Source of the DNA: Pseudomonas putida W15Oct28
GTDB lineage: Bacteria; Pseudomonadota; Gammaproteobacteria; Pseudomonadales; Pseudomonadaceae
DNA length: 64,000 nucleotides
Reading direction: 5' to 3'
NCBI RefSeq assembly: GCF_000708715.2
Contig: NZ_JENB01000016.1
Location: 62,001-126,000 of the forward strand
Made by a program: the position numbers and the translations under genes. Within the stretch, counting starts at the first letter, position 1. Every line of letters starts with the position of its first letter. The notes below the pieces were generated by a model that was given only the letters and a program-made list of their open reading frames with translations, searched no databases and was not told the origin of the DNA. Shown here one piece after another: positions 1 to 64,000 of the stretch.

Positions 1-315
1 TGCATGCGCCACCTGCTCGATACGTTGCGATGGCCAACCCATGCCAGCCAAGATTGAAGTCGCCTTCTGTGCCGACAGCGTTGACGCCTGCCCGCGCAAG
101 GGCGAATTCTTTTCTACAGCGACACAGTCATGCAGCAGAGTCGCTGCAAGCAGCACTTCCAGGTCGCCGCCTTCTACGCGCTGAATCCGTTGCGCGTTGA
201 CCCACACGCGATGGATGTGGGACAGGTCGTGGGAGCCATCTGGTTGGTCATCTGGCAAATGCTTCAACAGGTCAGCGGCCAGGCGCTGGAAAGGGGTAAA
301 AGCTTCGTTAGTCAT
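1..315 (-). CDS. HD-domain phosphohydrolase-like protein (partial, cut by window edge)
   Basis: The frame is open from an ATG at 315 to the first base of the window, giving 105 residues, so the C-terminal part is missing. The N-terminal part carries an HD-superfamily signature: His-Asp in 'GSHDLSHIHRVW' (around residue 35) and 'LLHDC' (around residue 70), a spacing typical of predicted metal-dependent phosphohydrolases of the YedJ type. HD proteins usually hydrolyse phosphate esters or nucleotides; no substrate can be inferred here. It is transcribed divergently from the gene at 430, with about 115 bp between the starts. The family call is fairly safe and the exact role is unknown. Confidence 0.7.
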   Translation of the reverse strand, partial: MTNEAFTPFQRLAADLLKHLPDDQPDGSHDLSHIHRVWVNAQRIQRVEGGDLEVLLAATLLHDCVAVEKNSPLRGQASTLSAQKATSILAGMGWPSQRIEQVAHA

Positions 316-429
316 CGTGGGTACGTTCCAGTTTCATCGCGAGACATCAAATTGACACTACCCCACCAATTTGCAAACCTTCCGCACCGATAACATCTGG
401 CAGACAGATGCAGCTCTGGAAAATATGCG

Positions 430-1212
430 ATGGAAAGCAAGCAGCAGCAATTGATGACGGCATACCGCCAAACGTTATCAGACCTACCCCCGCATTGGCT
501 GGACCGCAGCCGCGAGCACGAAGCAGATTTCAAGCACCTTTCAGGCTTGTTTCTTCCTGGTACGTCGCCGCACTTCGAGCAGGCGGCAAAACGTATCATG
601 GTTGTGGGTCGAGAAACGCGTCGTTGGGATGTTTTGACCGCCGGCAAACCCTTCATCGATCTGGACGAGTACATCCAGCGCGCCATGGCAATCCAGCAGC
701 GCCACCTGGCAAAGTACATCCAGGACAAGGCCGACCGAGGGGCCAGCTTCTTCAACTTTCTGCGCAAACTCCACCAGGCCGACCAACCCATAGGTATCGC
801 CTGGGCCAACCTCTTCAGCTTCGCATGGCAGAAAGGGTCCCCCATGCGCTGGCCGCATTTCGCAGATCTCATGAAGGTGTCCAAGCGCCTGCTCGAAGCG
901 CAAATCACCATACTTCGCCCAGACATCATCGTGTTTGCCAACGGCGCGAGCAGTGCCCATGTAAGGCAGCAATTCTTCCCGCACAAAGGCGAACTCAGCG
1001 TTTGCAACGACCTTGGTGATTACCGTGCGCAAGGCATCCCGGTAAAGCAACTGTGGCGCTTCCGCCTGCATGGCTCGATACAGTGCTATCGCATTCAGCA
1101 CCCGAGCAGCGTCAGTGCCGGCTCACGTGCAGCACGTCGTTTTCTTCTGGACCAGATACTCCTTGGCAACCAGCCGAATGATCAAACCCACCCGGACCAA
1201 CCGCACGGTTGA
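430..1212 (+). CDS. Hypothetical protein with uracil-DNA-glycosylase-like fold features
   Basis: A 260-residue soluble protein with no signal peptide or membrane segment. Three short motifs resemble the UDG superfamily layout: 'IMVVGRETRRWD' near residue 56 in the position of the first catalytic loop, 'LRPDIIVFANG' near residue 160 as a central strand, and 'IQHPSS' near residue 223, similar to the His-Pro-Ser loop. The usual water-activating motif is not clear, so activity on uracil cannot be claimed. Proteins with a 'VGxETxxW' start are generally annotated as UDG-like and remain uncharacterised. It is divergent from the HD gene and followed by a short spacer before an iron-receptor gene. A structure comparison would decide the fold. 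Confidence 0.5.
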   Translation: MESKQQQLMTAYRQTLSDLPPHWLDRSREHEADFKHLSGLFLPGTSPHFEQAAKRIMVVGRETRRWDVLTAGKPFIDLDEYIQRAMAIQQRHLAKYIQDKADRGASFFNFLRKLHQADQPIGIAWANLFSFAWQKGSPMRWPHFADLMKVSKRLLEAQITILRPDIIVFANGASSAHVRQQFFPHKGELSVCNDLGDYRAQGIPVKQLWRFRLHGSIQCYRIQHPSSVSAGSRAARRFLLDQILLGNQPNDQTHPDQPHG

Positions 1213-1280
1213 TGAACGCCTATCTATCCACTGAGTAAATTTTTTGTCAGTTTTATGTAAATAATTTTACACATTTTATT

Positions 1281-1299
1281 CCAAATAGTTCTCATTTGC
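1281..1299. promoter_or_regulatory. Candidate Fur box upstream of TonB receptor
   Basis: The reverse strand reads GCAAATGAGAACTATTTGG, which matches about 11 of 19 positions of the classical Fur box and the Pseudomonas variant with a GCAAATGAGAA half. It sits about 55 bp before the receptor start in an AT-rich stretch (1240-1300), where a promoter would be expected. Iron-repressed expression is inferred. Confidence 0.5.
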
Positions 1300-1352
1300 G
1301 TTAACGTCCCGCCTCGATTTCAACCCTACCGATCGACAAGGACTGTTACGCA

Positions 1353-3401
1353 ATGCTGCCATGCCCTCCGTTCTCCCGTGCCCTGCTCACCGTTGGATTG
1401 CTTGCGGCGGCTGCAGCGCAAGCCGAGGAACCCCTCGAGCTCGAGCCGCTTCCCGCCACCGAACTGCAGGCCTCCTTCGTCACCGCCACAGGGGGCGGTA
1501 CGGATGTACGAGATGCGCCAGCCAGTGTCAGTGTCATCACTCGGGAAGAGATCGAACGCCAGCCTGTCTACGACCTCAACACCCTCCTACGCCGCATCCC
1601 TGGTGTGACAGGCGGTTACGGCCCGGTGGGCGAGCAGTCGAAGATCAAGCTACGAGGCCTTGACGACAAATACACCTTGATCTTGGTGGACGGGAAACGC
1701 ATCGGTAGCTCCGCCGACACCAATTACCGACGTGATCTCGGTCGCCAGGACATCAACTGGATTTCGCCGAACATGATTGAGCGGATCGAAATCGTGCGCG
1801 GGCCGATGTCTTCGCTGTATGGCTCAGACGCCATGGGTGGCGTCATCAATATCATTACCCGCAAGGTATCCCGTGAGTGGAGTGGGTCGCTCAACGTAAA
1901 CACCACGATGCCGGAAGACTCCGACCGTGGGCAGACCAACCAAACCAGCATTAACTTGTCCGGCCCTGTCACGAACACCATCGGCCTGCGCATGGGCGCC
2001 AATCTCACTCGACGCGCTGCCGACGAGGCCACGCCTCGCCTCGACGCAACGGGTGACTTCGTTTACAACGACGGCGCCGGCGGCGCCAAAGACCACAGCG
2101 TCAACGCTTTGCTCAATTGGCAAGTTAATGACAACCATGAGTTGTCCTTCGAGGCGATCCACGGCGTGGAGCGTTCGTGGTCGTCAAAGAAAACGTTCGG
2201 TGATTGGGGGGATACCGTAGGTGAAGGTTTCGGCGCCGGACGCCTGACGCGCGACAGTTTCGTCGTATCTCACCATGGCGACTGGGGCTTTGGAACCTCG
2301 CGTATCGACGCTTACTTGAATAAATTCGACAATGACATCGGCGAGGGCAAGGCCAACTCGGAAGAAAAAATTGTCGAGGGCAGCCTTAATATCCCGTTCG
2401 AACTGTTGGTCAACCAGCGCCTGACCGTGGGCGGCCAGTGGAAACGAGAACAGCTGACCAACACTGACACGCTGGGCACGGTGCCCGTGGATTACCAAGG
2501 TGCAACAGTGGGAGGGTCGGAGCTTGAAGGTGACTATTCCGCGCTGTTCGTCGAGGATGAATTGTTCCTGCTCGATAACCTATCGCTGACACTGGGCAAT
2601 CGCTTCGACCACAGCGATGAATACGGCAACCACAATAGCCCACGCGCTTATGTGGTCTATCACCCTCATCCTGACTGGACAGTGCGCGGTGGGGTGTCGC
2701 GCGGGTTCCGGGCCCCCAGCTTGAAAGAAGGCAGTGCGGGCGCAGCGACCAACTCTGGCGGTCGCGGCTGTACCTCTCTACGCCCTCTTGGCTACGTGAC
2801 CGGTAGTTGCTGGATGGCAGGCAACCCAAACCTGCGCCCGGAAATCAGTACCAACAAGGAAATCGGCGTTTCATTCGACCACGACGGCTGGGAGGCCAGC
2901 CTCACGTACTTCCATACCGACTTCAAGGACAAAATTGAATATGCACCTCTGGGGTATTTCCAGGGCCGCTGGTGGACCATGCTGGAGAATGCGGACAAAG
3001 CCCGCACCCGCGGCTGGGAAGGCAGCACCAAGGTGCCGTTGTGGGAAAATGCCAGCTGGCGCACCAACGCAACCTACATGCTCGAAAGCCGCAACCTGTC
3101 GACCGGTGAAGACCTGATCAGTTCGCCGAAGCTCTCGTTGTTCAGTGCAATCGATTGGCAGATCAGCGAGCGGATCGGTACCGAGCTTTCGGCTCAGCAT
3201 GTGGGCAAGCAACGCGGACTAGGCACAGACTTCGTCAAGTCGTACACCACCTATGATCTGACCGCAAACTGGGCGGCCACCAACTGGTTAACCCTGAACG
3301 CCGGCGTGCAGAACTTGCTGGATGAAGACCCACGTGATGACTCGACCAGCTTTTACGTGCCCGGTCGGGCGTATTTTGTCGGGGTAACCACTTACTTTTA
3401 A
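1353..3401 (+). CDS. TonB-dependent outer-membrane receptor, FepA/CirA-like
   Basis: A 682-residue TonB-dependent receptor, the usual length for catecholate-type siderophore receptors. It has a signal peptide (hydrophobic core 'LLTVGLLAAAAA', cleavage near AQA-EE), a TonB-box-like 'FVTATG' near residue 46, and a plug domain with 'ASVSVITREEIE', 'LRRIPGV', 'KIKLRGLD', 'IERIEIVRGPMSSLYG' and 'GGVINIITRK'. A 22-strand barrel follows, ending in the terminal aromatic 'TYF' seen in outer-membrane proteins. It imports a ferric complex using TonB-ExbB-ExbD energy; the ligand cannot be read from sequence. No sigma/anti-sigma pair or ABC transporter lies beside it, so it is an orphan receptor, probably iron-regulated through the box at 1281. 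AAGGA lies upstream of the chosen ATG. Confidence 0.85.
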   Translation: MLPCPPFSRALLTVGLLAAAAAQAEEPLELEPLPATELQASFVTATGGGTDVRDAPASVSVITREEIERQPVYDLNTLLRRIPGVTGGYGPVGEQSKIKLRGLDDKYTLILVDGKRIGSSADTNYRRDLGRQDINWISPNMIERIEIVRGPMSSLYGSDAMGGVINIITRKVSREWSGSLNVNTTMPEDSDRGQTNQTSINLSGPVTNTIGLRMGANLTRRAADEATPRLDATGDFVYNDGAGGAKDHSVNALLNWQVNDNHELSFEAIHGVERSWSSKKTFGDWGDTVGEGFGAGRLTRDSFVVSHHGDWGFGTSRIDAYLNKFDNDIGEGKANSEEKIVEGSLNIPFELLVNQRLTVGGQWKREQLTNTDTLGTVPVDYQGATVGGSELEGDYSALFVEDELFLLDNLSLTLGNRFDHSDEYGNHNSPRAYVVYHPHPDWTVRGGVSRGFRAPSLKEGSAGAATNSGGRGCTSLRPLGYVTGSCWMAGNPNLRPEISTNKEIGVSFDHDGWEASLTYFHTDFKDKIEYAPLGYFQGRWWTMLENADKARTRGWEGSTKVPLWENASWRTNATYMLESRNLSTGEDLISSPKLSLFSAIDWQISERIGTELSAQHVGKQRGLGTDFVKSYTTYDLTANWAATNWLTLNAGVQNLLDEDPRDDSTSFYVPGRAYFVGVTTYF

Positions 3402-3535
3402 GTTGAGCGAACCGCAACTGCGCTCACCTGAATGTACAGTTGAGCGCGCCTGAACGTGTTTGCAGGCATGCGGGATGGGTGGGCCGGGATTCCCAGTAAA
3501 ACCAGAAAGGCACTCGCCACCTTCAACCACTGCTA

Positions 3536-4252
3536 TCAGGGCTTCATAAGCGGCTCGATGCCGATCCATCTTTTCACCGGGTGATAACACAGCTGCAAGG
3601 GCGGAATTTCCACATTTCGCCCCTGCACCTGCAGGCTACCCATGTTGATCGTCCACTTGGAATCAGCGTTCAGCTTGTCCGTCTGGAAGATCACATAAGC
3701 CGAGCCGTAGCGCTTGTTGTTGGTGAGTTTGGGAATCATCCGGTGCACTTCATCGCTGTTGATGTCGTACGGCGATGGCCTGGCAGCCCGCTCATTCACA
3801 GAGGGATAGTCGTAGATATCGTTGAGGCCCACGTACACCTCAGGCCGTGCATTCAGGCGTGAGCCGTCTTCAAAAGTGATGTAGGCCTGACGGCTGTCGT
3901 AGAGCACCGGGATTGGCGGTTCGCCACGCTTGAAATCGGTCGACGGGCGCTGGCGGTCCTTGTTGTAGGCGATCATCTGCACGAAGAATTCCGCGCGTGG
4001 GTATTCCTCGCCCGAGTACTGCACGTGCAGGCCTTGCTCGTAGCGCTTTTCGCCCCACTGGGCGGCGTGGTCGTAGAGGTAGGTTTCCAGGTAGAGGGTG
4101 GTTGCGCCTTGCGGGCCTGGGACTTTGAACTGGAATTCGGATTCGCAGAGGTCAGCGTAGGCGGCACGTTCGCGTTTCCAGGGGACGCAGGCGGTTAGGG
4201 AGGCTGTGGCCAGTAGTAGCAGGAGGGAGGTTGTGCGCTTGAGGTTATTCAT
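3536..4252 (-). CDS. Predicted lipoprotein of unknown function
   Basis: A 238-residue protein starting at the ATG at 4252, which places a lipoprotein signal peptide at the N-terminus: 'MNNLKRT', then a Leu-rich core and lipobox 'LTAC' with Cys near residue 20. A longer frame opens at 4396 but would bury this signal. The mature part is rich in beta-strand patterns and charged residues and has no motif I recognise. It should be anchored in the outer or inner membrane facing the periplasm. It is convergent with the receptor gene, from which it is separated by 134 bp. Confidence 0.65.
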   Translation of the reverse strand: MNNLKRTTSLLLLLATASLTACVPWKRERAAYADLCESEFQFKVPGPQGATTLYLETYLYDHAAQWGEKRYEQGLHVQYSGEEYPRAEFFVQMIAYNKDRQRPSTDFKRGEPPIPVLYDSRQAYITFEDGSRLNARPEVYVGLNDIYDYPSVNERAARPSPYDINSDEVHRMIPKLTNNKRYGSAYVIFQTDKLNADSKWTINMGSLQVQGRNVEIPPLQLCYHPVKRWIGIEPLMKP

Positions 4253-4489
4253 GACCGGCCTTGGTCTGGTTGCGTGGGGGCAGTTTCGAGGGCTGAGGGG
4301 CGGAAGTCCATGCTGACCGTTTGCCATCATCGCTACGTGCACACTTGGTAAGTGATCGTGCGAAAAATCAGAAATAGGCCCTTCCTTGTAGGGCATTTCC
4401 CAAAGATACTCCCTGCGCCTAGTTTTCGTTGCACATCCATATCGTGAGTCCTAGTCTCGACCTGCCGCTACCAATTGGCGGCACGGTTT

Positions 4490-4592
4490 TGACAGACCGT
4501 GGTTCACTGAGAGCATGTGCAATGCCAGTTATGGCAGCTGTGCGTGGGGCACCTTTGTGTGCGCCGGGATTCTCAGTGCCCTCGGTCTGTCA
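4490..4592 (+). ncRNA. Structured leader with long imperfect stem (candidate cis-regulatory RNA)
   Basis: The 5' arm 4490-4512 and the 3' arm 4571-4592 pair over about 20 bp: TGACAGACCG with CGGTCTGTCA, and CACTGAGA with TCTCAGTG. The enclosed segment contains a smaller hairpin TGCCA-GTTA-TGGCA (4523-4536) and a GC-rich element around 4545-4565. The 3' arm can also pair with GGCACTGAGA at 4648-4657, which overlaps the ribosome-binding site of the gene at 4664. No family name is assigned. The pairing is visible in sequence; the regulatory role is inferred. Confidence 0.45.
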
Positions 4593-4663
4593 ACCCACAA
4601 ACAGCTGCCACCCTTCCGTTTGACAGCGGGTTTGCGGCAGCCCTTAAGGCACTGAGAGGGTTT

Positions 4664-4906
4664 ATGCTGAAGATAGTCCCTGATCCACCCCACACCGTTC
4701 TCTCCCTTGAAGACACCCTGATCCAGGCCACAGATTACGCGTTATGCGCAGCCACTGTTGTGCATCACGCAATGCAGTTGCAGCCCAAGTCGCCAGCGTC
4801 GATTTTGATGATGACCTCGATGCATGAACTGGAGACGCTGCGAGCCTTACTTGAATCTGCAATAGCCCAGGTGCAGATGCCTACTGGACCTCTGACTTCG
4901 CACTGA
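4664..4906 (+). CDS. Small Pseudomonas-type protein, 80 aa
   Basis: An 80-residue protein beginning 'MLKIVPDPPHTVLSLEDTL'. The ATG at 4664 has GAGAGGG just upstream, so it is preferred over the longer frame from 4517, which would run through the structured leader. The 'K(I/V)xPDPP' opening and the following short helices resemble the small proteins found in many copies in Pseudomonas genomes (DUF6124/DUF3077 neighbourhoods), but I cannot place it firmly. It contains a predicted helix with 'DYALCAATVVHHAM'. It lies 162 bp before the DUF3077 gene on the same strand, a pairing that suggests related roles. Function is unknown. Confidence 0.55.
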   Translation: MLKIVPDPPHTVLSLEDTLIQATDYALCAATVVHHAMQLQPKSPASILMMTSMHELETLRALLESAIAQVQMPTGPLTSH

Positions 4907-5004
4907 AGCCTAACTGCTGTGTCGCCTAGGCCCCCTAACACCGGAGAGCTGAGCGCCCACATTGATCTGGTCAATGCCGCAGATCTTGAAGCCTACGCAG
5001 CATT

Positions 5005-5040
5005 TGTGGGAGCTGGCTTGCCGGCGAGAGGCCAGCCCAG
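5005..5040. repeat. Degenerate REP-like hairpin
   Basis: TGTGGGAGCTGGCTTGCCGGCGA followed by a complementary GCCAGCCC end resembles the Pseudomonas REP family built on TGTGGGAGCGGGC, with several changes. It lies in the 160-bp spacer before the DUF3077 gene. Confidence 0.5.
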
Positions 5041-5068
5041 GCTTTAGAGATTTCGGGGAGATTGAACA

Positions 5069-5332
5069 ATGTCCACAGAAGAAACCAAATTCACCGTCGG
5101 CAAAACCACCTTCTACCAAGGTGAAAACCAGACTCATCCCCTCTTCCGCATCGAGGCCGGCATCCCCTGTCAGAGTGCACGCGAACAGGCCTCGGAGCTG
5201 ATGGGCTATGCACGGGATATGACCTTGGACGGCTTGATGGAGGACAAGCCACAGCTGATCTGGGCTTCGCACTACCTCTGCGCCTTGGCCAAGGCGCTGA
5301 TGGATGATGCCGAACTGGGCATGATGCGCTGA
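5069..5332 (+). CDS. DUF3077 family protein
   Basis: An 87-residue protein with the DUF3077 pattern: 'LFRIEAGIP' (residues 25-33), 'AREQASELM' (37-45), 'RDMTLD' (49-54) and 'IWASHYLCALAKALMDDAE' at the C-terminus. DUF3077 proteins are small, Pseudomonas-centred, often multicopy, and uncharacterised. The ATG at 5069 is preceded by GGGGAG. It follows the 80-aa gene on the same strand with a REP-like element between, so cotranscription is possible but not shown. Confidence 0.8.
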   Translation: MSTEETKFTVGKTTFYQGENQTHPLFRIEAGIPCQSAREQASELMGYARDMTLDGLMEDKPQLIWASHYLCALAKALMDDAELGMMR

Positions 5333-5546
5333 ACTGCCTATTCCTCAACGGATGTCTTCGAGACCTAATTCAAACCCGGCCTCGGAGGCAATCCGACTAT
5401 ACGGCCTGCTTTAGCCATCCCAGATCCTGCTCCATAGACCGCGACATCAAGACTGAGACGCAAAGGCTCGGGTAAGCTGACAGTAAACCTTTCGCGATTT
5501 GTACAGGTCCGCTGCAGGGCCATCGACTTAAATCACGCTCGGGTCT

Positions 5547-6353
5547 CTACACCGAATCGCTGACCCATCGCCCGCGTAACATCCCTTTCAACTCACCAAC
5601 GCTCAGAGTCATGTCTCGCTTGCGGTGGATTACCGCGTGACAGTTAGCACAAAGCGTCACTAGATCTGTCTCAGGGTTCACGACCTGCTCCCCACCAAAT
5701 TTCGAAATCGGTACTACGTGGTGAACGTGAATAAAACCCTTCGCGTGCTCACCGTAAGCCAGTTCGAAATCAAAGCCACATGCCTTGCAATCAAGCCCGT
5801 GGAAGGCAATGGCCTTCAACCGCAGATCTTTTCTACGCTCGTAGCGGGTTCCGAAGTAGCTTGTCTTGCTACCTTCACTGAACGATTCAAAGGTGTATGC
5901 ATCGTCTTCGGTATTCGACACGACCGCTTCAGCCTGCGAAGGCAAGAGCTTCGCATGGCTTAAGATGGCATCGTAATCGGCCTGGGAGATGGGCCGGACC
6001 CCGTCACGCCAGTAGTTCTTGACGCGGGTAGCTGGAATAGTCTCCAGGTACAGCCCGTCGATTTTGGCTGAGACAGCGTCTTCAAACGGCGTGAAATTTT
6101 CGACGAACGCAAAAAGATCACCCTTATCGCTCTTTGGGTCCGCGTAGACCTTACCGATGCGTGCCTTGCCGAAGTAATGCGGCGCGGCGCTAAGTCGTGC
6201 GGAAGCAAAGGCTTGGTCCTTAATACGCCCCTTGTAATAGATCACTTCAGTTCCCTGGGTAAGCCAGGCCTTGTAGCGTTTGGGGAAGTGATAGACAGCG
6301 CCTGTCTCGTCTTCCCATTGCGATGTGTCGTTTTCAACGATGACGAAGGGCAT
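5547..6353 (-). CDS. HNH endonuclease with N-terminal PUA/EVE-like domain (putative modification-dependent nuclease)
   Basis: A 268-residue protein; the ATG at 6353 is preceded by GAGAGGAAA at good spacing and is preferred to the longer frame from 6389. The C-terminal part is a clear HNH nuclease: 'CKACGFDF' (Cys pair, near residue 196), 'IHVHHVVPISKFGG' (His-His, near 215) and 'DLVTLCANCHAVIH' (Cys-x-x-Cys-His, near 237), so Zn-binding Cys pairs and the HNH core are intact. The N-terminal 120 residues contain 'YHFPKRY' and 'GTEVIYYKG', as in PUA/EVE-type domains that read modified bases and are fused to HNH in some type IV restriction enzymes. Cleavage of modified (for example phage) DNA is inferred, not shown. 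It sits just outside the island boundary. Confidence 0.75.
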   Translation of the reverse strand: MPFVIVENDTSQWEDETGAVYHFPKRYKAWLTQGTEVIYYKGRIKDQAFASARLSAAPHYFGKARIGKVYADPKSDKGDLFAFVENFTPFEDAVSAKIDGLYLETIPATRVKNYWRDGVRPISQADYDAILSHAKLLPSQAEAVVSNTEDDAYTFESFSEGSKTSYFGTRYERRKDLRLKAIAFHGLDCKACGFDFELAYGEHAKGFIHVHHVVPISKFGGEQVVNPETDLVTLCANCHAVIHRKRDMTLSVGELKGMLRGRWVSDSV

Positions 6354-6558
6354 TACATTTCCTCTCGACTGGTTGCAAAAGCCTACCAAAAAAGAGGAAA
6401 TTTCCTACGGCTCAATGAGAATTGACCGAACCGCTGAATGTTGTGTGACTCGTTGTGAGCTACGTCTCGGGCATCGATGTCCTTTAGTTGGTGCACTTAG
6501 CGGATGCCGCCGCACCCTCAGCTCGCACTGTACGAGTCAGCATAAAGTTAACAAACCA

Positions 6559-6591
6559 CGGACGCGGGTTCAGATCCCCCCGGCTCCACCA
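6559..6591 (+). other. tmRNA (ssrA) 3'-end remnant; left attachment-site candidate
   Basis: CGGACGCGGGTT followed by CAGATCCCCC and CGGCTCCACCA has the layout of the T-arm and acceptor 3' end of a bacterial tmRNA, including the encoded CCA. The stem has a C-C mismatch and no tmRNA body lies upstream, where the HNH gene is instead. It is therefore a remnant or copy created by integration. The ssrA 3' end is a known integration target, and the integrase starts 190 bp downstream. An imperfect copy of 6568-6587 occurs at 22045-22064. Confidence 0.6.
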
Positions 6592-6601
6592 GATGATCAA
6601 T

Positions 6602-6628
6602 AAAAGACGTCCACGGACGTCTTTTTTT
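6602..6628 (+). terminator. Rho-independent terminator after the tmRNA remnant
   Basis: AAAAGACGTCC pairs with GGACGTCTTTT around a CACG tetraloop and runs into a T-tract. It lies directly after the tmRNA-like 3' end, so it is probably the former ssrA terminator carried with the attachment site. Confidence 0.8.
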
Positions 6629-6705
6629 GTACCTGTAACTCAGTTAAATCAATGACTTACAGCGCTTTTGAGGGCCATAGAGGTTTTTTGAGTTCCAGAC
6701 GGTTT

Positions 6706-6725
6706 GGTATCCCAGGTGGTATCCC
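6706..6725. repeat. Paired GGTATCCC repeats, left integrase arm-site candidate
   Basis: GGTATCCC occurs at 6706 and 6718 with an exact 12-bp period; an inverted GGATACC lies at about 6748. The same paired arrangement (GGTATTCC, 12-bp period) occurs near the other end of the island at 21971 and 21983. Direct repeats flanking the core are typical arm-type binding sites of tyrosine integrases. Confidence 0.5.
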
Positions 6726-6778
6726 GGGCTACCCGGTGCTATTTTTAGGATACCAAAACGGTGCCGGAGGTAGCTCTC

Positions 6779-8035
6779 ATGCCTACTCAAGCAACCCGCC
6801 TCTCCGACCGCCAGCTCAAGGCGGTCAAGGCAACTGGTAAAGATTTCGTCCTCAGCGATGGTGACGGCCTACAGCTTCGCGTCAGAGCCAGCGGCTCGAT
6901 GATGTGGAACTTCAATTACCGCGAGCCGTTGACCAGAAGCCGTATCAACATGGCACTCGGTCCTTACCCCGACCTCTCACTAGCCAATGCTCGGAAAAAA
7001 GCAGTCGAGGCGCGCGAGCTGCTTGCCCTGGGTATTGATCCCAAAGTCCAACGTGATGAGGTAAGGCAAGCCAAGCTTGCTGAGACTGAGCACACCTTCG
7101 AGAAGGTGGCCACCGCCTGGTTCGAGCTGAAGAAAGACTCGGTAACCCCCGCCTACGCCGAGGACATTTGGCGATCGCTTACCCTTCACGTTCTCCCGAG
7201 CATGAAGACAACACCGCTTTCAGAAATCACCGCCCCGATGGTCATCAAAATCCTCCGCCCAATCGAGGCTAAAGGCAGCCTCGAGACTGTGAAGCGATTG
7301 AGCCAACGACTCAACGAGATCATGACCTATGGGGTGAACGCCGGTTTGATACACGCGAATCCGCTCAATGGAATTCGTGCGGTGTTCAAGAAACCGAAAA
7401 AAGAAAACATGGCTGCGCTTCCACCAGAAGAGCTCCCCGAGCTCATGCTGGAGATCGCGAACGCCAGTATCAAGCGCACCACCCGATGCCTGATCGAATG
7501 GCAGTTGCACACGATGACTCGCCCCGTCGAGGCGGCGACTACTCGCTGGGCAGACATTGATTTTGAAAGGCGTGTTTGGACCATCCCTCCGGAGCGAATG
7601 AAAAAGCGCCGCCCACACAGCATCCCGTTGAGTGATCAAGCAGTCGCGCTGCTGCAATCACTAAAGACTCACAGCGGCCATCGCGAATACGTCTTCCCGT
7701 CAGACAGAAATCCGCGTACCCACGCCAATAGCCAGACTGCCAACATGGCGTTGAAACGCATGGGGTTCCAGGATCGCTTGGTCAGCCACGGCCTGCGTTC
7801 GATGGCGAGCACCATCTTGAATGAGCATGGGTGGGACCCGGAGCTCATCGAAGTCGCACTAGCTCACGTAGACAAGGATGAGGTGCGCAGCGCCTACAAC
7901 CGAGCCGACTACATCGAGCGCCGGCGTCCGATGATGGCTTGGTGGAGTGAGTACATCCAGAAAGCCGCGACCGGCAGCCTGCTCGCCTCAGCATATGGCC
8001 AAGTCAGAGACAAGAACGTAGTGCCGATCCGCTGA
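6779..8035 (+). CDS. P4-type tyrosine integrase of the genomic island
   Basis: A 418-residue site-specific recombinase. The N-terminal DUF4102-type arm-binding domain is visible in 'LSDGDGLQLRVRASGSMMW' and 'LGPYPDLSLANARKKAVEAR' (residues 25-90), and a core-binding domain follows (about 100-200). The catalytic domain has Arg248 ('MTRPVEA'), His337 and Arg340 in 'HGLRS', His363 in 'LAHVDK' and the nucleophile Tyr373 in 'SAYNRADY'; all five are present. The ATG at 6779 has GGAGG 9 bp upstream; a GTG at 6761 is less likely. Its position beside the ssrA-like remnant and the GGTATCCC pairs marks it as the enzyme that inserted the island. It should also excise it, probably with a directionality factor I did not find. 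Confidence 0.92.
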   Translation: MPTQATRLSDRQLKAVKATGKDFVLSDGDGLQLRVRASGSMMWNFNYREPLTRSRINMALGPYPDLSLANARKKAVEARELLALGIDPKVQRDEVRQAKLAETEHTFEKVATAWFELKKDSVTPAYAEDIWRSLTLHVLPSMKTTPLSEITAPMVIKILRPIEAKGSLETVKRLSQRLNEIMTYGVNAGLIHANPLNGIRAVFKKPKKENMAALPPEELPELMLEIANASIKRTTRCLIEWQLHTMTRPVEAATTRWADIDFERRVWTIPPERMKKRRPHSIPLSDQAVALLQSLKTHSGHREYVFPSDRNPRTHANSQTANMALKRMGFQDRLVSHGLRSMASTILNEHGWDPELIEVALAHVDKDEVRSAYNRADYIERRRPMMAWWSEYIQKAATGSLLASAYGQVRDKNVVPIR

Positions 8036-8064
8036 CCCGGCTACAAACGCAAGCTGACTGTTTT

Positions 8065-8079
8065 GGCGACAGCGGCGAC
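8065..8079 (+). repeat. GGCGAC tandem repeats, 9-bp period
   Basis: GGCGACAGC is followed by GGCGACAAC with a 9-bp period and then by a degenerate GGCGCTAAA. Further copies are at 8117 (direct), 8130 (GCGACC) and 8136 (inverted GTCGCC). Reverse-complement copies with the same 9-bp period occur at 10534, 10543 and 10552. Iteron-like, function unknown. Confidence 0.5.
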
Positions 8080-8173
8080 AACGGCGCTAAACGTTGAAAT
8101 ACGTGGGGTACAGAATGGCGACTGGTATAGCGACCGTCGCCAATTCTCCGCTCGCTCTGCGCTTTTCAGGCAA

Positions 8174-8218
8174 AGTCCCTGTGCATGGGAAGGCTCCGCA
8201 TTCCCATGCACAGGGACT
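8174..8218. repeat. Perfect 18-bp inverted repeat
   Basis: Arms 8174-8191 and 8201-8218 (AGTCCCTGTGCATGGGAA and its complement) are perfectly paired around a 9-nt loop GGCTCCGCA. There is no T-tract on either side, so a simple terminator is unlikely. Confidence 0.85.
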
Positions 8219-8576
8219 CGCATCAAGAAGGCGACAAACGGCCCATCGTCCACTCACCACCACTCACAGCTACCACTTTCCGCTATCGAATTTTGGCGCA
8301 ATGAGCAGTGCCTAACTTGATTGACCCGGCCATCCCACCGGCGCTAGAAAGAAGCCTCGAAACGCTGCCGCTGGCAGCACCCAGGTGACCCGAACCTTCA
8401 AGGTCACGCCGCTTTATGCGGTGGTTCTCCCAAGGGCGATTAGCATCCGGCAGCTCGCCCGGTCACCTTCCCGGTGATGGGTGCTCTTTAACCTCATGGC
8501 CCTCGTGCGCCAGCTACACCGTACTGCGCTGTCCTGCAGCAACCTAATCGCCTGGCCGATTCTTGCGCCAACTTGT

Positions 8577-8607
8577 GCCCGTCTCTTTTTCCAGAAAAGA
8601 GACGGGC
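8577..8607. repeat. Perfect 13-bp inverted repeat
   Basis: GCCCGTCTCTTTT (8577-8589) and AAAAGAGACGGGC (8595-8607) pair perfectly around TCCAG. The T-tract lies inside the stem, not after it, so this is not a classical terminator. Confidence 0.85.
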
Positions 8608-9026
8608 GCTCCTGACACTGCTGCAGCCCTGATCGCACCTGGCTTTGCGGAAATCCCCCTCGTGACAATCGGCGTGACAAACGCCGATCTCAACAGCAAC
8701 AGCGCTGTAGATGATGGTGCCGCAGACCAGGGAATGGACTGCACCTGACTGACAGTCAGGCATGCCCCGGTCATCGCAGTGCTGCTTGCACCCGGCTCAG
8801 GATCTCGCGGCGCTGGTCTCGTCAGCCAGTACAGCCTCCGCCCGCCCACCGCTATCGGTGCTCAGGAGGCCAGATCATGAGATGCCCTTGCTCCTGGTCG
8901 TAAGGAGCCGCCAGTCCCGCGTCAGTGGACACCCTCACAGGTCGCAGGGGCCTTGATCCCTGATAACACTCAGCATTCTTGGCGGGATGACGTGAGGGAG
9001 AGATCGGTAATTTATGGAGGACGGCT

Positions 9027-10424
9027 ATGCAACTGCGCGAAGTACAAGGGCCACCACGCCCCTTGTTGGAACAGCAGATCACGCCCCTACCCTACCCGGT
9101 CGCGGCACTGGGCGATCTATTGGGGCCTGCCGTGGAACGCATGGCCGATGTGATCGGTGTGCCATCCGCCATGGCCGCGCAATCTGTTTTAGCCACGGCA
9201 GCTTTGGCGAGCCAAGCGCACGGCAATGTTCACCTGGACGGTCGAATCTATCCGTTGTCTCTGTACTTGCTGACGGTGGCTTGCTCGGGTGATCGCAAAA
9301 GCGCGGTGGACCATATTGCGCTGCAGGCCGTACGTGACTGGGAAAGACAGCAGTGGATCGCCTATGGCGAACAACTCAAGGCGCACCGAGTTGCAATGAG
9401 TCTCACCGCGAAGTCACCGACCTCGAAAAAGTCAGCACAGCCAGCGCTGGACGCCCTGCCTGAACCTGTTCAACCAAGACTGCTCACTGCTGAGCCGACC
9501 ATTGAGGGCCTGATCAAAAGCCTGTGCCACGGCTTGCCCAGCATGGGGCTGTTCAGCGATGAGGGTGGGCAATTTTTGGGCGGCAGCACCATGAGCAAGG
9601 ACAACATGATCAAGGCGATCACTCACTTGTCGACGCTGTGGGACGGTAGCCCGATTGATCGGTCGCGCGCGATGACTGGAGAAAGTCTGCGTGCCTATGA
9701 TCGCCGCCTCAGCATGCACTTGATGCTTCAACCCCGCCTGGCAGACCGCTTGCTACAAGACGCTGATATCAAAGACCAGGGGATCCTGGGACGCTGTCTG
9801 ATCAGTTGGCCAGAGCGTCTGGTTGGACAACGGCTGTACAGAGCCATCGACTTGACCCGAGATCCAAAGGTGCACCTGTACCAGCAGCGGATTACCGCGC
9901 TCATGCAGAAGCCTTGGTCACGCCATAGAGACGGCGGCCTCAACCCTGTAACCCTAGAGTTAAGCCCCCGCGCCCGTGAAGCATGGATTGCCATTCACGA
10001 CACCATTGAATGCGAGTCTGGGGAGTTCGGCGAGTTGGTCAACGTCCAAGCTGCAGCGAGCAAGGCCGCCGCGAACGTACTACGCATGGCTGGTGTGATG
10101 GCGGTGGTTGAGGAGTCGACTGTATTGGAAGACATGCACATTCAGCGCGCCTCCACGCTGATGGATTACTACCTGGCCGAGAACCAACGCCTGACTGAGC
10201 AGGAACCACCGAATAAGCTTCGGGCAGAGGCTGATTGCCTGCTGCGCTGGTTGATAAAGAAGAACTGGCCACCCTTTCGCCTGCGCGACCTTACGCGCAA
10301 CGGCCCCCGCTTTGCCCGTAAAAGCACGCGGCACACCTTCGAGTTGTTGCTGCAACTGGTTGCCCATAACTGGCTGGACAATGACGGGGACATATTCGAG
10401 GTGCGCCATGTTCCGACTCAATGA
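9027..10424 (+). CDS. DUF3987 / YfjI-family protein
   Basis: A 465-residue protein of the DUF3987/YfjI family, common in integrated elements and often placed where primase-helicases sit. 'LTVACSGDRKSAVDHI' (near residue 88) is the degenerate P-loop-like motif of the family, 'MGLFSDEGGQFLGG' (near 172) resembles its Walker B region, and a helical C-terminal part ends with a winged-helix-like segment ('LRWLIKK...FRLRDLTRNGPRFARK'). GGAGG precedes the ATG. Its end overlaps the next start by 17 bp, indicating one operon with the small protein and the second integrase. A replication role for the element is plausible from context but not shown. Confidence 0.8.
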   Translation: MQLREVQGPPRPLLEQQITPLPYPVAALGDLLGPAVERMADVIGVPSAMAAQSVLATAALASQAHGNVHLDGRIYPLSLYLLTVACSGDRKSAVDHIALQAVRDWERQQWIAYGEQLKAHRVAMSLTAKSPTSKKSAQPALDALPEPVQPRLLTAEPTIEGLIKSLCHGLPSMGLFSDEGGQFLGGSTMSKDNMIKAITHLSTLWDGSPIDRSRAMTGESLRAYDRRLSMHLMLQPRLADRLLQDADIKDQGILGRCLISWPERLVGQRLYRAIDLTRDPKVHLYQQRITALMQKPWSRHRDGGLNPVTLELSPRAREAWIAIHDTIECESGEFGELVNVQAAASKAAANVLRMAGVMAVVEESTVLEDMHIQRASTLMDYYLAENQRLTEQEPPNKLRAEADCLLRWLIKKNWPPFRLRDLTRNGPRFARKSTRHTFELLLQLVAHNWLDNDGDIFEVRHVPTQ

Positions 10425-10767
10425 CGCCGTGCGCCGCTATCGAGCGCAACATCGCTCGCCGACCGAGTTACGGTGTGTCGCTGTCACTGCCACCACTTTG
10501 TCGCCACGTGCCAATCCAGATACGGCGGGGGTTGTCGCCAGTGTCGCCGCTGTCGCCGCTCCAACAACTGAGTCAACCGACCTCGCTCGGCTTATCGAGC
10601 AGTTGCAAGAAGAAGGGGCTTTGCTGCAACGCCGCGAAAATACCCTCCTCATCCGCCCAGCTCACTGGGGACAGTTGGACACCATCGGCCCCCACTGGAA
10701 AGCCCTACTGCTGCTCCTACAAACCAATGATCAAGGTGAAGACAATGGCGCTGGTCGGTCGGCGTGA
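10408..10767 (+). CDS. Small island protein with TubC-like docking pattern
   Basis: A 119-residue protein starting inside the end of the DUF3987 gene and ending inside the integrase start, so translational coupling is likely. The C-terminal 50 residues ('LARLIEQLQEEGALLQRREN', then 'LIRPAHW...HWKALLLLLQ') follow the helix-strand-strand-helix pattern of TubC N-terminal docking domains (small protein-interaction modules). The middle is a low-complexity Val/Ala/Thr linker encoded by GTCGCC repeats. It may dock onto the DUF3987 protein or the integrase. The fold call is tentative. Confidence 0.55.
   Translation: MFRLNDAVRRYRAQHRSPTELRCVAVTATTLSPRANPDTAGVVASVAAVAAPTTESTDLARLIEQLQEEGALLQRRENTLLIRPAHWGQLDTIGPHWKALLLLLQTNDQGEDNGAGRSA
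10534..10557 (-). repeat. GTCGCC repeats, inverted copies of the 8065 set
   Basis: GTCGCC occurs at 10534, 10543 and 10552 with a 9-bp period (a fourth copy at 10500). Read on the minus strand the units are GGCGACAGC, GGCGACACT and GGCGACAAC, the same unit as at 8065. They lie inside a coding sequence, where they encode a Val-Ala stretch. Confidence 0.5.
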
Positions 10768-11724
10768 CGGTCGCAACTTTGGCTACGGTCGCCAACTGAG
10801 CTACGCCGGTAGGCAGGCACTGGAAGATCTGTTTGCCGGCGGCCACTTCGCCACCGTCAAAGCACACAGCGATCGCTGGCAAGCCTTCGTGCGCTGGTGC
10901 CGATCGGAGGACGGCCCCGGTTACAACGATGCACGTCAGATTGATCGACAGACGCTGGAGGACTACGTCGCATACCTGCGCCAGCAGATCCAGCAAGGCG
11001 AACTGTGCATCGCCACCGCGCAAAACCGCCTGAGCAGCGTTAACCGAACCCTCGCCGCGCTGCGCGGTGATCAGGACGTGAGAGTCATCAGTCCGAGCCA
11101 GGCGTTGGGACAGCACCGCCCAACGTACGCACCCGTGCGCCGGACGGGCAAGATTATCAAGACGTACAGCGAGTGGCGCTGTCGCTGATGGAACACCAAT
11201 ACGAACGGGTGGCCGCTATCATCATGTTGACCCGGACTACCGGTATGCGCCTGCGCGAAGCGATCCTGGCAAACCTTCCACGCTTGCACCACGAGGCCGA
11301 GTCGCTTGGTCGGATCAATATCCAGGACGGCACCAAAGGCGGGCGAAGCGGGGCATCAGCGCCGCGTTGGATCATCGCCAATGAAGAGGTCAAAGCCTCA
11401 CTCTTATTGGCGCGCAACGCATCGCCGATCGGCAGCCAAAACTTACTGCACCAGGCCGAAGCCTACACCGCGTTCTTGCAACGAACGGTGCTCCCAGCTC
11501 GCGAAATTCTGCATAAGCACGGGATAAAGGGCTTTCATGAACTGCGCGCGGCCTACGCTTGCGAACGTTACACGCAACTCACCAGCCGTGCTGCACCAGT
11601 CAATGACAGCCACGGCTACCACATCGACCGCGATCTTGATCGGTGGGCGCGTCAACAGATCAGCCTTGAACTTGGACACTACCGGATTGATGTGGTGTCG
11701 GCCTACATTGGTAGCCGATCATGA
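10745..11724 (+). pseudogene. Second tyrosine integrase-like gene, frameshifted
   Basis: Two frames form one integrase-domain protein. The first (10745-11188) gives an N-terminal core-binding region ('KAHSDRWQAFVRWCR', 'LEDYVAYLRQQI'); the second continues from within it to 11724 with the catalytic region: 'TTGMRLREA' with the first Arg, 'LRAAYACERY' in the HxxR position, and 'SLELGHYRIDVVSAYIGS' with His and Tyr. Codon reading in the second frame upstream of its GTG at 11173 continues sensibly ('DGQDYQDVQR'), and the first frame loses sense after 'QHRP', so the shift lies near 11117-11125. It may be a real mutation or a sequencing error. The start overlaps the preceding gene by 23 bp. Confidence 0.7.
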
Positions 11725-12014
11725 CCAAACCTTTTTATATAGCGCTGTTCCTCAGCGGAGTCCAGGCCGGTTCGAAGAGCACCCAGCAACGGCATCTACG
11801 GCAAGCGCGAATCATGCAGGCAGCCATCCAACGGCGATGGCAGCGAGACAATCCGTGGACTTGGCAGCTAAAGCATGTGCGCTGGTTTCTTCACCATTAC
11901 CTGAAGGATCACTCTATAGCCAGCCGATACTACTATCGACTTACTGCCGTTTTGATCTTGATGAGGATGGGTAACGGCCAAGCGCGTAGGGTGATCGGGC
12001 GAGTAAATCCATGA
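11721..12014 (+). CDS. Hypothetical protein downstream of second integrase
   Basis: A 97-residue basic protein starting within the stop region of the second integrase (ATGA overlap). It is rich in Arg, Trp and aromatic residues ('RRWQRDNPWTWQLKHVRWFLHHYL', shown only in part as a helical segment) and has no recognised domain. The tight coupling suggests it belongs to the integrase operon, perhaps as a partner. No function is assigned. Confidence 0.6.
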   Translation: MTKPFYIALFLSGVQAGSKSTQQRHLRQARIMQAAIQRRWQRDNPWTWQLKHVRWFLHHYLKDHSIASRYYYRLTAVLILMRMGNGQARRVIGRVNP

Positions 12015-12140
12015 AAGCAGCTGCTGACAGTTTCGCCGGTTCTGAAGTAAGCTGATGCATGGCCAAGGGCCATACCCCAAACCTATGGGGCTATCAAGCG
12101 AAAGCTAAAAACTTGGTCGCAAAGCTTAGGAGGAGCGTTG

Positions 12141-13931
12141 ATGAGCACAGGAAAGCCCAAGCGGATTACGCTGAATATTTACTTACTCAAAGAGGCATCG
12201 AACTCGGCCTCTGAGTGGACGGATAAAGATTTCATAGCAAGCCCCATGGGTTCCAATGGAAAACCTAAAAAAATTGGCACTGAACAGTATCCTCTTGGGC
12301 CTGAAGGGGAGTATGGCACTCTTTTCATTCGAAAACCTTTTATAGAGGCCGCTCCAGAATGGTTAAATTTCATTCAGAAGGGTTTAGATAAAGGAGTCAA
12401 AACATCCAAATGGACGAATAAGAGCATTTCGGCCATTTTGATTGTGAAAAATGGCGCTCGCCAGTTTGCTATCTCTTTTGGATATGGCCGCTATCTGATC
12501 GAGCCAAGGTTAATCGAGGATAGATTTGGTATAAAGGTCGTTCTAAACAGTGTCTCACCAGACAAGATAGCATCAATTGATCGTCAAACATTCGACGCAT
12601 CCCCACGACTGAGCAGGACACAGACGATCAAAGCAGCATCTGTGTCAGACTACATGATTAATGCTGAGCAGGACTTGCTTCGCGGACTAGTAGGACACAC
12701 TAAAAGCGCCTATTCAGATATTTTTGGAAAAATAATAGCCGGGATTGATTCATTCAAGGCATCTGTTGCGATAGATCTCTCTGACCTAGGAGACTTCCTG
12801 CAACTGGCATTCGAGAGATCCACCTCTAAAGACTATCTTGCTAGAGATGCAGATGGACATGCCAGCGAGTTTTCTTGGGTTGAAAACTTACTCCCGGTCA
12901 AAGACAAAGACATTTCCGAAGTACTCGACACAAAACTTTGGCAATCTCTATCCTCTAGTCAAACCAAAAACATGTGGCTCGCCATACCAGACATAATAGA
13001 CTGGACCTCCGTCACAGGGTTTGCTTACAAACGAACACCTGACAATGACGATATCGACCCAGTGCTAGATTTGGAAAGATTTTTGTCTACATTTAGACAA
13101 GGAGCAAATTTAGACACCCTTAAACGACGCGAAATTTTTCTCATTCTTTCGAACGGCAGCCCTCCTAGACCATTTCCTGCTTTTAAATGCCTCTACGCGG
13201 AAGTCAAGCACGATGCGAACTTATATATTTTAAATACAGGAAACTGGTTTAAGGTAGAAGCATCTTTCCAGACCGCGGTGGAAAAATACTTCTCGGAGCT
13301 ACCGAGAAAGCCGTTCGCGCCACCTTTCGCAGAGTATTCGCATGCTGGCGAAGGTCCCTACAATGAGTACGTTTGCGCTCAAGCCCAGAGTTCCCACGCA
13401 ATGCTTGACAGGCAAATGATAAAATTTGGTGGTAGCTATGATAAAGTTGAGGTCTGTGACATCTACAGAGTGAAAACTCAAACTGAGCGGGGGGAGTTTA
13501 TCCATGTTAAACGCGGCCGTGGTTCATCGACGCTAAGCCATCTCTTCGCGCAAGGTTTTGTGGCTTCGACCCTCATGGTGAGAGAACCAGGCTTTGTAAA
13601 AGATGTAAACTTACAACTAGAAAAGAATAAATTTGACGCAATCCCTGTTAATTTCGAAGCACGCGGCAATGACGTAATCTACGCAATCATTGATGGCCCC
13701 GCTTCAACAGCTCTAGATATACCTTTTTTCAGTAAAGTGACCTTACAGAACTACGGGAAGACCATCAGCTCATATGGCTACGTGGTAAAGCTTATGCATA
13801 TTCCGGAGTCTGCCGCTCACCTTGCTAGTATCGCCCAAAAAACTGCAGCAAAAGCCTCCAAAAAGAAAACAGCCGTTACAAAGAAAAAAACAGTCCGTAA
13901 GAAACCTCTTCAGCCAAAGTCCGGGCCTTGA
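12141..13931 (+). CDS. TIGR04141 / DUF6119 'sporadically distributed' protein
   Basis: A 596-residue protein; the ATG at 12141 has AGGAGG 7 bp upstream. The opening 'RITLNIYLLKE', the segment 'FAISFGYGRYLI' (near 115), 'LARDADGHASEFSWV' (near 235) and 'FIHVKRGRGSSTLSHLFAQG' (near 455) match what I know of TIGR04141 (DUF6119) proteins, which occur patchily and often near restriction or mobile genes. No enzymatic motif is evident. The last 30 residues are a Lys/Ala/Thr-rich basic tail ('KASKKKTAVTKKKTVRKK') likely to bind nucleic acid. The gene is clearly AT-richer than its neighbours, indicating separate acquisition. It converges on the type I restriction operon. A defence role is inferred from context only. 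Confidence 0.75.
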   Translation: MSTGKPKRITLNIYLLKEASNSASEWTDKDFIASPMGSNGKPKKIGTEQYPLGPEGEYGTLFIRKPFIEAAPEWLNFIQKGLDKGVKTSKWTNKSISAILIVKNGARQFAISFGYGRYLIEPRLIEDRFGIKVVLNSVSPDKIASIDRQTFDASPRLSRTQTIKAASVSDYMINAEQDLLRGLVGHTKSAYSDIFGKIIAGIDSFKASVAIDLSDLGDFLQLAFERSTSKDYLARDADGHASEFSWVENLLPVKDKDISEVLDTKLWQSLSSSQTKNMWLAIPDIIDWTSVTGFAYKRTPDNDDIDPVLDLERFLSTFRQGANLDTLKRREIFLILSNGSPPRPFPAFKCLYAEVKHDANLYILNTGNWFKVEASFQTAVEKYFSELPRKPFAPPFAEYSHAGEGPYNEYVCAQAQSSHAMLDRQMIKFGGSYDKVEVCDIYRVKTQTERGEFIHVKRGRGSSTLSHLFAQGFVASTLMVREPGFVKDVNLQLEKNKFDAIPVNFEARGNDVIYAIIDGPASTALDIPFFSKVTLQNYGKTISSYGYVVKLMHIPESAAHLASIAQKTAAKASKKKTAVTKKKTVRKKPLQPKSGP

Positions 13932-14046
13932 CTTGAATCTCCACTCATGAAGGCAAGACATCCAATTTCAATGAGTACACGCACCTCTTTGTATACAGCA
14001 GGCGCAGCACCCCAGGCACTTACACATTTTTCTTCGTGAGGAACTG

Positions 14047-14079
14047 CTTTTGGTCGTAACTTCCAGCCACGACCAAAAG
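14047..14079. terminator. Perfect 11-bp inverted repeat between convergent genes
   Basis: CTTTTGGTCGT (14047-14057) and ACGACCAAAAG (14069-14079) pair perfectly between the end of the TIGR04141 gene and the end of hsdR. A bidirectional terminator is the simplest reading from position, although neither side has a strong T-tract. Confidence 0.5.
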
Positions 14080-14189
14080 CCGCGTATCAAGCCAGACGAA
14101 AATAAAATTTGAGAATTTTCTGGCCCTAAGCGTCCTCACGCCAAGGGCACTTAGCCAATTTTATCCTTTGGCCGCGCGTAAACATCGAG

Positions 14190-17100
14190 TTAGTAATGTT
14201 CCTCAATATAGGCATATGCCTTCTGAAACAGTTCTTTGTCCTTGCTTAGGCCAAATTGCGCCAAAGTCAGCATTAGTGCTTTCTGGATTTCGCGTGGGCC
14301 ACTGTTGGAGTTCTGCCAACCCTCAAAGCGAGTAGCGTTGACAATTTTATCGATTTGCTCAACCACATCACCAATTAGCTTCGGCGTGGTTTCCGGACGT
14401 GTTTCCAGGAAGAGTTTGGTCAGTGCCTGCTTCTTGTCTGCTTCCGTTACCACCGCGTCACCGGTTTCACGCTCAGCCTGAACCGTATCTTTAGCGGCAT
14501 CCAGTAGGCCCTTAAGCCAATCGATGGCCTTAATTACACCCGCTTCGTATTCTCGCCGCAGTTTCTCCAAGCGCTCGCCCAGCTCGACAAATACAGCCTC
14601 GCTATGGCCGCGCAGACGTCCCATCAGGTCTATTTCCAGCCGGCGCGCACGTTTTTCCTGCTCTTTCTCGGTCAGGGTGAAGATCGCGTGCTCATCCATG
14701 ATCAGCTCATCGATGTCATCGCGTATGCGACTGATATCGGTGTGCTCATGAATCATCTTGATGGTCTCGGGTCCTAACGCGGCCCAGACCAGCGCACCCG
14801 TTTGACCAACCGGGCGTACCGACTCATAAATTTGCGCCAACCATTTGTAATCCTGGCGGTAGGGCGTCAGGAAAAGGTCGGGATTGATGGCAGACCAGAG
14901 TTTGGCAAGCACACCAAAGGCTGCTGCAAACTCATCGCGGGTTTTGTTGTCCGGCAAGCATTCCTGGGCGGCCAGTATGCCGTCGAAGCCTACCTGGGTA
15001 CGGTCCACATTCGGGAAGAAGGCAAGACAAAGCTTCAACTGCTCTGGCAGTAACTCCTTGAATTTCTCAATACCTTCGACGATCCCGTCGATCTCTTCTG
15101 GGTTATAGGCCAGCGCCGTGCGCAGATTTTCGAATACGCCCAGATAATCGATGATCAAGCCCATACGCTTGACCACCCCATCCGCCTCATACAGACGGTT
15201 GGTACGGCACATGGCCTGTAGCAATGTATGGTCGCGCAGTGGCTTGTCCAGGTACATGCAGTAACAGATCGGCGCATCGAAACCGGTCAGCAGCTTGGCG
15301 GTCACGATCAGCAGTTGCAGGGGTTGCTTCGGGTCTTTATAAGTTTCCAGCAGACTTTTCTGCGCCTGCTCTTCACTATCGAATTTCTGCCAGCGCTCAA
15401 AGTCGATTTGATTAATCGGTAGTTCGAGCTCGTCCTTCCACTTGCTCCAGTCCTTGTTGAGCTTGCCGTTCTCATCCTTCACCGGCGCCTGGTCGAGATT
15501 CATGACAACCTCTAGTGCGTCGAAACCCAGCTTGTTACCAAGCAGGTAATACATCTGCACGCAGGCATCGCGGTCATAGACCACCACCATAGCCTTCATC
15601 TTTTTCGGCTGTACATGGCTGGTGAAGTGTTCGGCAATGTCGGCGCTGATGGCTTCCATGCGCTTCGGTGCCTTGAGCATCACGGCCAGCTTACCGGCGC
15701 GCTTGGACAGAAGAGTTTTTTCATCCTCGTCCAAGTTGTTGTCTTTGACCAGTTGTTCGAACTCTTCATTGATCGCCTCACGGTCGACCCGTAATTCGGC
15801 TAAACGAGGCTCAAACTTTACCGGGTTAGTGGCGCCGTCGCGGATTGACTGTTTGTAGCTGTAGCGGTTCATATAGCGGCCGGGGTCCTCATCGGCGCCG
15901 AACAGCTTGAAGGTATTTCGCTCGATACCAGATATCGGCGTGCCGGTCAGGCCGTAGAAGTGAGCATTGGGCAGCGCCCAACGCATCTTCTCGCCCAAGC
16001 CGCCTTCCTGGGTGCGGTGGGCTTCATCCACCAGCACGATAATGTTATCGCGATTGTTTAGACCAGCTAGGTTGTGCTCATCAATCTCAACATCTTTGAA
16101 CTTGAAAATGGTGGTGATGAGGATACCGCGACTGTCCTGCTCGATATGCTCACCGAGCTTTTTACAGCTCTGCACCTTGATCAAGTTTTTCACGTCGGCG
16201 CCGCCGAAAGTCTCACTAAGCTGGCTGTCCAAGTCGCGGCGGTCGACCACGATCAGCACAGTGGGATTTTTCAGATCGTCGTCGGCACGTAACATTTTGG
16301 CCGCGTAGAGCATCAGCAGCGACTTGCCCGAGCCTTGAAAATGCCAGATCAGGCCTTTTTTTACGTAACCCTGTTTGACCCGCTCAACAATCTGCTTGGC
16401 CGTCTCAAACTGTGGGTAACGCGGCAGTAATTTGATGCGTTTGGGTGGCGTATCTTTACCGGTTTTATGGGTAGAAAACAGCGCAAAAGAGGCCAGCAGT
16501 TGCAATAGGGTTTGTGGGTTCAGTAGCCCTTCAGTGCTCGCCAGCACGGAGGCCAGGGTAGCAGGTATATCCTCACGCTGATCGGTTTGGTGCCAGGGGC
16601 CCCAATCCTTGACACGGGCATTGATCGCTCCATAGGCAAAGGTTTTACCCTCACTGGCGAAGCACAGCAGGTTGGGTACGAAGAAAGCTTTCGCATGCTG
16701 CCAATAACTCTTTTTGCCGCCCATGAAGTCAGCGGCACCGTCTTGCCAACTGACGCTGGGGCGAGTGGCGCTTTTCACTTCACCTACCACCAGCGGGATG
16801 CCGTTCACATACAGCACAATATCGAAGAACACCTCGCCAGCCGCTATGTAATGCACCTGCTGGGCCACCACAAACTGGTTGTTTTTGAGGTTGTCGAAGT
16901 CGATCAGATTGATGGTGACGTGCTCACCATTCTCGCCGAAGGCCAGGGTTTTTTCGCCCAGCAGCCACGCTTGGAAATTTTCGTTAGCCCTGACCAAACC
17001 ACTGTTCGACGCCTCCAGCAGAACACCGCGCAGCTTGTGGATCACCTCATCAGCAGAATCCGGCTGTTTTTCGATAGCTGGGTTTAAAAAGCATAACGCG

Positions 17101-17240
17101 TCTTTGAGCCACTCATCGACAAAGATATCCTGTGCCTTCTTGGGCAAATTTTCGCCGTGACAGTAAGTCCACTTTACTCCGCTTAAATTTCTTAAACGAT
17201 CGATTATTCCATTCTCGGTGACGGTTTGCTCATTAAACAT
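14190..17240 (-). CDS. hsdR: Type I restriction enzyme, R (restriction/translocase) subunit
   Basis: A 1016-residue HsdR. The nuclease domain has Asp140 ('EVFFDIVLY') and Glu154-x-Lys156 ('VVGEVKSA'), the PD-(D/E)xK core. The SF2 motor has Walker A 'FQGSGKS' (301-307), DEAH at 405-408 ('VLVDEAHRTQ'), motif III 'YGLTGTP' and a C-terminal helicase lobe with 'LLIVTAKLLTGFDAP' and 'MCRTNRLY'. With HsdM and HsdS it translocates DNA and cuts far from unmodified target sites. It is the last gene of the operon, 12 bp after hsdS. All catalytic motifs look intact. Confidence 0.95.
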   Translation of the reverse strand: MFNEQTVTENGIIDRLRNLSGVKWTYCHGENLPKKAQDIFVDEWLKDALCFLNPAIEKQPDSADEVIHKLRGVLLEASNSGLVRANENFQAWLLGEKTLAFGENGEHVTINLIDFDNLKNNQFVVAQQVHYIAAGEVFFDIVLYVNGIPLVVGEVKSATRPSVSWQDGAADFMGGKKSYWQHAKAFFVPNLLCFASEGKTFAYGAINARVKDWGPWHQTDQREDIPATLASVLASTEGLLNPQTLLQLLASFALFSTHKTGKDTPPKRIKLLPRYPQFETAKQIVERVKQGYVKKGLIWHFQGSGKSLLMLYAAKMLRADDDLKNPTVLIVVDRRDLDSQLSETFGGADVKNLIKVQSCKKLGEHIEQDSRGILITTIFKFKDVEIDEHNLAGLNNRDNIIVLVDEAHRTQEGGLGEKMRWALPNAHFYGLTGTPISGIERNTFKLFGADEDPGRYMNRYSYKQSIRDGATNPVKFEPRLAELRVDREAINEEFEQLVKDNNLDEDEKTLLSKRAGKLAVMLKAPKRMEAISADIAEHFTSHVQPKKMKAMVVVYDRDACVQMYYLLGNKLGFDALEVVMNLDQAPVKDENGKLNKDWSKWKDELELPINQIDFERWQKFDSEEQAQKSLLETYKDPKQPLQLLIVTAKLLTGFDAPICYCMYLDKPLRDHTLLQAMCRTNRLYEADGVVKRMGLIIDYLGVFENLRTALAYNPEEIDGIVEGIEKFKELLPEQLKLCLAFFPNVDRTQVGFDGILAAQECLPDNKTRDEFAAAFGVLAKLWSAINPDLFLTPYRQDYKWLAQIYESVRPVGQTGALVWAALGPETIKMIHEHTDISRIRDDIDELIMDEHAIFTLTEKEQEKRARRLEIDLMGRLRGHSEAVFVELGERLEKLRREYEAGVIKAIDWLKGLLDAAKDTVQAERETGDAVVTEADKKQALTKLFLETRPETTPKLIGDVVEQIDKIVNATRFEGWQNSNSGPREIQKALMLTLAQFGLSKDKELFQKAYAYIEEHY

Positions 17241-17252
17241 GACAGCCTCGGA

Positions 17253-18440
17253 CTATGAGATAACTTCTTCAATAATGCGACTTCTTAAAATCGAATGAGA
17301 CCTCGACAAACTACCCAGTTGCTCGCGAACATCCAGGAAAGATGAAATAGTCGAAAAAATCAGCGACTGCTCCTCAATCGGAGCAACTGGAACAGGGATT
17401 TCTGACAAAGTCCTCTTATTTATCTTTTTCATGCTAGCGCTAGTTCCAGCAGCCACCCGCTGTATTGATCTTCGGCCATACGGAGAAAGAAGATATGCTT
17501 CGAGATACTCTTTGACAATCAATTTTTCATTTAGACTCAACCGCATCATCGTGTCTGGAAAAATGACTTTATCTTTACGAGGATTATAAATACCAACAAG
17601 ACCAACCAAGTCTTGAGTGTTCGCCCTTGATATTAGGAAGTCGCCCTCCTTAAGTTCTAAAGCAGCATCATAATCCGAGATGGCAATTGGCTTCAGCTCT
17701 CCGTCCAAAACGTATCCATCAGTCGATAGATTGTTTAAGTTTAAGACGTAACTCCCAGTATCACTTGATACCTCATTAGCCGAGAATCCACTTTGCGGAA
17801 CACATGTCAGCAGATCCCCAAGGCGCATTGTCTTCCAATCATCAGGTAGTGCAACCTGGCTTGCACCTCGCTCATAATAATTCTTAAAAAATTTTAAATA
17901 TAAACTTCTTATATTTTCCGCAGAGGATATTTGCAGGTCAATTAGCTTTTCGCTTGCCTCTTGGGATTTGACCAGCAAGTTAAGGATTGCCTCTTGCGCG
18001 AAAGAGCAATCTACAGTGAATTCCCAAGAGGCCAATGCTGAGAACTTAGTTCTAGGTGACAGAGATCCAGATGACGTAGCAATCGCGACTCGCCAAAAAG
18101 CATCGGATTGAATTATAAACCGCAACAAGCCAGGAATTATTTTAGACGGCTTTGGTTCCAAAACAATAATATCTCCCGAGCAGATGCCATCAAACTCTGC
18201 TACGGCACATTTCTTTAAATAAGGACGACGCTTCCCAAGAAGAATTTGCCCTTTTTTAAACACGCGCGTGAAACTCGGGCTATCTTCAGCCACAGAGCCC
18301 CAGCGCTTGATTTTTAATGAGCCAGAGTCCAAATGCTCTAATCCGACATAGCGACAATACCCCTCCGCAATCGGATCTCTTGTTGTAGCTTTGATCTCGC
18401 GACAAATATCGCCAAATCGCGCACTAAATATGCCACTCAT
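17253..18440 (-). CDS. hsdS: Type I restriction enzyme, S (specificity) subunit
   Basis: A 395-residue HsdS with two target-recognition regions separated by a central helical repeat ('AILNLLVKSQEASEKLIDLQ', near 165-185) and a matching C-terminal one ('VPVAPIEEQSLIF'), the usual half-site arrangement. It decides the bipartite target of the complex. Its start shares the A of the hsdM stop (TAATG), so the two are translationally coupled. It is AT-richer than hsdM, as is common for exchangeable specificity genes. The recognition sequence cannot be predicted by eye. Confidence 0.9.
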   Translation of the reverse strand: MSGIFSARFGDICREIKATTRDPIAEGYCRYVGLEHLDSGSLKIKRWGSVAEDSPSFTRVFKKGQILLGKRRPYLKKCAVAEFDGICSGDIIVLEPKPSKIIPGLLRFIIQSDAFWRVAIATSSGSLSPRTKFSALASWEFTVDCSFAQEAILNLLVKSQEASEKLIDLQISSAENIRSLYLKFFKNYYERGASQVALPDDWKTMRLGDLLTCVPQSGFSANEVSSDTGSYVLNLNNLSTDGYVLDGELKPIAISDYDAALELKEGDFLISRANTQDLVGLVGIYNPRKDKVIFPDTMMRLSLNEKLIVKEYLEAYLLSPYGRRSIQRVAAGTSASMKKINKRTLSEIPVPVAPIEEQSLIFSTISSFLDVREQLGSLSRSHSILRSRIIEEVIS

Positions 18441-19951
18441 TAATCACCCACCCCGACGCTTAAGACTTCGAGACTCTTAAATAGCCGTCTAGCTCTGCCT
18501 TTTAACTTCACACGATTAACTTTCCAAACTTCAATGGCATGTTCAACATCATGTGATTCGTCTTCATCGCGGGCCTGTACATAGAGCGGTATCGATAAAT
18601 TATGCTGATTCTCACGAATCGTCTCGATTTCCACCAGCGCGGTAATGGCCGGTATCTTGTCCGGGGCACAATAGGCTTCGATCAGCACAGCTAGATCGTC
18701 ATCCGAAAGCCGGCTTTGGGCGCGCTCACGGGTGACACTCTCGACGCCATTGATGAACAGGACTTTGCCTTTGCGCTCAGTAGGCTTGTTGCAGTTGAGC
18801 ACCACGACGCAGGATTCCATCGGCGAGTTGTAGAAAAGGTTAGGACCAAGGCCGATCACTGCTTCGATAATGTCCGACTCGATTACCTCTTTACGGATTG
18901 CCTGCTCTGAGTCTCGGAACAGCACCCCGTGGGGCCAGAGCATGGCGGCGCGACCAGTGTCGGGCTTCAGGCTTTTGATAATATGGGTGTAAAAGCCATA
19001 GTCGGCACAGCCCTGGGGTGGTACGCCATAAAGGTTACGGCCATAAGGGTCGGCCAAGAACTTGTCACGATTCCATTTTTTTATGGAGTACGGCGGGTTG
19101 GCAAAGATCACATCAAACTGTTTGAGCTGGTCGTTATCGATAAACTTGGGATCTGCCAAGGTATCGCCGCGCAGTACTTCGAACTCTTCGATCTCGTGCA
19201 GGAACATGTTCATACGGGCGATGGCGGAGGTGAGCAGATTCACTTCCTGGCCATAGAGCTTAACACTGCGCCATTCTTTACCTTCGTCCCGCAGGTCCAT
19301 CACCGCGTTTAGCAACATGCCGCCGGTGCCGCAGGTGGGGTCATAGGCAGTTTCACCGGGTTTGAGACCCATTATACGGGTCATCAGGTGCACCACAGTA
19401 CGATTGGTGTAGAACTCTGCGGCGGTGTGGCCAGAGTCGTCGGCGAACTTCTTGATTAGGTACTCGTAAGCTTCGCCTAGGTCGTCCTGGGCCACCGACT
19501 TGATGCCCAGAGGAATCTTGCTGAAGTGCTGAATCAGGTCGATCAACAAGTGGTCGGGTAGACGCTCTTTGTTGGTCCACTGGGCATCGCCGAATACGCC
19601 GTGCAGGCGTTCGTTGTGGATCTCGATCAGGCGTAAGGCATTCTGGATGGCTTCGCCGATGTTCTTGCTGGTATGGCGAACCTTTTCCCAGCGCGCCTCC
19701 TGAGGAATATGGAAGCGGTGAAACATGGGCATGGCCGCATAGTCGGCATCGCCCTCGTTGACCTCCATGGCCTCGACATACTCTTCAAGGTAAACGTCGG
19801 ACAGGCGTTTGTAGAACAGTAAGGGAAAGATGTACTGCTTGTAATCGGAAGCGTCAATCTGCCCGCGCAGGAACTCAGCCGCTCCCCAAAGCAGGTCCTC
19901 AAGTTTCTTTTTTCCAAGTTGAGAGGCTTGGTTTTTCTGATACTCAATCAT
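18440..19951 (-). CDS. hsdM: Type I DNA methyltransferase, M subunit (second copy, NPPY type)
   Basis: A 503-residue HsdM. The N-terminal domain is visible in 'LEDLLWGAAEFLRGQIDASD', the AdoMet motif I in 'YDPTCGTGGMLL' (near 200) and the catalytic motif IV in 'IFANPPYS' (near 290). It should methylate adenine within the site read by HsdS. The ATG at 19951 is chosen because it matches the family N-terminus; a longer frame from 19984 exists. It overlaps the end of the 58-aa gene by 8 bp and is coupled to hsdS. A related but clearly different M gene lies upstream in the same operon. Confidence 0.93.
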   Translation of the reverse strand: MIEYQKNQASQLGKKKLEDLLWGAAEFLRGQIDASDYKQYIFPLLFYKRLSDVYLEEYVEAMEVNEGDADYAAMPMFHRFHIPQEARWEKVRHTSKNIGEAIQNALRLIEIHNERLHGVFGDAQWTNKERLPDHLLIDLIQHFSKIPLGIKSVAQDDLGEAYEYLIKKFADDSGHTAAEFYTNRTVVHLMTRIMGLKPGETAYDPTCGTGGMLLNAVMDLRDEGKEWRSVKLYGQEVNLLTSAIARMNMFLHEIEEFEVLRGDTLADPKFIDNDQLKQFDVIFANPPYSIKKWNRDKFLADPYGRNLYGVPPQGCADYGFYTHIIKSLKPDTGRAAMLWPHGVLFRDSEQAIRKEVIESDIIEAVIGLGPNLFYNSPMESCVVVLNCNKPTERKGKVLFINGVESVTRERAQSRLSDDDLAVLIEAYCAPDKIPAITALVEIETIRENQHNLSIPLYVQARDEDESHDVEHAIEVWKVNRVKLKGRARRLFKSLEVLSVGVGD

Positions 19952-20120
19952 TTTTACTAATCTTGTCTGATAGCTGATGAGCAATCTGGCTCAGGTCGGC
20001 GAAGCGTTTATCTGATCCGACGGGATATTCAAGTTGGCGTTGATAAAACTGCTTGTACTGCGACTCGGCATGTTGCTTGATGAACTGCGAGGTGTCGCTG
20101 CAGGCGCTATCCGTGCTCAT
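19944..20120 (-). CDS. 58-aa protein embedded between the two hsdM genes
   Basis: An ATG at 20120 overlaps the TGA of the first hsdM (ATGA), and the frame runs 58 codons to a TGA at 19944-19946 that overlaps the start of the second hsdM by 8 bp. This exact filling of the gap, with coupling at both ends, argues for a translated gene. The product is hydrophilic and probably helical ('SQFIKQHAESQYKQFYQRQL' at 11-30, then 'FADLSQIAHQLSDKI' at 40-54) and has no signal peptide. I do not recognise it. It could be a small partner or adaptor of the restriction complex. Confidence 0.65.
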   Translation of the reverse strand: MSTDSACSDTSQFIKQHAESQYKQFYQRQLEYPVGSDKRFADLSQIAHQLSDKISKND

Positions 20121-21616
20121 AGCTCAAACCCTTCCTTGATGAGCATTTCCTCCAGCTCCTGCTCGGCCTGCTCCAGCGCAGCCAGTTTCTGTCGAAAGTC
20201 CTTGAGCGCCTCTTCGCCAGTGATGGCTTCCTCTTCCAGCGGCTTTTGCACATAGCGCGCAATGTTCAGGTTGAAGTCGTTCTCGGCAATTTCACTGAGC
20301 GGCACCCAACGCGCTACGCCTTCTAATGCTACCGCAGAGGGGCCCTGCTGATACTGCTCTAAGTAGATCTGGAAAATCTGATCCGCCTGGGCATTGCTCA
20401 GGGTGTTTTGCGCACGGCCTTTGGTGAAAATCTCCTCGGCATTGATGATAAGTACATGGTCCTGATGCTCATCAGGGCGCTTCCTGCGCAGCAACAGGAT
20501 GCACGCCGGGATAGCTGTGCCGTAAAACAGGTTAGGCGCGACGCCGATAATGGCTTCGATGCGGTTTTCTTTGAGCAGGCTGGTGCGGATTCGGTCCTCT
20601 GCCGCACCGCGGAACAGCACGCCATGAGGCAGAACCACCGCCATTCGCCCATTGGCATTGAGAGAGGCGAACATATGCTGAACCCAGGCAAAATCACCGT
20701 TGGTTTTCGGGGCCAGGCCGTGAATGTTGCGGCTGTAGGCGTCCGCCGCCCATTGTTCATGCCCCCACTCACTGAGACTGAACGGTGGATTAGCGATCAC
20801 ACAATCAAAGGTTTCGAGCCGGTCGTAAATCAGGAACTTTGGCTCACGCAGGGTATCTCCACGAACAATCTCAAAGTCTTCCTGGCCGTGGAGGAACAGG
20901 TTCATGCGGGCAATTGCTTCAGTAGTTAAGTTCTTTTCCTGACCTTTAAGCTTCAGCAGCCGGGGATCACCCGCACTATCTCGAACGTGGTGAATGGTCT
21001 CCAGCAACATGCCGCCCGTACCGCAAGCCGGGTCATAAACGCTTTCACCCGCTTTGGGATCAAGAATGTTGACCATCAGCCGCACAATAGTCCGGGGGGT
21101 GTAGAACTCACCGGCTTTCTTGTTGGCTTTGTCGGCAAAACGCTTAATCAGGTATTCGTAGGCGCGACCCATATCGTCGTTACGAACGCTGGCAACCCCG
21201 AGATCGACTTTATTGAAGTGGTTGAGCAGCGTTGCAAGGAGCTCATCCGACAAGCGTTCTTTATTTGTCCAGCTAGCGTCACCGAATATGCCATGCAGTT
21301 GAGGGTTCGCTTGCTCTACGCCCAGAAAAGCGTCCCTGAGTGCTTTACCGATGTCGCGAGACTTGGCGAACACGTCATCCCAATGGCTGCCAACAGGCAC
21401 CTGAATGCGATGGAAGATCTTCTCACGCGCAAGGTCCGCGCTGCCGACCTTGGCCAGTACCTCTTCAAACTCTTCGTCGTAGACATCGCAGATCCTTTTG
21501 AAGAACAGGATCGGGAATATATAGGTTTTATAGTCAGAGGCATCGATGGGGCCGGTGATGATGTGCGCGGCGTGCCATAGGTGGGCTTCAAGGTCTTTTA
21601 AATTAATCAGGGTCAT
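20117..21616 (-). CDS. hsdM: Type I DNA methyltransferase, M subunit (first copy, NPPF type)
   Basis: A 499-residue HsdM and the first gene of the operon. It has the N-terminal domain ('LEAHLWHAAHIITGPIDASD'), motif I 'YDPACGTGGMLLE' (near 195) and motif IV 'VIANPPFS' (near 275), plus a long charged C-terminal helix ('LAALEQAEQELEEMLIKEG'). It aligns along its length with the second hsdM but differs at most positions, so it is an ancient paralogue, not a recent duplication. Whether it forms its own M2S complex, a mixed M1-M2-S complex, or has lost its S gene cannot be told from sequence. Promoter elements should lie between 21617 and 21700. Confidence 0.93.
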   Translation of the reverse strand: MTLINLKDLEAHLWHAAHIITGPIDASDYKTYIFPILFFKRICDVYDEEFEEVLAKVGSADLAREKIFHRIQVPVGSHWDDVFAKSRDIGKALRDAFLGVEQANPQLHGIFGDASWTNKERLSDELLATLLNHFNKVDLGVASVRNDDMGRAYEYLIKRFADKANKKAGEFYTPRTIVRLMVNILDPKAGESVYDPACGTGGMLLETIHHVRDSAGDPRLLKLKGQEKNLTTEAIARMNLFLHGQEDFEIVRGDTLREPKFLIYDRLETFDCVIANPPFSLSEWGHEQWAADAYSRNIHGLAPKTNGDFAWVQHMFASLNANGRMAVVLPHGVLFRGAAEDRIRTSLLKENRIEAIIGVAPNLFYGTAIPACILLLRRKRPDEHQDHVLIINAEEIFTKGRAQNTLSNAQADQIFQIYLEQYQQGPSAVALEGVARWVPLSEIAENDFNLNIARYVQKPLEEEAITGEEALKDFRQKLAALEQAEQELEEMLIKEGFEL

Positions 21617-21970
21617 TTTTACTCGAAAAAATCTTGCGCAGCTGGTCGGGTAGCCTGCTCCGCTGGATGGCTACGGATCAACCAATTGTACTGGATATCA
21701 TCGAACGGTACGCACGCGACCTAGGGACAAGCCTCGGGCGCGCAGCAGATCGGGGCGAAAAACCTCAGACAACTGTGCTCAAGGCTGATGAACGACGGTG
21801 CCGCCGGTTTGATTCGCTGCCCAATGCCGACCCAAGGCCTACTGAGGGAGCAGGAGCTCGCACAGGTCTGTCGACGCTGTCTGACGCTCTGCTCATGCCG
21901 GCTGAGATCGGGCATAGGTCGGCTACCTAGAGATACTACTGTTTCTCGCCAGGCGAAGAATCGGTGGCAC

Positions 21971-21990
21971 GGTATTCCAAATGGTATTCC
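21971..21990. repeat. Paired GGTATTCC repeats, right integrase arm-site candidate
   Basis: GGTATTCC at 21971 and 21983 has the same 12-bp period as the GGTATCCC pair at 6706/6718 next to the integrase. The pairs lie about 119-138 bp and 55-74 bp inside the two core-like repeats. Confidence 0.5.
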
Positions 21991-22044
21991 TGCCTAAAGC
22001 TCAAAACCGAAATTAGGCCTATTAATCAGTTTATTATCGAGCTG

Positions 22045-22064
22045 ATTCAAATTACCCCGGCTCG
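22045..22064. other. Right attachment-site candidate (imperfect copy of ssrA-like core)
   Basis: ATTCAAATTACCCCGGCTCG matches 6568-6587 (GTTCAGATCCCCCCGGCTCC) at 15 of 20 positions, including CCCCGGCTC. With the arm repeats this supports island limits of about 6568-22064. The match alone would be weak. Confidence 0.4.
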
Positions 22065-22221
22065 CAGGAGCGGCCTACTAAGCTACTGACGCATTCGGCC
22101 ATGTGCCTTACAGCGGGGATAAGCGCGGAACACGAAAGGAGACTTAGCGAAAGCGTTAAGAGAAAGGTGAACATTCAGACTGGCTGCACGGCCTACAGCG
22201 CGCCTCTTCTACCCCACAAAC

Positions 22222-22245
22222 AAAAAAGCCACCCGAAGGTGGCTT
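22222..22245 (-). terminator. Terminator of tRNA-Pro
   Basis: On the minus strand AAGCCACC-TTCG-GGTGGCTT is followed by TTTT. This UUCG-capped hairpin starts 15 bp after the tRNA 3' end. Confidence 0.9.
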
Positions 22246-22259
22246 AATCGTTTAAATAA

Positions 22260-22336
22260 TGGTCGGGACGGAGTGATTCGAACACTCGACCCCTTGCACC
22301 CCATGCAAGTGCGCTACCGGGCTGCGCTACGCCCCG
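22260..22336 (-). tRNA. tRNA-Pro (anticodon GGG)
   Basis: A 77-nt tRNA on the minus strand with CCA encoded. The acceptor stem CGGGGCG pairs with a GTCCCG end (one wobble pair), the anticodon stem is CTTGC/GCAAG with loop ATGGGGT (anticodon GGG), and the T-loop is GTTCGAATC. It lies next to the merR gene as in other pseudomonads. It was considered as the island's target, but no copy of its 3' end exists at the far boundary. Confidence 0.96.
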
Positions 22337-22452
22337 ACTGGGCTTGAAGCATGTTCTCAATCTTGCCGAGAACGTTGAAGAATGTACCCTAACCCTCTGA
22401 TAAATGAAACCTTTTTCTCAAAAAATTTTCCACCGATCAGAAAAAGCCCAGC

Positions 22453-22809
22453 TCACTTCTTCAAAACCACCAGCACATCCTCCAACTCAACAATCATCTG
22501 CCGAATCAGCTGCTTGTACTGGCTAGATTCATCCTTAGCCTCATCACTGGAAAGCCGCAACCGGGCCCCGCCAATGGTGAACCCCTGGTCATAAAGCAGC
22601 GCACGAATCTGGCGGATCATCAGCACATCTTGGCGCTGGTAATACCGCCGGTTCCCCCGCCGCTTCACAGGGTTAAGCTGGTCGAACTCCTGCTCCCAAT
22701 ACCGCAGCACGTGCGGCTTTACCGCACAAAGCTCGCTTACTTCACCAATGGTGAAGTAGCGTTTGCCCGGTATGGGGGGCAGTTCGTCGTTATGGCTTGG
22801 TTCCAGCAT
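22453..22809 (-). CDS. MerR-family transcriptional regulator downstream of ihfA
   Basis: A 118-residue MerR-type protein. The DNA-binding domain is clear: '[20 protein letters not shown]' (start of the winged helix), '[20 protein letters not shown]' and '[15 protein letters not shown]'. The C-terminal part is short, without a Cys-rich metal-binding loop, and ends in a helix that probably dimerises. The start at 22809 overlaps the end of ihfA by 20 bp; an ATG at 22818 is also possible. It is the last gene of the thrS-ihfA operon, a position conserved in gamma-proteobacteria. Its target is unknown. Confidence 0.88.
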
Positions 22810-23092
22810 AGGCCTCAACCCGGGCCTTCAACTTCTGCCCTGGACGAAAGGTGACGACGCGCCGTGCAGTGATCGGGATCTCTTCCCCTGTCTTGGGGTT
22901 GCGGCCCGGCCGCTGGCGTTTGTCGCGAAGGTCGAAGTTGCCGAAACCGGACAGCTTCACCTGCTCGTTCTCTTCAAGTGCGTGCCGAATTTCTTCGAAA
23001 AACAGCTCGACCAGCTCCTTGGCCTCACGCTTGTTAAGCCCCAGCTCCTCGTACAGCCTTTCGGCCATCTCAGCTTTCGTCAGAGCACCCAT
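22790..23092 (-). CDS. ihfA: Integration host factor subunit alpha
   Basis: A 100-residue IHF-alpha: '[22 protein letters not shown]' style N-terminal helices, '[12 protein letters not shown]', and the DNA-intercalating beta-arm '[14 protein letters not shown]' with its Pro. It pairs with IHF-beta to bend DNA in recombination, replication and sigma-54 promoters; integrases such as that at 6779 often need it. It follows pheT by 4 bp and overlaps merR, so it is cotranscribed. Confidence 0.97.
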
Positions 23093-23096
23093 GCCG

Positions 23097-25478
23097 TTAT
23101 TTCCTTAACGTGGTGTTCAACCTTTGTTCAAGCGAGGTGAGGATGTTTTGCAGGGTAGTGTTCACCTCATCGTCGTTAAGAGTGCGCGATGGATGCTGCC
23201 AGGTCAAGCCGACGGCAAGGCTTTTTCTATCAGGATCAATGCCTTTACCTTGGTAGACATCAAACAGCCTGAGGTCTGTGAGCCATTCGCCTGCATTGTC
23301 ACGAATTAATTCAAGCACCGCGCTAGAAGCTACATCACGTCCTGCGATTAAAGCCAGGTCGCGACGGGTTTCCGGGAACTTGGACAGCTCGCTGAATTTC
23401 GGCAGGCGGCCTTCGACCACGTCGCCCAGCACCAGCTCGAACAGGAACACCGGGCGGTCCAGGCCCAGGGCTTTGGCCAGCTCTGGGTGGATGGCGCCGA
23501 GGTAGCCGACCAGTTTGCCGTCACGCTCAATGGCGGCGGTTTGGCCTGGGTGCAGGGCTGGGTGTTTCCCGGCGCTGAAGGTGAAGTCGCTCAGGGCGCC
23601 GGAGTAGCCCAGCAGGGCTTCGACGTCGGCTTTGACGTCGAAGAAGTCGACGCCGTCGCGGCCGTTGGCCCAGCCTTCTGGCAGGCGGCTACCGGTGATA
23701 ACGCCAGCAATCATTGGCTGCTGCTGCAGGTCACCCAGCTGGCCAACGAAACGCAGGCCGCTTTCGAACAGGCGCACGCGGTCTTGCTGGCGGTTCAGGT
23801 TGTGCTGCAGTGCCTTGACCAGGCCCGGCCACAGGGACGCACGCATGGCGGCCATGTCGCTGGAGATGGGGTTGGCCAGCAGCAGCGGCTCTACGCCCGG
23901 GCTGAACAGTTCGAACAGTTTCGGGTCGATGAAGCTGTAGGTGATGGCTTCCTGGTAGCCGCGGGCAACCAGCAGGCGGCGCAGGGTTGGCAGGTCGCCG
24001 CGGGTTTCCGGCTTGCCCTGTGGGGCCAGGCGGGCTTGCGGGTAGCGAACCGGCAGGTTGTTGTAGCCGTACAGGCGGGCCAGCTCTTCGATCAGGTCCA
24101 CTTCCAGGCTGATGTCGAAGCGGTGGCTCGGGACGTTGACGGTCCACTCCCCTGCCCCATTGCTGGCGGTGGTCAGTTCCAGGGCGTTGAGCAACTGCTC
24201 GACCTGGGCTGGGTCCATCTGCATGCCGAGCATCTGGGTGATGCGTTCGGCGCGCAGGGTGACCGGGGCCACCTTCGGCAGGTGCTGTTCGCTGACGGCT
24301 TCGACCACCGGGCCGGCTTCGCCGCCGACGATGTCCAGCAGCAGCTGGGTAGCGCGCTCGATGGCTTCGCGGGCCAGCTGCGAGTCGACGCCGCGCTCGT
24401 AGCGGTGCGAGGCATCGGTGTGCAGGCCGTAGGAACGGGCTTTACCGGCGACGGAAATCGGCTCGAAGAAGGCGCTTTCCAGGAACAGGTCGCGGGTTTT
24501 TTCGGTGTTTACACCGCTGTGCTCGCCACCCATGACGCCGGCGATGGCCAGGGCGCGGGTGTGGTCGGCGATGACCAGGGTGTCGGCGCGCAGGGCAACT
24601 TCCTGGCCGTCGAGCAGGACGAGTTTTTCGCCCTCTTCGGCCATGCGTACGCGGATGCCGCCGTTGATTTCTGCCAGGTCGAAGGCGTGCATCGGCTGGC
24701 CGAGTTCGAGCATCACGTAGTTGGTGATGTCGACGGCGGCGTCGATGCTGCGCACGTCGCTGCGGCGCAGGCGTTCGACCATCCACAGTGGGGTCGGCTT
24801 GCTGAGGTCGACGTTACGGATAACGCGGCCCAGGTAGCGTGGGCAGGCCGCCCGGGCGCTGACTTCGACCGGGCGCACTTCGTCGTGGGCAGGCGCTACG
24901 GCCGGCACGACCGGGCGGGTGACCGGGGTGTCGTACAGGGCACTGACGTCACGGGCGAGGCCGGCGATGGACAGGCAGTCACCGCGGTTCGGCGTCAGGC
25001 CGATTTCGATGCTGGCGTCGTCCAGGCTCAGGTAGGTGCGAATGTTTTCGCCAACCGGGGCATCAGCCGCCAGTTCCAGCAGGCCGTCGTTCTCTTCGCT
25101 GATTTCCAGCTCGGCCGCCGAGCACAGCATGCCGAAGGACTCGACGCCGCGCAGCTTGGCCTTTTTGATCTTGAAGTCGCCAGACAGCTCGGCGCCGATC
25201 ATGGCGAACGGAATCTTGATGCCTGGGCGGGCGTTAGGCGCGCCGCACACGACCTGGAAGGTTTCCTGGCCGTTGGTCACCTGGCACACGCGCAGCTTGT
25301 CGGCGTCCGGGTGTTGTTCGGTGGCGAGGATTTCGCCCACGACAATGCCGCTGAACTGGCCGGCAGCGGGGGTAACGCTGTCGACTTCGAGGCCGGCCAT
25401 GGACAGGCGGGCGACCAGTTCGTCACGGGAGACTTGCGGGTTTACCCAACCGCGCAGCCACTGTTCACTGAATTTCAT
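23097..25478 (-). CDS. pheT: Phenylalanyl-tRNA synthetase beta subunit
   Basis: A 793-residue beta chain of normal length: an EMAP-like tRNA-binding domain in the first 150 residues ('[21 protein letters not shown]'-type start), the B3/B4 editing region, the B5 and catalytic-like core, and a C-terminal anticodon-binding FDX-ACB domain ('[12 protein letters not shown]', '[15 protein letters not shown]'). With PheS it forms the alpha2-beta2 enzyme charging tRNA-Phe. It lies 33 bp after pheS. No irregularity is seen. Confidence 0.97.
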
Positions 25479-25511
25479 GCTGTTCTCCTGAAAGTTGCGT
25501 CGGGCATTGAC

Positions 25512-26591
<1,080 letters not shown>

Positions 26592-26637
26592 TCAATGCCC
26601 GACGGCGCTAGCGCCGCCGGGTGATTGTCGCGGGTAC

Positions 26638-26994
26638 TTAAGCCAGAACGGCTTTAGCTTTCTCGACAATCGCAGCAAACGCCGCTTTTTCGTTCACTGC
26701 CAGATCGGCCAGAACCTTACGGTCGATTTCGATCGAAGCCTTTTTCAGGCCAGCAATCAGACGGCTGTAGGACAGACCGTTGTTGCGGGCACCGGCGTTG
26801 ATACGAGCGATCCACAGTGCGCGGAACTGACGCTTCTTCTGGCGACGGTCGCGGTAGGCGTATTGGCCTGCCTTGATGACCGCTTGCTTGGCTACGCGGA
26901 ATACGCGCGAGCGTGCACCGTAGTAACCTTTAGCCAGTTTCAGAATTTTCTTGTGACGCTTACGAGCGATGACGCCACGCTTAACACGAGCCAT
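26638..26994 (-). CDS. rplT: 50S ribosomal protein L20
   Basis: A 118-residue L20, very basic, with the family start '[20 protein letters not shown]' and '[20 protein letters not shown]'. It is essential for early 50S assembly and in other bacteria represses its own operon at the rpmI leader. It lies 27 bp after rpmI. Confidence 0.98.
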
Positions 26995-27021
26995 GAGTAA
27001 CTTCCTCTATCTTAACCAGAA

Positions 27022-27216
27022 TTAACGAACGCGCAGCATGCGCGCGACTTTCGCCACGTCAGACGGGTGCAGCAAGCTGCTACCGCGCAGTTGACGCTTA
27101 CGCTTGGTCGACATTTTGGTCAGGATGTGGCTCTTGAAAGCGTGCTTGTGCTTGAAGCCCGAAGCTGTCTTCAGGAAGCGCTTCGCAGCACCGCTTTTGG
27201 TTTTCATTTTTGGCAT
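27022..27216 (-). CDS. rpmI: 50S ribosomal protein L35
   Basis: A 64-residue L35 beginning '[13 protein letters not shown]' and ending '[13 protein letters not shown]'. The start at 27216 gives the normal family length; five extra upstream codons are not part of the protein. It sits between infC and rplT. Confidence 0.97.
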
Positions 27217-27276
27217 GTTGGAACTCCGCATTCGATAAAATTACACATAATCATCAGGCCTGCCGTGCCCGGGAGA

Positions 27277-27822
27277 TTACTTCTTTTTCTTGGGGGCGAT
27301 GACCATCATAAGCTGGCGTCCTTCCATCTTAGGATGCTGCTCAACGGTGCCGTATTCAAGCAGGTCAGCTTCAACCCGCTTCAACAGCTCCATGCCCAGC
27401 TCCTGGTGGGCCATCTCACGACCACGGAATCTCAGAGAGATCTTGGCCTTGTCCCCATCGGTAAGGAAACGTACCAGGTTGCGTAGTTTTACCTGGTAAT
27501 CCCCATCCTCCGTCCCTGGACGAAACTTGATTTCTTTGATCTGGATCTGCTTCTGGTTTTTCTTGGCTTCGTTGGCCTGCTTCTTCTTCTCGAAGAGGTG
27601 CTTGCCGTAGTCCATGACCTTGCAGACGGGTGGTAACGCGTCTGCAGAGATTTCTACCAGATCCAGCTTCGCTTCATCAGCGATACGCAGCGCTTCATCA
27701 ATCGAGACGATGCCAACCTGCTCGCCGTCTGCGCCAATTAACCGAACCTCGCGGGCCGAGATATTCTCGTTGATCGGGGCCTTCGGTACAGCACGCTTAT
27801 CGTTTCTCATTTCACGCTTAAT
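27277..27822 (-). CDS. infC: Translation initiation factor IF-3, probable ATT start
   Basis: IF-3 of about 181 residues with N-domain '[19 protein letters not shown]', a lysine-rich linker and C-domain '[19 protein letters not shown]' and '[14 protein letters not shown]', ending in 'PKKKK'. An in-frame ATG at 27828 overlaps the thrS stop but is only 2 nt after GGAG. The ATT at 27822 is 8 nt after it and matches the rare ATT start used by infC elsewhere, which lets IF-3 repress itself. I therefore place the start at ATT, with the ATG as the alternative. Confidence 0.9.
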
Positions 27823-27827
27823 AGTCA

Positions 27828-29750
27828 TTACTCCGATTCTTGGCGACCACGCCGGGAAACCGCTTGTGTCAGAAGCTCAGCGAATTGGGCGACGGGCATG
27901 GAGCCCAGGTCTGCGCCTTCGCGAGTACGCACTGCAACGGTTTGCGTTTCGACTTCGCGATCCCCTATAACCAAAAGGTACGGGACCTTGAGCAAAGTAT
28001 GCTCGCGGATTTTAAAGCCGATCTTCTCATTTCTCAAGTCCGACTTGGCACGGAAACCGCTACCGTTCAGAGATTTCTCAACCTCGAGGGCGAAATCGGC
28101 CTGTTTGTCGGTGATATTCATGATCACCGCCTGGGTCGGAGCCAGCCACGCCGGGAACACGCCAGCGTAGTGTTCGATCAGCATGCCGATGAAGCGCTCG
28201 AACGAACCGAGGATGGCGCGGTGCAGCATGACCGGGCGAACACGGCTGTTGTCTTCGGCGATGTAGCTCGCATCCAGACGCTCTGGCAGGTTCGGATCGT
28301 ACTGCAGGGTACCACACTGCCAGCTACGGCCGAGGCAGTCGCGCAGGGTAAACTCGATTTTCGGGCCGTAGAAGGCGCCCTCGCCCGGCTGGTATTCCCA
28401 CTCAAGGCCCGATTCGTTCAGGGCGTCGGCCAGTGCGCTTTCGGCACGGTCCCACAGCTCTTCGGAACCGACACGCTTGGCCGGACGAGTGGACAACTTC
28501 ATGGCGATGTCGCTGAAGCCGAAGTCCTTGTACACGTCCAGGGTCAGCTTGATGAAGTCGGCGGCTTCTTTCTTCACCTGATCTTCGGTGCAGAAGATGT
28601 GCGCGTCGTCCTGCACGAAGCCACGCACGCGCATGATGCCGTGCAGGGCGCCGGACGGCTCGTTACGGTGGCAGGCACCGAACTCGGCCAGGCGCAGCGG
28701 CAGGTCGCGGTAGCTTTTCAGGCCCTGGTTGAACACCTGCACGTGGCACGGGCAGTTCATCGGTTTTACCGCGTAGTCACGGCTTTCCGACGAAGTGGTG
28801 AACATGTTCTCGGCGTAGTTGGACCAGTGGCCCGAACGCTCCCAGAGAATGCGATCGACAACCTGCGGGGTCTTGATTTCCAGGTAGCCGTTGGCGCGTT
28901 GTACCTGACGCATGTACTGCTCGAGTACCTGGTACACGGTCCAGCCGTTGGCGTGCCAGAACACCATGCCCGGGGCTTCTTCCTGCAGGTGGAACAGGTC
29001 GAGCTGCTTGCCGATCTTGCGGTGGTCGCGTTTTTCGGCTTCTTCGATGCGCTGAACGTAGGCAGCCAGCTGCTTCTTGTCGGCCCAGGCGGTGCCGTAC
29101 ACGCGCTGCAGCTGCTCGTTCTTGGCATCGCCGCGCCAGTAGGCACCGGACAGCTTGGTCAGCTTGAATGCCTTGAGGAAGCGGGTGTTCGGCACGTGCG
29201 GACCACGGCACATGTCGACGTATTCTTCGTGGTAGTACAGGCCCATGGCCTGTTCATCCGGCATGTCTTCGACCAGGCGCAGCTTGTAGTCTTCGCCACG
29301 GGCCTTGAACACGTCGATGACTTCGGCGCGCGGGGTCACCTTCTTGACCACGTCGTAGTCTTTCTCGATCAGCTCCATCATGCGCTTTTCGATGGCGGCC
29401 ATGTCTTCAGGGGTGAAGGGGCGCTCGTAGGCGATGTCGTAATAGAAGCCTTCGTCGATAACCGGGCCGATCACCATCTTGGCGGTCGGGTACAGCTGCT
29501 TCACGGCGTGGCCAACCAAGTGGGCGCACGAGTGACGGATGATCTCCAGTCCCTCTTCATCTTTAGGGGTGATGATCTGCAGGGTGGCGTCGTGGCTGAT
29601 CAGGTCGCAAGCATCGACCAGTTTGCCGTCGACCTTGCCGGCGACGGTGGCCTTGGCCAGGCCGGCGCCGATAGAGGCGGCAACGTCGGCTACGGATACG
29701 GCGTGATCAAACGAACGTTGACTGCCATCGGGAAGAGTAATAGTGGGCAT
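27828..29750 (-). CDS. thrS: Threonyl-tRNA synthetase
   Basis: A 640-residue ThrRS: N-terminal TGS domain ('[14 protein letters not shown]'), an editing domain with '[16 protein letters not shown]' (near 73) and 'CRGPHVPNT', a class II core with motif 2 '[15 protein letters not shown]' (near 361) and motif 3 '[15 protein letters not shown]', and a C-terminal anticodon-binding domain. The start at 29750 gives the family N-terminus. It is the first gene of the translation operon and overlaps the infC start region. The 300-bp spacer upstream contains the hairpin-forming CAAGCCGAAAGGCTT and probably the promoter. Confidence 0.97.
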
Positions 29751-30087
29751 GGCGCCTCCTCTCCTAGTGGTGACCCCTACCAAAGGTCACGTGGGTTGGG
29801 ATGAGCCAGTACAAGATCCGACCTGCCCTCCTTTATAAGGAAGCCTGCCTCACAGTGGCAGAAGCCTTTCGGCTTGCAAGGGACGAACCAGAGTGACTGG
29901 AAAGAAAAAAGATAGCTGCAGCCGGCACAGCGCGACCACAAGCCGAGCATGCTAGCACGCGGGTTGCACCCCAGGCAGAAATATTTGGAAATTGCACCGC
30001 AGCGGTGAACTAACGCGGAAAAATACCGCTCAGACTTTGGGAAGCAACCTACTCTTGATGAGACCTTAACCCAAGGAGTAACTGGTT
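29751..30087. other. Divergent spacer with thrS leader; no gene
   Basis: No coding sequence is supported. On the thrS side there is a small hairpin (CAAGCCGAAAGGCTT) and an AGGAGAGGAGG stretch just before the thrS start. The promoters of thrS and of the secreted-protein gene at 30088 must both lie here. Confidence 0.5.
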
Positions 30088-30393
30088 ATGCGAGTTCCGT
30101 CTCTTCTGGCCCTGGCGGCCGCTGGCGCCCTGCTGCTGCCCGTGGCTGCCAACGCTGGCAACTTCCCAGCCGGGAAGGAAGCCGCCTACACAACCCAGTG
30201 CACGCAGGTGGCCGCTGGCCAAGGCGTCGACGCTGCGACCGCGAAGAAGCACTGCGATTGTGGCGCCAAGGCCATCAAAAAGAATTTCACCGACGCGGAG
30301 ATTGCCGACCTGGACAGCCAGGATGGCGTGGACGCCAAGCTGATGCAGAAGGCGCAAACGGTAGTGAAACAGGCCTGCGCGCCCCAGGGCTGA
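30088..30393 (+). CDS. Small secreted protein of unknown function
   Basis: A 101-residue protein with a clear signal peptide ('LLALAAAGALLLPVAANA-G', cleavage near residue 23). The mature part has four Cys ('TQC', 'HCDCG', 'QAC') suited to disulfides in the periplasm, and helices rich in Ala and Lys. AAGGAG precedes the ATG. I do not recognise a domain. It is divergent from thrS. Confidence 0.75.
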   Translation: MRVPSLLALAAAGALLLPVAANAGNFPAGKEAAYTTQCTQVAAGQGVDAATAKKHCDCGAKAIKKNFTDAEIADLDSQDGVDAKLMQKAQTVVKQACAPQG

Positions 30394-30556
30394 AACCTTA
30401 AAGCCGGGGTTGGCGATAATTTTTTTGCCCTAGATCAACATCTAGTGAAGGTAAAAGGCGCTACATCCGCAGAATTAGACTATGATGTGTTCTGTGCCAG
30501 GCAGCTCAGGCGCCTGTGGCACTTCGAAAAAATTCAAGTTTCTGGAGATTCATCCC

Positions 30557-30769
30557 ATGTCCAATCGCCAAACCGGCACCGTCAAATGGTTCAATGATGA
30601 GAAAGGCTTCGGCTTCATCACCCCACAAGGCGGCGGCGACGACCTGTTCGTTCACTTCAAGGCCATCGAATCCGACGGCTTCAAGAGCCTGAAAGAAGGC
30701 CAGACTGTTTCCTTCGTCGCCGAGCGCGGCCAGAAGGGCATGCAGGCTGCACAGGTTCGTCCGGAGTAA
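30557..30769 (+). CDS. Cold-shock (CspA family) protein
   Basis: A 70-residue single cold-shock domain with RNP1 'KGFGFITP' and RNP2 'DLFVHF', binding single-stranded nucleic acid. The ATG at 30557 has GGAG upstream; a longer frame to 30482 is not family-like. The 160-nt 5' region includes a GTGCCAGGC.../GCCTGTGGCAC hairpin (about 30494-30522), consistent with the long regulated leaders of csp genes. A terminator follows directly. Confidence 0.95.
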
Positions 30770-30782
30770 TTCGGAAGCTGTG

Positions 30783-30812
30783 AAAAAACCCGCCCTTGTG
30801 GCGGGTTTTTTT
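30783..30812 (+). terminator. Rho-independent terminator of the cold-shock gene
   Basis: AAAAAACCCGCC-CTTGT-GGCGGGTTTTTTT: a GC-rich stem with A- and T-tracts on its two sides, 13 bp after the stop. Confidence 0.95.
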
Positions 30813-30845
30813 ATGGGCGTTTGCCAGGCGGCACACGCTGCTCTT

Positions 30846-30975
30846 TGTAGGAGCGGCCTTGCCGGGGCGCCGGACCGGTCGGAATGGGCCGCGAAGCGGC
30901 CCCAGGTTTTTAGCTTCGCCGCATGAAATGCCGGGGCCGCTTTGCGGCCCATCGCGACACAAGGCCGCTCCTACA
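30846..30975. repeat. REP pair, TGTAGGAGCGGCC family
   Basis: TGTAGGAGCGGCCTTG at the left is mirrored by CAAGGCCGCTCCTACA at the right, enclosing GGGCCGCGAAGCGGCCC-type inner hairpins. The same family recurs at 39010, 40371, 55155 and 58534. Confidence 0.85.
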
Positions 30976-31002
30976 GGGACCGCATGGGCCTTTAGAGCTG
31001 CA

Positions 31003-31320
31003 TCAACCGCAGTTGACGCGGGTTACCTTGCCCTGTTCGTCCACGTTCAGGTTCAGGCGGTCGGAGCGGTACTCCAGGGTTACCACATCGTGCGGCTTGA
31101 GAATGCGTGCCGTCTGCGAGCCACTGGCCTTGCGCGCCTGCTCCAGCAGCTCGGCGCTGCCTGGTTTGCCAATGGCAAAATCGGCGCCGCTGGCTTCGCA
31201 GCGGCCATCGTTGCCAGCCGATGCGGCTGGCGCATCGCCACCAGCGTTGCCACCTGTGCTGCAACCAGCCAGGACAGCAGCCACCGCCAGGGTTGCCAGG
31301 TAAGCACGGGTACGGAACAT
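31003..31320 (-). CDS. Lipoprotein with I78-type peptidase inhibitor domain
   Basis: A 105-residue protein with a lipoprotein signal (lipobox 'LAGC', Cys near residue 20) and a domain of the I78 inhibitor family: 'CEASGADFAIGK', 'LLEQARKASGSQTARILKPH' and 'LEYRSDRLNLNVDE...VNCG'. The paired Cys probably form a disulfide. Such proteins inhibit serine peptidases and may guard the periplasm. The start at 31320 is chosen for the signal peptide. Confidence 0.8.
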   Translation of the reverse strand: MFRTRAYLATLAVAAVLAGCSTGGNAGGDAPAASAGNDGRCEASGADFAIGKPGSAELLEQARKASGSQTARILKPHDVVTLEYRSDRLNLNVDEQGKVTRVNCG

Positions 31321-31593
31321 GAAGCCTCCTAAATGGGTCCGGGAACTGTCTGTTCCGACAGCTCCGCTCAGTATTCGTTGCAAAACCGGTCAAGTCTGCC
31401 TCAACTCTAGCACCGAGGCGAAAAGCAATCGTGACCGGATTTTGCACAACCCCCTGCGTTTGCCATATGCTTAGCGCACGGTCACTGGCGCAAAGCCATG
31501 ATTTGCTGCAAGAAGTGGAGCGCATCCCGCCTCCATCGAACACCAGGGTCAGGTGTTCACCCCTTCGTTCCGGGCCCCCAGCGAGAGCTTTTC

Positions 31594-31806
31594 ATGAGTA
31601 CCCATAGCATCGATGCCGACATCAAGGTCAAATGGGCCGAGGGCCAGAGCGCGTACAGCCCTGGCACACCGGAGGAATTGTTGTTGATCGCCATCGACCT
31701 GTTGGTACGCGACAACGGCGCCGAGGCGGCACGCAGCTTCATCGACCAGGTGTTCGAGCGCTACGCGCCGCACGCGGCTATTCCAATCGCGCCAGACGTG
31801 CGCTGA
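31594..31806 (+). CDS. Small conserved protein, 70 aa
   Basis: A 70-residue acidic protein ('MSTHSIDADIKVKWAEGQS', then 'PEELLLIAIDLLVRDNG' helix). The ATG at 31594 has GCGAGAGC upstream; a longer frame from 31498 lacks a good site. Its last 29 bp overlap the end of the convergent nucleoside hydrolase gene. Function is unknown. The leader has a GAACACC/GGTGTTC hairpin at 31538-31558. Confidence 0.6.
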   Translation: MSTHSIDADIKVKWAEGQSAYSPGTPEELLLIAIDLLVRDNGAEAARSFIDQVFERYAPHAAIPIAPDVR

Positions 31807-32779
31807 GCAGGTCGAACAGCCCCTGGGCATCGCCCTGCTCCACCCACAGCACATTCGCCGGCTGCTTGAGCACGCCGTACCAGTCGGCAATGGTCTGGCC
31901 GAAGGTCGGGCCTTCGCGGCTGTCGATGCTCATATGAATGCGTCGGCCGCTGAACAGCTCAGGCTTTAACAGGTAGGCAATGACGCTGGCGTCATGCACC
32001 GGGCCGCCGGGCATGCCGTACAGGTCCATGTCGTGGGCAATGTACGCCTTAAGGATATCCACCACGCGCTTGCTGGCCTGGTTGTTCACGGCTGCCAGTT
32101 GTTTCAGGCGGGCGTCACTGGTCAACAGCTTGTGGGTGACGTCCAACGGCAGGTAGGTGAGTTGCACGCCGCTGGCCAGCACCACTTCGGCGGCGTGCGG
32201 GTCGGCGTAGAGGTTGAATTCTGCTGCCGGGGTGATGTTGCCGCCATTGAAGTGGGCACCGCCCATAACCACCACCTCCTTGATGCCCTTGGCGATGTCC
32301 GGGCGCTGGATCAACGCCAGGGCCAGGTTGGTCTGCGGGCCGAGCATGGCAACGGTGATGCTGTGCGGTTTGGCTGCGCCGAGGGTGTCGACCAGGTATT
32401 GCACGGCATTGCCCTGGGCCAGGGGCGCTTTTGGCTCGTGAACCTGCACACCGGTAAGGCCCTCTTCGCCATGCACGTCAGCGGCGTAGATGGGTGTGCG
32501 TACCATTGGGCGGCCGGCGCCGGCGTACACGGGGATGTCTTCGCGCCCCGCCCATTCGCGGGCCAGGCGGGCGTTGCGCGAGGTTTTATCCAGGCGCACG
32601 TTGCCGGCCACTGTGGTGATGGCGCGGATATTGAGCTCGTCGGGCGAGGCCATGGCCAGGAACAGCGCGACCACGTCGTCGGCGCCGGGGTCGGTGTCGA
32701 TGATCAGGTCGATGGGGGCGGCCTGGAGGGTGGTGGCGGTGGCCATGAAGGCGATTCCTTGTAGCAGGGGTTTGAGCAT
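31778..32779 (-). CDS. Periplasmic nucleoside hydrolase
   Basis: A 333-residue IUNH-family enzyme with the metal-binding 'IDTDPGADD' (near residue 24), 'VVVMGGAHFNGGNITPAAEFNLYADPHAA'-region motifs including Asn-x-x-x-Asp, and 'HDASVIAYLL' with the catalytic His-Asp. A signal peptide ('LLQGIAFMATATTLQA-AP') starts at the ATG at 32779 behind CAGGAG, so the enzyme acts in the periplasm, splitting ribonucleosides to base and ribose. It follows rbsD on the same strand, so the released ribose can be taken up by RbsBAC. Confidence 0.9.
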   Translation of the reverse strand: MLKPLLQGIAFMATATTLQAAPIDLIIDTDPGADDVVALFLAMASPDELNIRAITTVAGNVRLDKTSRNARLAREWAGREDIPVYAGAGRPMVRTPIYAADVHGEEGLTGVQVHEPKAPLAQGNAVQYLVDTLGAAKPHSITVAMLGPQTNLALALIQRPDIAKGIKEVVVMGGAHFNGGNITPAAEFNLYADPHAAEVVLASGVQLTYLPLDVTHKLLTSDARLKQLAAVNNQASKRVVDILKAYIAHDMDLYGMPGGPVHDASVIAYLLKPELFSGRRIHMSIDSREGPTFGQTIADWYGVLKQPANVLWVEQGDAQGLFDLLSARLARLE

Positions 32780-32829
32780 GGGGCACTCCTGTTGCCAGAG
32801 CATGATTATGAAGGCTAACCGCAATCCTC

Positions 32830-32915
32830 TGTGGGAGCGGGCATGCCCGCGAAGAATTCAACTCGGTGAATGGCACCGGCGTTGCCGGTGTTCGCGGGCA
32901 CGCCCGCTCCCACAG
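32830..32915. repeat. REP pair, TGTGGGAGCGGGC family
   Basis: GTGGGAGCGGGCATGCCCGCGAA and its inverted mate CGCGGGCACGCCCGCTCCCACA flank an inner ACCGGCG/TTGCCGGT hairpin. It lies inside the operon between rbsD and the nucleoside hydrolase and could limit 3' decay. Confidence 0.85.
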
Positions 32916-32941
32916 AGATCTGTACAGGCCAACCCGACGAG

Positions 32942-33340
32942 CTAGAAGGTGACGCCTGAGATCAGGGCGATGTTGCTGTAGGGCTGGCACTCACCGGTCC
33001 GCACCACCGCTCGGGCACTGCGCGACAGCACTTTGAAATCTTCATGGCTAAGCCATTCGCGCTTGCCCAGCTTGCCCTTCAACCGCTCGATCTCGACCAG
33101 CGCCGGCGGCACCACTTTCTGCATTTCTTCCGCCAGCACATGCCGTTCTACCTGCAACTCGCTCAGCACCACGCGCAACACGCTGGCGAAATCCGGCAGG
33201 CCGGGCGTGATGGCCAGGTCGATCATTTCAACACCCGGCGGCACTGGCAGCCCGGCATCGCCGATCACCAGGATATCGCCATGCCCCATGCCGGCAATGA
33301 CCCGCGACAGGGCAACGTTCAGCAAGGGGGTTTTCTTCAT
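32942..33340 (-). CDS. rbsD: D-ribose pyranase
   Basis: A 132-residue RbsD: '[28 protein letters not shown]' region with catalytic His, and the C-terminal '[18 protein letters not shown]'. It interconverts beta-pyran and beta-furan ribose so that RbsK can act. It overlaps rbsK by 4 bp. Confidence 0.97.
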
Positions 33341-34245
33341 GGTGTCAGCTCCGCCAGGTAGGGAATGGACGGCTGGGCACCGGCACGTGTAACCGACAAG
33401 GCGGCGGCACGCTGGCCAAAGGCAATGGCCTCGCCCTCCTCCAGCCCCCGCACCAGCCCGGCAGCAAAGCCGCCAATGAAGGTATCGCCAGCAGCCGTGG
33501 TGTCCAGCGGTTGCACCACAGGCGCCGGGAAATGCTGATGCCCATTGGCAGTCACCAACAAGGCCCCTTGCGCACCCAAGGTAATGATCACTTTGCCCGC
33601 ACCCAGTTGCAGCAAGCGCTCACCGGCGCGCCGGGCGCTGTCCTGGTCAGTGACGGCCACGCCGGTCAGGGCTTCGGCCTCGCTTTCGTTAGGCGTGAGG
33701 TAATCGATGCGGGCAAACCAGTCCGCCGGCAAGGGGCCGGTGGCCGGCGCCGGGTTCAGGATCACCTGTTTGCCCAATTCATGCGCCCTGGCCAGGGTCC
33801 AGGCCACGGTGTCGGCCGGCACTTCCAGCTGGCAGATGACCACCTCGGCCGCCTGCAGCAATGCATCGAAGCGCTGTACCGACTGCGGCGTCAGCAGGCC
33901 GTTGCCGCCGGGAATGATGACAATGCAGTTCTGGCTGGCAGCATCCACGGTGATCAGTGCCACACCGCTGGACATACCCGGGCACGTGCTGACGCCCTGG
34001 CAGTCGATGCCCTCGACATACAGGGCCCGGTGTAACTGCCGACCATAGTCATCGTCACCCACGTTGCCGATCATCGCCACGCTGCCGCCCAGCCGTGCCA
34101 CCGCCACGGCCTGGTTGGCACCCTTGCCGCCCGGCACGGTGAAAAAGCTTTCGCCGGGGAGTGTTTCGCCGGCCCGGGGCAGGCGCTGGGCGCGGGCCAC
34201 CAGGTCCATATTGAGGCTGCCGACCACCACAACCTTGGCATTCAT
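33337..34245 (-). CDS. rbsK: Ribokinase
   Basis: A 302-residue PfkB-family kinase: N-terminal '[18 protein letters not shown]' and '[16 protein letters not shown]', C-terminal '[19 protein letters not shown]' with the catalytic Asp and anion hole. It phosphorylates ribose to ribose-5-phosphate. It lies 15 bp after rbsR and overlaps rbsD. Confidence 0.97.
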
Positions 34246-34260
34246 GACGTTTCCTTAGCG

Positions 34261-35283
34261 TTAGCGGTAATCGTTGAACAAGTCCGGGCGCGGCCCGGTG
34301 GACTCACGCAGCACGATGCGCGGGGCAACAATGCGTTGCTCCGCCGCGCCTTGCCGGGGTGTACCTATACGTGTCAGCAACAGTGAAGCGGCGCTCTCGC
34401 CCAGCTCGCGAATCGACTGGCCCACCGTGGTCAACGGCGGGTACACATAGCGGCTGAGCTCGATGTCGTCGAAGCCGATCACCGACAGCTCGCCGGGTAC
34501 GCTGATATTGCGTTCGGCTGCCGCACGCAGCACGCCGAAACCGATCATGTCGTTGCCGGCAAAAATCGCCGTGGGCCGCTTGCCCTCCAGCACCTGCGCC
34601 GCTGCGGCATGCCCACCCGGGCTGGTGAAGTCGCAGTGCAGCACACGGCTGCCCAGCACCGGCACGCCGACTTCGGCCATGGCACGGCGGAAGCCGTTCA
34701 GGCGCAGCTGGGTTACCCCGGTTTCGGCGGGGCCGCCAATATAGGCGACGTCGCGGTGGCCAAGCTCCAGCAGATGCTGGGTGGCCAGGTATGCGCCCTG
34801 CTCGTGGTCGATGCGCACCAGGTCGGCATCGACGCCTTCCAGCTCACGGTCGACGATAACCATCGGCGTGCGCACGCAGGCCAGGCTTTGCAGCAGGTCG
34901 CTGTCCTGGCCCACCGAAGCCACTACCAGGCCGTCGATGCGCTTTTCCAGCAGCACGCGCAGGTAACTGCGCTGCTTCTGTGGGTTGTCGTCGGAGTTGC
35001 ACAAAATCACACAGTAGCCGTTGCGCTCGCAGGCATCTTCAATGCCCCGTGCCAGCTCGGCGAAGTACGGGTTGACGCTGTTGGGCACCAGCAGGCCGAT
35101 GGTGGCCGTGCTGCGCGCCTTGAGTGAGCGCGCCACCGCACTGGGCACGTAGTCCAGCTCGATAATGGCGGCTTCAACCTTCTGCCGCACGTGTTCGCTC
35201 ACCGGCCGGGTCTTGTTCAGTACATGGGACACGGTGGTGTAGGAAATGCCCGCCAGTGCCGCGACGTCTTTGATGGTTGCCAT
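34261..35283 (-). CDS. rbsR: LacI-family repressor of the ribose operon
   Basis: A 340-residue LacI-type regulator: HTH 'MATIKDVAALAGISYTTVSHVLN', hinge 'YVPSAVARSLK', and a periplasmic-binding-like ligand domain. The ATG at 35283 is the family start. It lies inside the rbs operon between rbsC and rbsK and probably binds the palindrome at 38848 upstream of rbsB, released by ribose. Confidence 0.95.
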   Translation of the reverse strand: MATIKDVAALAGISYTTVSHVLNKTRPVSEHVRQKVEAAIIELDYVPSAVARSLKARSTATIGLLVPNSVNPYFAELARGIEDACERNGYCVILCNSDDNPQKQRSYLRVLLEKRIDGLVVASVGQDSDLLQSLACVRTPMVIVDRELEGVDADLVRIDHEQGAYLATQHLLELGHRDVAYIGGPAETGVTQLRLNGFRRAMAEVGVPVLGSRVLHCDFTSPGGHAAAAQVLEGKRPTAIFAGNDMIGFGVLRAAAERNISVPGELSVIGFDDIELSRYVYPPLTTVGQSIRELGESAASLLLTRIGTPRQGAAEQRIVAPRIVLRESTGPRPDLFNDYR

Positions 35284-35287
35284 ATTG

Positions 35288-36283
35288 TCAGTTCCGCCGG
35301 GCTGCACGCCGGCTGCGGTAAGTGTCGAGCACCACGGCGATGACGATCACCGCCCCGGTGATGATGCGTTTGGTCGGCTCGCTGGCGCCAATCTGCGCCA
35401 GCCCGGCGGCCAGTACGGAAATGATCAGGACGCCAAAGAAGGTGCTGATGACCGAGCCACGCCCGCCCATCAGGCTGGTGCCGCCGATCACCACGGCGGC
35501 GATCACCTGCAGCTCCAGGCCAGAGCCGGCATTGGGGTCTGCTGCTTCCAGGCGGGATATCTGGAACAGCGCAGCCAAGCCGGCGAGCAGCCCCATCAGG
35601 GCGAACACCAGCACTTTGTACGGGCGCGGGTCGATGCCCGCCAGGCGCACGGCCTCTTCATTGGTACCGATACCGATCAGGTAGCGGCCGAACACCGTGC
35701 GGGTCAGCACCAGGTGGGCGAGCACAATCACCAGCAAGGCAATGATGAACGCTGGCGAAATACCAAAGGCAACCGGGTTGGAAAACCAGGCATAGGCATC
35801 GCCGATATAGGCGGTGCGCGAGTCGGTTAACTGGTAGGCCAGGCCGCGGGCCATTTCCAGCACGCCAAGCGAGACGATGAACGAGGGAATACGCCAGGCC
35901 ACGGTAACGCCGCCGGTGATGCTACCGGCCAGTGCGGCCACGGCCATGCCCAGCAGGGCCGACGGCAGCGCGCTCCAGCCCCAGCCGAGGATCGCCACAC
36001 TTACGGCAGAAGCCGCCAGGGCCAGCACCGAGCCCACCGACAGGTCGATGCCGCCGATGATCAGCACGAAGGTCATGCCCACCGCCAACACCATCAGGTC
36101 GGGGATCTGGTTGGCCAGGGTGCTGAAGGTGTTGTACGACCAGAAGTGGCTGCTAAGGAACGAGAACAGCACAATCATCGCCAGCAAGGCGCCAGCCAGG
36201 CCCAGGTAAGTGCCCAGGCCAAAGTAGGTGCCACTGCGGCGCACAGCGGCGGCGCCTTGGCTATCGAGCGGGGTGGTTTTCAT
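35288..36283 (-). CDS. rbsC: Ribose ABC transporter permease
   Basis: A 331-residue inner-membrane permease of the BPD_transp_2 family with about ten hydrophobic helices, 'LIIGGIDLSVGSVLAL' and 'IAAVVIGGTSLMGGRGSV' being the family signatures. It forms the channel of RbsABC. Its start overlaps the rbsA stop (ATGA). Confidence 0.95.
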   Translation of the reverse strand: MKTTPLDSQGAAAVRRSGTYFGLGTYLGLAGALLAMIVLFSFLSSHFWSYNTFSTLANQIPDLMVLAVGMTFVLIIGGIDLSVGSVLALAASAVSVAILGWGWSALPSALLGMAVAALAGSITGGVTVAWRIPSFIVSLGVLEMARGLAYQLTDSRTAYIGDAYAWFSNPVAFGISPAFIIALLVIVLAHLVLTRTVFGRYLIGIGTNEEAVRLAGIDPRPYKVLVFALMGLLAGLAALFQISRLEAADPNAGSGLELQVIAAVVIGGTSLMGGRGSVISTFFGVLIISVLAAGLAQIGASEPTKRIITGAVIVIAVVLDTYRSRRAARRN

Positions 36284-37833
36284 GCGTCCGTCCTGGGGGC
36301 TGCAGCGTGCAGCAGTGCGTCACGTTTCTGATAACCGGCAAAGGCCGCGGCCAGCAGCTGGTCCTGGCTCCAATGGTCACGGTCGAAGGTGTCGATCAGG
36401 CGACCGGCCGACAGCACGGCGATGCGGTCGCAGATCAGCATCAGCTCGCGCAGGTCGCTGGACACCACCACCAGCGCCTTGCCCTGGCGCGCCAGTTCGG
36501 CCAGCAGGCCATAGATGTCGAACTTGGCACCCACGTCGATGCCACGGGTGGGCTCGTCGAACAGCAGCACCTGGCAGTCGCGCTCCAGCCAGCGCCCGAT
36601 CACCACCTTCTGCTGGTTGCCGCCAGACAGCTCGCCCACAACCTGGTGGGCGCCGGCACTGCGAATGCGCATGGCCTGGATCTGGCGCTCGGCCAAGGCC
36701 TGTTCCGCCTGGCCATCGAGCACACCGGCCCGCGACACCGCGCCCAGGTTGCCCAAGGCGATGTTGGCGCTGATCGACTGCGTCAGCAGCAGGCCCTCGC
36801 CTTTGCGGTCTTCGGTAATCAGCGCGATGCCCGCCTTCACGGCGGCCTTGGGCGAGTCGATGGTGACCGCTTGTAGTGGCTGGCCGAGCGCGATGCTGCC
36901 ACTGTCGGCACGGTCGGCGCCGTAGATCAGCCGCAACAGCTCGGTACGCCCGGCGCCGATCAAGCCGGAGATGCCGAAGATCTCCCCTGCCCTGACCTCG
37001 AACGACACCTCGCGCACCTTGTCAGCACGGCTGAGCTTGTCGACCTTCAACAGCGGCGCACCGATCTGCCGACGGCCCAGGTCGATATGCTCGCCCAGCT
37101 CGCGGCCAACCATCAGGTTGACCAGCTCGGTACTGCTGTAGCGCTGGATCGGCTCATCGCACACCAGTTTGCCGTCGCGCAGCACGACGATGCGCTGTGC
37201 CACGCGCTGCAGTTCCTCCAGGCGGTGGGAAATGTAGACGATGGCCACGCCACGCTGGCGCAGGCGCTCGATCTGGGTGAACAGCAGCTCCACCTCGCGC
37301 GCGGTGAGCATCGCCGTGGGCTCATCGAAGATCAGCACATGGCAGTCGCCGATCAGGTTGCGGGCAATCTCGACCATCTGCTGGTGGCCAATGCCCAGCT
37401 CGCCGACCGGGGTGTCCGGGTCGATGGCGTCGAGCCCGACCTGGGCCATGGCGGCCGTGGCCAACTGGCGCAGGCGCTTGTGGCTGATCCAGCCGAAGCG
37501 GCTGGGCAGGTTGTCGAGAAACAGGTTTTCCGCCACGGTCAGCGTCGGCAGCAGGTTCAGCTCCTGCATGACCATGCGCACACCAAGGCGCTCGGCCTCG
37601 CTGCGGCTGGCAGGCGCGTAGGCCTGGCCGCGGTAGGTCATGTGCCCGGTGGTGGGCACCTCCAGGCCGCTGATCAGCTTGGACAGCGTACTCTTGCCCG
37701 CGCCGTTCTCGCCGGTCAGGGCCAGCACTTCCCCGGCGCGCAGGCTCAGGCTGACCTCGCCGAGCACGGGCTGGGCGTAGGTCTTGCCCAGGCCGCTGGC
37801 GGCGAGCATCACTTCGTTGGCCGATGCAGACAT
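36280..37833 (-). CDS. rbsA: Ribose ABC transporter ATP-binding protein (double ATPase)
   Basis: A 517-residue protein with two ABC domains. The first has Walker A 'GENGAGKSTL' (near 41), signature 'LGIGHQQMVEIAR' and Walker B 'VLIFDEPTA'. The second has a degenerate P-loop 'GLIGAGRTELLR' (near 287), signature 'LSGGNQQKVVIGR' and Walker B 'VLLFDEPTRG'. The asymmetry is normal for sugar importers of this class. The ATG at 37833 sits 8 bp after AGGAG. Confidence 0.96.
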   Translation of the reverse strand: MSASANEVMLAASGLGKTYAQPVLGEVSLSLRAGEVLALTGENGAGKSTLSKLISGLEVPTTGHMTYRGQAYAPASRSEAERLGVRMVMQELNLLPTLTVAENLFLDNLPSRFGWISHKRLRQLATAAMAQVGLDAIDPDTPVGELGIGHQQMVEIARNLIGDCHVLIFDEPTAMLTAREVELLFTQIERLRQRGVAIVYISHRLEELQRVAQRIVVLRDGKLVCDEPIQRYSSTELVNLMVGRELGEHIDLGRRQIGAPLLKVDKLSRADKVREVSFEVRAGEIFGISGLIGAGRTELLRLIYGADRADSGSIALGQPLQAVTIDSPKAAVKAGIALITEDRKGEGLLLTQSISANIALGNLGAVSRAGVLDGQAEQALAERQIQAMRIRSAGAHQVVGELSGGNQQKVVIGRWLERDCQVLLFDEPTRGIDVGAKFDIYGLLAELARQGKALVVVSSDLRELMLICDRIAVLSAGRLIDTFDRDHWSQDQLLAAAFAGYQKRDALLHAAAPRTDA

Positions 37834-37854
37834 GGCCGTTTCTCCTGCCAGCAA

Positions 37855-38811
37855 TCAGGGCTTGGTGATGAGTTGGACCGGGGTCTGGATGACGTTGTCG
37901 GCATCCACATCAGGCTTCTCGCCCTTGACCATTTTCAGTGCGGCCTGGATGCCGTACACCGCCTGCTGGCTGGCGGCCTGGTCGAGGGTGGCAAGCACGC
38001 GACCATCGGCAAGCATCGGCTTGATGGCGTTGATGTTGTCATAACCCACCACTTGCACCTGGCCGGTCTTGCCGGCGGCGCGCACGGCCGACACGGCGCC
38101 CAGCGCCATGCTGTCGTTGCCGGCCAGCAAGGCTTTCAGGTCAGGGTATTCGTTGAGCATGGCGGCGGCGACGGCGTTGCCTTTGTCGATTTCCCAGTTG
38201 CCGCTTTGTACCGAGACGATTTTCATCTGCGCGGCGTCCATGGCGTCCTTGAAGCCGGCGGTGCGCTGCTGGGCGTTGGTGGTGGTCGGCACCCCTTCGA
38301 TGATGCCCACCTGGTCGCCAGCCTTGAGCTTCTCGTTGGCCAGGTAGTCGCCAACCAGGCGCGCGCCTTTGCGGTTGTCGGGGCCGACGAAGGGCACGCT
38401 GATGCCTTTGCTCTTGAGCAGGTCCGGGTCCAGGCGGTTGTCGATATTGATCACCACCACGCCCTGGTCCATGGCCTTCTTCACCACCGATACCAGCGCC
38501 TTGGAATCAGCCGGGGCAATCACCAACGCCTTGGCGCCGGAATTGACCATCTGCTCGACGATGCGGATCTGTTCGCCGGTGTCGGTTTCGTTCTTGATGC
38601 CGTTGGCAACCAGATCGAATTCGTCGGCGTGGGTTTTCTGGTAGTCCTTGGCGCCGTCTTCCATGGTGCGGAAGAATTCGTTGGCCAGTGACTTCATCAC
38701 CAGGGCGACCTTGGGCTTGTCTTCGGCATGGGCGGCAGACAATGGCAGGGCGAGGGAAAGGGAGGAAACGACAGCGAGGGCCAGCAGACGACCGGGGAAC
38801 GGCAGTTTCAT
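37855..38811 (-). CDS. rbsB: Ribose periplasmic-binding protein
   Basis: A 318-residue exported binding protein: signal peptide 'LLALAVVSSLSLALPLSAAHA-E', then 'KVALVMKSLANEFFRTMEDGAK', 'LVIAPADSKALV' and 'GNDSMALGAVSAVRAAG'. It delivers ribose to RbsAC. It is the first gene of the operon, with the operator about 37 bp upstream. Confidence 0.95.
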   Translation of the reverse strand: MKLPFPGRLLALAVVSSLSLALPLSAAHAEDKPKVALVMKSLANEFFRTMEDGAKDYQKTHADEFDLVANGIKNETDTGEQIRIVEQMVNSGAKALVIAPADSKALVSVVKKAMDQGVVVINIDNRLDPDLLKSKGISVPFVGPDNRKGARLVGDYLANEKLKAGDQVGIIEGVPTTTNAQQRTAGFKDAMDAAQMKIVSVQSGNWEIDKGNAVAAAMLNEYPDLKALLAGNDSMALGAVSAVRAAGKTGQVQVVGYDNINAIKPMLADGRVLATLDQAASQQAVYGIQAALKMVKGEKPDVDADNVIQTPVQLITKP

Positions 38812-38847
38812 GGACGATGACTCCGAATCTTGTGTTTTTTATCGGAT

Positions 38848-38861
38848 CGCAAACGTTTGCG
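38848..38861. promoter_or_regulatory. Perfect LacI-type operator upstream of rbsB (RbsR site)
   Basis: CGCAAACGTTTGCG is a perfect 14-bp palindrome with the central CG typical of LacI/PurR/RbsR operators, 37 bp before the rbsB start. Binding by RbsR is inferred from family and position. Confidence 0.85.
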
Positions 38862-39009
38862 TTGACTAACTATGGAAACAGGACCGGGGTTTGTCAAATC
38901 CGTTTGATTTCGGAGGCCAAAGCGCTGCTGTGCCGATTATCCAGATTTTTCCGGAAAACCGAACACCTTTTCCTATGCTTGTTCGGAATTGCGAATGGAT
39001 TGATGCCCC

Positions 39010-40301
<1,292 letters not shown>

Positions 40302-40320
40302 TCGTTTACCCTCAAGGCCG

Positions 40321-40485
40321 GTTCGCCGGCACTGGGGGCCTCGCTCCGCCCCACCGGCGAACGCGCCCCCTGTAGGAGCGGCCTTGTGTCGCGATGGGCT
40401 GCGCAGCGGCCCCGGCGATTTCTGCGGCGAAGCTCAAATCTTGGGGCTGCTGCGCAGCCCATCGCGACACAAGGCCGCTCCTACA
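40321..40485. repeat. Hairpin plus REP pair after asparaginase gene
   Basis: First GTTCGCCGG pairs with CCGGCGAAC over 40321-40362. Then the TGTAGGAGCGGCC pair follows (40371-40485) with the inner GGGCTGCGCAGC. The first hairpin may stop transcription of the asparaginase gene although it lacks a T-tract. Confidence 0.8.
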
Positions 40486-40512
40486 AAAGGTTCGCGCAAG
40501 GCCAGGAGAATG

Positions 40513-40941
40513 CTACGGCGCGATGCGCTTCAGGTCATTCAACAACCCTATCAGTTGCTGCAGCTTCTCTTCACCAAACTGCGCCTGAATCTTCTGGTAG
40601 TTGGCCTCCATCCCTTCCTTCATCGAGGCAAAGCACGCCTCCCCGCCTTCGGTCAGGCTGACGAACACCCGCCGCTGGTCCTGCGCGGCCTTCTGCCGCC
40701 GCACCAGTCCGTCGCGTTCCAGGCGCCCCAGTACCCCGGTCATGCTCGGTTTGAGGATGCAGGCCAGCTCCGCCAACTGGTAATTCTCCAGCTCGCCATG
40801 CTGCTTGAGGATGCGGATTACCCGCCATTGCTGCTCGGTCAGGTCGTGCTGGTTCAACAGCGGCCTGAAAAATGCCATCGCGGCTTCTCGGGCCTGCAAC
40901 AGGCTTAGCGTGAGCGAAGGTTGGGTCTTGGTCATGGTCAA
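40513..40941 (-). CDS. hpaR: MarR-family regulator HpaR (first copy)
   Basis: A 142-residue MarR protein of the homoprotocatechuate-operon type: 'LTEQQWRVIRILKQHGELE', recognition-helix region 'LACILKPSMTGVLGRLERDGLV' and wing 'QDQRRVFVSL'. Members repress the hpa catabolic genes and are released by 4-hydroxyphenylacetate-type ligands. A close paralogue lies at 52771 at the other side of the cluster. AATTCACGAATT (40959-40970) upstream might be an autoregulatory site. An ATG at 40935 is an alternative start. Confidence 0.88.
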   Translation of the reverse strand: MTMTKTQPSLTLSLLQAREAAMAFFRPLLNQHDLTEQQWRVIRILKQHGELENYQLAELACILKPSMTGVLGRLERDGLVRRQKAAQDQRRVFVSLTEGGEACFASMKEGMEANYQKIQAQFGEEKLQQLIGLLNDLKRIAP

Positions 40942-40984
40942 ACCTGTGGCTTTTTTTCAATTCACGAATTTAAGGGCATGCGCG

Positions 40985-41005
40985 ATGGAAAGTGCAATCT
41001 GTTCC
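40985..41005 (+). promoter_or_regulatory. Shared 14-bp motif ATGGAAAGTGCAAT (copy 1)
   Basis: ATGGAAAGTGCAAT followed by CTGTTCC lies between hpaA and hpaR. The minus strand at 52038-52056, upstream of the hydroxylase genes, reads ATGGAAAGTGCAATGTTCC. A shared regulator site (HpaA is the natural candidate) is an inference. Confidence 0.35.
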
Positions 41006-41091
41006 ACGGAAAACCCATTCAAGCCCGGCGCGCGGGCTGCGACCATCCGTTGCAAACAACAACAGCAAGCGGGTGAGCCGACGTGGCCATT

Positions 41092-41997
41092 TCACTGCAA
41101 TTCTGCCTGCCGCTGGCGGTACTCCCCGGGCGTGAGCTTGGCGTAGCGGTTGAAGAAGCGGCTGAAATAGGCCGGGTCCTTGAAACCGAGCTGGTAACAG
41201 ATTTCGTTGGCCGTGCTGCCGGAAAACAACAGCAAACGCTTGGCCTCCTGCATCAGCCGTTCCAGCACCAGGCGCTTGGACGGCAAGTCGGCGATGCGCC
41301 GGCACACATCGTTCAGCCGCGCCTCGGTCACGCCGATCTGCTGCGCGTAGCGGGCCAGCGGCCAGTGCTCCAGGTAATGCGCTTCGATCAGGGCATTGAA
41401 GCGGTGGAAGATCTTCAGGTCTTCATGCCGCGCCGGGGTCGATTCCAGCGAGTGGGGGCACAGCCGCAGCAGGCTGATCATGATCAGGCGGGTAAGCGAC
41501 TGCAACGCCGCCTCGCGCCCCGGTTGCTGCGTGGCAAATTCGTCGCTCAACGCTTCCAGCCAGCCTTGCAGGCGCTGCGCCTCGGCCTTGTATTCGGCCG
41601 GCAGGTTGCCCAGCGCCACACAGGCCGGCTGCACCTGCATGCCCGCCGGCAGCAGGCTGGCATCGGCTTCGATCAGTTGCCACACCAGTTGCTGGCGCAC
41701 CGTCAGCACATGCCCGTCGCTGTCAGCTTCGGTGACGAACGCGTGCGCCACCGTGGGCGGCGTGAGGAAAAACATCGGCCCCGCCTCGATGTACTGCTGG
41801 TCATCCAGGTACACCCGCACCGTGCCCGACTTCACGTAATGCACCTGGAAAAACCGGTCATGCCGGTGCACCGGCATGTTGCGCCCGAAAAAGCCTGCCA
41901 GGTTGCCCAGCCGGTCGTAATGCACCTCGCTGTCGCTATAGCGCTGGTCGTAGACCTGGCCGATGTTGATGTTCGGTATCGGATGCCGGTCGCTCAT
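41092..41997 (-). CDS. hpaA: AraC-family activator HpaA
   Basis: A 301-residue AraC/XylS protein: an N-terminal cupin-like sensor ('MPVHRHDRFFQVHYVKSG', 'YIEAGPMFFLTPPTVAHAF') and a C-terminal double HTH ('LARYAQQIGVTEARLNDVCR', 'ANEICYQLGFKDPAYFSRFF', 'LTPGEYRQ'). It matches HpaA, which activates the hydroxylase genes in response to 4-hydroxyphenylacetate. It is divergent from hpaG1 over a 171-bp region holding two TTAA-rich operators. Confidence 0.9.
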   Translation of the reverse strand: MSDRHPIPNINIGQVYDQRYSDSEVHYDRLGNLAGFFGRNMPVHRHDRFFQVHYVKSGTVRVYLDDQQYIEAGPMFFLTPPTVAHAFVTEADSDGHVLTVRQQLVWQLIEADASLLPAGMQVQPACVALGNLPAEYKAEAQRLQGWLEALSDEFATQQPGREAALQSLTRLIMISLLRLCPHSLESTPARHEDLKIFHRFNALIEAHYLEHWPLARYAQQIGVTEARLNDVCRRIADLPSKRLVLERLMQEAKRLLLFSGSTANEICYQLGFKDPAYFSRFFNRYAKLTPGEYRQRQAELQ

Positions 41998-42089
41998 GGC
42001 TGCTTGCTCGCAAATCGCTTAACCCTGTTGACGATGGCCCATGGTGCACTGCCTTGCCGGCAGGCGCCACTGGCCACCCCTTGACCATC

Positions 42090-42123
42090 GTTAACATATT
42101 AACTATAACATTAACACATTAAC
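42090..42123. promoter_or_regulatory. Two MarR-type operators (HpaR sites) upstream of hpaG1
   Basis: GTTAACATATTAAC (42090-42103) and ATTAACACATTAAC (42110-42123) have near-perfect half-sites and centres exactly 20 bp apart, two helical turns. A similar ATTAATACATTAAT occurs before the second hpaR at 53248. They sit 45-80 bp before hpaG1, where a repressor would cover the promoter. Confidence 0.6.
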
Positions 42124-42168
42124 GAAATCCGCAGGACGGCCACCGCCCTGCATTGCCAGGAGAAGAGC

Positions 42169-42828
42169 ATGAGCCATGCCCTGCATGACATTGCCAGCGG
42201 CACCCTGTTCGGCGTCGCGCTGAACTACCAGGGTTTGCTGCAGCAGCACCAAGCGGCGTTCGTCGAAGCACCGTACAAGCAACTGCCGGTCAAGCCGGTG
42301 CTGTTCGTTAAAACCCCGAACACCCGCAACCAGCATGAAGGCCAGGTGGTGTTCCCGGCCGGCGTGCAGCGCGTGCAACCCGGCCCGGCGCTGGGTGTGG
42401 TGATTGGCAAGGACGCCAGCCGCGTCAGCGTGGCCGATGCCCTGGCGCACGTGGCGGGCTACACCATCGTCAACGAAGTGAGCCTGCCCGAAGACAGCTA
42501 CTACCGCCCGGCGGTCAAGGCCAAGTGCCGTGATGGCTTTTGCCCGGTCGGCCCCGAACTGGTGCCCGCCAGCCAGGTGGCAAACCCCGATGCCCTGGGC
42601 CTGCGCCTGTATGTGAATGGCGAACTTCGCCAGCACAACAACACCGCCAACTGCGTGCGCACGGTGGCCCAGCTGATTGCCGAAATCAGCGAGTTCATGA
42701 CCCTGCACGCCGGCGACATCCTGATCACCGGCACCCCCGAGGGCCGCGTCGATGTACAGCCAGGTGACCGCGTCGACATCGAGATCGACGGCCTGGGCAA
42801 GCTGACCAACCACATCGTCGCCGAGTGA
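42169..42828 (+). CDS. hpaG1: HpaG N-terminal-type subunit (homoprotocatechuate isomerase/decarboxylase)
   Basis: A 219-residue FAH-fold protein that corresponds to the first half of the E. coli bifunctional HpaG/HpcE, which isomerises and decarboxylates 5-carboxymethyl-2-oxo-hex-3-ene-dioate. The shared fold shows in 'GVALNYQG' and 'GDILITGTPEGRVDVQPGD'. The acidic pair that binds metal in the other half (Glu-x-Glu before 'VIGK') is replaced by Ala-Leu-Gly, so this subunit probably has no metal. It has an AGGAGAAG site before the ATG and is the first gene of the long catabolic operon. Confidence 0.9.
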   Translation: MSHALHDIASGTLFGVALNYQGLLQQHQAAFVEAPYKQLPVKPVLFVKTPNTRNQHEGQVVFPAGVQRVQPGPALGVVIGKDASRVSVADALAHVAGYTIVNEVSLPEDSYYRPAVKAKCRDGFCPVGPELVPASQVANPDALGLRLYVNGELRQHNNTANCVRTVAQLIAEISEFMTLHAGDILITGTPEGRVDVQPGDRVDIEIDGLGKLTNHIVAE

Positions 42829-42838
42829 GGAATTACCT

Positions 42839-43603
42839 GTGAAACACGCCCGTATCCAGTTCGACGGCCAAGCCCACGATGTCACGGTCGAAGACGATCA
42901 CCTGCGCCTGGCCGACGGCCGCCTGGTCCATCAGGACCAGGTCACCTGGCTGCCACCGGCCACCGGCAGCATGTTCGCCCTGGGCCTGAACTACGCCGAC
43001 CACGCCAGGGAGCTGGCCTTCGCGCCGCCCACCGAACCGTTGGCCTTCATCAAGTCGCCGGGCACCTACACCGGCCACAACCAGGTCACCTGGCGCCCGG
43101 ACAACGTCGAATACATGCACTACGAGTGCGAGCTGGTCGCGGTCATTGGCAAGCCGGCAAAAAACGTCAAGCGTGAAAACGCCCTGGAGTATGTAGCCGG
43201 CTACACCGTGTGCAACGACTACGCCATCCGCGACTACCTGGAAAACTACTACCGCCCCAACCTGCGGGTGAAAAACCGTGACGCCACCACCCCGGTCGGC
43301 CCATGGATTGTCGATGCCGCCGATGTGCCAGACGTCAGCAACCTGAAGCTGCGCACCTGGATCAACGGTGAGCTGAAGCAGGAAGGCACCACGGCGGACA
43401 TGATCTTCGACATCCCGCACCTCATCGAATACTTCTCCAGCTTCATGACCCTGCAACCGGGCGACATGATCGCCACCGGCACCCCAGAAGGCCTGGCCGA
43501 TGTAGTGCCGGGTGATGAAGTGGTGGTGGAAGTGGAAGGCGTCGGTCGCCTGGTCAACCGTATCGTCAGCGAAGCTGACTTCTTCAAGAACAACAAGGCA
43601 TGA
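42839..43603 (+). CDS. hpaG2: HpaG C-terminal-type subunit (isomerase/decarboxylase)
   Basis: A 254-residue FAH-fold protein with a GTG start after GAGGAA. It has the metal site: Glu96 and Glu98 in 'YECELVAVIGK', Asp in 'VCNDYAIRD', and the C-terminal 'GDMIATGTPEGLADVVPGD'. It corresponds to the second half of E. coli HpaG and carries the lower-pathway decarboxylase/isomerase activity with G1. The split into two genes is usual in Pseudomonas. Its stop overlaps the hpaE start (ATGA). Confidence 0.92.
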   Translation: MKHARIQFDGQAHDVTVEDDHLRLADGRLVHQDQVTWLPPATGSMFALGLNYADHARELAFAPPTEPLAFIKSPGTYTGHNQVTWRPDNVEYMHYECELVAVIGKPAKNVKRENALEYVAGYTVCNDYAIRDYLENYYRPNLRVKNRDATTPVGPWIVDAADVPDVSNLKLRTWINGELKQEGTTADMIFDIPHLIEYFSSFMTLQPGDMIATGTPEGLADVVPGDEVVVEVEGVGRLVNRIVSEADFFKNNKA

Positions 43604-45069
43604 GCAGCATGATCAAGCACTGGATCAACGGCCGTGAGGTCGAGAGCAAAGACACCTTCGTCAACTACAACCCGGCCACCGGCGATGCCATCTGTGAAGT
43701 CGCCAGCGGCGGCGCCGAAGAAGTGGCCCAGGCCGTGGCTGCGGCCAAGGAAGCCTTCCCCAAGTGGGCCAACACCCCGGCCAAGGAACGTGCCCGGCTG
43801 ATGCGCAAGCTGGGTGAGCTGATCGAGCAGAACGTGCCGAAACTGGCCGAGCTGGAAACCCTCGACACCGGCCTACCGATCCACCAGACAAAGAACGTGC
43901 TGATCCCGCGTGCCTCGCACAACTTCGACTTCTTTGCCGAAGTGTGCACGCGCATGGACGGCCACACCTACCCGGTCGACGACCAGATGCTCAACTACAC
44001 CCTGTACCAGCCGGTGGGTGTGTGCGGCCTGGTAAGCCCGTGGAACGTGCCGTTCATGACGGCTACCTGGAAGACTGCGCCGTGCCTGGCGCTGGGCAAC
44101 ACCGCCGTGCTGAAGATGAGCGAGCTGTCGCCGCTGACCGCCAACGAACTGGGCCGCTTGGCTGTAGAAGCCGGCATCCCCAACGGCGTGCTGAACGTGA
44201 TCCAGGGTTACGGCGCCACCGCCGGCGATGCACTGGTACGCCACCCGGATGTGCGCGCCATTTCCTTCACCGGTGGCACTGCCACCGGCAAGAAGATCAT
44301 GCAGACCGCAGGCCTTAAAAAGTACTCGATGGAACTGGGCGGCAAGTCGCCGGTGCTGATCTTCGAAGACGCTGACCTTGAGCGTGCACTGGACGCCGCG
44401 CTGTTCACCATCTTCTCGCTGAACGGCGAACGCTGCACCGCCGGCAGCCGCATCTTCATCCAGGAAAGCGTGTATCCGCAGTTCGTTGCCGAGTTCGCGG
44501 CCCGCGCCAAGCGCCTGATCGTCGGTGACCCGACCGACCCGAAAACCCAGGTCGGCTCGATGATCACCCAGCAGCACTACGACAAGGTCACCGGCTACAT
44601 CCGCATCGGCATCGAAGAAGGCGCACGCCTGGTCGCCGGTGGCCTGGAGCGCCCGGCCAACCTGCCGGCGCACCTGGCCAAAGGGCAGTTCATTCAGCCC
44701 ACCGTGTTCGCCGACGTGAACAACAAGATGCGCATTGCCCAGGAAGAAATCTTCGGCCCGGTGGTGTGCCTGATCCCGTTCAAGGACGAAGCCGAGGCGC
44801 TGCAACTGGCCAACGACACCGAGTACGGCCTGGCCTCGTACATCTGGACCCAGGACATCGGCAAAGCCCATCGCCTGGCCCGTGGCATCGAGGCCGGCAT
44901 GGTGTTCATCAACAGCCAGAACGTACGCGACCTGCGCCAGCCGTTTGGTGGTGTGAAAGGTTCCGGTACCGGGCGTGAAGGTGGGCAGTACAGCTTCGAG
45001 GTCTTTGCAGAGATCAAGAACGTGTGTATTTCCATGGGTAGCCACCACATTCCTCGCTGGGGCGTATAA
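43600..45069 (+). CDS. hpaE: 5-carboxymethyl-2-hydroxymuconate semialdehyde dehydrogenase
   Basis: A 489-residue aldehyde dehydrogenase with Glu245 ('MELGGKSP') and catalytic Cys279 ('NGERCTAGS'), the normal 34-residue spacing, and 'PWNVPFMTATWK' for NAD binding. It oxidises the ring-cleavage product of homoprotocatechuate to the dicarboxylic acid. The ATG at 43600 is coupled to hpaG2; an ATG at 43609 giving 'MIKHWINGRE' is equally plausible. Confidence 0.94.
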   Translation: MSSMIKHWINGREVESKDTFVNYNPATGDAICEVASGGAEEVAQAVAAAKEAFPKWANTPAKERARLMRKLGELIEQNVPKLAELETLDTGLPIHQTKNVLIPRASHNFDFFAEVCTRMDGHTYPVDDQMLNYTLYQPVGVCGLVSPWNVPFMTATWKTAPCLALGNTAVLKMSELSPLTANELGRLAVEAGIPNGVLNVIQGYGATAGDALVRHPDVRAISFTGGTATGKKIMQTAGLKKYSMELGGKSPVLIFEDADLERALDAALFTIFSLNGERCTAGSRIFIQESVYPQFVAEFAARAKRLIVGDPTDPKTQVGSMITQQHYDKVTGYIRIGIEEGARLVAGGLERPANLPAHLAKGQFIQPTVFADVNNKMRIAQEEIFGPVVCLIPFKDEAEALQLANDTEYGLASYIWTQDIGKAHRLARGIEAGMVFINSQNVRDLRQPFGGVKGSGTGREGGQYSFEVFAEIKNVCISMGSHHIPRWGV

Positions 45070-45095
45070 CGCTGGCTCGATCGGGTAAGTAACCC

Positions 45096-45180
45096 TGTGG
45101 GAGCGGGCGCGCCCGCGAAAAAACCGACGCGGTGGATGGCACCGGCTACGCCGGTGTTCGCGGGCATGCCCGCTCCCACA
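45096..45180. repeat. REP pair, TGTGGGAGCGGGC family
   Basis: TGTGGGAGCGGGCGCGCCCGCGAA and its inverted mate flank an ACCGGC/GCCGGT hairpin. It lies inside the operon between hpaE and hpaD. Confidence 0.85.
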
Positions 45181-45244
45181 AGGGCGTCGCGTCGGCCGAC
45201 CGTTGCTCCCACACCACAACAACATCCTCAAACCGGAGCTTTCC

Positions 45245-46168
45245 ATGGGCAAACTCGCTCTCACTGCCAAGATTACCCATGTACCGTCCATGTACATGTC
45301 CGAACTGCCAGGCCCGCGCCAGGGCTTTCGCCAGGCGGCCATCGACGGGCATCACGAAATCAGCCGCCGTTGCCGTGAGCTGGGCGTGGACACCATTGTC
45401 GTGTTCGACACCCACTGGCTGGTCAACGCCAACTACCACGTGCTGTGCGGGCCGCATTTCGAGGGTGTGTACACCAGCAACGAACTGCCGCACTTCATCA
45501 GCAACATGCCCTACGCCTTCCCCGGCAACCCCGAGCTGGGCAAGCTGCTGGCCGAAGAATGCAACCGCTTCAACGTCGAAACCATGGCCCACCACGCCAC
45601 CACCCTCGCCCCGGAATACGGCACCCTGGTGCCCATGCGCTACATGAACCAGGACCAGCACTTCAAGGTGGTCTCGGTCTCGGCACTGTGCACCTCGCAC
45701 TACCTGGCCGACAGCGCCCGCCTGGGCTGGGCCATGCGCAAGGCCGTGGAAGAGCATTACGACGGCACCGTGGCGTTCCTGGCCAGCGGCTCGCTGTCGC
45801 ACCGCTTCGCGCAGAACGGCCAGGCACCGGACTTTGCCACCAAGGTGTGGAGCCCGTTCCTCGAAACCCTCGACCACCGTGTGGTGCAAATGTGGCAAGA
45901 CGGTGAGTGGGAAGCCTTCTGCGGGATGCTGCCGGAGTACGCCGCCAAGGGCCACGGCGAGGGTTTCATGCACGACACGGCGATGCTGCTGGGTGCGCTG
46001 GGCTGGTCCGATTACGACGGCAAAGCCGAAGTGGTCACGCCCTACTTCGGCTCTTCCGGCACCGGCCAGATCAACGCGATTTTCCCGGTCACCCCGCAGG
46101 ACGGCGGCGCCATCCCTGCTGCCCAGGCCGCCAACCCGGCCGCCGTGGTGTCCACCAGCCGCCTGTAA
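45245..46168 (+). CDS. hpaD: 3,4-dihydroxyphenylacetate 2,3-dioxygenase
   Basis: A 307-residue class III extradiol dioxygenase (LigB fold) of the E. coli HpaD type: 'AKITHVPSMYMSELPGPRQG', 'VVFDTHWLVNANYHV' with iron-ligand His, and 'ASGSLSHRFAQNG'. It cleaves the ring of homoprotocatechuate at the 2,3 position using Fe(II). The ATG has CCGGAG upstream. It follows a REP inside the operon. Confidence 0.95.
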   Translation: MGKLALTAKITHVPSMYMSELPGPRQGFRQAAIDGHHEISRRCRELGVDTIVVFDTHWLVNANYHVLCGPHFEGVYTSNELPHFISNMPYAFPGNPELGKLLAEECNRFNVETMAHHATTLAPEYGTLVPMRYMNQDQHFKVVSVSALCTSHYLADSARLGWAMRKAVEEHYDGTVAFLASGSLSHRFAQNGQAPDFATKVWSPFLETLDHRVVQMWQDGEWEAFCGMLPEYAAKGHGEGFMHDTAMLLGALGWSDYDGKAEVVTPYFGSSGTGQINAIFPVTPQDGGAIPAAQAANPAAVVSTSRL

Positions 46169-46231
46169 CCCACCCGTTCGCGCCTGGTCGCCCTGGCGGG
46201 TGGCCAGCCGCGCCTCACCGAGGAGGCACCC

Positions 46232-46636
46232 ATGCCACACCTGGTTCTGCTCTACACCCCCGACCTTGAAACCGACGCCGACATCCCCGGCCTGTGCCGC
46301 GCCCTGGCCGACACCATGCTTGAACAACGCGATGCCGAAGGCAAAGCCGTGTTCCCCACTGGCGGTACCCGCGTGCTGGCCTACCCCGCCGCCCATTGCG
46401 CGGTGGCCGACGGCAAAAGCGAGTACGGCTTTCTGTACGCCAACCTGCGCATGGCTACCGGGCGCAGCGCCGAGGTGCACAAAGCAGTGGGCGACAGCTT
46501 GCTGGCGGTGTTGAAAGCCCGCCTGGACCCCCTGCTGCAACAGCGCCCGGTCGGCATCACCGTGCAGATCGACCACAGCACCGCACAGGTTTACGACGCC
46601 AAGCACAGCACCTTGCACCCACTGTTCAACCGCTAG
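46232..46636 (+). CDS. hpaF: 5-carboxymethyl-2-hydroxymuconate delta-isomerase
   Basis: A 134-residue tautomerase-superfamily enzyme with the N-terminal catalytic Pro ('MPHLVLLYTPDLE') exposed after Met removal. It isomerises 5-carboxymethyl-2-hydroxymuconate to the keto form used by HpaG. GAGGAGG precedes the ATG; it lies 63 bp after hpaD. Confidence 0.93.
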   Translation: MPHLVLLYTPDLETDADIPGLCRALADTMLEQRDAEGKAVFPTGGTRVLAYPAAHCAVADGKSEYGFLYANLRMATGRSAEVHKAVGDSLLAVLKARLDPLLQQRPVGITVQIDHSTAQVYDAKHSTLHPLFNR

Positions 46637-46690
46637 CGCGCCAGCGCAAACCACGCCCTCCCCGACTCATTACAGAACAAGTACAAAAAC

Positions 46691-47998
46691 ATGAGCACAC
46701 TCGAACACGCCTCGCCGCGCGAGGCACACGCTGAACGGGCCGACAGTACCCATCGGGCAGTCACCTGGCGGCTGATGCCGCTGCTGCTGGTGTGCTACCT
46801 GTTCGCCCACCTGGACCGCATCAACATCGGCTTCGCCAAGATGCAGATGAGCCAGGACCTGCACTTGTCCGACACGGTCTATGGCCTGGGTGCCGGGCTG
46901 TTCTTCATTGCCTATGCGCTGTTCGGCGTCCCCAGCAACCTGATGCTCGACCGCGTTGGCCCACGCCGCTGGATCGCCTGCCTGATGGTGGTGTGGGGGC
47001 TGTTGTCGACCAGCATGCTGCTGATCGAAAGCAGCAGCGCATTCTACCTGTTGCGCTTTGCCCTGGGCGCGGCCGAGGCCGGGTTCTTCCCGGGCATTCT
47101 GGTTTACCTCAACCGCTGGTACCCGGCCGGGCGCCGTGCCCAGGTCACCGCGCTGTTCGCCATTGCCGTGCCATTGGCCGGGGTGGTCGGCGGGCCGGTG
47201 TCCGGGGCCATCCTGGCCTTTATGCACGACACGGGCGGGCTGCGTGGCTGGCAGTGGATGTTCCTGCTCGAAGGCGCGCCGGTGGTGTTGCTGGGCCTGG
47301 TGGTACTGGCCGTTCTGCCGGAACACTTCGAGCGGGTGAGCTGGCTGAATGAGCAGCAGAAAGCCACGCTGCGCGCGCAATTCGGTGAGGAAGAACAGCG
47401 CAAGTCGGTGACCTCGTTCAGTGCCATTTTCGCCAGCCGGGCGCTGTGGCTGCTAGTAGCGGTGTATTGCGCAGTGATGCTGGCGGTGAACACCCTGGCG
47501 TTCTGGATGCCCAGCCTGATTCACAGCGCTGGGGTGGCCAGCGACGCCAGTGTCGGCCTGCTCAGCGCTGTGCCTTACGTGGCCGGCTGCGTGTTCATGC
47601 TGGCTTGCGGGCGCTCCAGCGACCGCCAGCGCGAACGCCGCTGGCACCTGTGCGTACCGCTGCTGATGGCTGCCGTCGGCATCGCCGTTGCGGCCATTGC
47701 ACCCGAGCAGGCGCTGCCGGTAATGGCCGGCCTGGTGCTGGCCGGCATGGGCGCCAGCGCTGCGCTGCCGATGTTCTGGCAACTGCCGCCGGCGTTCCTC
47801 AACGCCCGTACCCAGGCCGCCGGCATTGCCCTGATCAGCTCGCTGGGCAGCATCGCCTCGTTCTTCACGCCCTACTTCATCGGCTGGGTACGCGACACCA
47901 CCCACAGCGCCAGCCTGGCCCTGTACGTACTCGCCGTCTTCATCGCCCTGGGCGGCCTGCTGGTGCTGCGCACCCAGGCTGCCATCGTCAACCCTTGA
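46691..47998 (+). CDS. hpaX: 4-hydroxyphenylacetate permease (MFS)
   Basis: A 435-residue major-facilitator protein of the anion:cation symporter family with about 12 membrane helices and '[14 protein letters not shown]' near the first loop. By position in the hpa operon it imports 4-hydroxyphenylacetate. The start at 46691 is 54 bp after hpaF. Confidence 0.9.
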
Positions 47999-48015
47999 AT
48001 CTAGAGACCGCCCCC

Positions 48016-48819
48016 ATGCTAGACAACGCTTTCATCCAGCACGCCGCCGAACGCCTCGACCAGGCCGAACGCTCCCGCGAGCAAGTGCGCCAGTTCTCGC
48101 TGGAGCAACCGGCAATCACCATCGAAGACGCCTACGCCATCCAGCGCGCCTGGGTGGCGAAAAAGATCGCCGCCGGCCGCAAGCTGGTGGGCCACAAGAT
48201 CGGCCTGACCTCGCGCGCCATGCAGGTGTCGTCGAACATCACCGAGCCCGACTACGGCGCCTTGCTCGACGACATGCTGTTCGATGAGGGCAGCGACATC
48301 CCCTTCGAGCGCTTCATCGTGCCGCGCGTTGAAGTGGAGTTGGCGTTCATCCTCGGCAAGCCGCTGAAGGGCCCGAACGTCACCGTGTTTGATGTGCTGG
48401 ATGCCACCGAATGGGTGATCCCGGCGCTGGAAATCATTGACGCGCGCATCCAGCAGGTGGACCCGCAAACCCAGGCCACGCGCAAGGTGTTCGACACCAT
48501 CTCCGACAACGCCGCCAATGCCGGTGTGGTGATGGGCGGGCGGGCCGTGCGCCCCACCGAAATCGACCTGCGCAAGGTGCCCGCAGTGCTCTACCGCAAC
48601 GGCGTGATCGAGGAGTCCGGGGTCAGCGCTGCCGTGCTCAACCACCCGGCCAAGGGCGTTGCCTGGCTGGCCAACAAACTAGCGCCGTACGACGTCACCT
48701 TGCAGCCCGGCCAGATCATCCTTGGGGGTTCGTTCACCCGCCCGGTCGCCGCACGCCCTGGCGACACCTTCCACGTCGACTACGACATGCTCGGCTCCAT
48801 CGCCTGCCGCTTCGTTTGA
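48016..48819 (+). CDS. hpaH: 2-oxo-hept-3-ene-1,7-dioate hydratase
   Basis: A 267-residue hydratase of the MhpD/HpaH family: '[12 protein letters not shown]', '[15 protein letters not shown]' with the metal Glu residues, '[13 protein letters not shown]' and '[13 protein letters not shown]'. It adds water to the diene formed after decarboxylation. It lies 17 bp after hpaX. Confidence 0.94.
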
Positions 48820-48829
48820 GGACCTGCCC

Positions 48830-49633
48830 ATGGACATGCCCATCAACCACTTCAAGCAACGCCTGCGCAGCGGCGAACCGCAAATCGGCCTGTGGCTCGG
48901 CCTGGCCGACGCCTACTGTGCAGAACTGGCCGCCAATGCTGGTTTCGACTGGCTGCTGATCGACGGCGAACACGCGCCCAACGACCTGCGCGGCATGCTT
49001 GCGCAGTTGCAGGCTGTTGCGCCCTACCCCAGCCAGGCGGTGATCCGCCCGGTGATCGGCGACACCGCGCTGATCAAGCAGGTGCTGGATATCGGCGCAC
49101 AAACCTTGCTGGTGCCGATGGTAGAAACTGCCGAACAGGCGCAGCAACTGGTCAAGGCCATGCACTACCCGCCCAAGGGCGTTCGCGGGGTGGGCAGCGC
49201 GCTGGCGCGGGCTTCACGCTGGAACACAATCCCCGGTTACCTCGACCACGCCGATGAACAGATGTGCCTGCTGGTGCAGATCGAGAACAAGGAAGGCCTG
49301 GCCAACCTGGACGAGATCGTTGCAGTGGAGGGTGTGGATGGCGTGTTCATCGGGCCTGCGGACCTGAGTGCGGCGATGGGGCATCGGGGCAACCCAGGGC
49401 ACCCGGAGGTGCAGGCGGCGATTGAAGACGCGATCGTGCGCATTGGCAAGGCGGGCAAGGCTGCCGGTATTCTCAGCGCGGACGAGAAGTTGGCGCGGCG
49501 TTACATCGCGCTGGGTGCGGCGTTTGTGGCAGTGGGTGTGGATACCACAGTGCTGATGCGCGGGCTGCGCGAGTTGGCGGGGAAGTTCAAGGATACCCCG
49601 GTGGTCAGCAGTGCCGGGGGTGGTGTCTACTGA
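48830..49633 (+). CDS. hpaI: 4-hydroxy-2-oxoheptane-1,7-dioate aldolase
   Basis: A 267-residue class II aldolase of the HpaI family: '[20 protein letters not shown]', 'DGEHAPND', 'PMVETAEQA', '[14 protein letters not shown]' and '[12 protein letters not shown]'. It splits the final intermediate to pyruvate and succinate semialdehyde. It lies 10 bp after hpaH and ends the operon. Confidence 0.94.
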
Positions 49634-49644
49634 GGCACCTTAGC

Positions 49645-49757
49645 GGATGGCACCGGCTTTGCCGGTGTTCGCGGGCTTGCCCGCTCCCACAGTGGTTGCG
49701 TATGCCTGCACTCAGCGCAAAACCTGTGGGAGCGGGCAAGCCCGCGAAGGGCCGCAA
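49645..49757. repeat. REP elements, TGTGGGAGCGGGC family
   Basis: One REP with ACCGGC/GCCGGT hairpin and inverted CGGGCTTGCCCGCTCCCACA (49645-49692), then a direct copy TGTGGGAGCGGGCAAGCCCGCGAA (49724-49750). They lie between the convergent hpaI and hydroxylase-reductase genes. Confidence 0.8.
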
Positions 49758-49778
49758 AGCGGCCCCGGTCTTTCAGGT

Positions 49779-50708
49779 TCAGATATTGATAAGCGCCTTC
49801 AGCACTGTCTTGAAGGTATCCAGCTGCGCTTCACTGAACTGCCCGAACACCTTGTGCTGTTGTTCGCGGGCAATGGTCCACAACGCCTCGGTCTCGTCCA
49901 CGCCCTTCACCGACAACCGCACACGCCCCTCGTCATCGGCAATCAGCCCTTTGCGCTTGAGGTTGGCCACCGCTTCCTCGATCTCCCGCGCCGGCATCGC
50001 CACTTCGCGTTGCAGGTCGTTCAGGCTCAGGCCCGCATCGTTCTCCAGCACCATCAGCATGCGTGCCTCGCTGGTGCGCAGGCCGGTGCACAACTGGCGT
50101 GGTTGGTAGTCAGCCTGGTAGGCGCGCAACGCCTGGGTCATCAGGTAGTACAGGTTGTGCTGCAGGCGACCCTGGAAGTGGCTGCTCGGTGCCTGCCCCT
50201 CCGCGCGCTGGGTCATGCGGGTGTGCGGCAGTACCATGGAATAGGCGCCTTGGTGGTACAGCAGCGGCGAGCGGCCGAAATCATCGAAGGCCACCACCTT
50301 GCCCACCAGGATCCAGTGATCGCCACCGTCCAGCTGCTGGTACTTTTCACACGCGAAGCGCGCCGCGCAGTCGACCAACAGCGGCGCACCGCCGACGCCG
50401 GTTTCGTACACGACGCCGGCAAAACGGTCTTCCTTCGGGCGGGCAAAGTTGTTGGACAGGTCGATCTGGTCCGCAGCCAGAATGTTCACGGCAAAGTGCG
50501 AGGCTTCTTCGAACACTTCATGGCTGGTGGAGCGCTTGTCGATGCTCCACAGGATCAGCGCCGGGTCCAGCGATACCGAGTTGAAACTGTTGGCGGTAAC
50601 GCCGACCTTGCGGCCACTGGGGCCGGCGGCAGTCACTACAGTCACGCCGGTGGCGAAGTTGCCCAGAGCGCGGCGGAAGGCACGTGAATCGAAGGTTTCG
50701 TTGGACAT
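49779..50708 (-). CDS. 4-hydroxyphenylacetate 3-hydroxylase, flavin reductase component (C1 type)
   Basis: A 309-residue protein. Residues 1-165 form a flavin reductase domain ('FRRALGNFATGVTVVTA', 'VGVTANSFNSVSLDPALI', 'WSIDKRS') and residues about 185-309 a MarR-like winged-helix domain ('LRTSEARMLMVLEND', 'EIEEAVANLKRKGLI'). This fusion is the known layout of the Acinetobacter C1 reductase, where the C-terminal domain senses 4-hydroxyphenylacetate and restrains activity. It supplies reduced FMN to the oxygenase encoded 79 bp upstream. The ATG at 50708 follows GGGAG. Confidence 0.88.
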   Translation of the reverse strand: MSNETFDSRAFRRALGNFATGVTVVTAAGPSGRKVGVTANSFNSVSLDPALILWSIDKRSTSHEVFEEASHFAVNILAADQIDLSNNFARPKEDRFAGVVYETGVGGAPLLVDCAARFACEKYQQLDGGDHWILVGKVVAFDDFGRSPLLYHQGAYSMVLPHTRMTQRAEGQAPSSHFQGRLQHNLYYLMTQALRAYQADYQPRQLCTGLRTSEARMLMVLENDAGLSLNDLQREVAMPAREIEEAVANLKRKGLIADDEGRVRLSVKGVDETEALWTIAREQQHKVFGQFSEAQLDTFKTVLKALINI

Positions 50709-50787
50709 GCAAGACTCCCGGGCAGGCCTGGCAGCCTGCCCTGTTTGTTGTTGTGCTTGTAGGGGATGGTTCAAAACAGGCAGCGGC

Positions 50788-51957
50788 TCAGACCATCGCC
50801 GGGTCAGGCTCCAGGCCCATCAGCTCGCGGCCGAGGATTTGCGAACACACGTCGTAATCGGTGTAGGCGTGGGCGCCGGTCATGTGCGAATCGCGGAACA
50901 GCCGTTGCAGTTCGTTGCTCTCGAACCAGGCGCCACCACCGGCCGCTTCCATCAGGCGGTCGACGGCCTGGATGCACATCTTCACGGCGTAGCCCTGGTT
51001 GGTACGCCAGAACGCCAGCGTGCCACGCGTCGGGTATGCGTGGCGGGCGCTGTGCTCGGCAATCTCGTCCCAGCTTTTTTCCAGCAGTGCCCGGGCGGCG
51101 GCCACCTGGTGGGTCGACTCGGCCAGGCGCATCAGCGCCGGGGTGGCGGCGCCCACGGCAGCACCGGTGTAGGCACGCACGCGGTTGCGGGTTTTCTCGC
51201 GGAACACCTCCAGCATGCGCTCGGCAACGCCCAGGCTGACAGTGGAGAAGCCGCTGGCAAAATACGGGCGATACGGGGCGAAGAAAATCTTGCTGTCGGG
51301 GTACAAACCAAAGCCCGCCGACTTGCCCTCCATCATGTCCTTGGCCTTCTGGATGCGGTGCTCGGGCACGAAGGCGTCACGCACGATCAGGGTCTTGCTG
51401 CCGCTGCCGCGCATGCCCACGGCATACCAGTCATCACGGATTTCATAGTCGCTGCGTGGCAGGATGGCGAAGCAGTAATCCTGAGCGCCTTCGGCATTCT
51501 TGCGGCGGAAACCGAGAATCGCCCATTCGGCGTGATCGCAACCCGAGCTCCAGCCCATTTCGCCGCTGAACGACACGCCACCCTCGACCTCTTCGGTGCG
51601 GCCGAACGGCGCGATACTGCTGCTGGCGGTGGCGTCCGGGTCGCTGCCCCACACCTCCTGCTGCAGCTTGGGCGAAAACATCGCCATCTGGTGGCTGTGG
51701 GTGCACAACAGGCTCATGGCCCAGGCGGTGCTGGCGCAGGCCCCCGCCAGCAGGGCGATGCACTGGGCGAACTCCGGCAGGGTGATTTCCATGCCGCCGT
51801 AGTGTTTGGGCAAGAAGGCGCGGTGCATGCCGATGCTTTTCAGCAAGGCGATATTCTCTGCCGGTACACTGCGGTCCTGCTCTGCACGCATGGCATTCGC
51901 GGCAATGGTCGGCAGGACGGATTTCAGGTCTTCCAGCAGGGGGTTTGGCTTGTTCAT
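50788..51957 (-). CDS. 4-hydroxyphenylacetate 3-hydroxylase, oxygenase component (C2 type)
   Basis: A 389-residue flavin monooxygenase with the acyl-CoA dehydrogenase fold: 'LLKSIGMHRAFLPKHYGGME', 'GEMGWSSGCDHAEWAILGF', 'DDWYAVGMRGSGSKTLIV' and 'QRLFRDSHMTGAHAYTDYDV'. With the C1 reductase it hydroxylates 4-hydroxyphenylacetate to homoprotocatechuate using reduced flavin and oxygen. It is distinct from the E. coli HpaB fold in sequence. It is the first gene of a two-gene unit divergent from the TetR gene. Confidence 0.85.
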   Translation of the reverse strand: MNKPNPLLEDLKSVLPTIAANAMRAEQDRSVPAENIALLKSIGMHRAFLPKHYGGMEITLPEFAQCIALLAGACASTAWAMSLLCTHSHQMAMFSPKLQQEVWGSDPDATASSSIAPFGRTEEVEGGVSFSGEMGWSSGCDHAEWAILGFRRKNAEGAQDYCFAILPRSDYEIRDDWYAVGMRGSGSKTLIVRDAFVPEHRIQKAKDMMEGKSAGFGLYPDSKIFFAPYRPYFASGFSTVSLGVAERMLEVFREKTRNRVRAYTGAAVGAATPALMRLAESTHQVAAARALLEKSWDEIAEHSARHAYPTRGTLAFWRTNQGYAVKMCIQAVDRLMEAAGGGAWFESNELQRLFRDSHMTGAHAYTDYDVCSQILGRELMGLEPDPAMV

Positions 51958-52037
51958 GAGCGGTCTCTTTCTTATTGGATGCGAAGACGCGATCAGTATG
52001 TGAGCGGCGATTGGGGGGCGGAATGCACGTTACGAGG

Positions 52038-52056
52038 GGAACATTGCACTTTCCAT
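52038..52056 (-). promoter_or_regulatory. Shared 14-bp motif ATGGAAAGTGCAAT (copy 2)
   Basis: The minus strand reads ATGGAAAGTGCAATGTTCC, matching 40985-41005 apart from a 2-bp gap. It lies about 80-100 bp before the oxygenase start, a fitting position for an activator site. Confidence 0.35.
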
Positions 52057-52159
52057 GGCGCCCGAAAATTGCCGTGCGACAAGCATTGACCCGTGCATTT
52101 TCGATCACCACAATCCCACCCTCAAGACGCGCGCGGTCCGCCGCGCCCCTGACGGAGTG

Positions 52160-52759
52160 ATGCAGTTGAAAGCCCTTTCCCCTTCTGCGGTGCGTGTGTG
52201 CGATGCCGCCGTCGGCCACTTCGCCGAGTACGGCTATGACGCCTCTTCACTGAACGAAATCGCCCAGTTGGCGGGCATGCGCAAGGCATCGCTGTATGCG
52301 CACTTCGCCAACAAGGATGCCTTGTTCGTGGAGGTGTTCCAGCGTGCGCTGGTGCAGGAAACGGCCTTTGTCGAACAGGGCTTTGCGCAGGAAGGCCGCG
52401 ACGGCCTGGCGCCGGGGCACTGGCTGGCCCTGCACCTGGCCGAACGTTACCGCGACTCGGCCGAACTGCGCTTCGTGTTGCGCACCGCCTTCCTGCCCCC
52501 GGCGGGCATCAAGCCGATTGTCACGTCGGGCTTCGAAAAATACCTGGACGGCATACGCGAAGGGTTCTGCCAGGCCCTGCAAGCTCGCCACGGCTGGGCG
52601 CATGAGCAGCACAGCCGCCTGGCGCTGTATGCCGATGCCTACCTGGGCATCATCGACAGCCTTTATGTAGAACTGATGTACGCAGGCCCCGACGCCTACG
52701 AACGGCGTGCAACAGCACTGCTGAAAGTGCTGGAAGACTCGCTGTCACTCAACCGCTGA
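52160..52759 (+). CDS. TetR/AcrR-family regulator
   Basis: A 199-residue TetR protein: N-terminal HTH 'AAVGHFAEYGYDASSLNEIA' and 'AGMRKASLYAHFANKDALF', then a helical ligand domain. The ATG at 52160 follows GGAG closely; the longer frame from 52055 overlaps a conserved motif and is unlikely. It is divergent from the hydroxylase genes and convergent with the second hpaR, so it may control the hydroxylase pair. Its ligand is unknown. Confidence 0.85.
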   Translation: MQLKALSPSAVRVCDAAVGHFAEYGYDASSLNEIAQLAGMRKASLYAHFANKDALFVEVFQRALVQETAFVEQGFAQEGRDGLAPGHWLALHLAERYRDSAELRFVLRTAFLPPAGIKPIVTSGFEKYLDGIREGFCQALQARHGWAHEQHSRLALYADAYLGIIDSLYVELMYAGPDAYERRATALLKVLEDSLSLNR

Positions 52760-52770
52760 CGCCTGGCGCG

Positions 52771-53193
52771 TCAGGGTTTGATCTTCTTCATTTCATCCAG
52801 CAGCTGCATCAGCTGCTGCAACTTGTCCTCGCCAAACTGGGCGAGGATCTTCTCGTAGTTGCGGGCCATCTCCTCACTCATCGCCAAAAAAGCCTGCTGG
52901 CCGGCCTCGGTCAGGCTGATGAACACCCGGCGCTGGTCTTCCGGCGACTTGCGCCGTGCCACGATGCCGTCACGCTCCAGGCGCTTGAGCACCCCGCTCA
53001 TGCTGGGCTTGAGGATACAGGCCAGCTCCGCCAACTGATGGCTTTCCAGCTCGCCTTGCTGGCGCAGAATACGGATTACCCGCCATTGCTGCTCGGTCAG
53101 GTCATGGGCATTCAACGCCGGGCGGAAGAACGCCATGGTGGCTTCGCGCGCCTGCAGCAAGGTCAGGGTCAGGGAGGGTCTTGGTGTGGTCAT
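52771..53193 (-). CDS. hpaR: MarR-family regulator HpaR (second copy)
   Basis: A 140-residue paralogue of the protein at 40513, nearly identical in the recognition region ('LACILKPSMSGVLKRLERDGIV', 'EDQRRVFISL') and similar throughout. The two genes lie at opposite sides of the hpa cluster. A TTAA-type palindrome at 53248 lies 55 bp upstream of its start and resembles the sites before hpaG1, suggesting autoregulation or cross-regulation. Confidence 0.88.
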   Translation of the reverse strand: MTTPRPSLTLTLLQAREATMAFFRPALNAHDLTEQQWRVIRILRQQGELESHQLAELACILKPSMSGVLKRLERDGIVARRKSPEDQRRVFISLTEAGQQAFLAMSEEMARNYEKILAQFGEDKLQQLMQLLDEMKKIKP

Positions 53194-53247
53194 GCGGGCT
53201 CAAAGGGGCAGGAAATAGCAAACCGGCGAGTATGCCAGTGCACAATC

Positions 53248-53261
53248 ATTAATACATTAAT
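53248..53261. promoter_or_regulatory. Candidate HpaR operator
   Basis: ATTAATACATTAAT, two ATTAAT halves separated by AC, lies in the region between the second hpaR and the FAD enzyme gene. It resembles ATTAACACATTAAC before hpaG1. Confidence 0.55.
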
Positions 53262-53432
53262 AGAATGGTTTTTACCCATTTCCTGACAGCAACGCCAGCC
53301 ACCGGTTGCGACTGGCAGGCTGGTTACACTCGATGGCAGGCAAGAACAAGACACCTACCGAGCGGCTGGCGCTCAATGCCCGGGCGCCCCGCGAAACGGC
53401 CCTCTCACAATTCCAATTCAGCAGGCTGCGCC

Positions 53433-54731
53433 ATGATCACCCTCGAGAGCCCCACCTACTACTCGGCGACCAAGAAGTACAACCTGAGCTTCCCTACGCT
53501 GGAAAGTGACATCGAGGCCGATGTGGTGGTGATCGGTGGCGGCTTCTCCGGCATCAACACCGCCCTGGAGCTGGCCGAACAGGGCGTGACCAATGTCGTC
53601 GTGCTCGAAGCCCGCTACCTGGGCTACGGCGGCACCGGGCGCAACGGCGGGCAGATCATGGCAGGCATCGGCCACGACCTGGAGAAGGTCCGCAGCAGCG
53701 TCGGCGATCAGGGCGTGAGGGACATTTTCGAGATCAGCGAACTGGGCGCCGGCATCATCAAGGAGCGCATCGCCCGCTACGCCATCAACGCCGACTTCTG
53801 CCACGGCTACGGCTACATGGGCTTCAACCGCCGCCAGGAACAGACCCTGCGCAAGTGGGAAAAGGAATTCAAGGCGATCAACACACGCGACGAAATCCGT
53901 TTTCTCGGTGGTAGCGAGGTGCGCCAGATCATCGGTAGCAACGCCTACAGCAGCGCCCTGCTGCACATGGGCGGTGGCCATGTGCATTCACTGAACCTGC
54001 TGCTGGGCGAAGCGCAGGCGCTGGTGGGCCATGGCGCGCGTATCTTCGAACACAGCCCGGCCCTGGAAGTGACCTACGGCGAGCGCATCAAGGTACGTAC
54101 CGGCCGCGGTTCGGTACGCGCCAGCAAGCTGCTGTGGGCGTGCGACAGCTTCCTCAACAAACTGGAGCCGGAGCTGCACGCGCGCACCATCAATACCTAT
54201 GCCTTTCAGATGATGACCGAGCCATTGTCAGATGAGCTGATCGAGCGCATCAGCCCGATACGGGGCGCCTACAGCGATATCCGCCCGGTGATCGACTATT
54301 ACCGGGTCACCCGCGAGAACCGCCTGCTGTTCGGCGCCGCCACGCCCTTCGTCGAGCACTTCCCGCTGGACCTCAAGGCCTGGAACCGCGCCCTGATGCT
54401 GAAGATTTTCCCTTACCTGAAAGACGTGCGCATCGACCTGGCCTGGGGCGGCCCGATGGCCACCAGCGCCAACCTGTTCCCGCAGATCGGCACGCTCGCC
54501 AACCGCCCCAACGCTTTCTATGTGCAGGGCTACTCCGGCTTTGGCGTCACGCCCAGCCACATCATTTGCAAGATCCTCGCCGAGGGCATGCAGGAGGGAT
54601 CGAAGCGCTATGACCTGGTCCGCTCGGTCAAGCATGCGCGCATCCTCGGCAAAGACCATTTCCGCCCGTTGCTGCTCACTGCCGGCAAGACCGTGCACCA
54701 GCTGTCGGGCTACTTCAACGGCCGTCGCTGA
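53433..54731 (+). CDS. FAD-dependent amine oxidase-like enzyme (DAO/PuuB family)
   Basis: A 432-residue DAO-fold flavoenzyme: the FAD-binding 'DVVVIGGGFSGINTALELAE' (near 29), 'LEARYLGYGGTGRNGGQI' (near 57) and a C-terminal FAD loop 'YVQGYSGFGVTPSHII' (near 372). PuuB-type relatives oxidise amines such as gamma-glutamylputrescine. Here the neighbours (FeaR-like regulator, phenylacetaldehyde-type dehydrogenase, APC permease, hpa cluster) point to an aromatic amine such as tyramine. It has no signal peptide, so it acts in the cytoplasm. The start at 53433 matches the family N-terminus. Confidence 0.8.
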   Translation: MITLESPTYYSATKKYNLSFPTLESDIEADVVVIGGGFSGINTALELAEQGVTNVVVLEARYLGYGGTGRNGGQIMAGIGHDLEKVRSSVGDQGVRDIFEISELGAGIIKERIARYAINADFCHGYGYMGFNRRQEQTLRKWEKEFKAINTRDEIRFLGGSEVRQIIGSNAYSSALLHMGGGHVHSLNLLLGEAQALVGHGARIFEHSPALEVTYGERIKVRTGRGSVRASKLLWACDSFLNKLEPELHARTINTYAFQMMTEPLSDELIERISPIRGAYSDIRPVIDYYRVTRENRLLFGAATPFVEHFPLDLKAWNRALMLKIFPYLKDVRIDLAWGGPMATSANLFPQIGTLANRPNAFYVQGYSGFGVTPSHIICKILAEGMQEGSKRYDLVRSVKHARILGKDHFRPLLLTAGKTVHQLSGYFNGRR

Positions 54732-54760
54732 ACCTTTTGACTCAACCCTGGAGAACTGCC

Positions 54761-55126
54761 ATGACCCTTACCGCCGCCAAGCAAGGCGTACAATTGTCCG
54801 AACTCGATGCCTGGGGCAGCGTTGCCGACCTGGGCTCGGAAATACTCGAAGGTGAAGTGAAAGCCTTTGGCAAGATGACCTACGGCGCACCCGACGACGC
54901 TGTCAGCAGTGCTTATTTTGGCACCACGCGCGGCAAGTTCCGCATGGTCTACCCGTTCGACGAACAGGCGGTGATCGTGACGGGCGAGATCCAGCTGACC
55001 GATGAATCCACCGGCCAGGTCACCCGCTACAAAGCCGGTGATGCCTGGTTCGTGACCAAGGGCACGCCAGTGCTGTGGGAAGTGTTGAGCGAGTCGTTCG
55101 TCAAGCACTACCTGGCGGTGGCCTGA
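54761..55126 (+). CDS. Cupin-domain protein
   Basis: A 121-residue cupin (Cupin_3 type): 'GKFRMVYPFDEQAVIVTGEIQL' and 'RYKAGDAWFVTKGTPVLWEV'. CTGGAG precedes the ATG, and it lies 29 bp after the FAD enzyme gene, so the two form an operon. Cupins of this kind often accompany amine or aldehyde catabolism, but the role is unknown. Confidence 0.8.
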   Translation: MTLTAAKQGVQLSELDAWGSVADLGSEILEGEVKAFGKMTYGAPDDAVSSAYFGTTRGKFRMVYPFDEQAVIVTGEIQLTDESTGQVTRYKAGDAWFVTKGTPVLWEVLSESFVKHYLAVA

Positions 55127-55154
55127 GCAAAACCAAGGCCTGCGCGGTTCAATC

Positions 55155-55271
55155 TGTAGGAGCGGCCTTGTGTCGCGATCGGGCTGCGCAGCAGCCCCTC
55201 GATTTCAGCCTGAACACATCAATTGCCGGGGCTGCTGCGCAGCCCGATCGCGACACAAGGCCGCTCCTACA
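55155..55271. repeat. REP pair, TGTAGGAGCGGCC family
   Basis: TGTAGGAGCGGCCTTGTGTCGCGATCG and its inverted mate with inner GGGCTGCGCAGCAG and CTGCTGCGCAGCCC. It separates convergent genes. Confidence 0.88.
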
Positions 55272-55291
55272 ACAACAGATCGCCATACGCC

Positions 55292-56233
55292 TCAGGCCAT
55301 CGCCTGAGCCCGGTAGTCCTTGGGCGAGCGTTCGAACTGTTTCTTGAACGAACGGCTGAAATGCGCCGAGTCGGTAAACCCCCACTTGTAGGCAATCGAG
55401 GTGATCGACTCGCTTCTGAAGAACGGGTTGGCCAGGTCATCGGCACTGCGCTTCAGGCGCGCCCGCTGGATGTAGCGGCACACGCTATCCCCCTCCTCCT
55501 CGAACAGCCGGTACAGGTGGCGCACCGAGATGTTCAGGCGCCCCGCCAGGTTGGACGGGGTGAGCCCAGGCTGTGACAGCGACTCGTCGATCACCTGTTG
55601 CACGTAGCCGCGCAGGCTGGCGCCGTTCAACGCCCCCAGGTTGCCCGGCGCGTCGCCATGGCGCTCGAAGCCCGGCTCCAGCAGGGCGATGAAGGCGGTC
55701 TGCAGCGCGTCGCCCTGGGCGCCATCACCGCTTACATTGCCGTCCTTGCACAGCTGGTCCATCAGCACATGCAACATGCGCCCGCAGGCATTGCTTGAGG
55801 AGATCTTGCCAAACATCGGGCCGCTGCCCTGCACGTACTTGCGCACCTGCTCACGCGACAGGGCCAGCGAGACATGTTCGATCAACCCACTGGGGGTGAT
55901 CTCGCAGCGCCCGACCGAATCCATCAGCAGCAGCTCACCCGGCGCCAGGCTGACCTGCATGCCACCCTGGGACACGGTGGAATGCCCCGCACGCTGGCTG
56001 ACCAGGAAGCAATGCTGGTCATCGTCAAGCGTCGGGTTTTCGCCCAGCCGGCGGATATTGCCGGCATTGGTGCGCAGGTTGGCCAGCGGCAAGCCGGCGC
56101 GGGAAAAGGTAGAAACTTCGCCGATGAACAGCGAGTGATTGGACGCAAGCTCCGTCTCGAAACGGCCACAGATCTGCTGCATGGCCGTGGTCCAGCGTTC
56201 CAGCCCCTGACGGTTGGATTGTTGAGTATGCAT
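55292..56233 (-). CDS. feaR: AraC-family regulator, FeaR-like
   Basis: A 313-residue AraC protein. The C-terminal HTH pair is clear ('SNLAGRLNISVRHLYRLFEE' and 'ITSIAYKWGFTDSAHFSRSFKKQF'), and the N-terminal domain resembles FeaR, the activator of tyramine and phenylethylamine oxidation genes in E. coli ('ELLLMDSVGRCEIT', 'HVSLALSREQV'). The gene beside it encodes a FeaB-like dehydrogenase cluster, which supports the name. A 9-bp inverted repeat at 56263-56296 lies just upstream. Confidence 0.75.
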   Translation of the reverse strand: MHTQQSNRQGLERWTTAMQQICGRFETELASNHSLFIGEVSTFSRAGLPLANLRTNAGNIRRLGENPTLDDDQHCFLVSQRAGHSTVSQGGMQVSLAPGELLLMDSVGRCEITPSGLIEHVSLALSREQVRKYVQGSGPMFGKISSSNACGRMLHVLMDQLCKDGNVSGDGAQGDALQTAFIALLEPGFERHGDAPGNLGALNGASLRGYVQQVIDESLSQPGLTPSNLAGRLNISVRHLYRLFEEEGDSVCRYIQRARLKRSADDLANPFFRSESITSIAYKWGFTDSAHFSRSFKKQFERSPKDYRAQAMA

Positions 56234-56262
56234 GGCTGCCCTCGACGCAGGATTTGTTGTTA

Positions 56263-56296
56263 TGCGCACATTGTTAACATGTTATCTATGTGCGCA
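56263..56296. promoter_or_regulatory. Perfect 9-bp inverted repeat upstream of feaR-like gene
   Basis: TGCGCACAT (56263-56271) and ATGTGCGCA (56288-56296) are perfectly inverted around 16 bp that include the palindrome TGTTAACA (56272-56279). It is 30-63 bp before the regulator start in a 113-bp spacer, and it lacks a T-tract, so an operator is more likely than a terminator. Confidence 0.55.
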
Positions 56297-56346
56297 CAAC
56301 TGTCATCATTCGTCGGTAGATACAGCAAGGCGTATGCCAGTTTGCG

Positions 56347-56919
56347 TCAAAGGTTGTGTAGCAAGGTGTTGAACTGGGCCAGGCTGGCCATCAGGTGCGA
56401 CCGCTGTTGCGGGCTGATCGGGATGTAGCGGCGAAACGCCGGCATGCGGTTGACCACTTCACTGCCGCCCATGTGCTCCAGCGTCAGCAACCATTGGCCG
56501 TCGCGCCAGGCCAGGGTCAGGCGCTTGAAATCCAGCGGCATCAGCGCCGCCAGCAGTGCGGCCTGCTGCAGCAACCGGTCGCGCAGTTGGGCGAAACGCG
56601 CCCGGTCGCCCTTGCGATACACACAGGCCAGACCGGTACGGCGTAGCGCACCGGTATGGCGCAGCTCCAGGCTGACCTCGCCCCCTTGCGGAGCAGGCAA
56701 CTGCAGCTGGAACTCACAGGTGACGATGTGCATCAGCAGGTGGGCCTCGACGCGTTCGTGCACCTTGGCCTGCCAGCCCTGGGCCGGGTCGTGAATCACC
56801 CCCGCAGCAGCCAGGTCATGCTGCCCCAGGTTGCGCGCCAGGCATGCCAGCGTCGCACCCGGGCGATAGCCGGAAGGCGCCCGAGGTGCCAGCAGGCGTT
56901 CACGCAAACTTCTGATCAT
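56347..56919 (-). CDS. DUF3156 family protein
   Basis: A 190-residue protein matching DUF3156: 'RPGATLACLARNLGQHDLAA', 'ELRHTGALRRTGLACVYRKG' and a C-terminal 'FRRYIPISPQQRSHLMASLA'. The ATG at 56919 overlaps the end of the permease gene by 20 bp, so the two are coupled. DUF3156 is uncharacterised but often travels with amine or amino-acid permeases in Pseudomonas. A longer frame upstream overlaps the permease and is rejected. Confidence 0.75.
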   Translation of the reverse strand: MIRSLRERLLAPRAPSGYRPGATLACLARNLGQHDLAAAGVIHDPAQGWQAKVHERVEAHLLMHIVTCEFQLQLPAPQGGEVSLELRHTGALRRTGLACVYRKGDRARFAQLRDRLLQQAALLAALMPLDFKRLTLAWRDGQWLLTLEHMGGSEVVNRMPAFRRYIPISPQQRSHLMASLAQFNTLLHNL

Positions 56920-58396
56920 GCAACACGTGCTCCACGGCGTGGCCAGGCTCGGCAGCGAACTCTTTCTCGAGCACATCCTCGACCCGTGCCGGCTTGAACG
57001 GGTTGACCTTCTGCACGCACAGCGTCCAGAACAATGCATAGGTCGCCGTGGCGCCAAGCATGATGGCGAACGGCACGTAGACATCGGCAGGGTTCATGCC
57101 CGGCGGCGTGATGAACGCCATGCCGATGAGGATACCGCTGCTGGAGAAGATCTGCGGTAACGGGAACAGCGGCGAGCGGTAGGCACGCGGCAGGTCTGGG
57201 CGGCGGATGCGCAAGATCACCACCGACAGTGTCACCAGCAGGTAGGCAGTGCTCCAGGCGCACACGGCAGCCAGTACCAGGTGCAGGATGTTGTCCGGGT
57301 TGCCGCCCAGGTACCAGGCATGCAGGCAAGGGATCAACGCCACCACCAGGATGCACAGCAGCGGCGTCTTGAAGCGCGGGTGCAGGTAGGTGAACACCTT
57401 GGGCAACGCGCCGTCGACCGCCATGCCGTAAAGAATGCGTGGCACACCGGCCATCAGCGTGTTGATGGTGGCCGCGCCGGCGAACAAGAAGCCGATGCCC
57501 AGCCATACCGGGCCGATGTCGCCCATCACCTGCTCGGCGAAGCGCGGGATGGCCATGGGCGTGTCCAGCAGGTGCACGCCGGTGGCGGCATCCAGCAACA
57601 CGTTTTCCACCTGGCGCTTCATCGCCGCCCCGTAGATGAACATGCAAGTGGCCACACCAAACAGGCCCAGCGCCATGGCCCGCGGCAGCACCCAGGCCGA
57701 GCGGCGCAGCTCGGGTGCCAGCGGGGTGACGAACTCGCAGCCGACGAACATGAACATGGCCATGCCGACCAGCGACAGGATGGTCATCAGGTCGGTGCCC
57801 ACCAGCGAAACGCCGAACGGGCCGTCCAGTTCCACTGCGGGTGCGGCGATCAGGCCGAGCACGCCGAACACCATCAAGGTGGTCCACATGCCGAAGGTAA
57901 GGATCACTTCGGCGCGGCTGAAGGCGCTGACGCCAAAGGCATTGAGCACCGCAAACGCCACCACGAAGCACACCCCCAGCAGCCACGAACCGCCAGCGGA
58001 TTCGGCCAGGGTATTGAGGTGCTCGAAGTTCACCAGCGCCATCACCCCCGACAGGATGGTTTCGGCGGTACCGGCGAACACATGCACGATCAGGTAGGCC
58101 GACAGCGTGCCGGTGATGGCGAAAAAGCGGCCCATGCCACAGTTGATGTAGTCGTATACCGAGCCTGTGGTCGGCAGGATCGACGCGGCCTCGGCAAAGG
58201 TGGTGGACTGCGCCAGCATCATCAGTGCGGCGATGACCATGGCCACAGCAAAGGCGCTGCCGCCGATGCCAAAGCCCATGGTCGCGGTGAGGATCACCGG
58301 GCTGGCCATGATCAGCCCGACGGTGCTGGCCAGTGCGGTGGGGAAACCGACCGTGCCGCGGTTGAGGTGCTCGGTGAGCTTGTTATTGAGTGACAT
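56900..58396 (-). CDS. APC-family amine/amino-acid permease
   Basis: A 498-residue amino-acid-polyamine-organocation permease with about 12 helices. 'GFPTALASTVGLIMASPVIL' starts the first helix pair, and 'TTGSVYDYINCGMGRFFAIT' and 'GCEFVTPLAPELRRSAWVLP' are family-like. The ATG at 58396 gives the normal N-terminus. By context it imports an aromatic amine. It is the first gene of the permease-DUF3156 pair that runs toward feaR. Confidence 0.85.
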   Translation of the reverse strand: MSLNNKLTEHLNRGTVGFPTALASTVGLIMASPVILTATMGFGIGGSAFAVAMVIAALMMLAQSTTFAEAASILPTTGSVYDYINCGMGRFFAITGTLSAYLIVHVFAGTAETILSGVMALVNFEHLNTLAESAGGSWLLGVCFVVAFAVLNAFGVSAFSRAEVILTFGMWTTLMVFGVLGLIAAPAVELDGPFGVSLVGTDLMTILSLVGMAMFMFVGCEFVTPLAPELRRSAWVLPRAMALGLFGVATCMFIYGAAMKRQVENVLLDAATGVHLLDTPMAIPRFAEQVMGDIGPVWLGIGFLFAGAATINTLMAGVPRILYGMAVDGALPKVFTYLHPRFKTPLLCILVVALIPCLHAWYLGGNPDNILHLVLAAVCAWSTAYLLVTLSVVILRIRRPDLPRAYRSPLFPLPQIFSSSGILIGMAFITPPGMNPADVYVPFAIMLGATATYALFWTLCVQKVNPFKPARVEDVLEKEFAAEPGHAVEHVLHDQKFA

Positions 58397-58533
58397 CGTT
58401 ATGCCCCGGCTTGTTTTTGTGGCGTTGAACGAGTGATTACTGTGCGCTGCAGGTGGCATGGCGTCTTGCCGATGGCTGCCGCCGGGCTTGTTGCTGCCTG
58501 CCAGCAATCAGCTCCAGAGCCTGGCGATGCCCC

Positions 58534-58649
58534 TGTAGGAGCGGCCTTGTGTCGCGATCGGGCCGCAAAGCGGCCCCGGCGATATTGGCTGTGGTGCAAA
58601 AACCGGGGGCCGCTGCGCAGCCCGATCGCGACACAAGGCCGCTCCTACA
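58534..58649. repeat. REP pair, TGTAGGAGCGGCC family
   Basis: TGTAGGAGCGGCCTTGTGTCGCGATCG and its inverted mate flank GGGCCGCAAAGCGGCCC. It lies in the 376-bp divergent spacer between the permease and the dehydrogenase genes; the promoters of both must be nearby. Confidence 0.88.
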
Positions 58650-58772
58650 AGGGATCGCGCAAGGCTGACTCATCGCTTGGCAGCCACAGTCATGCCCCTG
58701 TCACGCAGGCACATGAACCGCTCTGCCCCGCTCACTAAGCTGCAAGCTTTGGCCACCTGCCCCGGAGTCTGC

Positions 58773-60260
58773 ATGAGCGACATCACCCTCCTCCCTGCCG
58801 TCACGGCCTTCCTGGCCCGCGAGCATGGCGTGTTCATCCACGGCCAGCACCTCGCCAGCCAGTCGTCTTCGACAATCGCCGTGGTCAACCCGGCCAACAG
58901 CCAGCCCATCGCCCACATCGCCGACGCCAACCAGGCCGATGTCGACCAGGCTGTCAGCTCTTCGCGCCAAGGCTTTACCGCCTGGTCGCACACCAGCCCC
59001 GCCGCCCGCGCCGCGGTGCTGTTCAAGCTGGCCGACCTGCTGGAAGCCAACCGCGAAGAGCTGGCGCAGCTGGAAACCTTGCAATCAGGCAAGCTCATCG
59101 GCATTTCCCGTGCCTTCGAAGTAGAGCAGGCCGCGCACTTTTTGCGCTACTACGCCGGCTGGGCGACCAAGATCACCGGCCAGACCATCACCCCGTCACT
59201 GCCCTCGTTCGCCGGTGAGCGCTACAGCGCCTTCACCCTGCGCGAGCCGATTGGCGTGGTGGTGGGCATCGTGCCGTGGAACTTCGCCACCATGATCGCC
59301 ATCTGGAAGCTGGCCTCGGCCCTGACCACTGGCTGCAGCATCATCCTCAAGCCCAGCGAATTCACCCCGCTGACGCTGCTGCGCATTGCCGAGCTGGCCA
59401 CCGAAGCCGGCCTGCCGGCCGGTGCACTGAACGTGCTGACCGGTGGCGGCCTGGTGGGCAAGGCACTGATCGAGCACGCAGGTACCGACAAGGTCTCGTT
59501 CACCGGTTCCGTGCCCACCGGCATCGCCGTAGGCCAAGCTGCCATGGGCGCCAAGCTGACCCGCGCGACACTGGAACTGGGCGGCAAGAACGCGGTGGCT
59601 TTCCTGCCCGATGTGGCCGTGGACAAAGCGGTCGATGGCATCATCGAGGCAGGCTTCCTGCACTCGGGGCAGATCTGCGCCGCTGGCGAGCGCTTCTACG
59701 TGCACCGTTCGCGTATCGACCCGCTGCTGGACGCCCTGTCCCAGCGCCTGGGCCAGCTGAAAATCGGCTCGCCGCTGGACGAAACCACCCAGTTCGGCCC
59801 CGTGGCCAACAAGCCGCACCAGCAAAAGCTGGCCGAACTGTTCGCCATCGCCCGCGCCGAGGGCAGCCAGATCATCCATGGCGGCAAGCTGGGTGACGGC
59901 CCCGGCTGCTTCGTGGAACCCACGGTAATCCTCGCCCGGTCGGCCAGCGACACCCTGCTCAACCAGGAAACCTTCGGCCCGGTGGCGACCTTCCTGCCCT
60001 ATGACGACGAAGACGAACTGCTGCACCTGATGAACGCCTCGCCCTACGGCCTCAGCGCCAGCCTGTGGACCAACGACCTGGGCAAGGCCATGCGCATGAT
60101 CCCGCAAATCCAGGCCGGTACCCTGTGGGTGAACATGCACACCCTGCTCGACCCGGCTGTGCCGTTTGGGGGCATCAAGGCTTCCGGCATTGGCCGCGAG
60201 TTCGGCTCGGCCTTCATCGATGACTTCACCGAGCTCAAGTCGGTGATGATCCGCTACTGA
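58773..60260 (+). CDS. feaB: Phenylacetaldehyde-type aldehyde dehydrogenase
   Basis: A 495-residue ALDH with Glu268 ('LELGGKNAV') and Cys302 ('SGQICAAGER') in the classic numbering, and 'PWNFATMIAIWK' for NAD binding. It resembles FeaB, which oxidises (4-hydroxy)phenylacetaldehyde to the acid. This is the step between the amine oxidase-like enzyme and the hpa pathway. The ATG at 58773 follows CGGAG; a longer frame is not family-like. The substrate is inferred from context. Confidence 0.8.
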   Translation: MSDITLLPAVTAFLAREHGVFIHGQHLASQSSSTIAVVNPANSQPIAHIADANQADVDQAVSSSRQGFTAWSHTSPAARAAVLFKLADLLEANREELAQLETLQSGKLIGISRAFEVEQAAHFLRYYAGWATKITGQTITPSLPSFAGERYSAFTLREPIGVVVGIVPWNFATMIAIWKLASALTTGCSIILKPSEFTPLTLLRIAELATEAGLPAGALNVLTGGGLVGKALIEHAGTDKVSFTGSVPTGIAVGQAAMGAKLTRATLELGGKNAVAFLPDVAVDKAVDGIIEAGFLHSGQICAAGERFYVHRSRIDPLLDALSQRLGQLKIGSPLDETTQFGPVANKPHQQKLAELFAIARAEGSQIIHGGKLGDGPGCFVEPTVILARSASDTLLNQETFGPVATFLPYDDEDELLHLMNASPYGLSASLWTNDLGKAMRMIPQIQAGTLWVNMHTLLDPAVPFGGIKASGIGREFGSAFIDDFTELKSVMIRY

Positions 60261-60435
60261 CCCGCCCCCTGGCCAAGGCGTGCAAGCGCCTTGGCAGCCA
60301 CGAACAAGACCCCGCCCCACCGCACACGCCCTAATAGGCCATCGCCGCCAACCGCGATGGCCCCTCGCCAAACCGAGGGTGCCCCCGAACAACAAAGGCC
60401 CCTGAAGGTGGCCGAGAACAATCGAGGGATGTGTA

Positions 60436-61746
60436 ATGGTCAAACCGCAAACGCTGTCCACCCTGGCCCTGGCCACCCTGCTGGCCAGCCAGGCCGTGCC
60501 GGCCGTTGAGCTGTACGCCGACGATGACAGGCACCTGAACGCCGACATGCTGGCGGTATGGGGCATGTTCAACAGCCGCAAGAACTACGACGGCACCACG
60601 GGTGGTTCGACCTGGCGTGAAGGCTTTATCAAGTATGGCCTCAGCGGTGACCAGGGCCTGGCCGGCAACGGCACGCTGTACGGCAGCCTGAACTGGGTGA
60701 GCTCGGCCACCTGGGGCGATGGCGATGCGGCCGGCAACACCGACGGCTCCGAACGCACCACCAAGATCGAAGACGCCTTCCTCGGCTGGCGCTCGGCCGA
60801 CCTGTTCCCCGTGCTGGGCAAGGATGGCGTGGACGTTTCCGCCGGCCGCCAGACCATTCGCCTGGGCAGTGGCTTTTTGATCAACGACGACGGCCCGAAC
60901 CTGGGCAACGGCGTCGCCGACGGTGCGCTGGACCGTGGCGGTGCTTACTACCTGGCCGCCCGTCACGCCTTCGACCGCACCGCCATGTTGCGCCTGGGGG
61001 GCAGCGACGGCCTGCATGGCAGCCTGCTGTGGCTGAAATCCGACAACCGCGCCCAGGCCGAAACCGAACTGGCCGCCGGCACGCTGGACTACACCCACGC
61101 CCTGGGCACCCTGGGGCTGACCTGGATTCACGGCATCGACGTCACCGACCAATGGGCCAGCGACTTCCAGAAAGCCCGCGAAGGCATGGACGTGTACAGC
61201 GTGCGCGGCGAAGGCAACGCCGGCATCGACAATGCCAGTTTCGCCTTCGAATACGCCTGGCAGGACAAGACCGACGGCCCCGAGCAAGCCTGGTACCTGC
61301 AGGCCGGCTACACCTTCGCCGACCTGCCGTGGGCACCGCAGGTTACCTACCGCTACACCCGCTACTCGGCAGGCTGGGACTCGCTGTTCAGCGGCCTGTC
61401 CAGCGGTTACGGCACCTGGTTCCAGGGTGAAGTTGCCGCCAACTACGCCGGCCCCTTCAACAGCAACACCGGCATCCACCATGTGGGCATAAAGGCGACA
61501 CCGCTGGAAAACCTCACGGTCGGCGCGCTGTACTTCGACTTCGACACCGTGCGTACCCGCGACAGCCTCAACCTCGATGCCCGGGAGCTGGACCTGTATG
61601 TGGAATGGGCGGTGAACGAGCACCTGATCATCAGCCCGTTGGTGGGCCTGTACCAACCGCGCAAGGACGAGAGCAACGGCGGCAACCAGGTGGGAGGGAA
61701 TGGTACCAATGTGTATAGCCAGCTGACCGTGGCGGTGCCGTTCTGA
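60436..61746 (+). CDS. Outer-membrane porin-like protein
   Basis: A 436-residue exported protein: signal peptide ending 'QAVPA-VE', alternating aromatic-rich beta strands ('GQTIRLGSGFLINDD'-type turns, 'WYLQAGYTF', 'YRYTRYSAGWDS') and a C-terminal Phe ('TVAVPF'), typical of an outer-membrane barrel. It resembles uncharacterised Pseudomonas porins that sit in catabolic clusters; it may admit the amine or aromatic acid. It lies 175 bp after the dehydrogenase gene on the same strand. Confidence 0.75.
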   Translation: MVKPQTLSTLALATLLASQAVPAVELYADDDRHLNADMLAVWGMFNSRKNYDGTTGGSTWREGFIKYGLSGDQGLAGNGTLYGSLNWVSSATWGDGDAAGNTDGSERTTKIEDAFLGWRSADLFPVLGKDGVDVSAGRQTIRLGSGFLINDDGPNLGNGVADGALDRGGAYYLAARHAFDRTAMLRLGGSDGLHGSLLWLKSDNRAQAETELAAGTLDYTHALGTLGLTWIHGIDVTDQWASDFQKAREGMDVYSVRGEGNAGIDNASFAFEYAWQDKTDGPEQAWYLQAGYTFADLPWAPQVTYRYTRYSAGWDSLFSGLSSGYGTWFQGEVAANYAGPFNSNTGIHHVGIKATPLENLTVGALYFDFDTVRTRDSLNLDARELDLYVEWAVNEHLIISPLVGLYQPRKDESNGGNQVGGNGTNVYSQLTVAVPF

Positions 61747-61784
61747 AGCCCCCCTCACCACTATCTCAAAGCTTGCAGGATCCC

Positions 61785-61869
61785 TGTGGGAGCGGGCATG
61801 CCCGCGAAGAAAGCGACTCGGTATATGGCACCGGCTTTGCCGGTGTTCGCGGGCATGCCCGCTCCCACA
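61785..61869. repeat. REP pair, TGTGGGAGCGGGC family
   Basis: TGTGGGAGCGGGCATGCCCGCGAA and inverted CGGGCATGCCCGCTCCCACA around an ACCGGC/GCCGGT hairpin, after the porin gene. Confidence 0.88.
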
Positions 61870-61969
61870 GGCGTGAGTGGCTTTCCGGAAGAGTTTGACC
61901 TCGCATGGCCAGGCGCATAAGATTTGCCAACCTGCCGATCGGTAGGCGAAAAATCAGCCAGAGAAAAGC

Positions 61970-63187
61970 ATGCAAGCCAATCCCTCCCCTCCCGTACGCT
62001 TCAGCTTCGCCCTGGGCCTAGGCCTGATCGGCGCCCTGGGCCCTTCCGCCGTCGACATGTACCTGTCGAGCCTGCCGGAAATCGCCAGCCACTATCAGGC
62101 AAGCTTCACCCGCGTGCAGCTGACGCTGACCTTCTTCCTGCTGGCCATGGGCGCCGGCCAGCTGATCTTCGGCCCCATCGTCGACGCGTATGGCCGGCGC
62201 AAACCGCTGCTGGCCGGCCTGCTGCTGTTCATCCTGTGCTCACTCGGCGCCGCCGCGGCCCCCAGCCTCGACACCCTGATCATGCTGCGCTTCTTCCAGG
62301 GCCTGGGCAGCGCGCTGACCCTGGTGGTGATCATGAGCATGGTGCGTGATGTGAGCCAGGGCGTAGCCGCGACCAAGCTGTTCGCCCTGCTGATGACCAT
62401 CGAAGGCGTGGCGCCGATCCTGGCACCGGCCCTGGGCGGCGTGATCGATGCGCATTTCGGCTGGCGTGCAGTGATGCTGGTACTCGCCGGCATGGGCCTG
62501 GCGGTGCTGGTCAACAGCCTGCTGAACCTGCCGGAAACCCTGCCACCCAGCAAACGCGAACCCCTGCGCCTGGGCCACGCCTGCCGCACCTACCTGGCCA
62601 TCCTCGCCGACCGCCGCTTCCTGCGCCCGACCCTGGCAGTGGCGGCGGTGTTCTTCTTTCTGTTCGCCTACATCGGCGGTGCCACCCTGGTGTACCAGGC
62701 CCATTACGGCCTGAGCGCCCAGGCCTTCGGCCTGCTGTTTGGCGCCACCGGTGTGTCGATCCTGTTCGGCGCCATGACGGCCAGCCGCCTGATCAGCCGG
62801 CTGGGCCTGAACACCCTGACTCGGGTGGGCGTGCTGTGCATGGCCGGCGGCGCCTGCCTCAGCCTGCTCGGTGCACTGACGGGCCTGGGACTGCCGGGTG
62901 TGGCCGGCGGCATGGTGGTGGCCCTGTTCGGCCTGGGGATAGCCGAGTCGACGCTGATGTCGCTGGTGATGGCCTCGCAAGAAAAAGCACTGGGCTCCAC
63001 CGCAGCGCTGCTGGGCGCCATCCAGCTGTCGGCATCTGCCGGCGCGGCCCCTCTGGCCGCAGTGGTACTCAACCACGGCCCGACCGCGTGGGCCGCGCTG
63101 CTGGCCCTGTGCACCCTGGTGGTGTGCCTGTTGACCGCCCTCAGCCTGCGCGACACCCCGGCCAGCTTCTCGCTCGCGGGGCATTGA
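61970..63187 (+). CDS. Bcr/CflA-type drug-resistance MFS transporter
   Basis: A 405-residue MFS exporter with 12 predicted helices. 'GPSAVDMYLSSLPEIA' and 'GQLIFGPIVDAYGRRKPLLA' match the Bcr/CflA drug:proton antiporter family. The substrate is unknown. It is a separate unit after the porin and REP. Confidence 0.88.
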   Translation: MQANPSPPVRFSFALGLGLIGALGPSAVDMYLSSLPEIASHYQASFTRVQLTLTFFLLAMGAGQLIFGPIVDAYGRRKPLLAGLLLFILCSLGAAAAPSLDTLIMLRFFQGLGSALTLVVIMSMVRDVSQGVAATKLFALLMTIEGVAPILAPALGGVIDAHFGWRAVMLVLAGMGLAVLVNSLLNLPETLPPSKREPLRLGHACRTYLAILADRRFLRPTLAVAAVFFFLFAYIGGATLVYQAHYGLSAQAFGLLFGATGVSILFGAMTASRLISRLGLNTLTRVGVLCMAGGACLSLLGALTGLGLPGVAGGMVVALFGLGIAESTLMSLVMASQEKALGSTAALLGAIQLSASAGAAPLAAVVLNHGPTAWAALLALCTLVVCLLTALSLRDTPASFSLAGH

Positions 63188-63312
63188 AGCCCTGGCACTG
63201 ACGGTCAACTCGCCTGGCACGCAGGCACAAGACGACCTACCAGTCGTTAGCGAAACTGGCTGCCACGTCACCAACAACAAATCCGACGGCAGCCAGCCCT
63301 GCGAGACCCGCC

Positions 63313-64000
63313 ATGACCCTCGATACCAGAATTGACTTCATCTACCTGTCCGAGCAGGACATGATCCGCGCCGGCGTCACCGACATGCCGGCCTGTGTCG
63401 ACACCATGGAAGAAATGTTCGGCCTGCTGTACCAGGGCGACTACCGCATGGCCGGCCCGAACAGCGACTCGCACGGCGCGATGATCACCTTCCCCGAGCA
63501 ATCGCCGTTCCCCAACATGCCCAAGCCCACCGCCGACCGGCGCATGATGGCGATGCCGGCGTACCTCGGCGGCAACTTCCAGACCGCAGGCGCCAAGTGG
63601 TATGGCTCGAACATCGCCAACCGCGAGAAAGGCCTGCCCCGCTCGATCCTCATGTTCACCCTCAACGACGCCGACACCGGCGCGCCACTGGCGCACATGT
63701 CGGCCAACCTGCTGTCGGCCTACCGCACCGGCGCCATCCCGGGTGTCGGCGCCCGCCACCTGGCGCGCAAGAATGCCAAGGTCATCGGCCTGGCCGGCCC
63801 GGGGGTGATGGGCAAGACCACGGTCGCCGCGTTCATGGCCGTCTGCCCGCTGATCGACACCCTCAAGGTCAAGGGTCGTGGCCAGAAGAACCTGGATGCG
63901 TTTGTCGCCTGGGTGAAAACCAGTTTCCCGCAAATCACGAATGTCCAGGTGGTTGAAACCCTGGAAGAAGTGGTACGCGGCTCCGACCTGGTCAGCTACT
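63313..64000 (+). CDS. Ornithine cyclodeaminase / mu-crystallin family protein (partial)
   Basis: The first 229 residues, with the C-terminus cut by the window. 'FIYLSEQDMIRAGVTDMPAC' starts the family, 'KWYGSNIANREKGLPRSIL' and 'SANLLSAYRTGAIPGVGARHL' form the substrate region, and 'VIGLAGPGVMGKTT' is the Rossmann NAD(P)-binding loop. Members deaminate ornithine or reduce imines; which one cannot be said here. It may extend the amine-catabolic theme. Confidence 0.85.
   Translation, partial: MTLDTRIDFIYLSEQDMIRAGVTDMPACVDTMEEMFGLLYQGDYRMAGPNSDSHGAMITFPEQSPFPNMPKPTADRRMMAMPAYLGGNFQTAGAKWYGSNIANREKGLPRSILMFTLNDADTGAPLAHMSANLLSAYRTGAIPGVGARHLARKNAKVIGLAGPGVMGKTTVAAFMAVCPLIDTLKVKGRGQKNLDAFVAWVKTSFPQITNVQVVETLEEVVRGSDLVSY

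Follow-up and report, generated by a model that had tools for sequence, protein, structure and literature searches.

A type I restriction-modification operon with two different methyltransferase genes in Pseudomonas putida W15Oct28, very probably of the PacII kind

Classical type I restriction-modification (R-M) enzymes contain two copies of one methyltransferase subunit (M) and place m6A on both DNA strands, as described in extracts of PMC9613975. The 64-kb stretch of Pseudomonas putida W15Oct28 DNA analysed here (the window) contains a type I operon with two distinct M genes, one specificity gene (S) and one restriction gene (R), which raises the question of how two different M subunits are used with a single S. 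The first-pass annotation considered either a mixed M1-M2-S enzyme or an M1 working alone with another protein, and called both unusual. The word is apt against classical enzymes with two identical M subunits per S, although the m6A/m4C kind had already been described before the PacII structure (extracts of PMC9613975, crediting its reference 12).

The operon and its closest solved relatives

The operon consists of four R-M genes, not the five implied by the first-pass annotation, which are transcribed from the minus strand in the order M1, M2, S, R and are closely packed in the ORF list. M1 (20117-21616) encodes an HsdM-type subunit of 499 aa with an NPPF motif, expected to form m6A, and M2 (18440-19951) an HsdM-type subunit of 503 aa with an NPPY motif, expected to form m4C. 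In the automatically compiled ORF list M2 begins at a TTG (19984); the ATG at 19951 was taken as the start because the resulting N-terminus, MIEYQ, aligns with the first residues of the M2 chain of PacII. M2 overlaps S (17253-18440) by one base, and a typical R subunit, the restriction and translocation protein HsdR (14190-17240), is found 12 bases past S. A 58-codon ORF (19944-20120, minus strand), apparently an in-frame remnant of a RhuM-family gene, is located between M1 and M2.

Domain assignments over the Pfam cut-offs were HsdM_N and N6_Mtase in both M1 and M2, Methylase_S in S, and HSDR_N and SWI2_SNF2 in R. In NCBIfam, R scores above the hsdR cut-off and also matches the EcoR124II HsdR, and M1 and M2 fall below the hsdM cut-off (227.7 and 218.7 bits vs 242.75). 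The two complete M genes with one S and one R are thus present as first annotated, and M1 and M2 do align throughout, with 46% identity over M2 residues 12-482. A search of the 6.3-Mb genome with M2 at E<=0.001 gave matches only at the M1 and M2 places.

In a search of solved structures, M1 matched chain A of 7vru with 1058 bits over residues 1-499, and M2 matched chain B with 1054 bits over residues 1-499 of 503. Identity amounts to ~92% for M1 and ~91% for M2 over 499 residues each, by manual count on the printed alignments. The opposite PacII chains gave 457 and 454 bits for M1 and M2 respectively and other solved M proteins at most 220 bits; the M subunit of EcoR124II reached 197 and 174 bits, where the matching PacII chains reached about 1050. 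From its subunit set, the PacII paper (PMC9613975) and the fitting residue numbering, we take 7vru to be the PacII M1M2S-DNA complex; 7vs4 is a further structure of this system.

The M1 and M2 residues named in the extracts of PMC9613975 and looked up here are conserved in the window with the sole exception of R11 of PacII M2, which is replaced by Gln. In PacII numbering, the residues kept in M1 are D25, E170, F171, R252, N276, F279, S280, R336, T367 and R401, and those kept in M2 are K15, D19, R29, D33, D36, K38, R130, K167, K168, H175, F180, N285, P286, P287, Y288, S289, K291, R346, F373, S376 and R410.

According to the same source in part (PMC9613975), two families of M subunits are found in non-canonical type I systems: M1, which has NPPF and forms m6A, and M2, which has NPPY and forms m4C. 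PacII marks adenine on one DNA strand and cytosine on the other, and the purified M1M2S enzyme produces both m6A and m4C. During assembly S is bound first by M1 and second by M2; M1 and S without M2 give a partial enzyme and M2 alone is unable to bind S. The holoenzyme is expected by the PacII authors to be R2M1M2S.

Pairing, motif IV and phylogeny of M1 and M2

Relatives were taken as the best 80 of 572 confirmed M2 relatives in our genome collection. In a comparison of gene order in other genomes, as proposed in the first-pass annotation, M1 was found upstream of M2 in 78 of the 80 loci of this set, being partial or broken in three of the 78 (L033, L040 and L063) and cut by a contig end in a few others. 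M1 is missing from L032 and L071, whose contigs measure only 3.6 and 4.8 kb and leave 2.1 and 1.2 kb ahead of M2. The annotation had named frequent absence of the first M gene from related operons as counter-evidence, and no such pattern was seen among these best 80 of 572.

Motif IV is equally regular in these best 80 loci. With the window included, 77 of the 79 M1 rows have F and 79 of the 81 M2 rows have Y. The few remaining rows are gaps that belong to the partial M1 genes of L033 and L063 and to early frame breaks in the M2 genes of L050 and L070. The M1-M2 pairs of this set occur in both bacterial and archaeal contigs. Within the genus, an M2 relative at E<=1e-150 is present in 9 of 398 genomes, the window's own included. 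A partial DNA match to the operon was obtained for four of 5,426 E. coli genomes. One of the four was inspected; it has the same arrangement of two M genes, S and R, next to which lie an integrase and a tRNA-Leu.

For the control, 57 related genomes were searched with TIGR00497 and 22 of them had a match at E<=1e-40. Sixteen of the 21 distinct control HsdM ORFs that are neither M1- nor M2-like have NPPF, three have NPPY and two have neither by pattern (one further place without a locus was left out), whereas the M1-M2 pairs in the control genomes (G000, G014, G025 and G400) combine F with Y in four out of four cases. NPPY is also found in M.TaqI, an adenine enzyme (PMC3874165 in part). Since three of the 21 other HsdM ORFs carry it, NPPY is ruled out as sole proof of cytosine methylation, and pairing together with family placement is diagnostic instead. 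A second candidate marker, R29, is described as typical of M2 but is given as occurring in ~80% of classical enzymes (extracts of PMC9613975); it was discarded as an M2 diagnostic because of that frequency and because 32 of 79 M1 rows, from the window and the best 80 of 572 relatives, also have R at this position.

A tree was built from 23 M1 and 24 M2 sequences, representing the window and 23 hand-chosen loci of the 80 with one short M1 dropped, together with 12 of the 21 other M sequences. M1 and M2 each lie on one side of a branch, with support of 96/87 and 100/100 respectively, and the window falls within both groups. M1 and M2 together are split from the other M sequences with 100/100 support, several of the other rows being long-branched and uncertain in place. 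Both groups span several phyla, and M1 and M2 are two old sister groups. Their 46% identity and separate multi-phylum groups rule out a recent tandem duplication, in agreement with the first-pass annotation, which had judged the two genes too different for such an origin.

Specificity subunit, assembly and competing explanations

The S subunit resembles PacII S in its first half. Residues 7-181 match the cytosine-side TRD1 of PacII S (7vru chain C) with an E-value of 2.8e-33, and the C-terminal half is not PacII-like, its best solved match being S.BsaXI. Among the three named PacII base contacts in TRD1, R75 and R76 are kept and H94 is replaced by Asp. We aligned S from the window and 73 loci, having dropped seven of the 80 in which no S match on the M2 strand reached the first 40 residues. 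Across these 74 sequences from the best 80 of 572 M2 relatives, R75 is invariant, R76 is kept in 65 and replaced by N in nine, and at H94 there are 35 sequences with D, 34 with H, three with T and two with K. This split between D and H places the window S in one of two common sub-kinds of TRD1, and its half-site may be other than CCC. As the second domain is of another kind and H94 is Asp, the recognition sequence probably differs from that of PacII.

Homology to PacII is the ground on which the assembly order, base specificity, strand asymmetry and restriction of the window system can be predicted. M1 (NPPF) would bind S first and M2 (NPPY) would then join, giving a 1:1:1 M1M2S methyltransferase in which S would read a two-part site. 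The N-terminal domain of S would present cytosine to M2 for m4C formation on one strand and the C-terminal domain would present adenine to M1 for m6A formation on the other. R and M1M2S would form a complex, R2M1M2S going by the expectation of the PacII authors, which would cut unmodified incoming DNA. One M2 per S in a 1:1:1 assembly also fits the apparent M2-S fusions that we found in six of the best 80 of 572 loci, where M2 and S appear as a single open frame of 878-938 codons with the S matches inside and M1 separate (L002:8001-10766, L047:5830-8535, L060:8001-10637, L068:3253-5961, L072:3513-6329 and L074:8001-10682).

Gene order, M1/M2 identity, active-site residues, TRD1 homology and M1-M2 co-occurrence, together with the F/Y pairing, the tree and the apparent M2-S fusions, speak for the operon encoding a PacII-type non-canonical m6A/m4C type I R-M system with a 1:1:1 M1M2S, to which we assign a probability of about 0.94. 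Counting against it are the limited diagnostic value of NPPY and R29, the Asp in place of H94 and the second recognition domain that is unlike that of PacII. It is very improbable that both M subunits methylate adenine in the classical manner, the second being a spare and S working with either as a classical M2S. Motif IV alone is indeed non-decisive on the base, given the three control HsdM ORFs with NPPY, but M2 is ~91% identical to PacII M2, whose m4C was shown and which cannot bind S alone (both in extracts of PMC9613975), and every readable row from the best 80 of 572 M2 relatives conforms to the F/Y pairing.

A system that is of the PacII type by descent and no longer works so here, for example because it is silent or without restriction, is somewhat less probable again. 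The decay of the neighbouring operon gene to a 58-codon remnant would be in keeping with such a loss, but each of the four R-M genes is an open frame of full length and the dN/dS values of M1 and M2 are low (0.05-0.10 in four pairs of the window with relatives). Least probable of all is that M1 and M2 belong to two separate enzymes, one of them using another S or protein; apart from the fact that type I genes are exchanged in general, we found nothing in its favour, while the pair stands together in 78 of the best 80 of 572 relatives, the genome has no further M2 relative at E<=0.001, and PacII uses both M subunits with one S (PMC9613975 in part). The same co-occurrence, and the partial enzyme that PacII M1 forms with S only (same extracts), leave the earlier suggestion of M1 acting alone with another protein without support, and it is the mixed M1-M2-S methyltransferase, the other half of that suggestion, that is strongly supported by homology to PacII.

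The M1-M2 junction, the surroundings and known systems

The first four bases of the 58-codon ORF (20120-19944) overlap M1, and its last eight lie inside M2. A 59-codon version was found at the same place in L001, L002, L003, L029, L083 and L085 (identical in L029 and L085, which may be one species twice), and in L004 and L086, identical here, the ORF has decayed in another way and contains an internal stop. In L084 and L087 the junction is occupied by a 346-aa protein, assigned by Pfam to the RhuM family in the case of L084 (E 5e-113, domain at residues 69-318). The short ORF keeps the first 14 and the last 44-45 residues of this protein and its middle is missing; in the 58-codon ORF only the two protein ends remain, and the loss of nearly the whole RhuM domain identifies it as a remnant. 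A new subunit was set aside for the same reason, as both ends match the RhuM-family protein with the middle missing. The dN/dS of the short ORF was 0.46-0.78 in six window pairs and 0.28-2.23 over all pairs, with very few sites. It is best read as what a single in-frame deletion would have left under weak constraint, and it is perhaps kept for translational coupling.

M1 and M2 are at least 140 bp apart in 48 of the 78 loci with both genes (best 80 of 572 M2 relatives); the stretch in L040 looks like the rest of its broken M1. Ten junction proteins were searched against Pfam. The two genes in L005 correspond to DUF4062 and to SLFN_AlbA_2 with a Fic-like C-terminal domain, GmrSD_N was found in L067, RhuM in L084 and a sub-cut-off PD-(D/E)XK match in L043, and the remaining five of the ten had no match. 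NCBIfam gave one match among nine junction proteins, also below the cut-off. The two-gene insert of L005 (5859-8001) is resembled, by the starts of the proteins, by inserts in L006 (5913-8001), L008 (5835-8001), L015 (5925-8001), L030 (5901-8001) and L039 (5892-8001).

The occurrence of RhuM-like genes next to R-M genes was pointed out in 2013, with a proposed toxin role (PMC3710099 in part), so the junction RhuM is not new in kind; compared with the RhuM-family genes in R-M operons of those extracts, the window ORF keeps both protein ends and has lost nearly all of the RhuM domain. A joint reading of the junction, which we consider unlikely, is that m6A/m4C type I operons might keep a permanent site there for accessory defence genes (GmrSD-like, RhuM, DUF4062 with SLFN_AlbA_2, and others without a name), which would act as a second layer linked to the balance of M1 and M2. 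The window RhuM gene would then have been cut in frame to the 58-codon ORF and kept to pass ribosomes from M1 to M2, helping to set the 1:1:1 ratio.

Several further features were observed around the operon. A DUF6119/TIGR04141 gene (12138-13931, plus strand; Pfam and NCBIfam) faces the 3' end of hsdR from outside the operon, and L001, L002 and L004 have a relative with 90-97% identity on that side of hsdR, which L003 does not. A literature search for DUF6119/TIGR04141 returned no pertinent account. On the plus strand, 9027-12014 encodes a DUF3987 protein and, after it, overlapping ORFs of which one weakly matches Integrase_1; this stretch may be a decayed mobile-element module. Further out, the region is flanked by a tyrosine integrase (6761-8035, plus strand) and a tRNA-Pro (22260-22336, minus strand). 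We rejected an island delimited by repeats of the tRNA-Pro 3' end, since no second copy with up to three mismatches was found within the 64-kb window and no tRNA-Pro was found in five Pseudomonas loci with the operon, whose flanks are of limited length. Plasmid carriage was likewise rejected: among 72,556 plasmid records there was no DNA match to the operon, and the protein search at E<=1e-150 gave only two distant M2 relatives. Promoter-like sites numbered 10 vs 6.6 (sd 2.6) in shuffles and terminator-like sites 9 vs 9.0, so neither count was informative.

The window operon adds a member to the known m6A/m4C type I systems of the PacII kind. A mixed M1M2S enzyme has already been described and solved, so that the finding answers no open question; Morgan et al. 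(2016) are said to have given the first description of such systems. A close PacII relative with a different S should help to identify another mixed m6A/m4C recognition site, and the M1-M2 pairs, the apparent M2-S fusions and the often filled junction offer modest clues to assembly and accessory genes.

Among known systems the window operon is closest to PacII, with M subunits that carry NPPF and NPPY and are ~92% and ~91% identical to their counterparts and with a homologous first recognition domain in S, and it departs from PacII in its other second recognition domain and in the Asp at the TRD1 contact H94. With the classical EcoKI and EcoR124 systems it shares an S with two recognition domains, an R of the EcoR124 kind and the same M families. 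The classical trait of one M gene per S is absent: those enzymes use one M in two copies, whereas the window has two distinct M genes, each of an old family, for one S.
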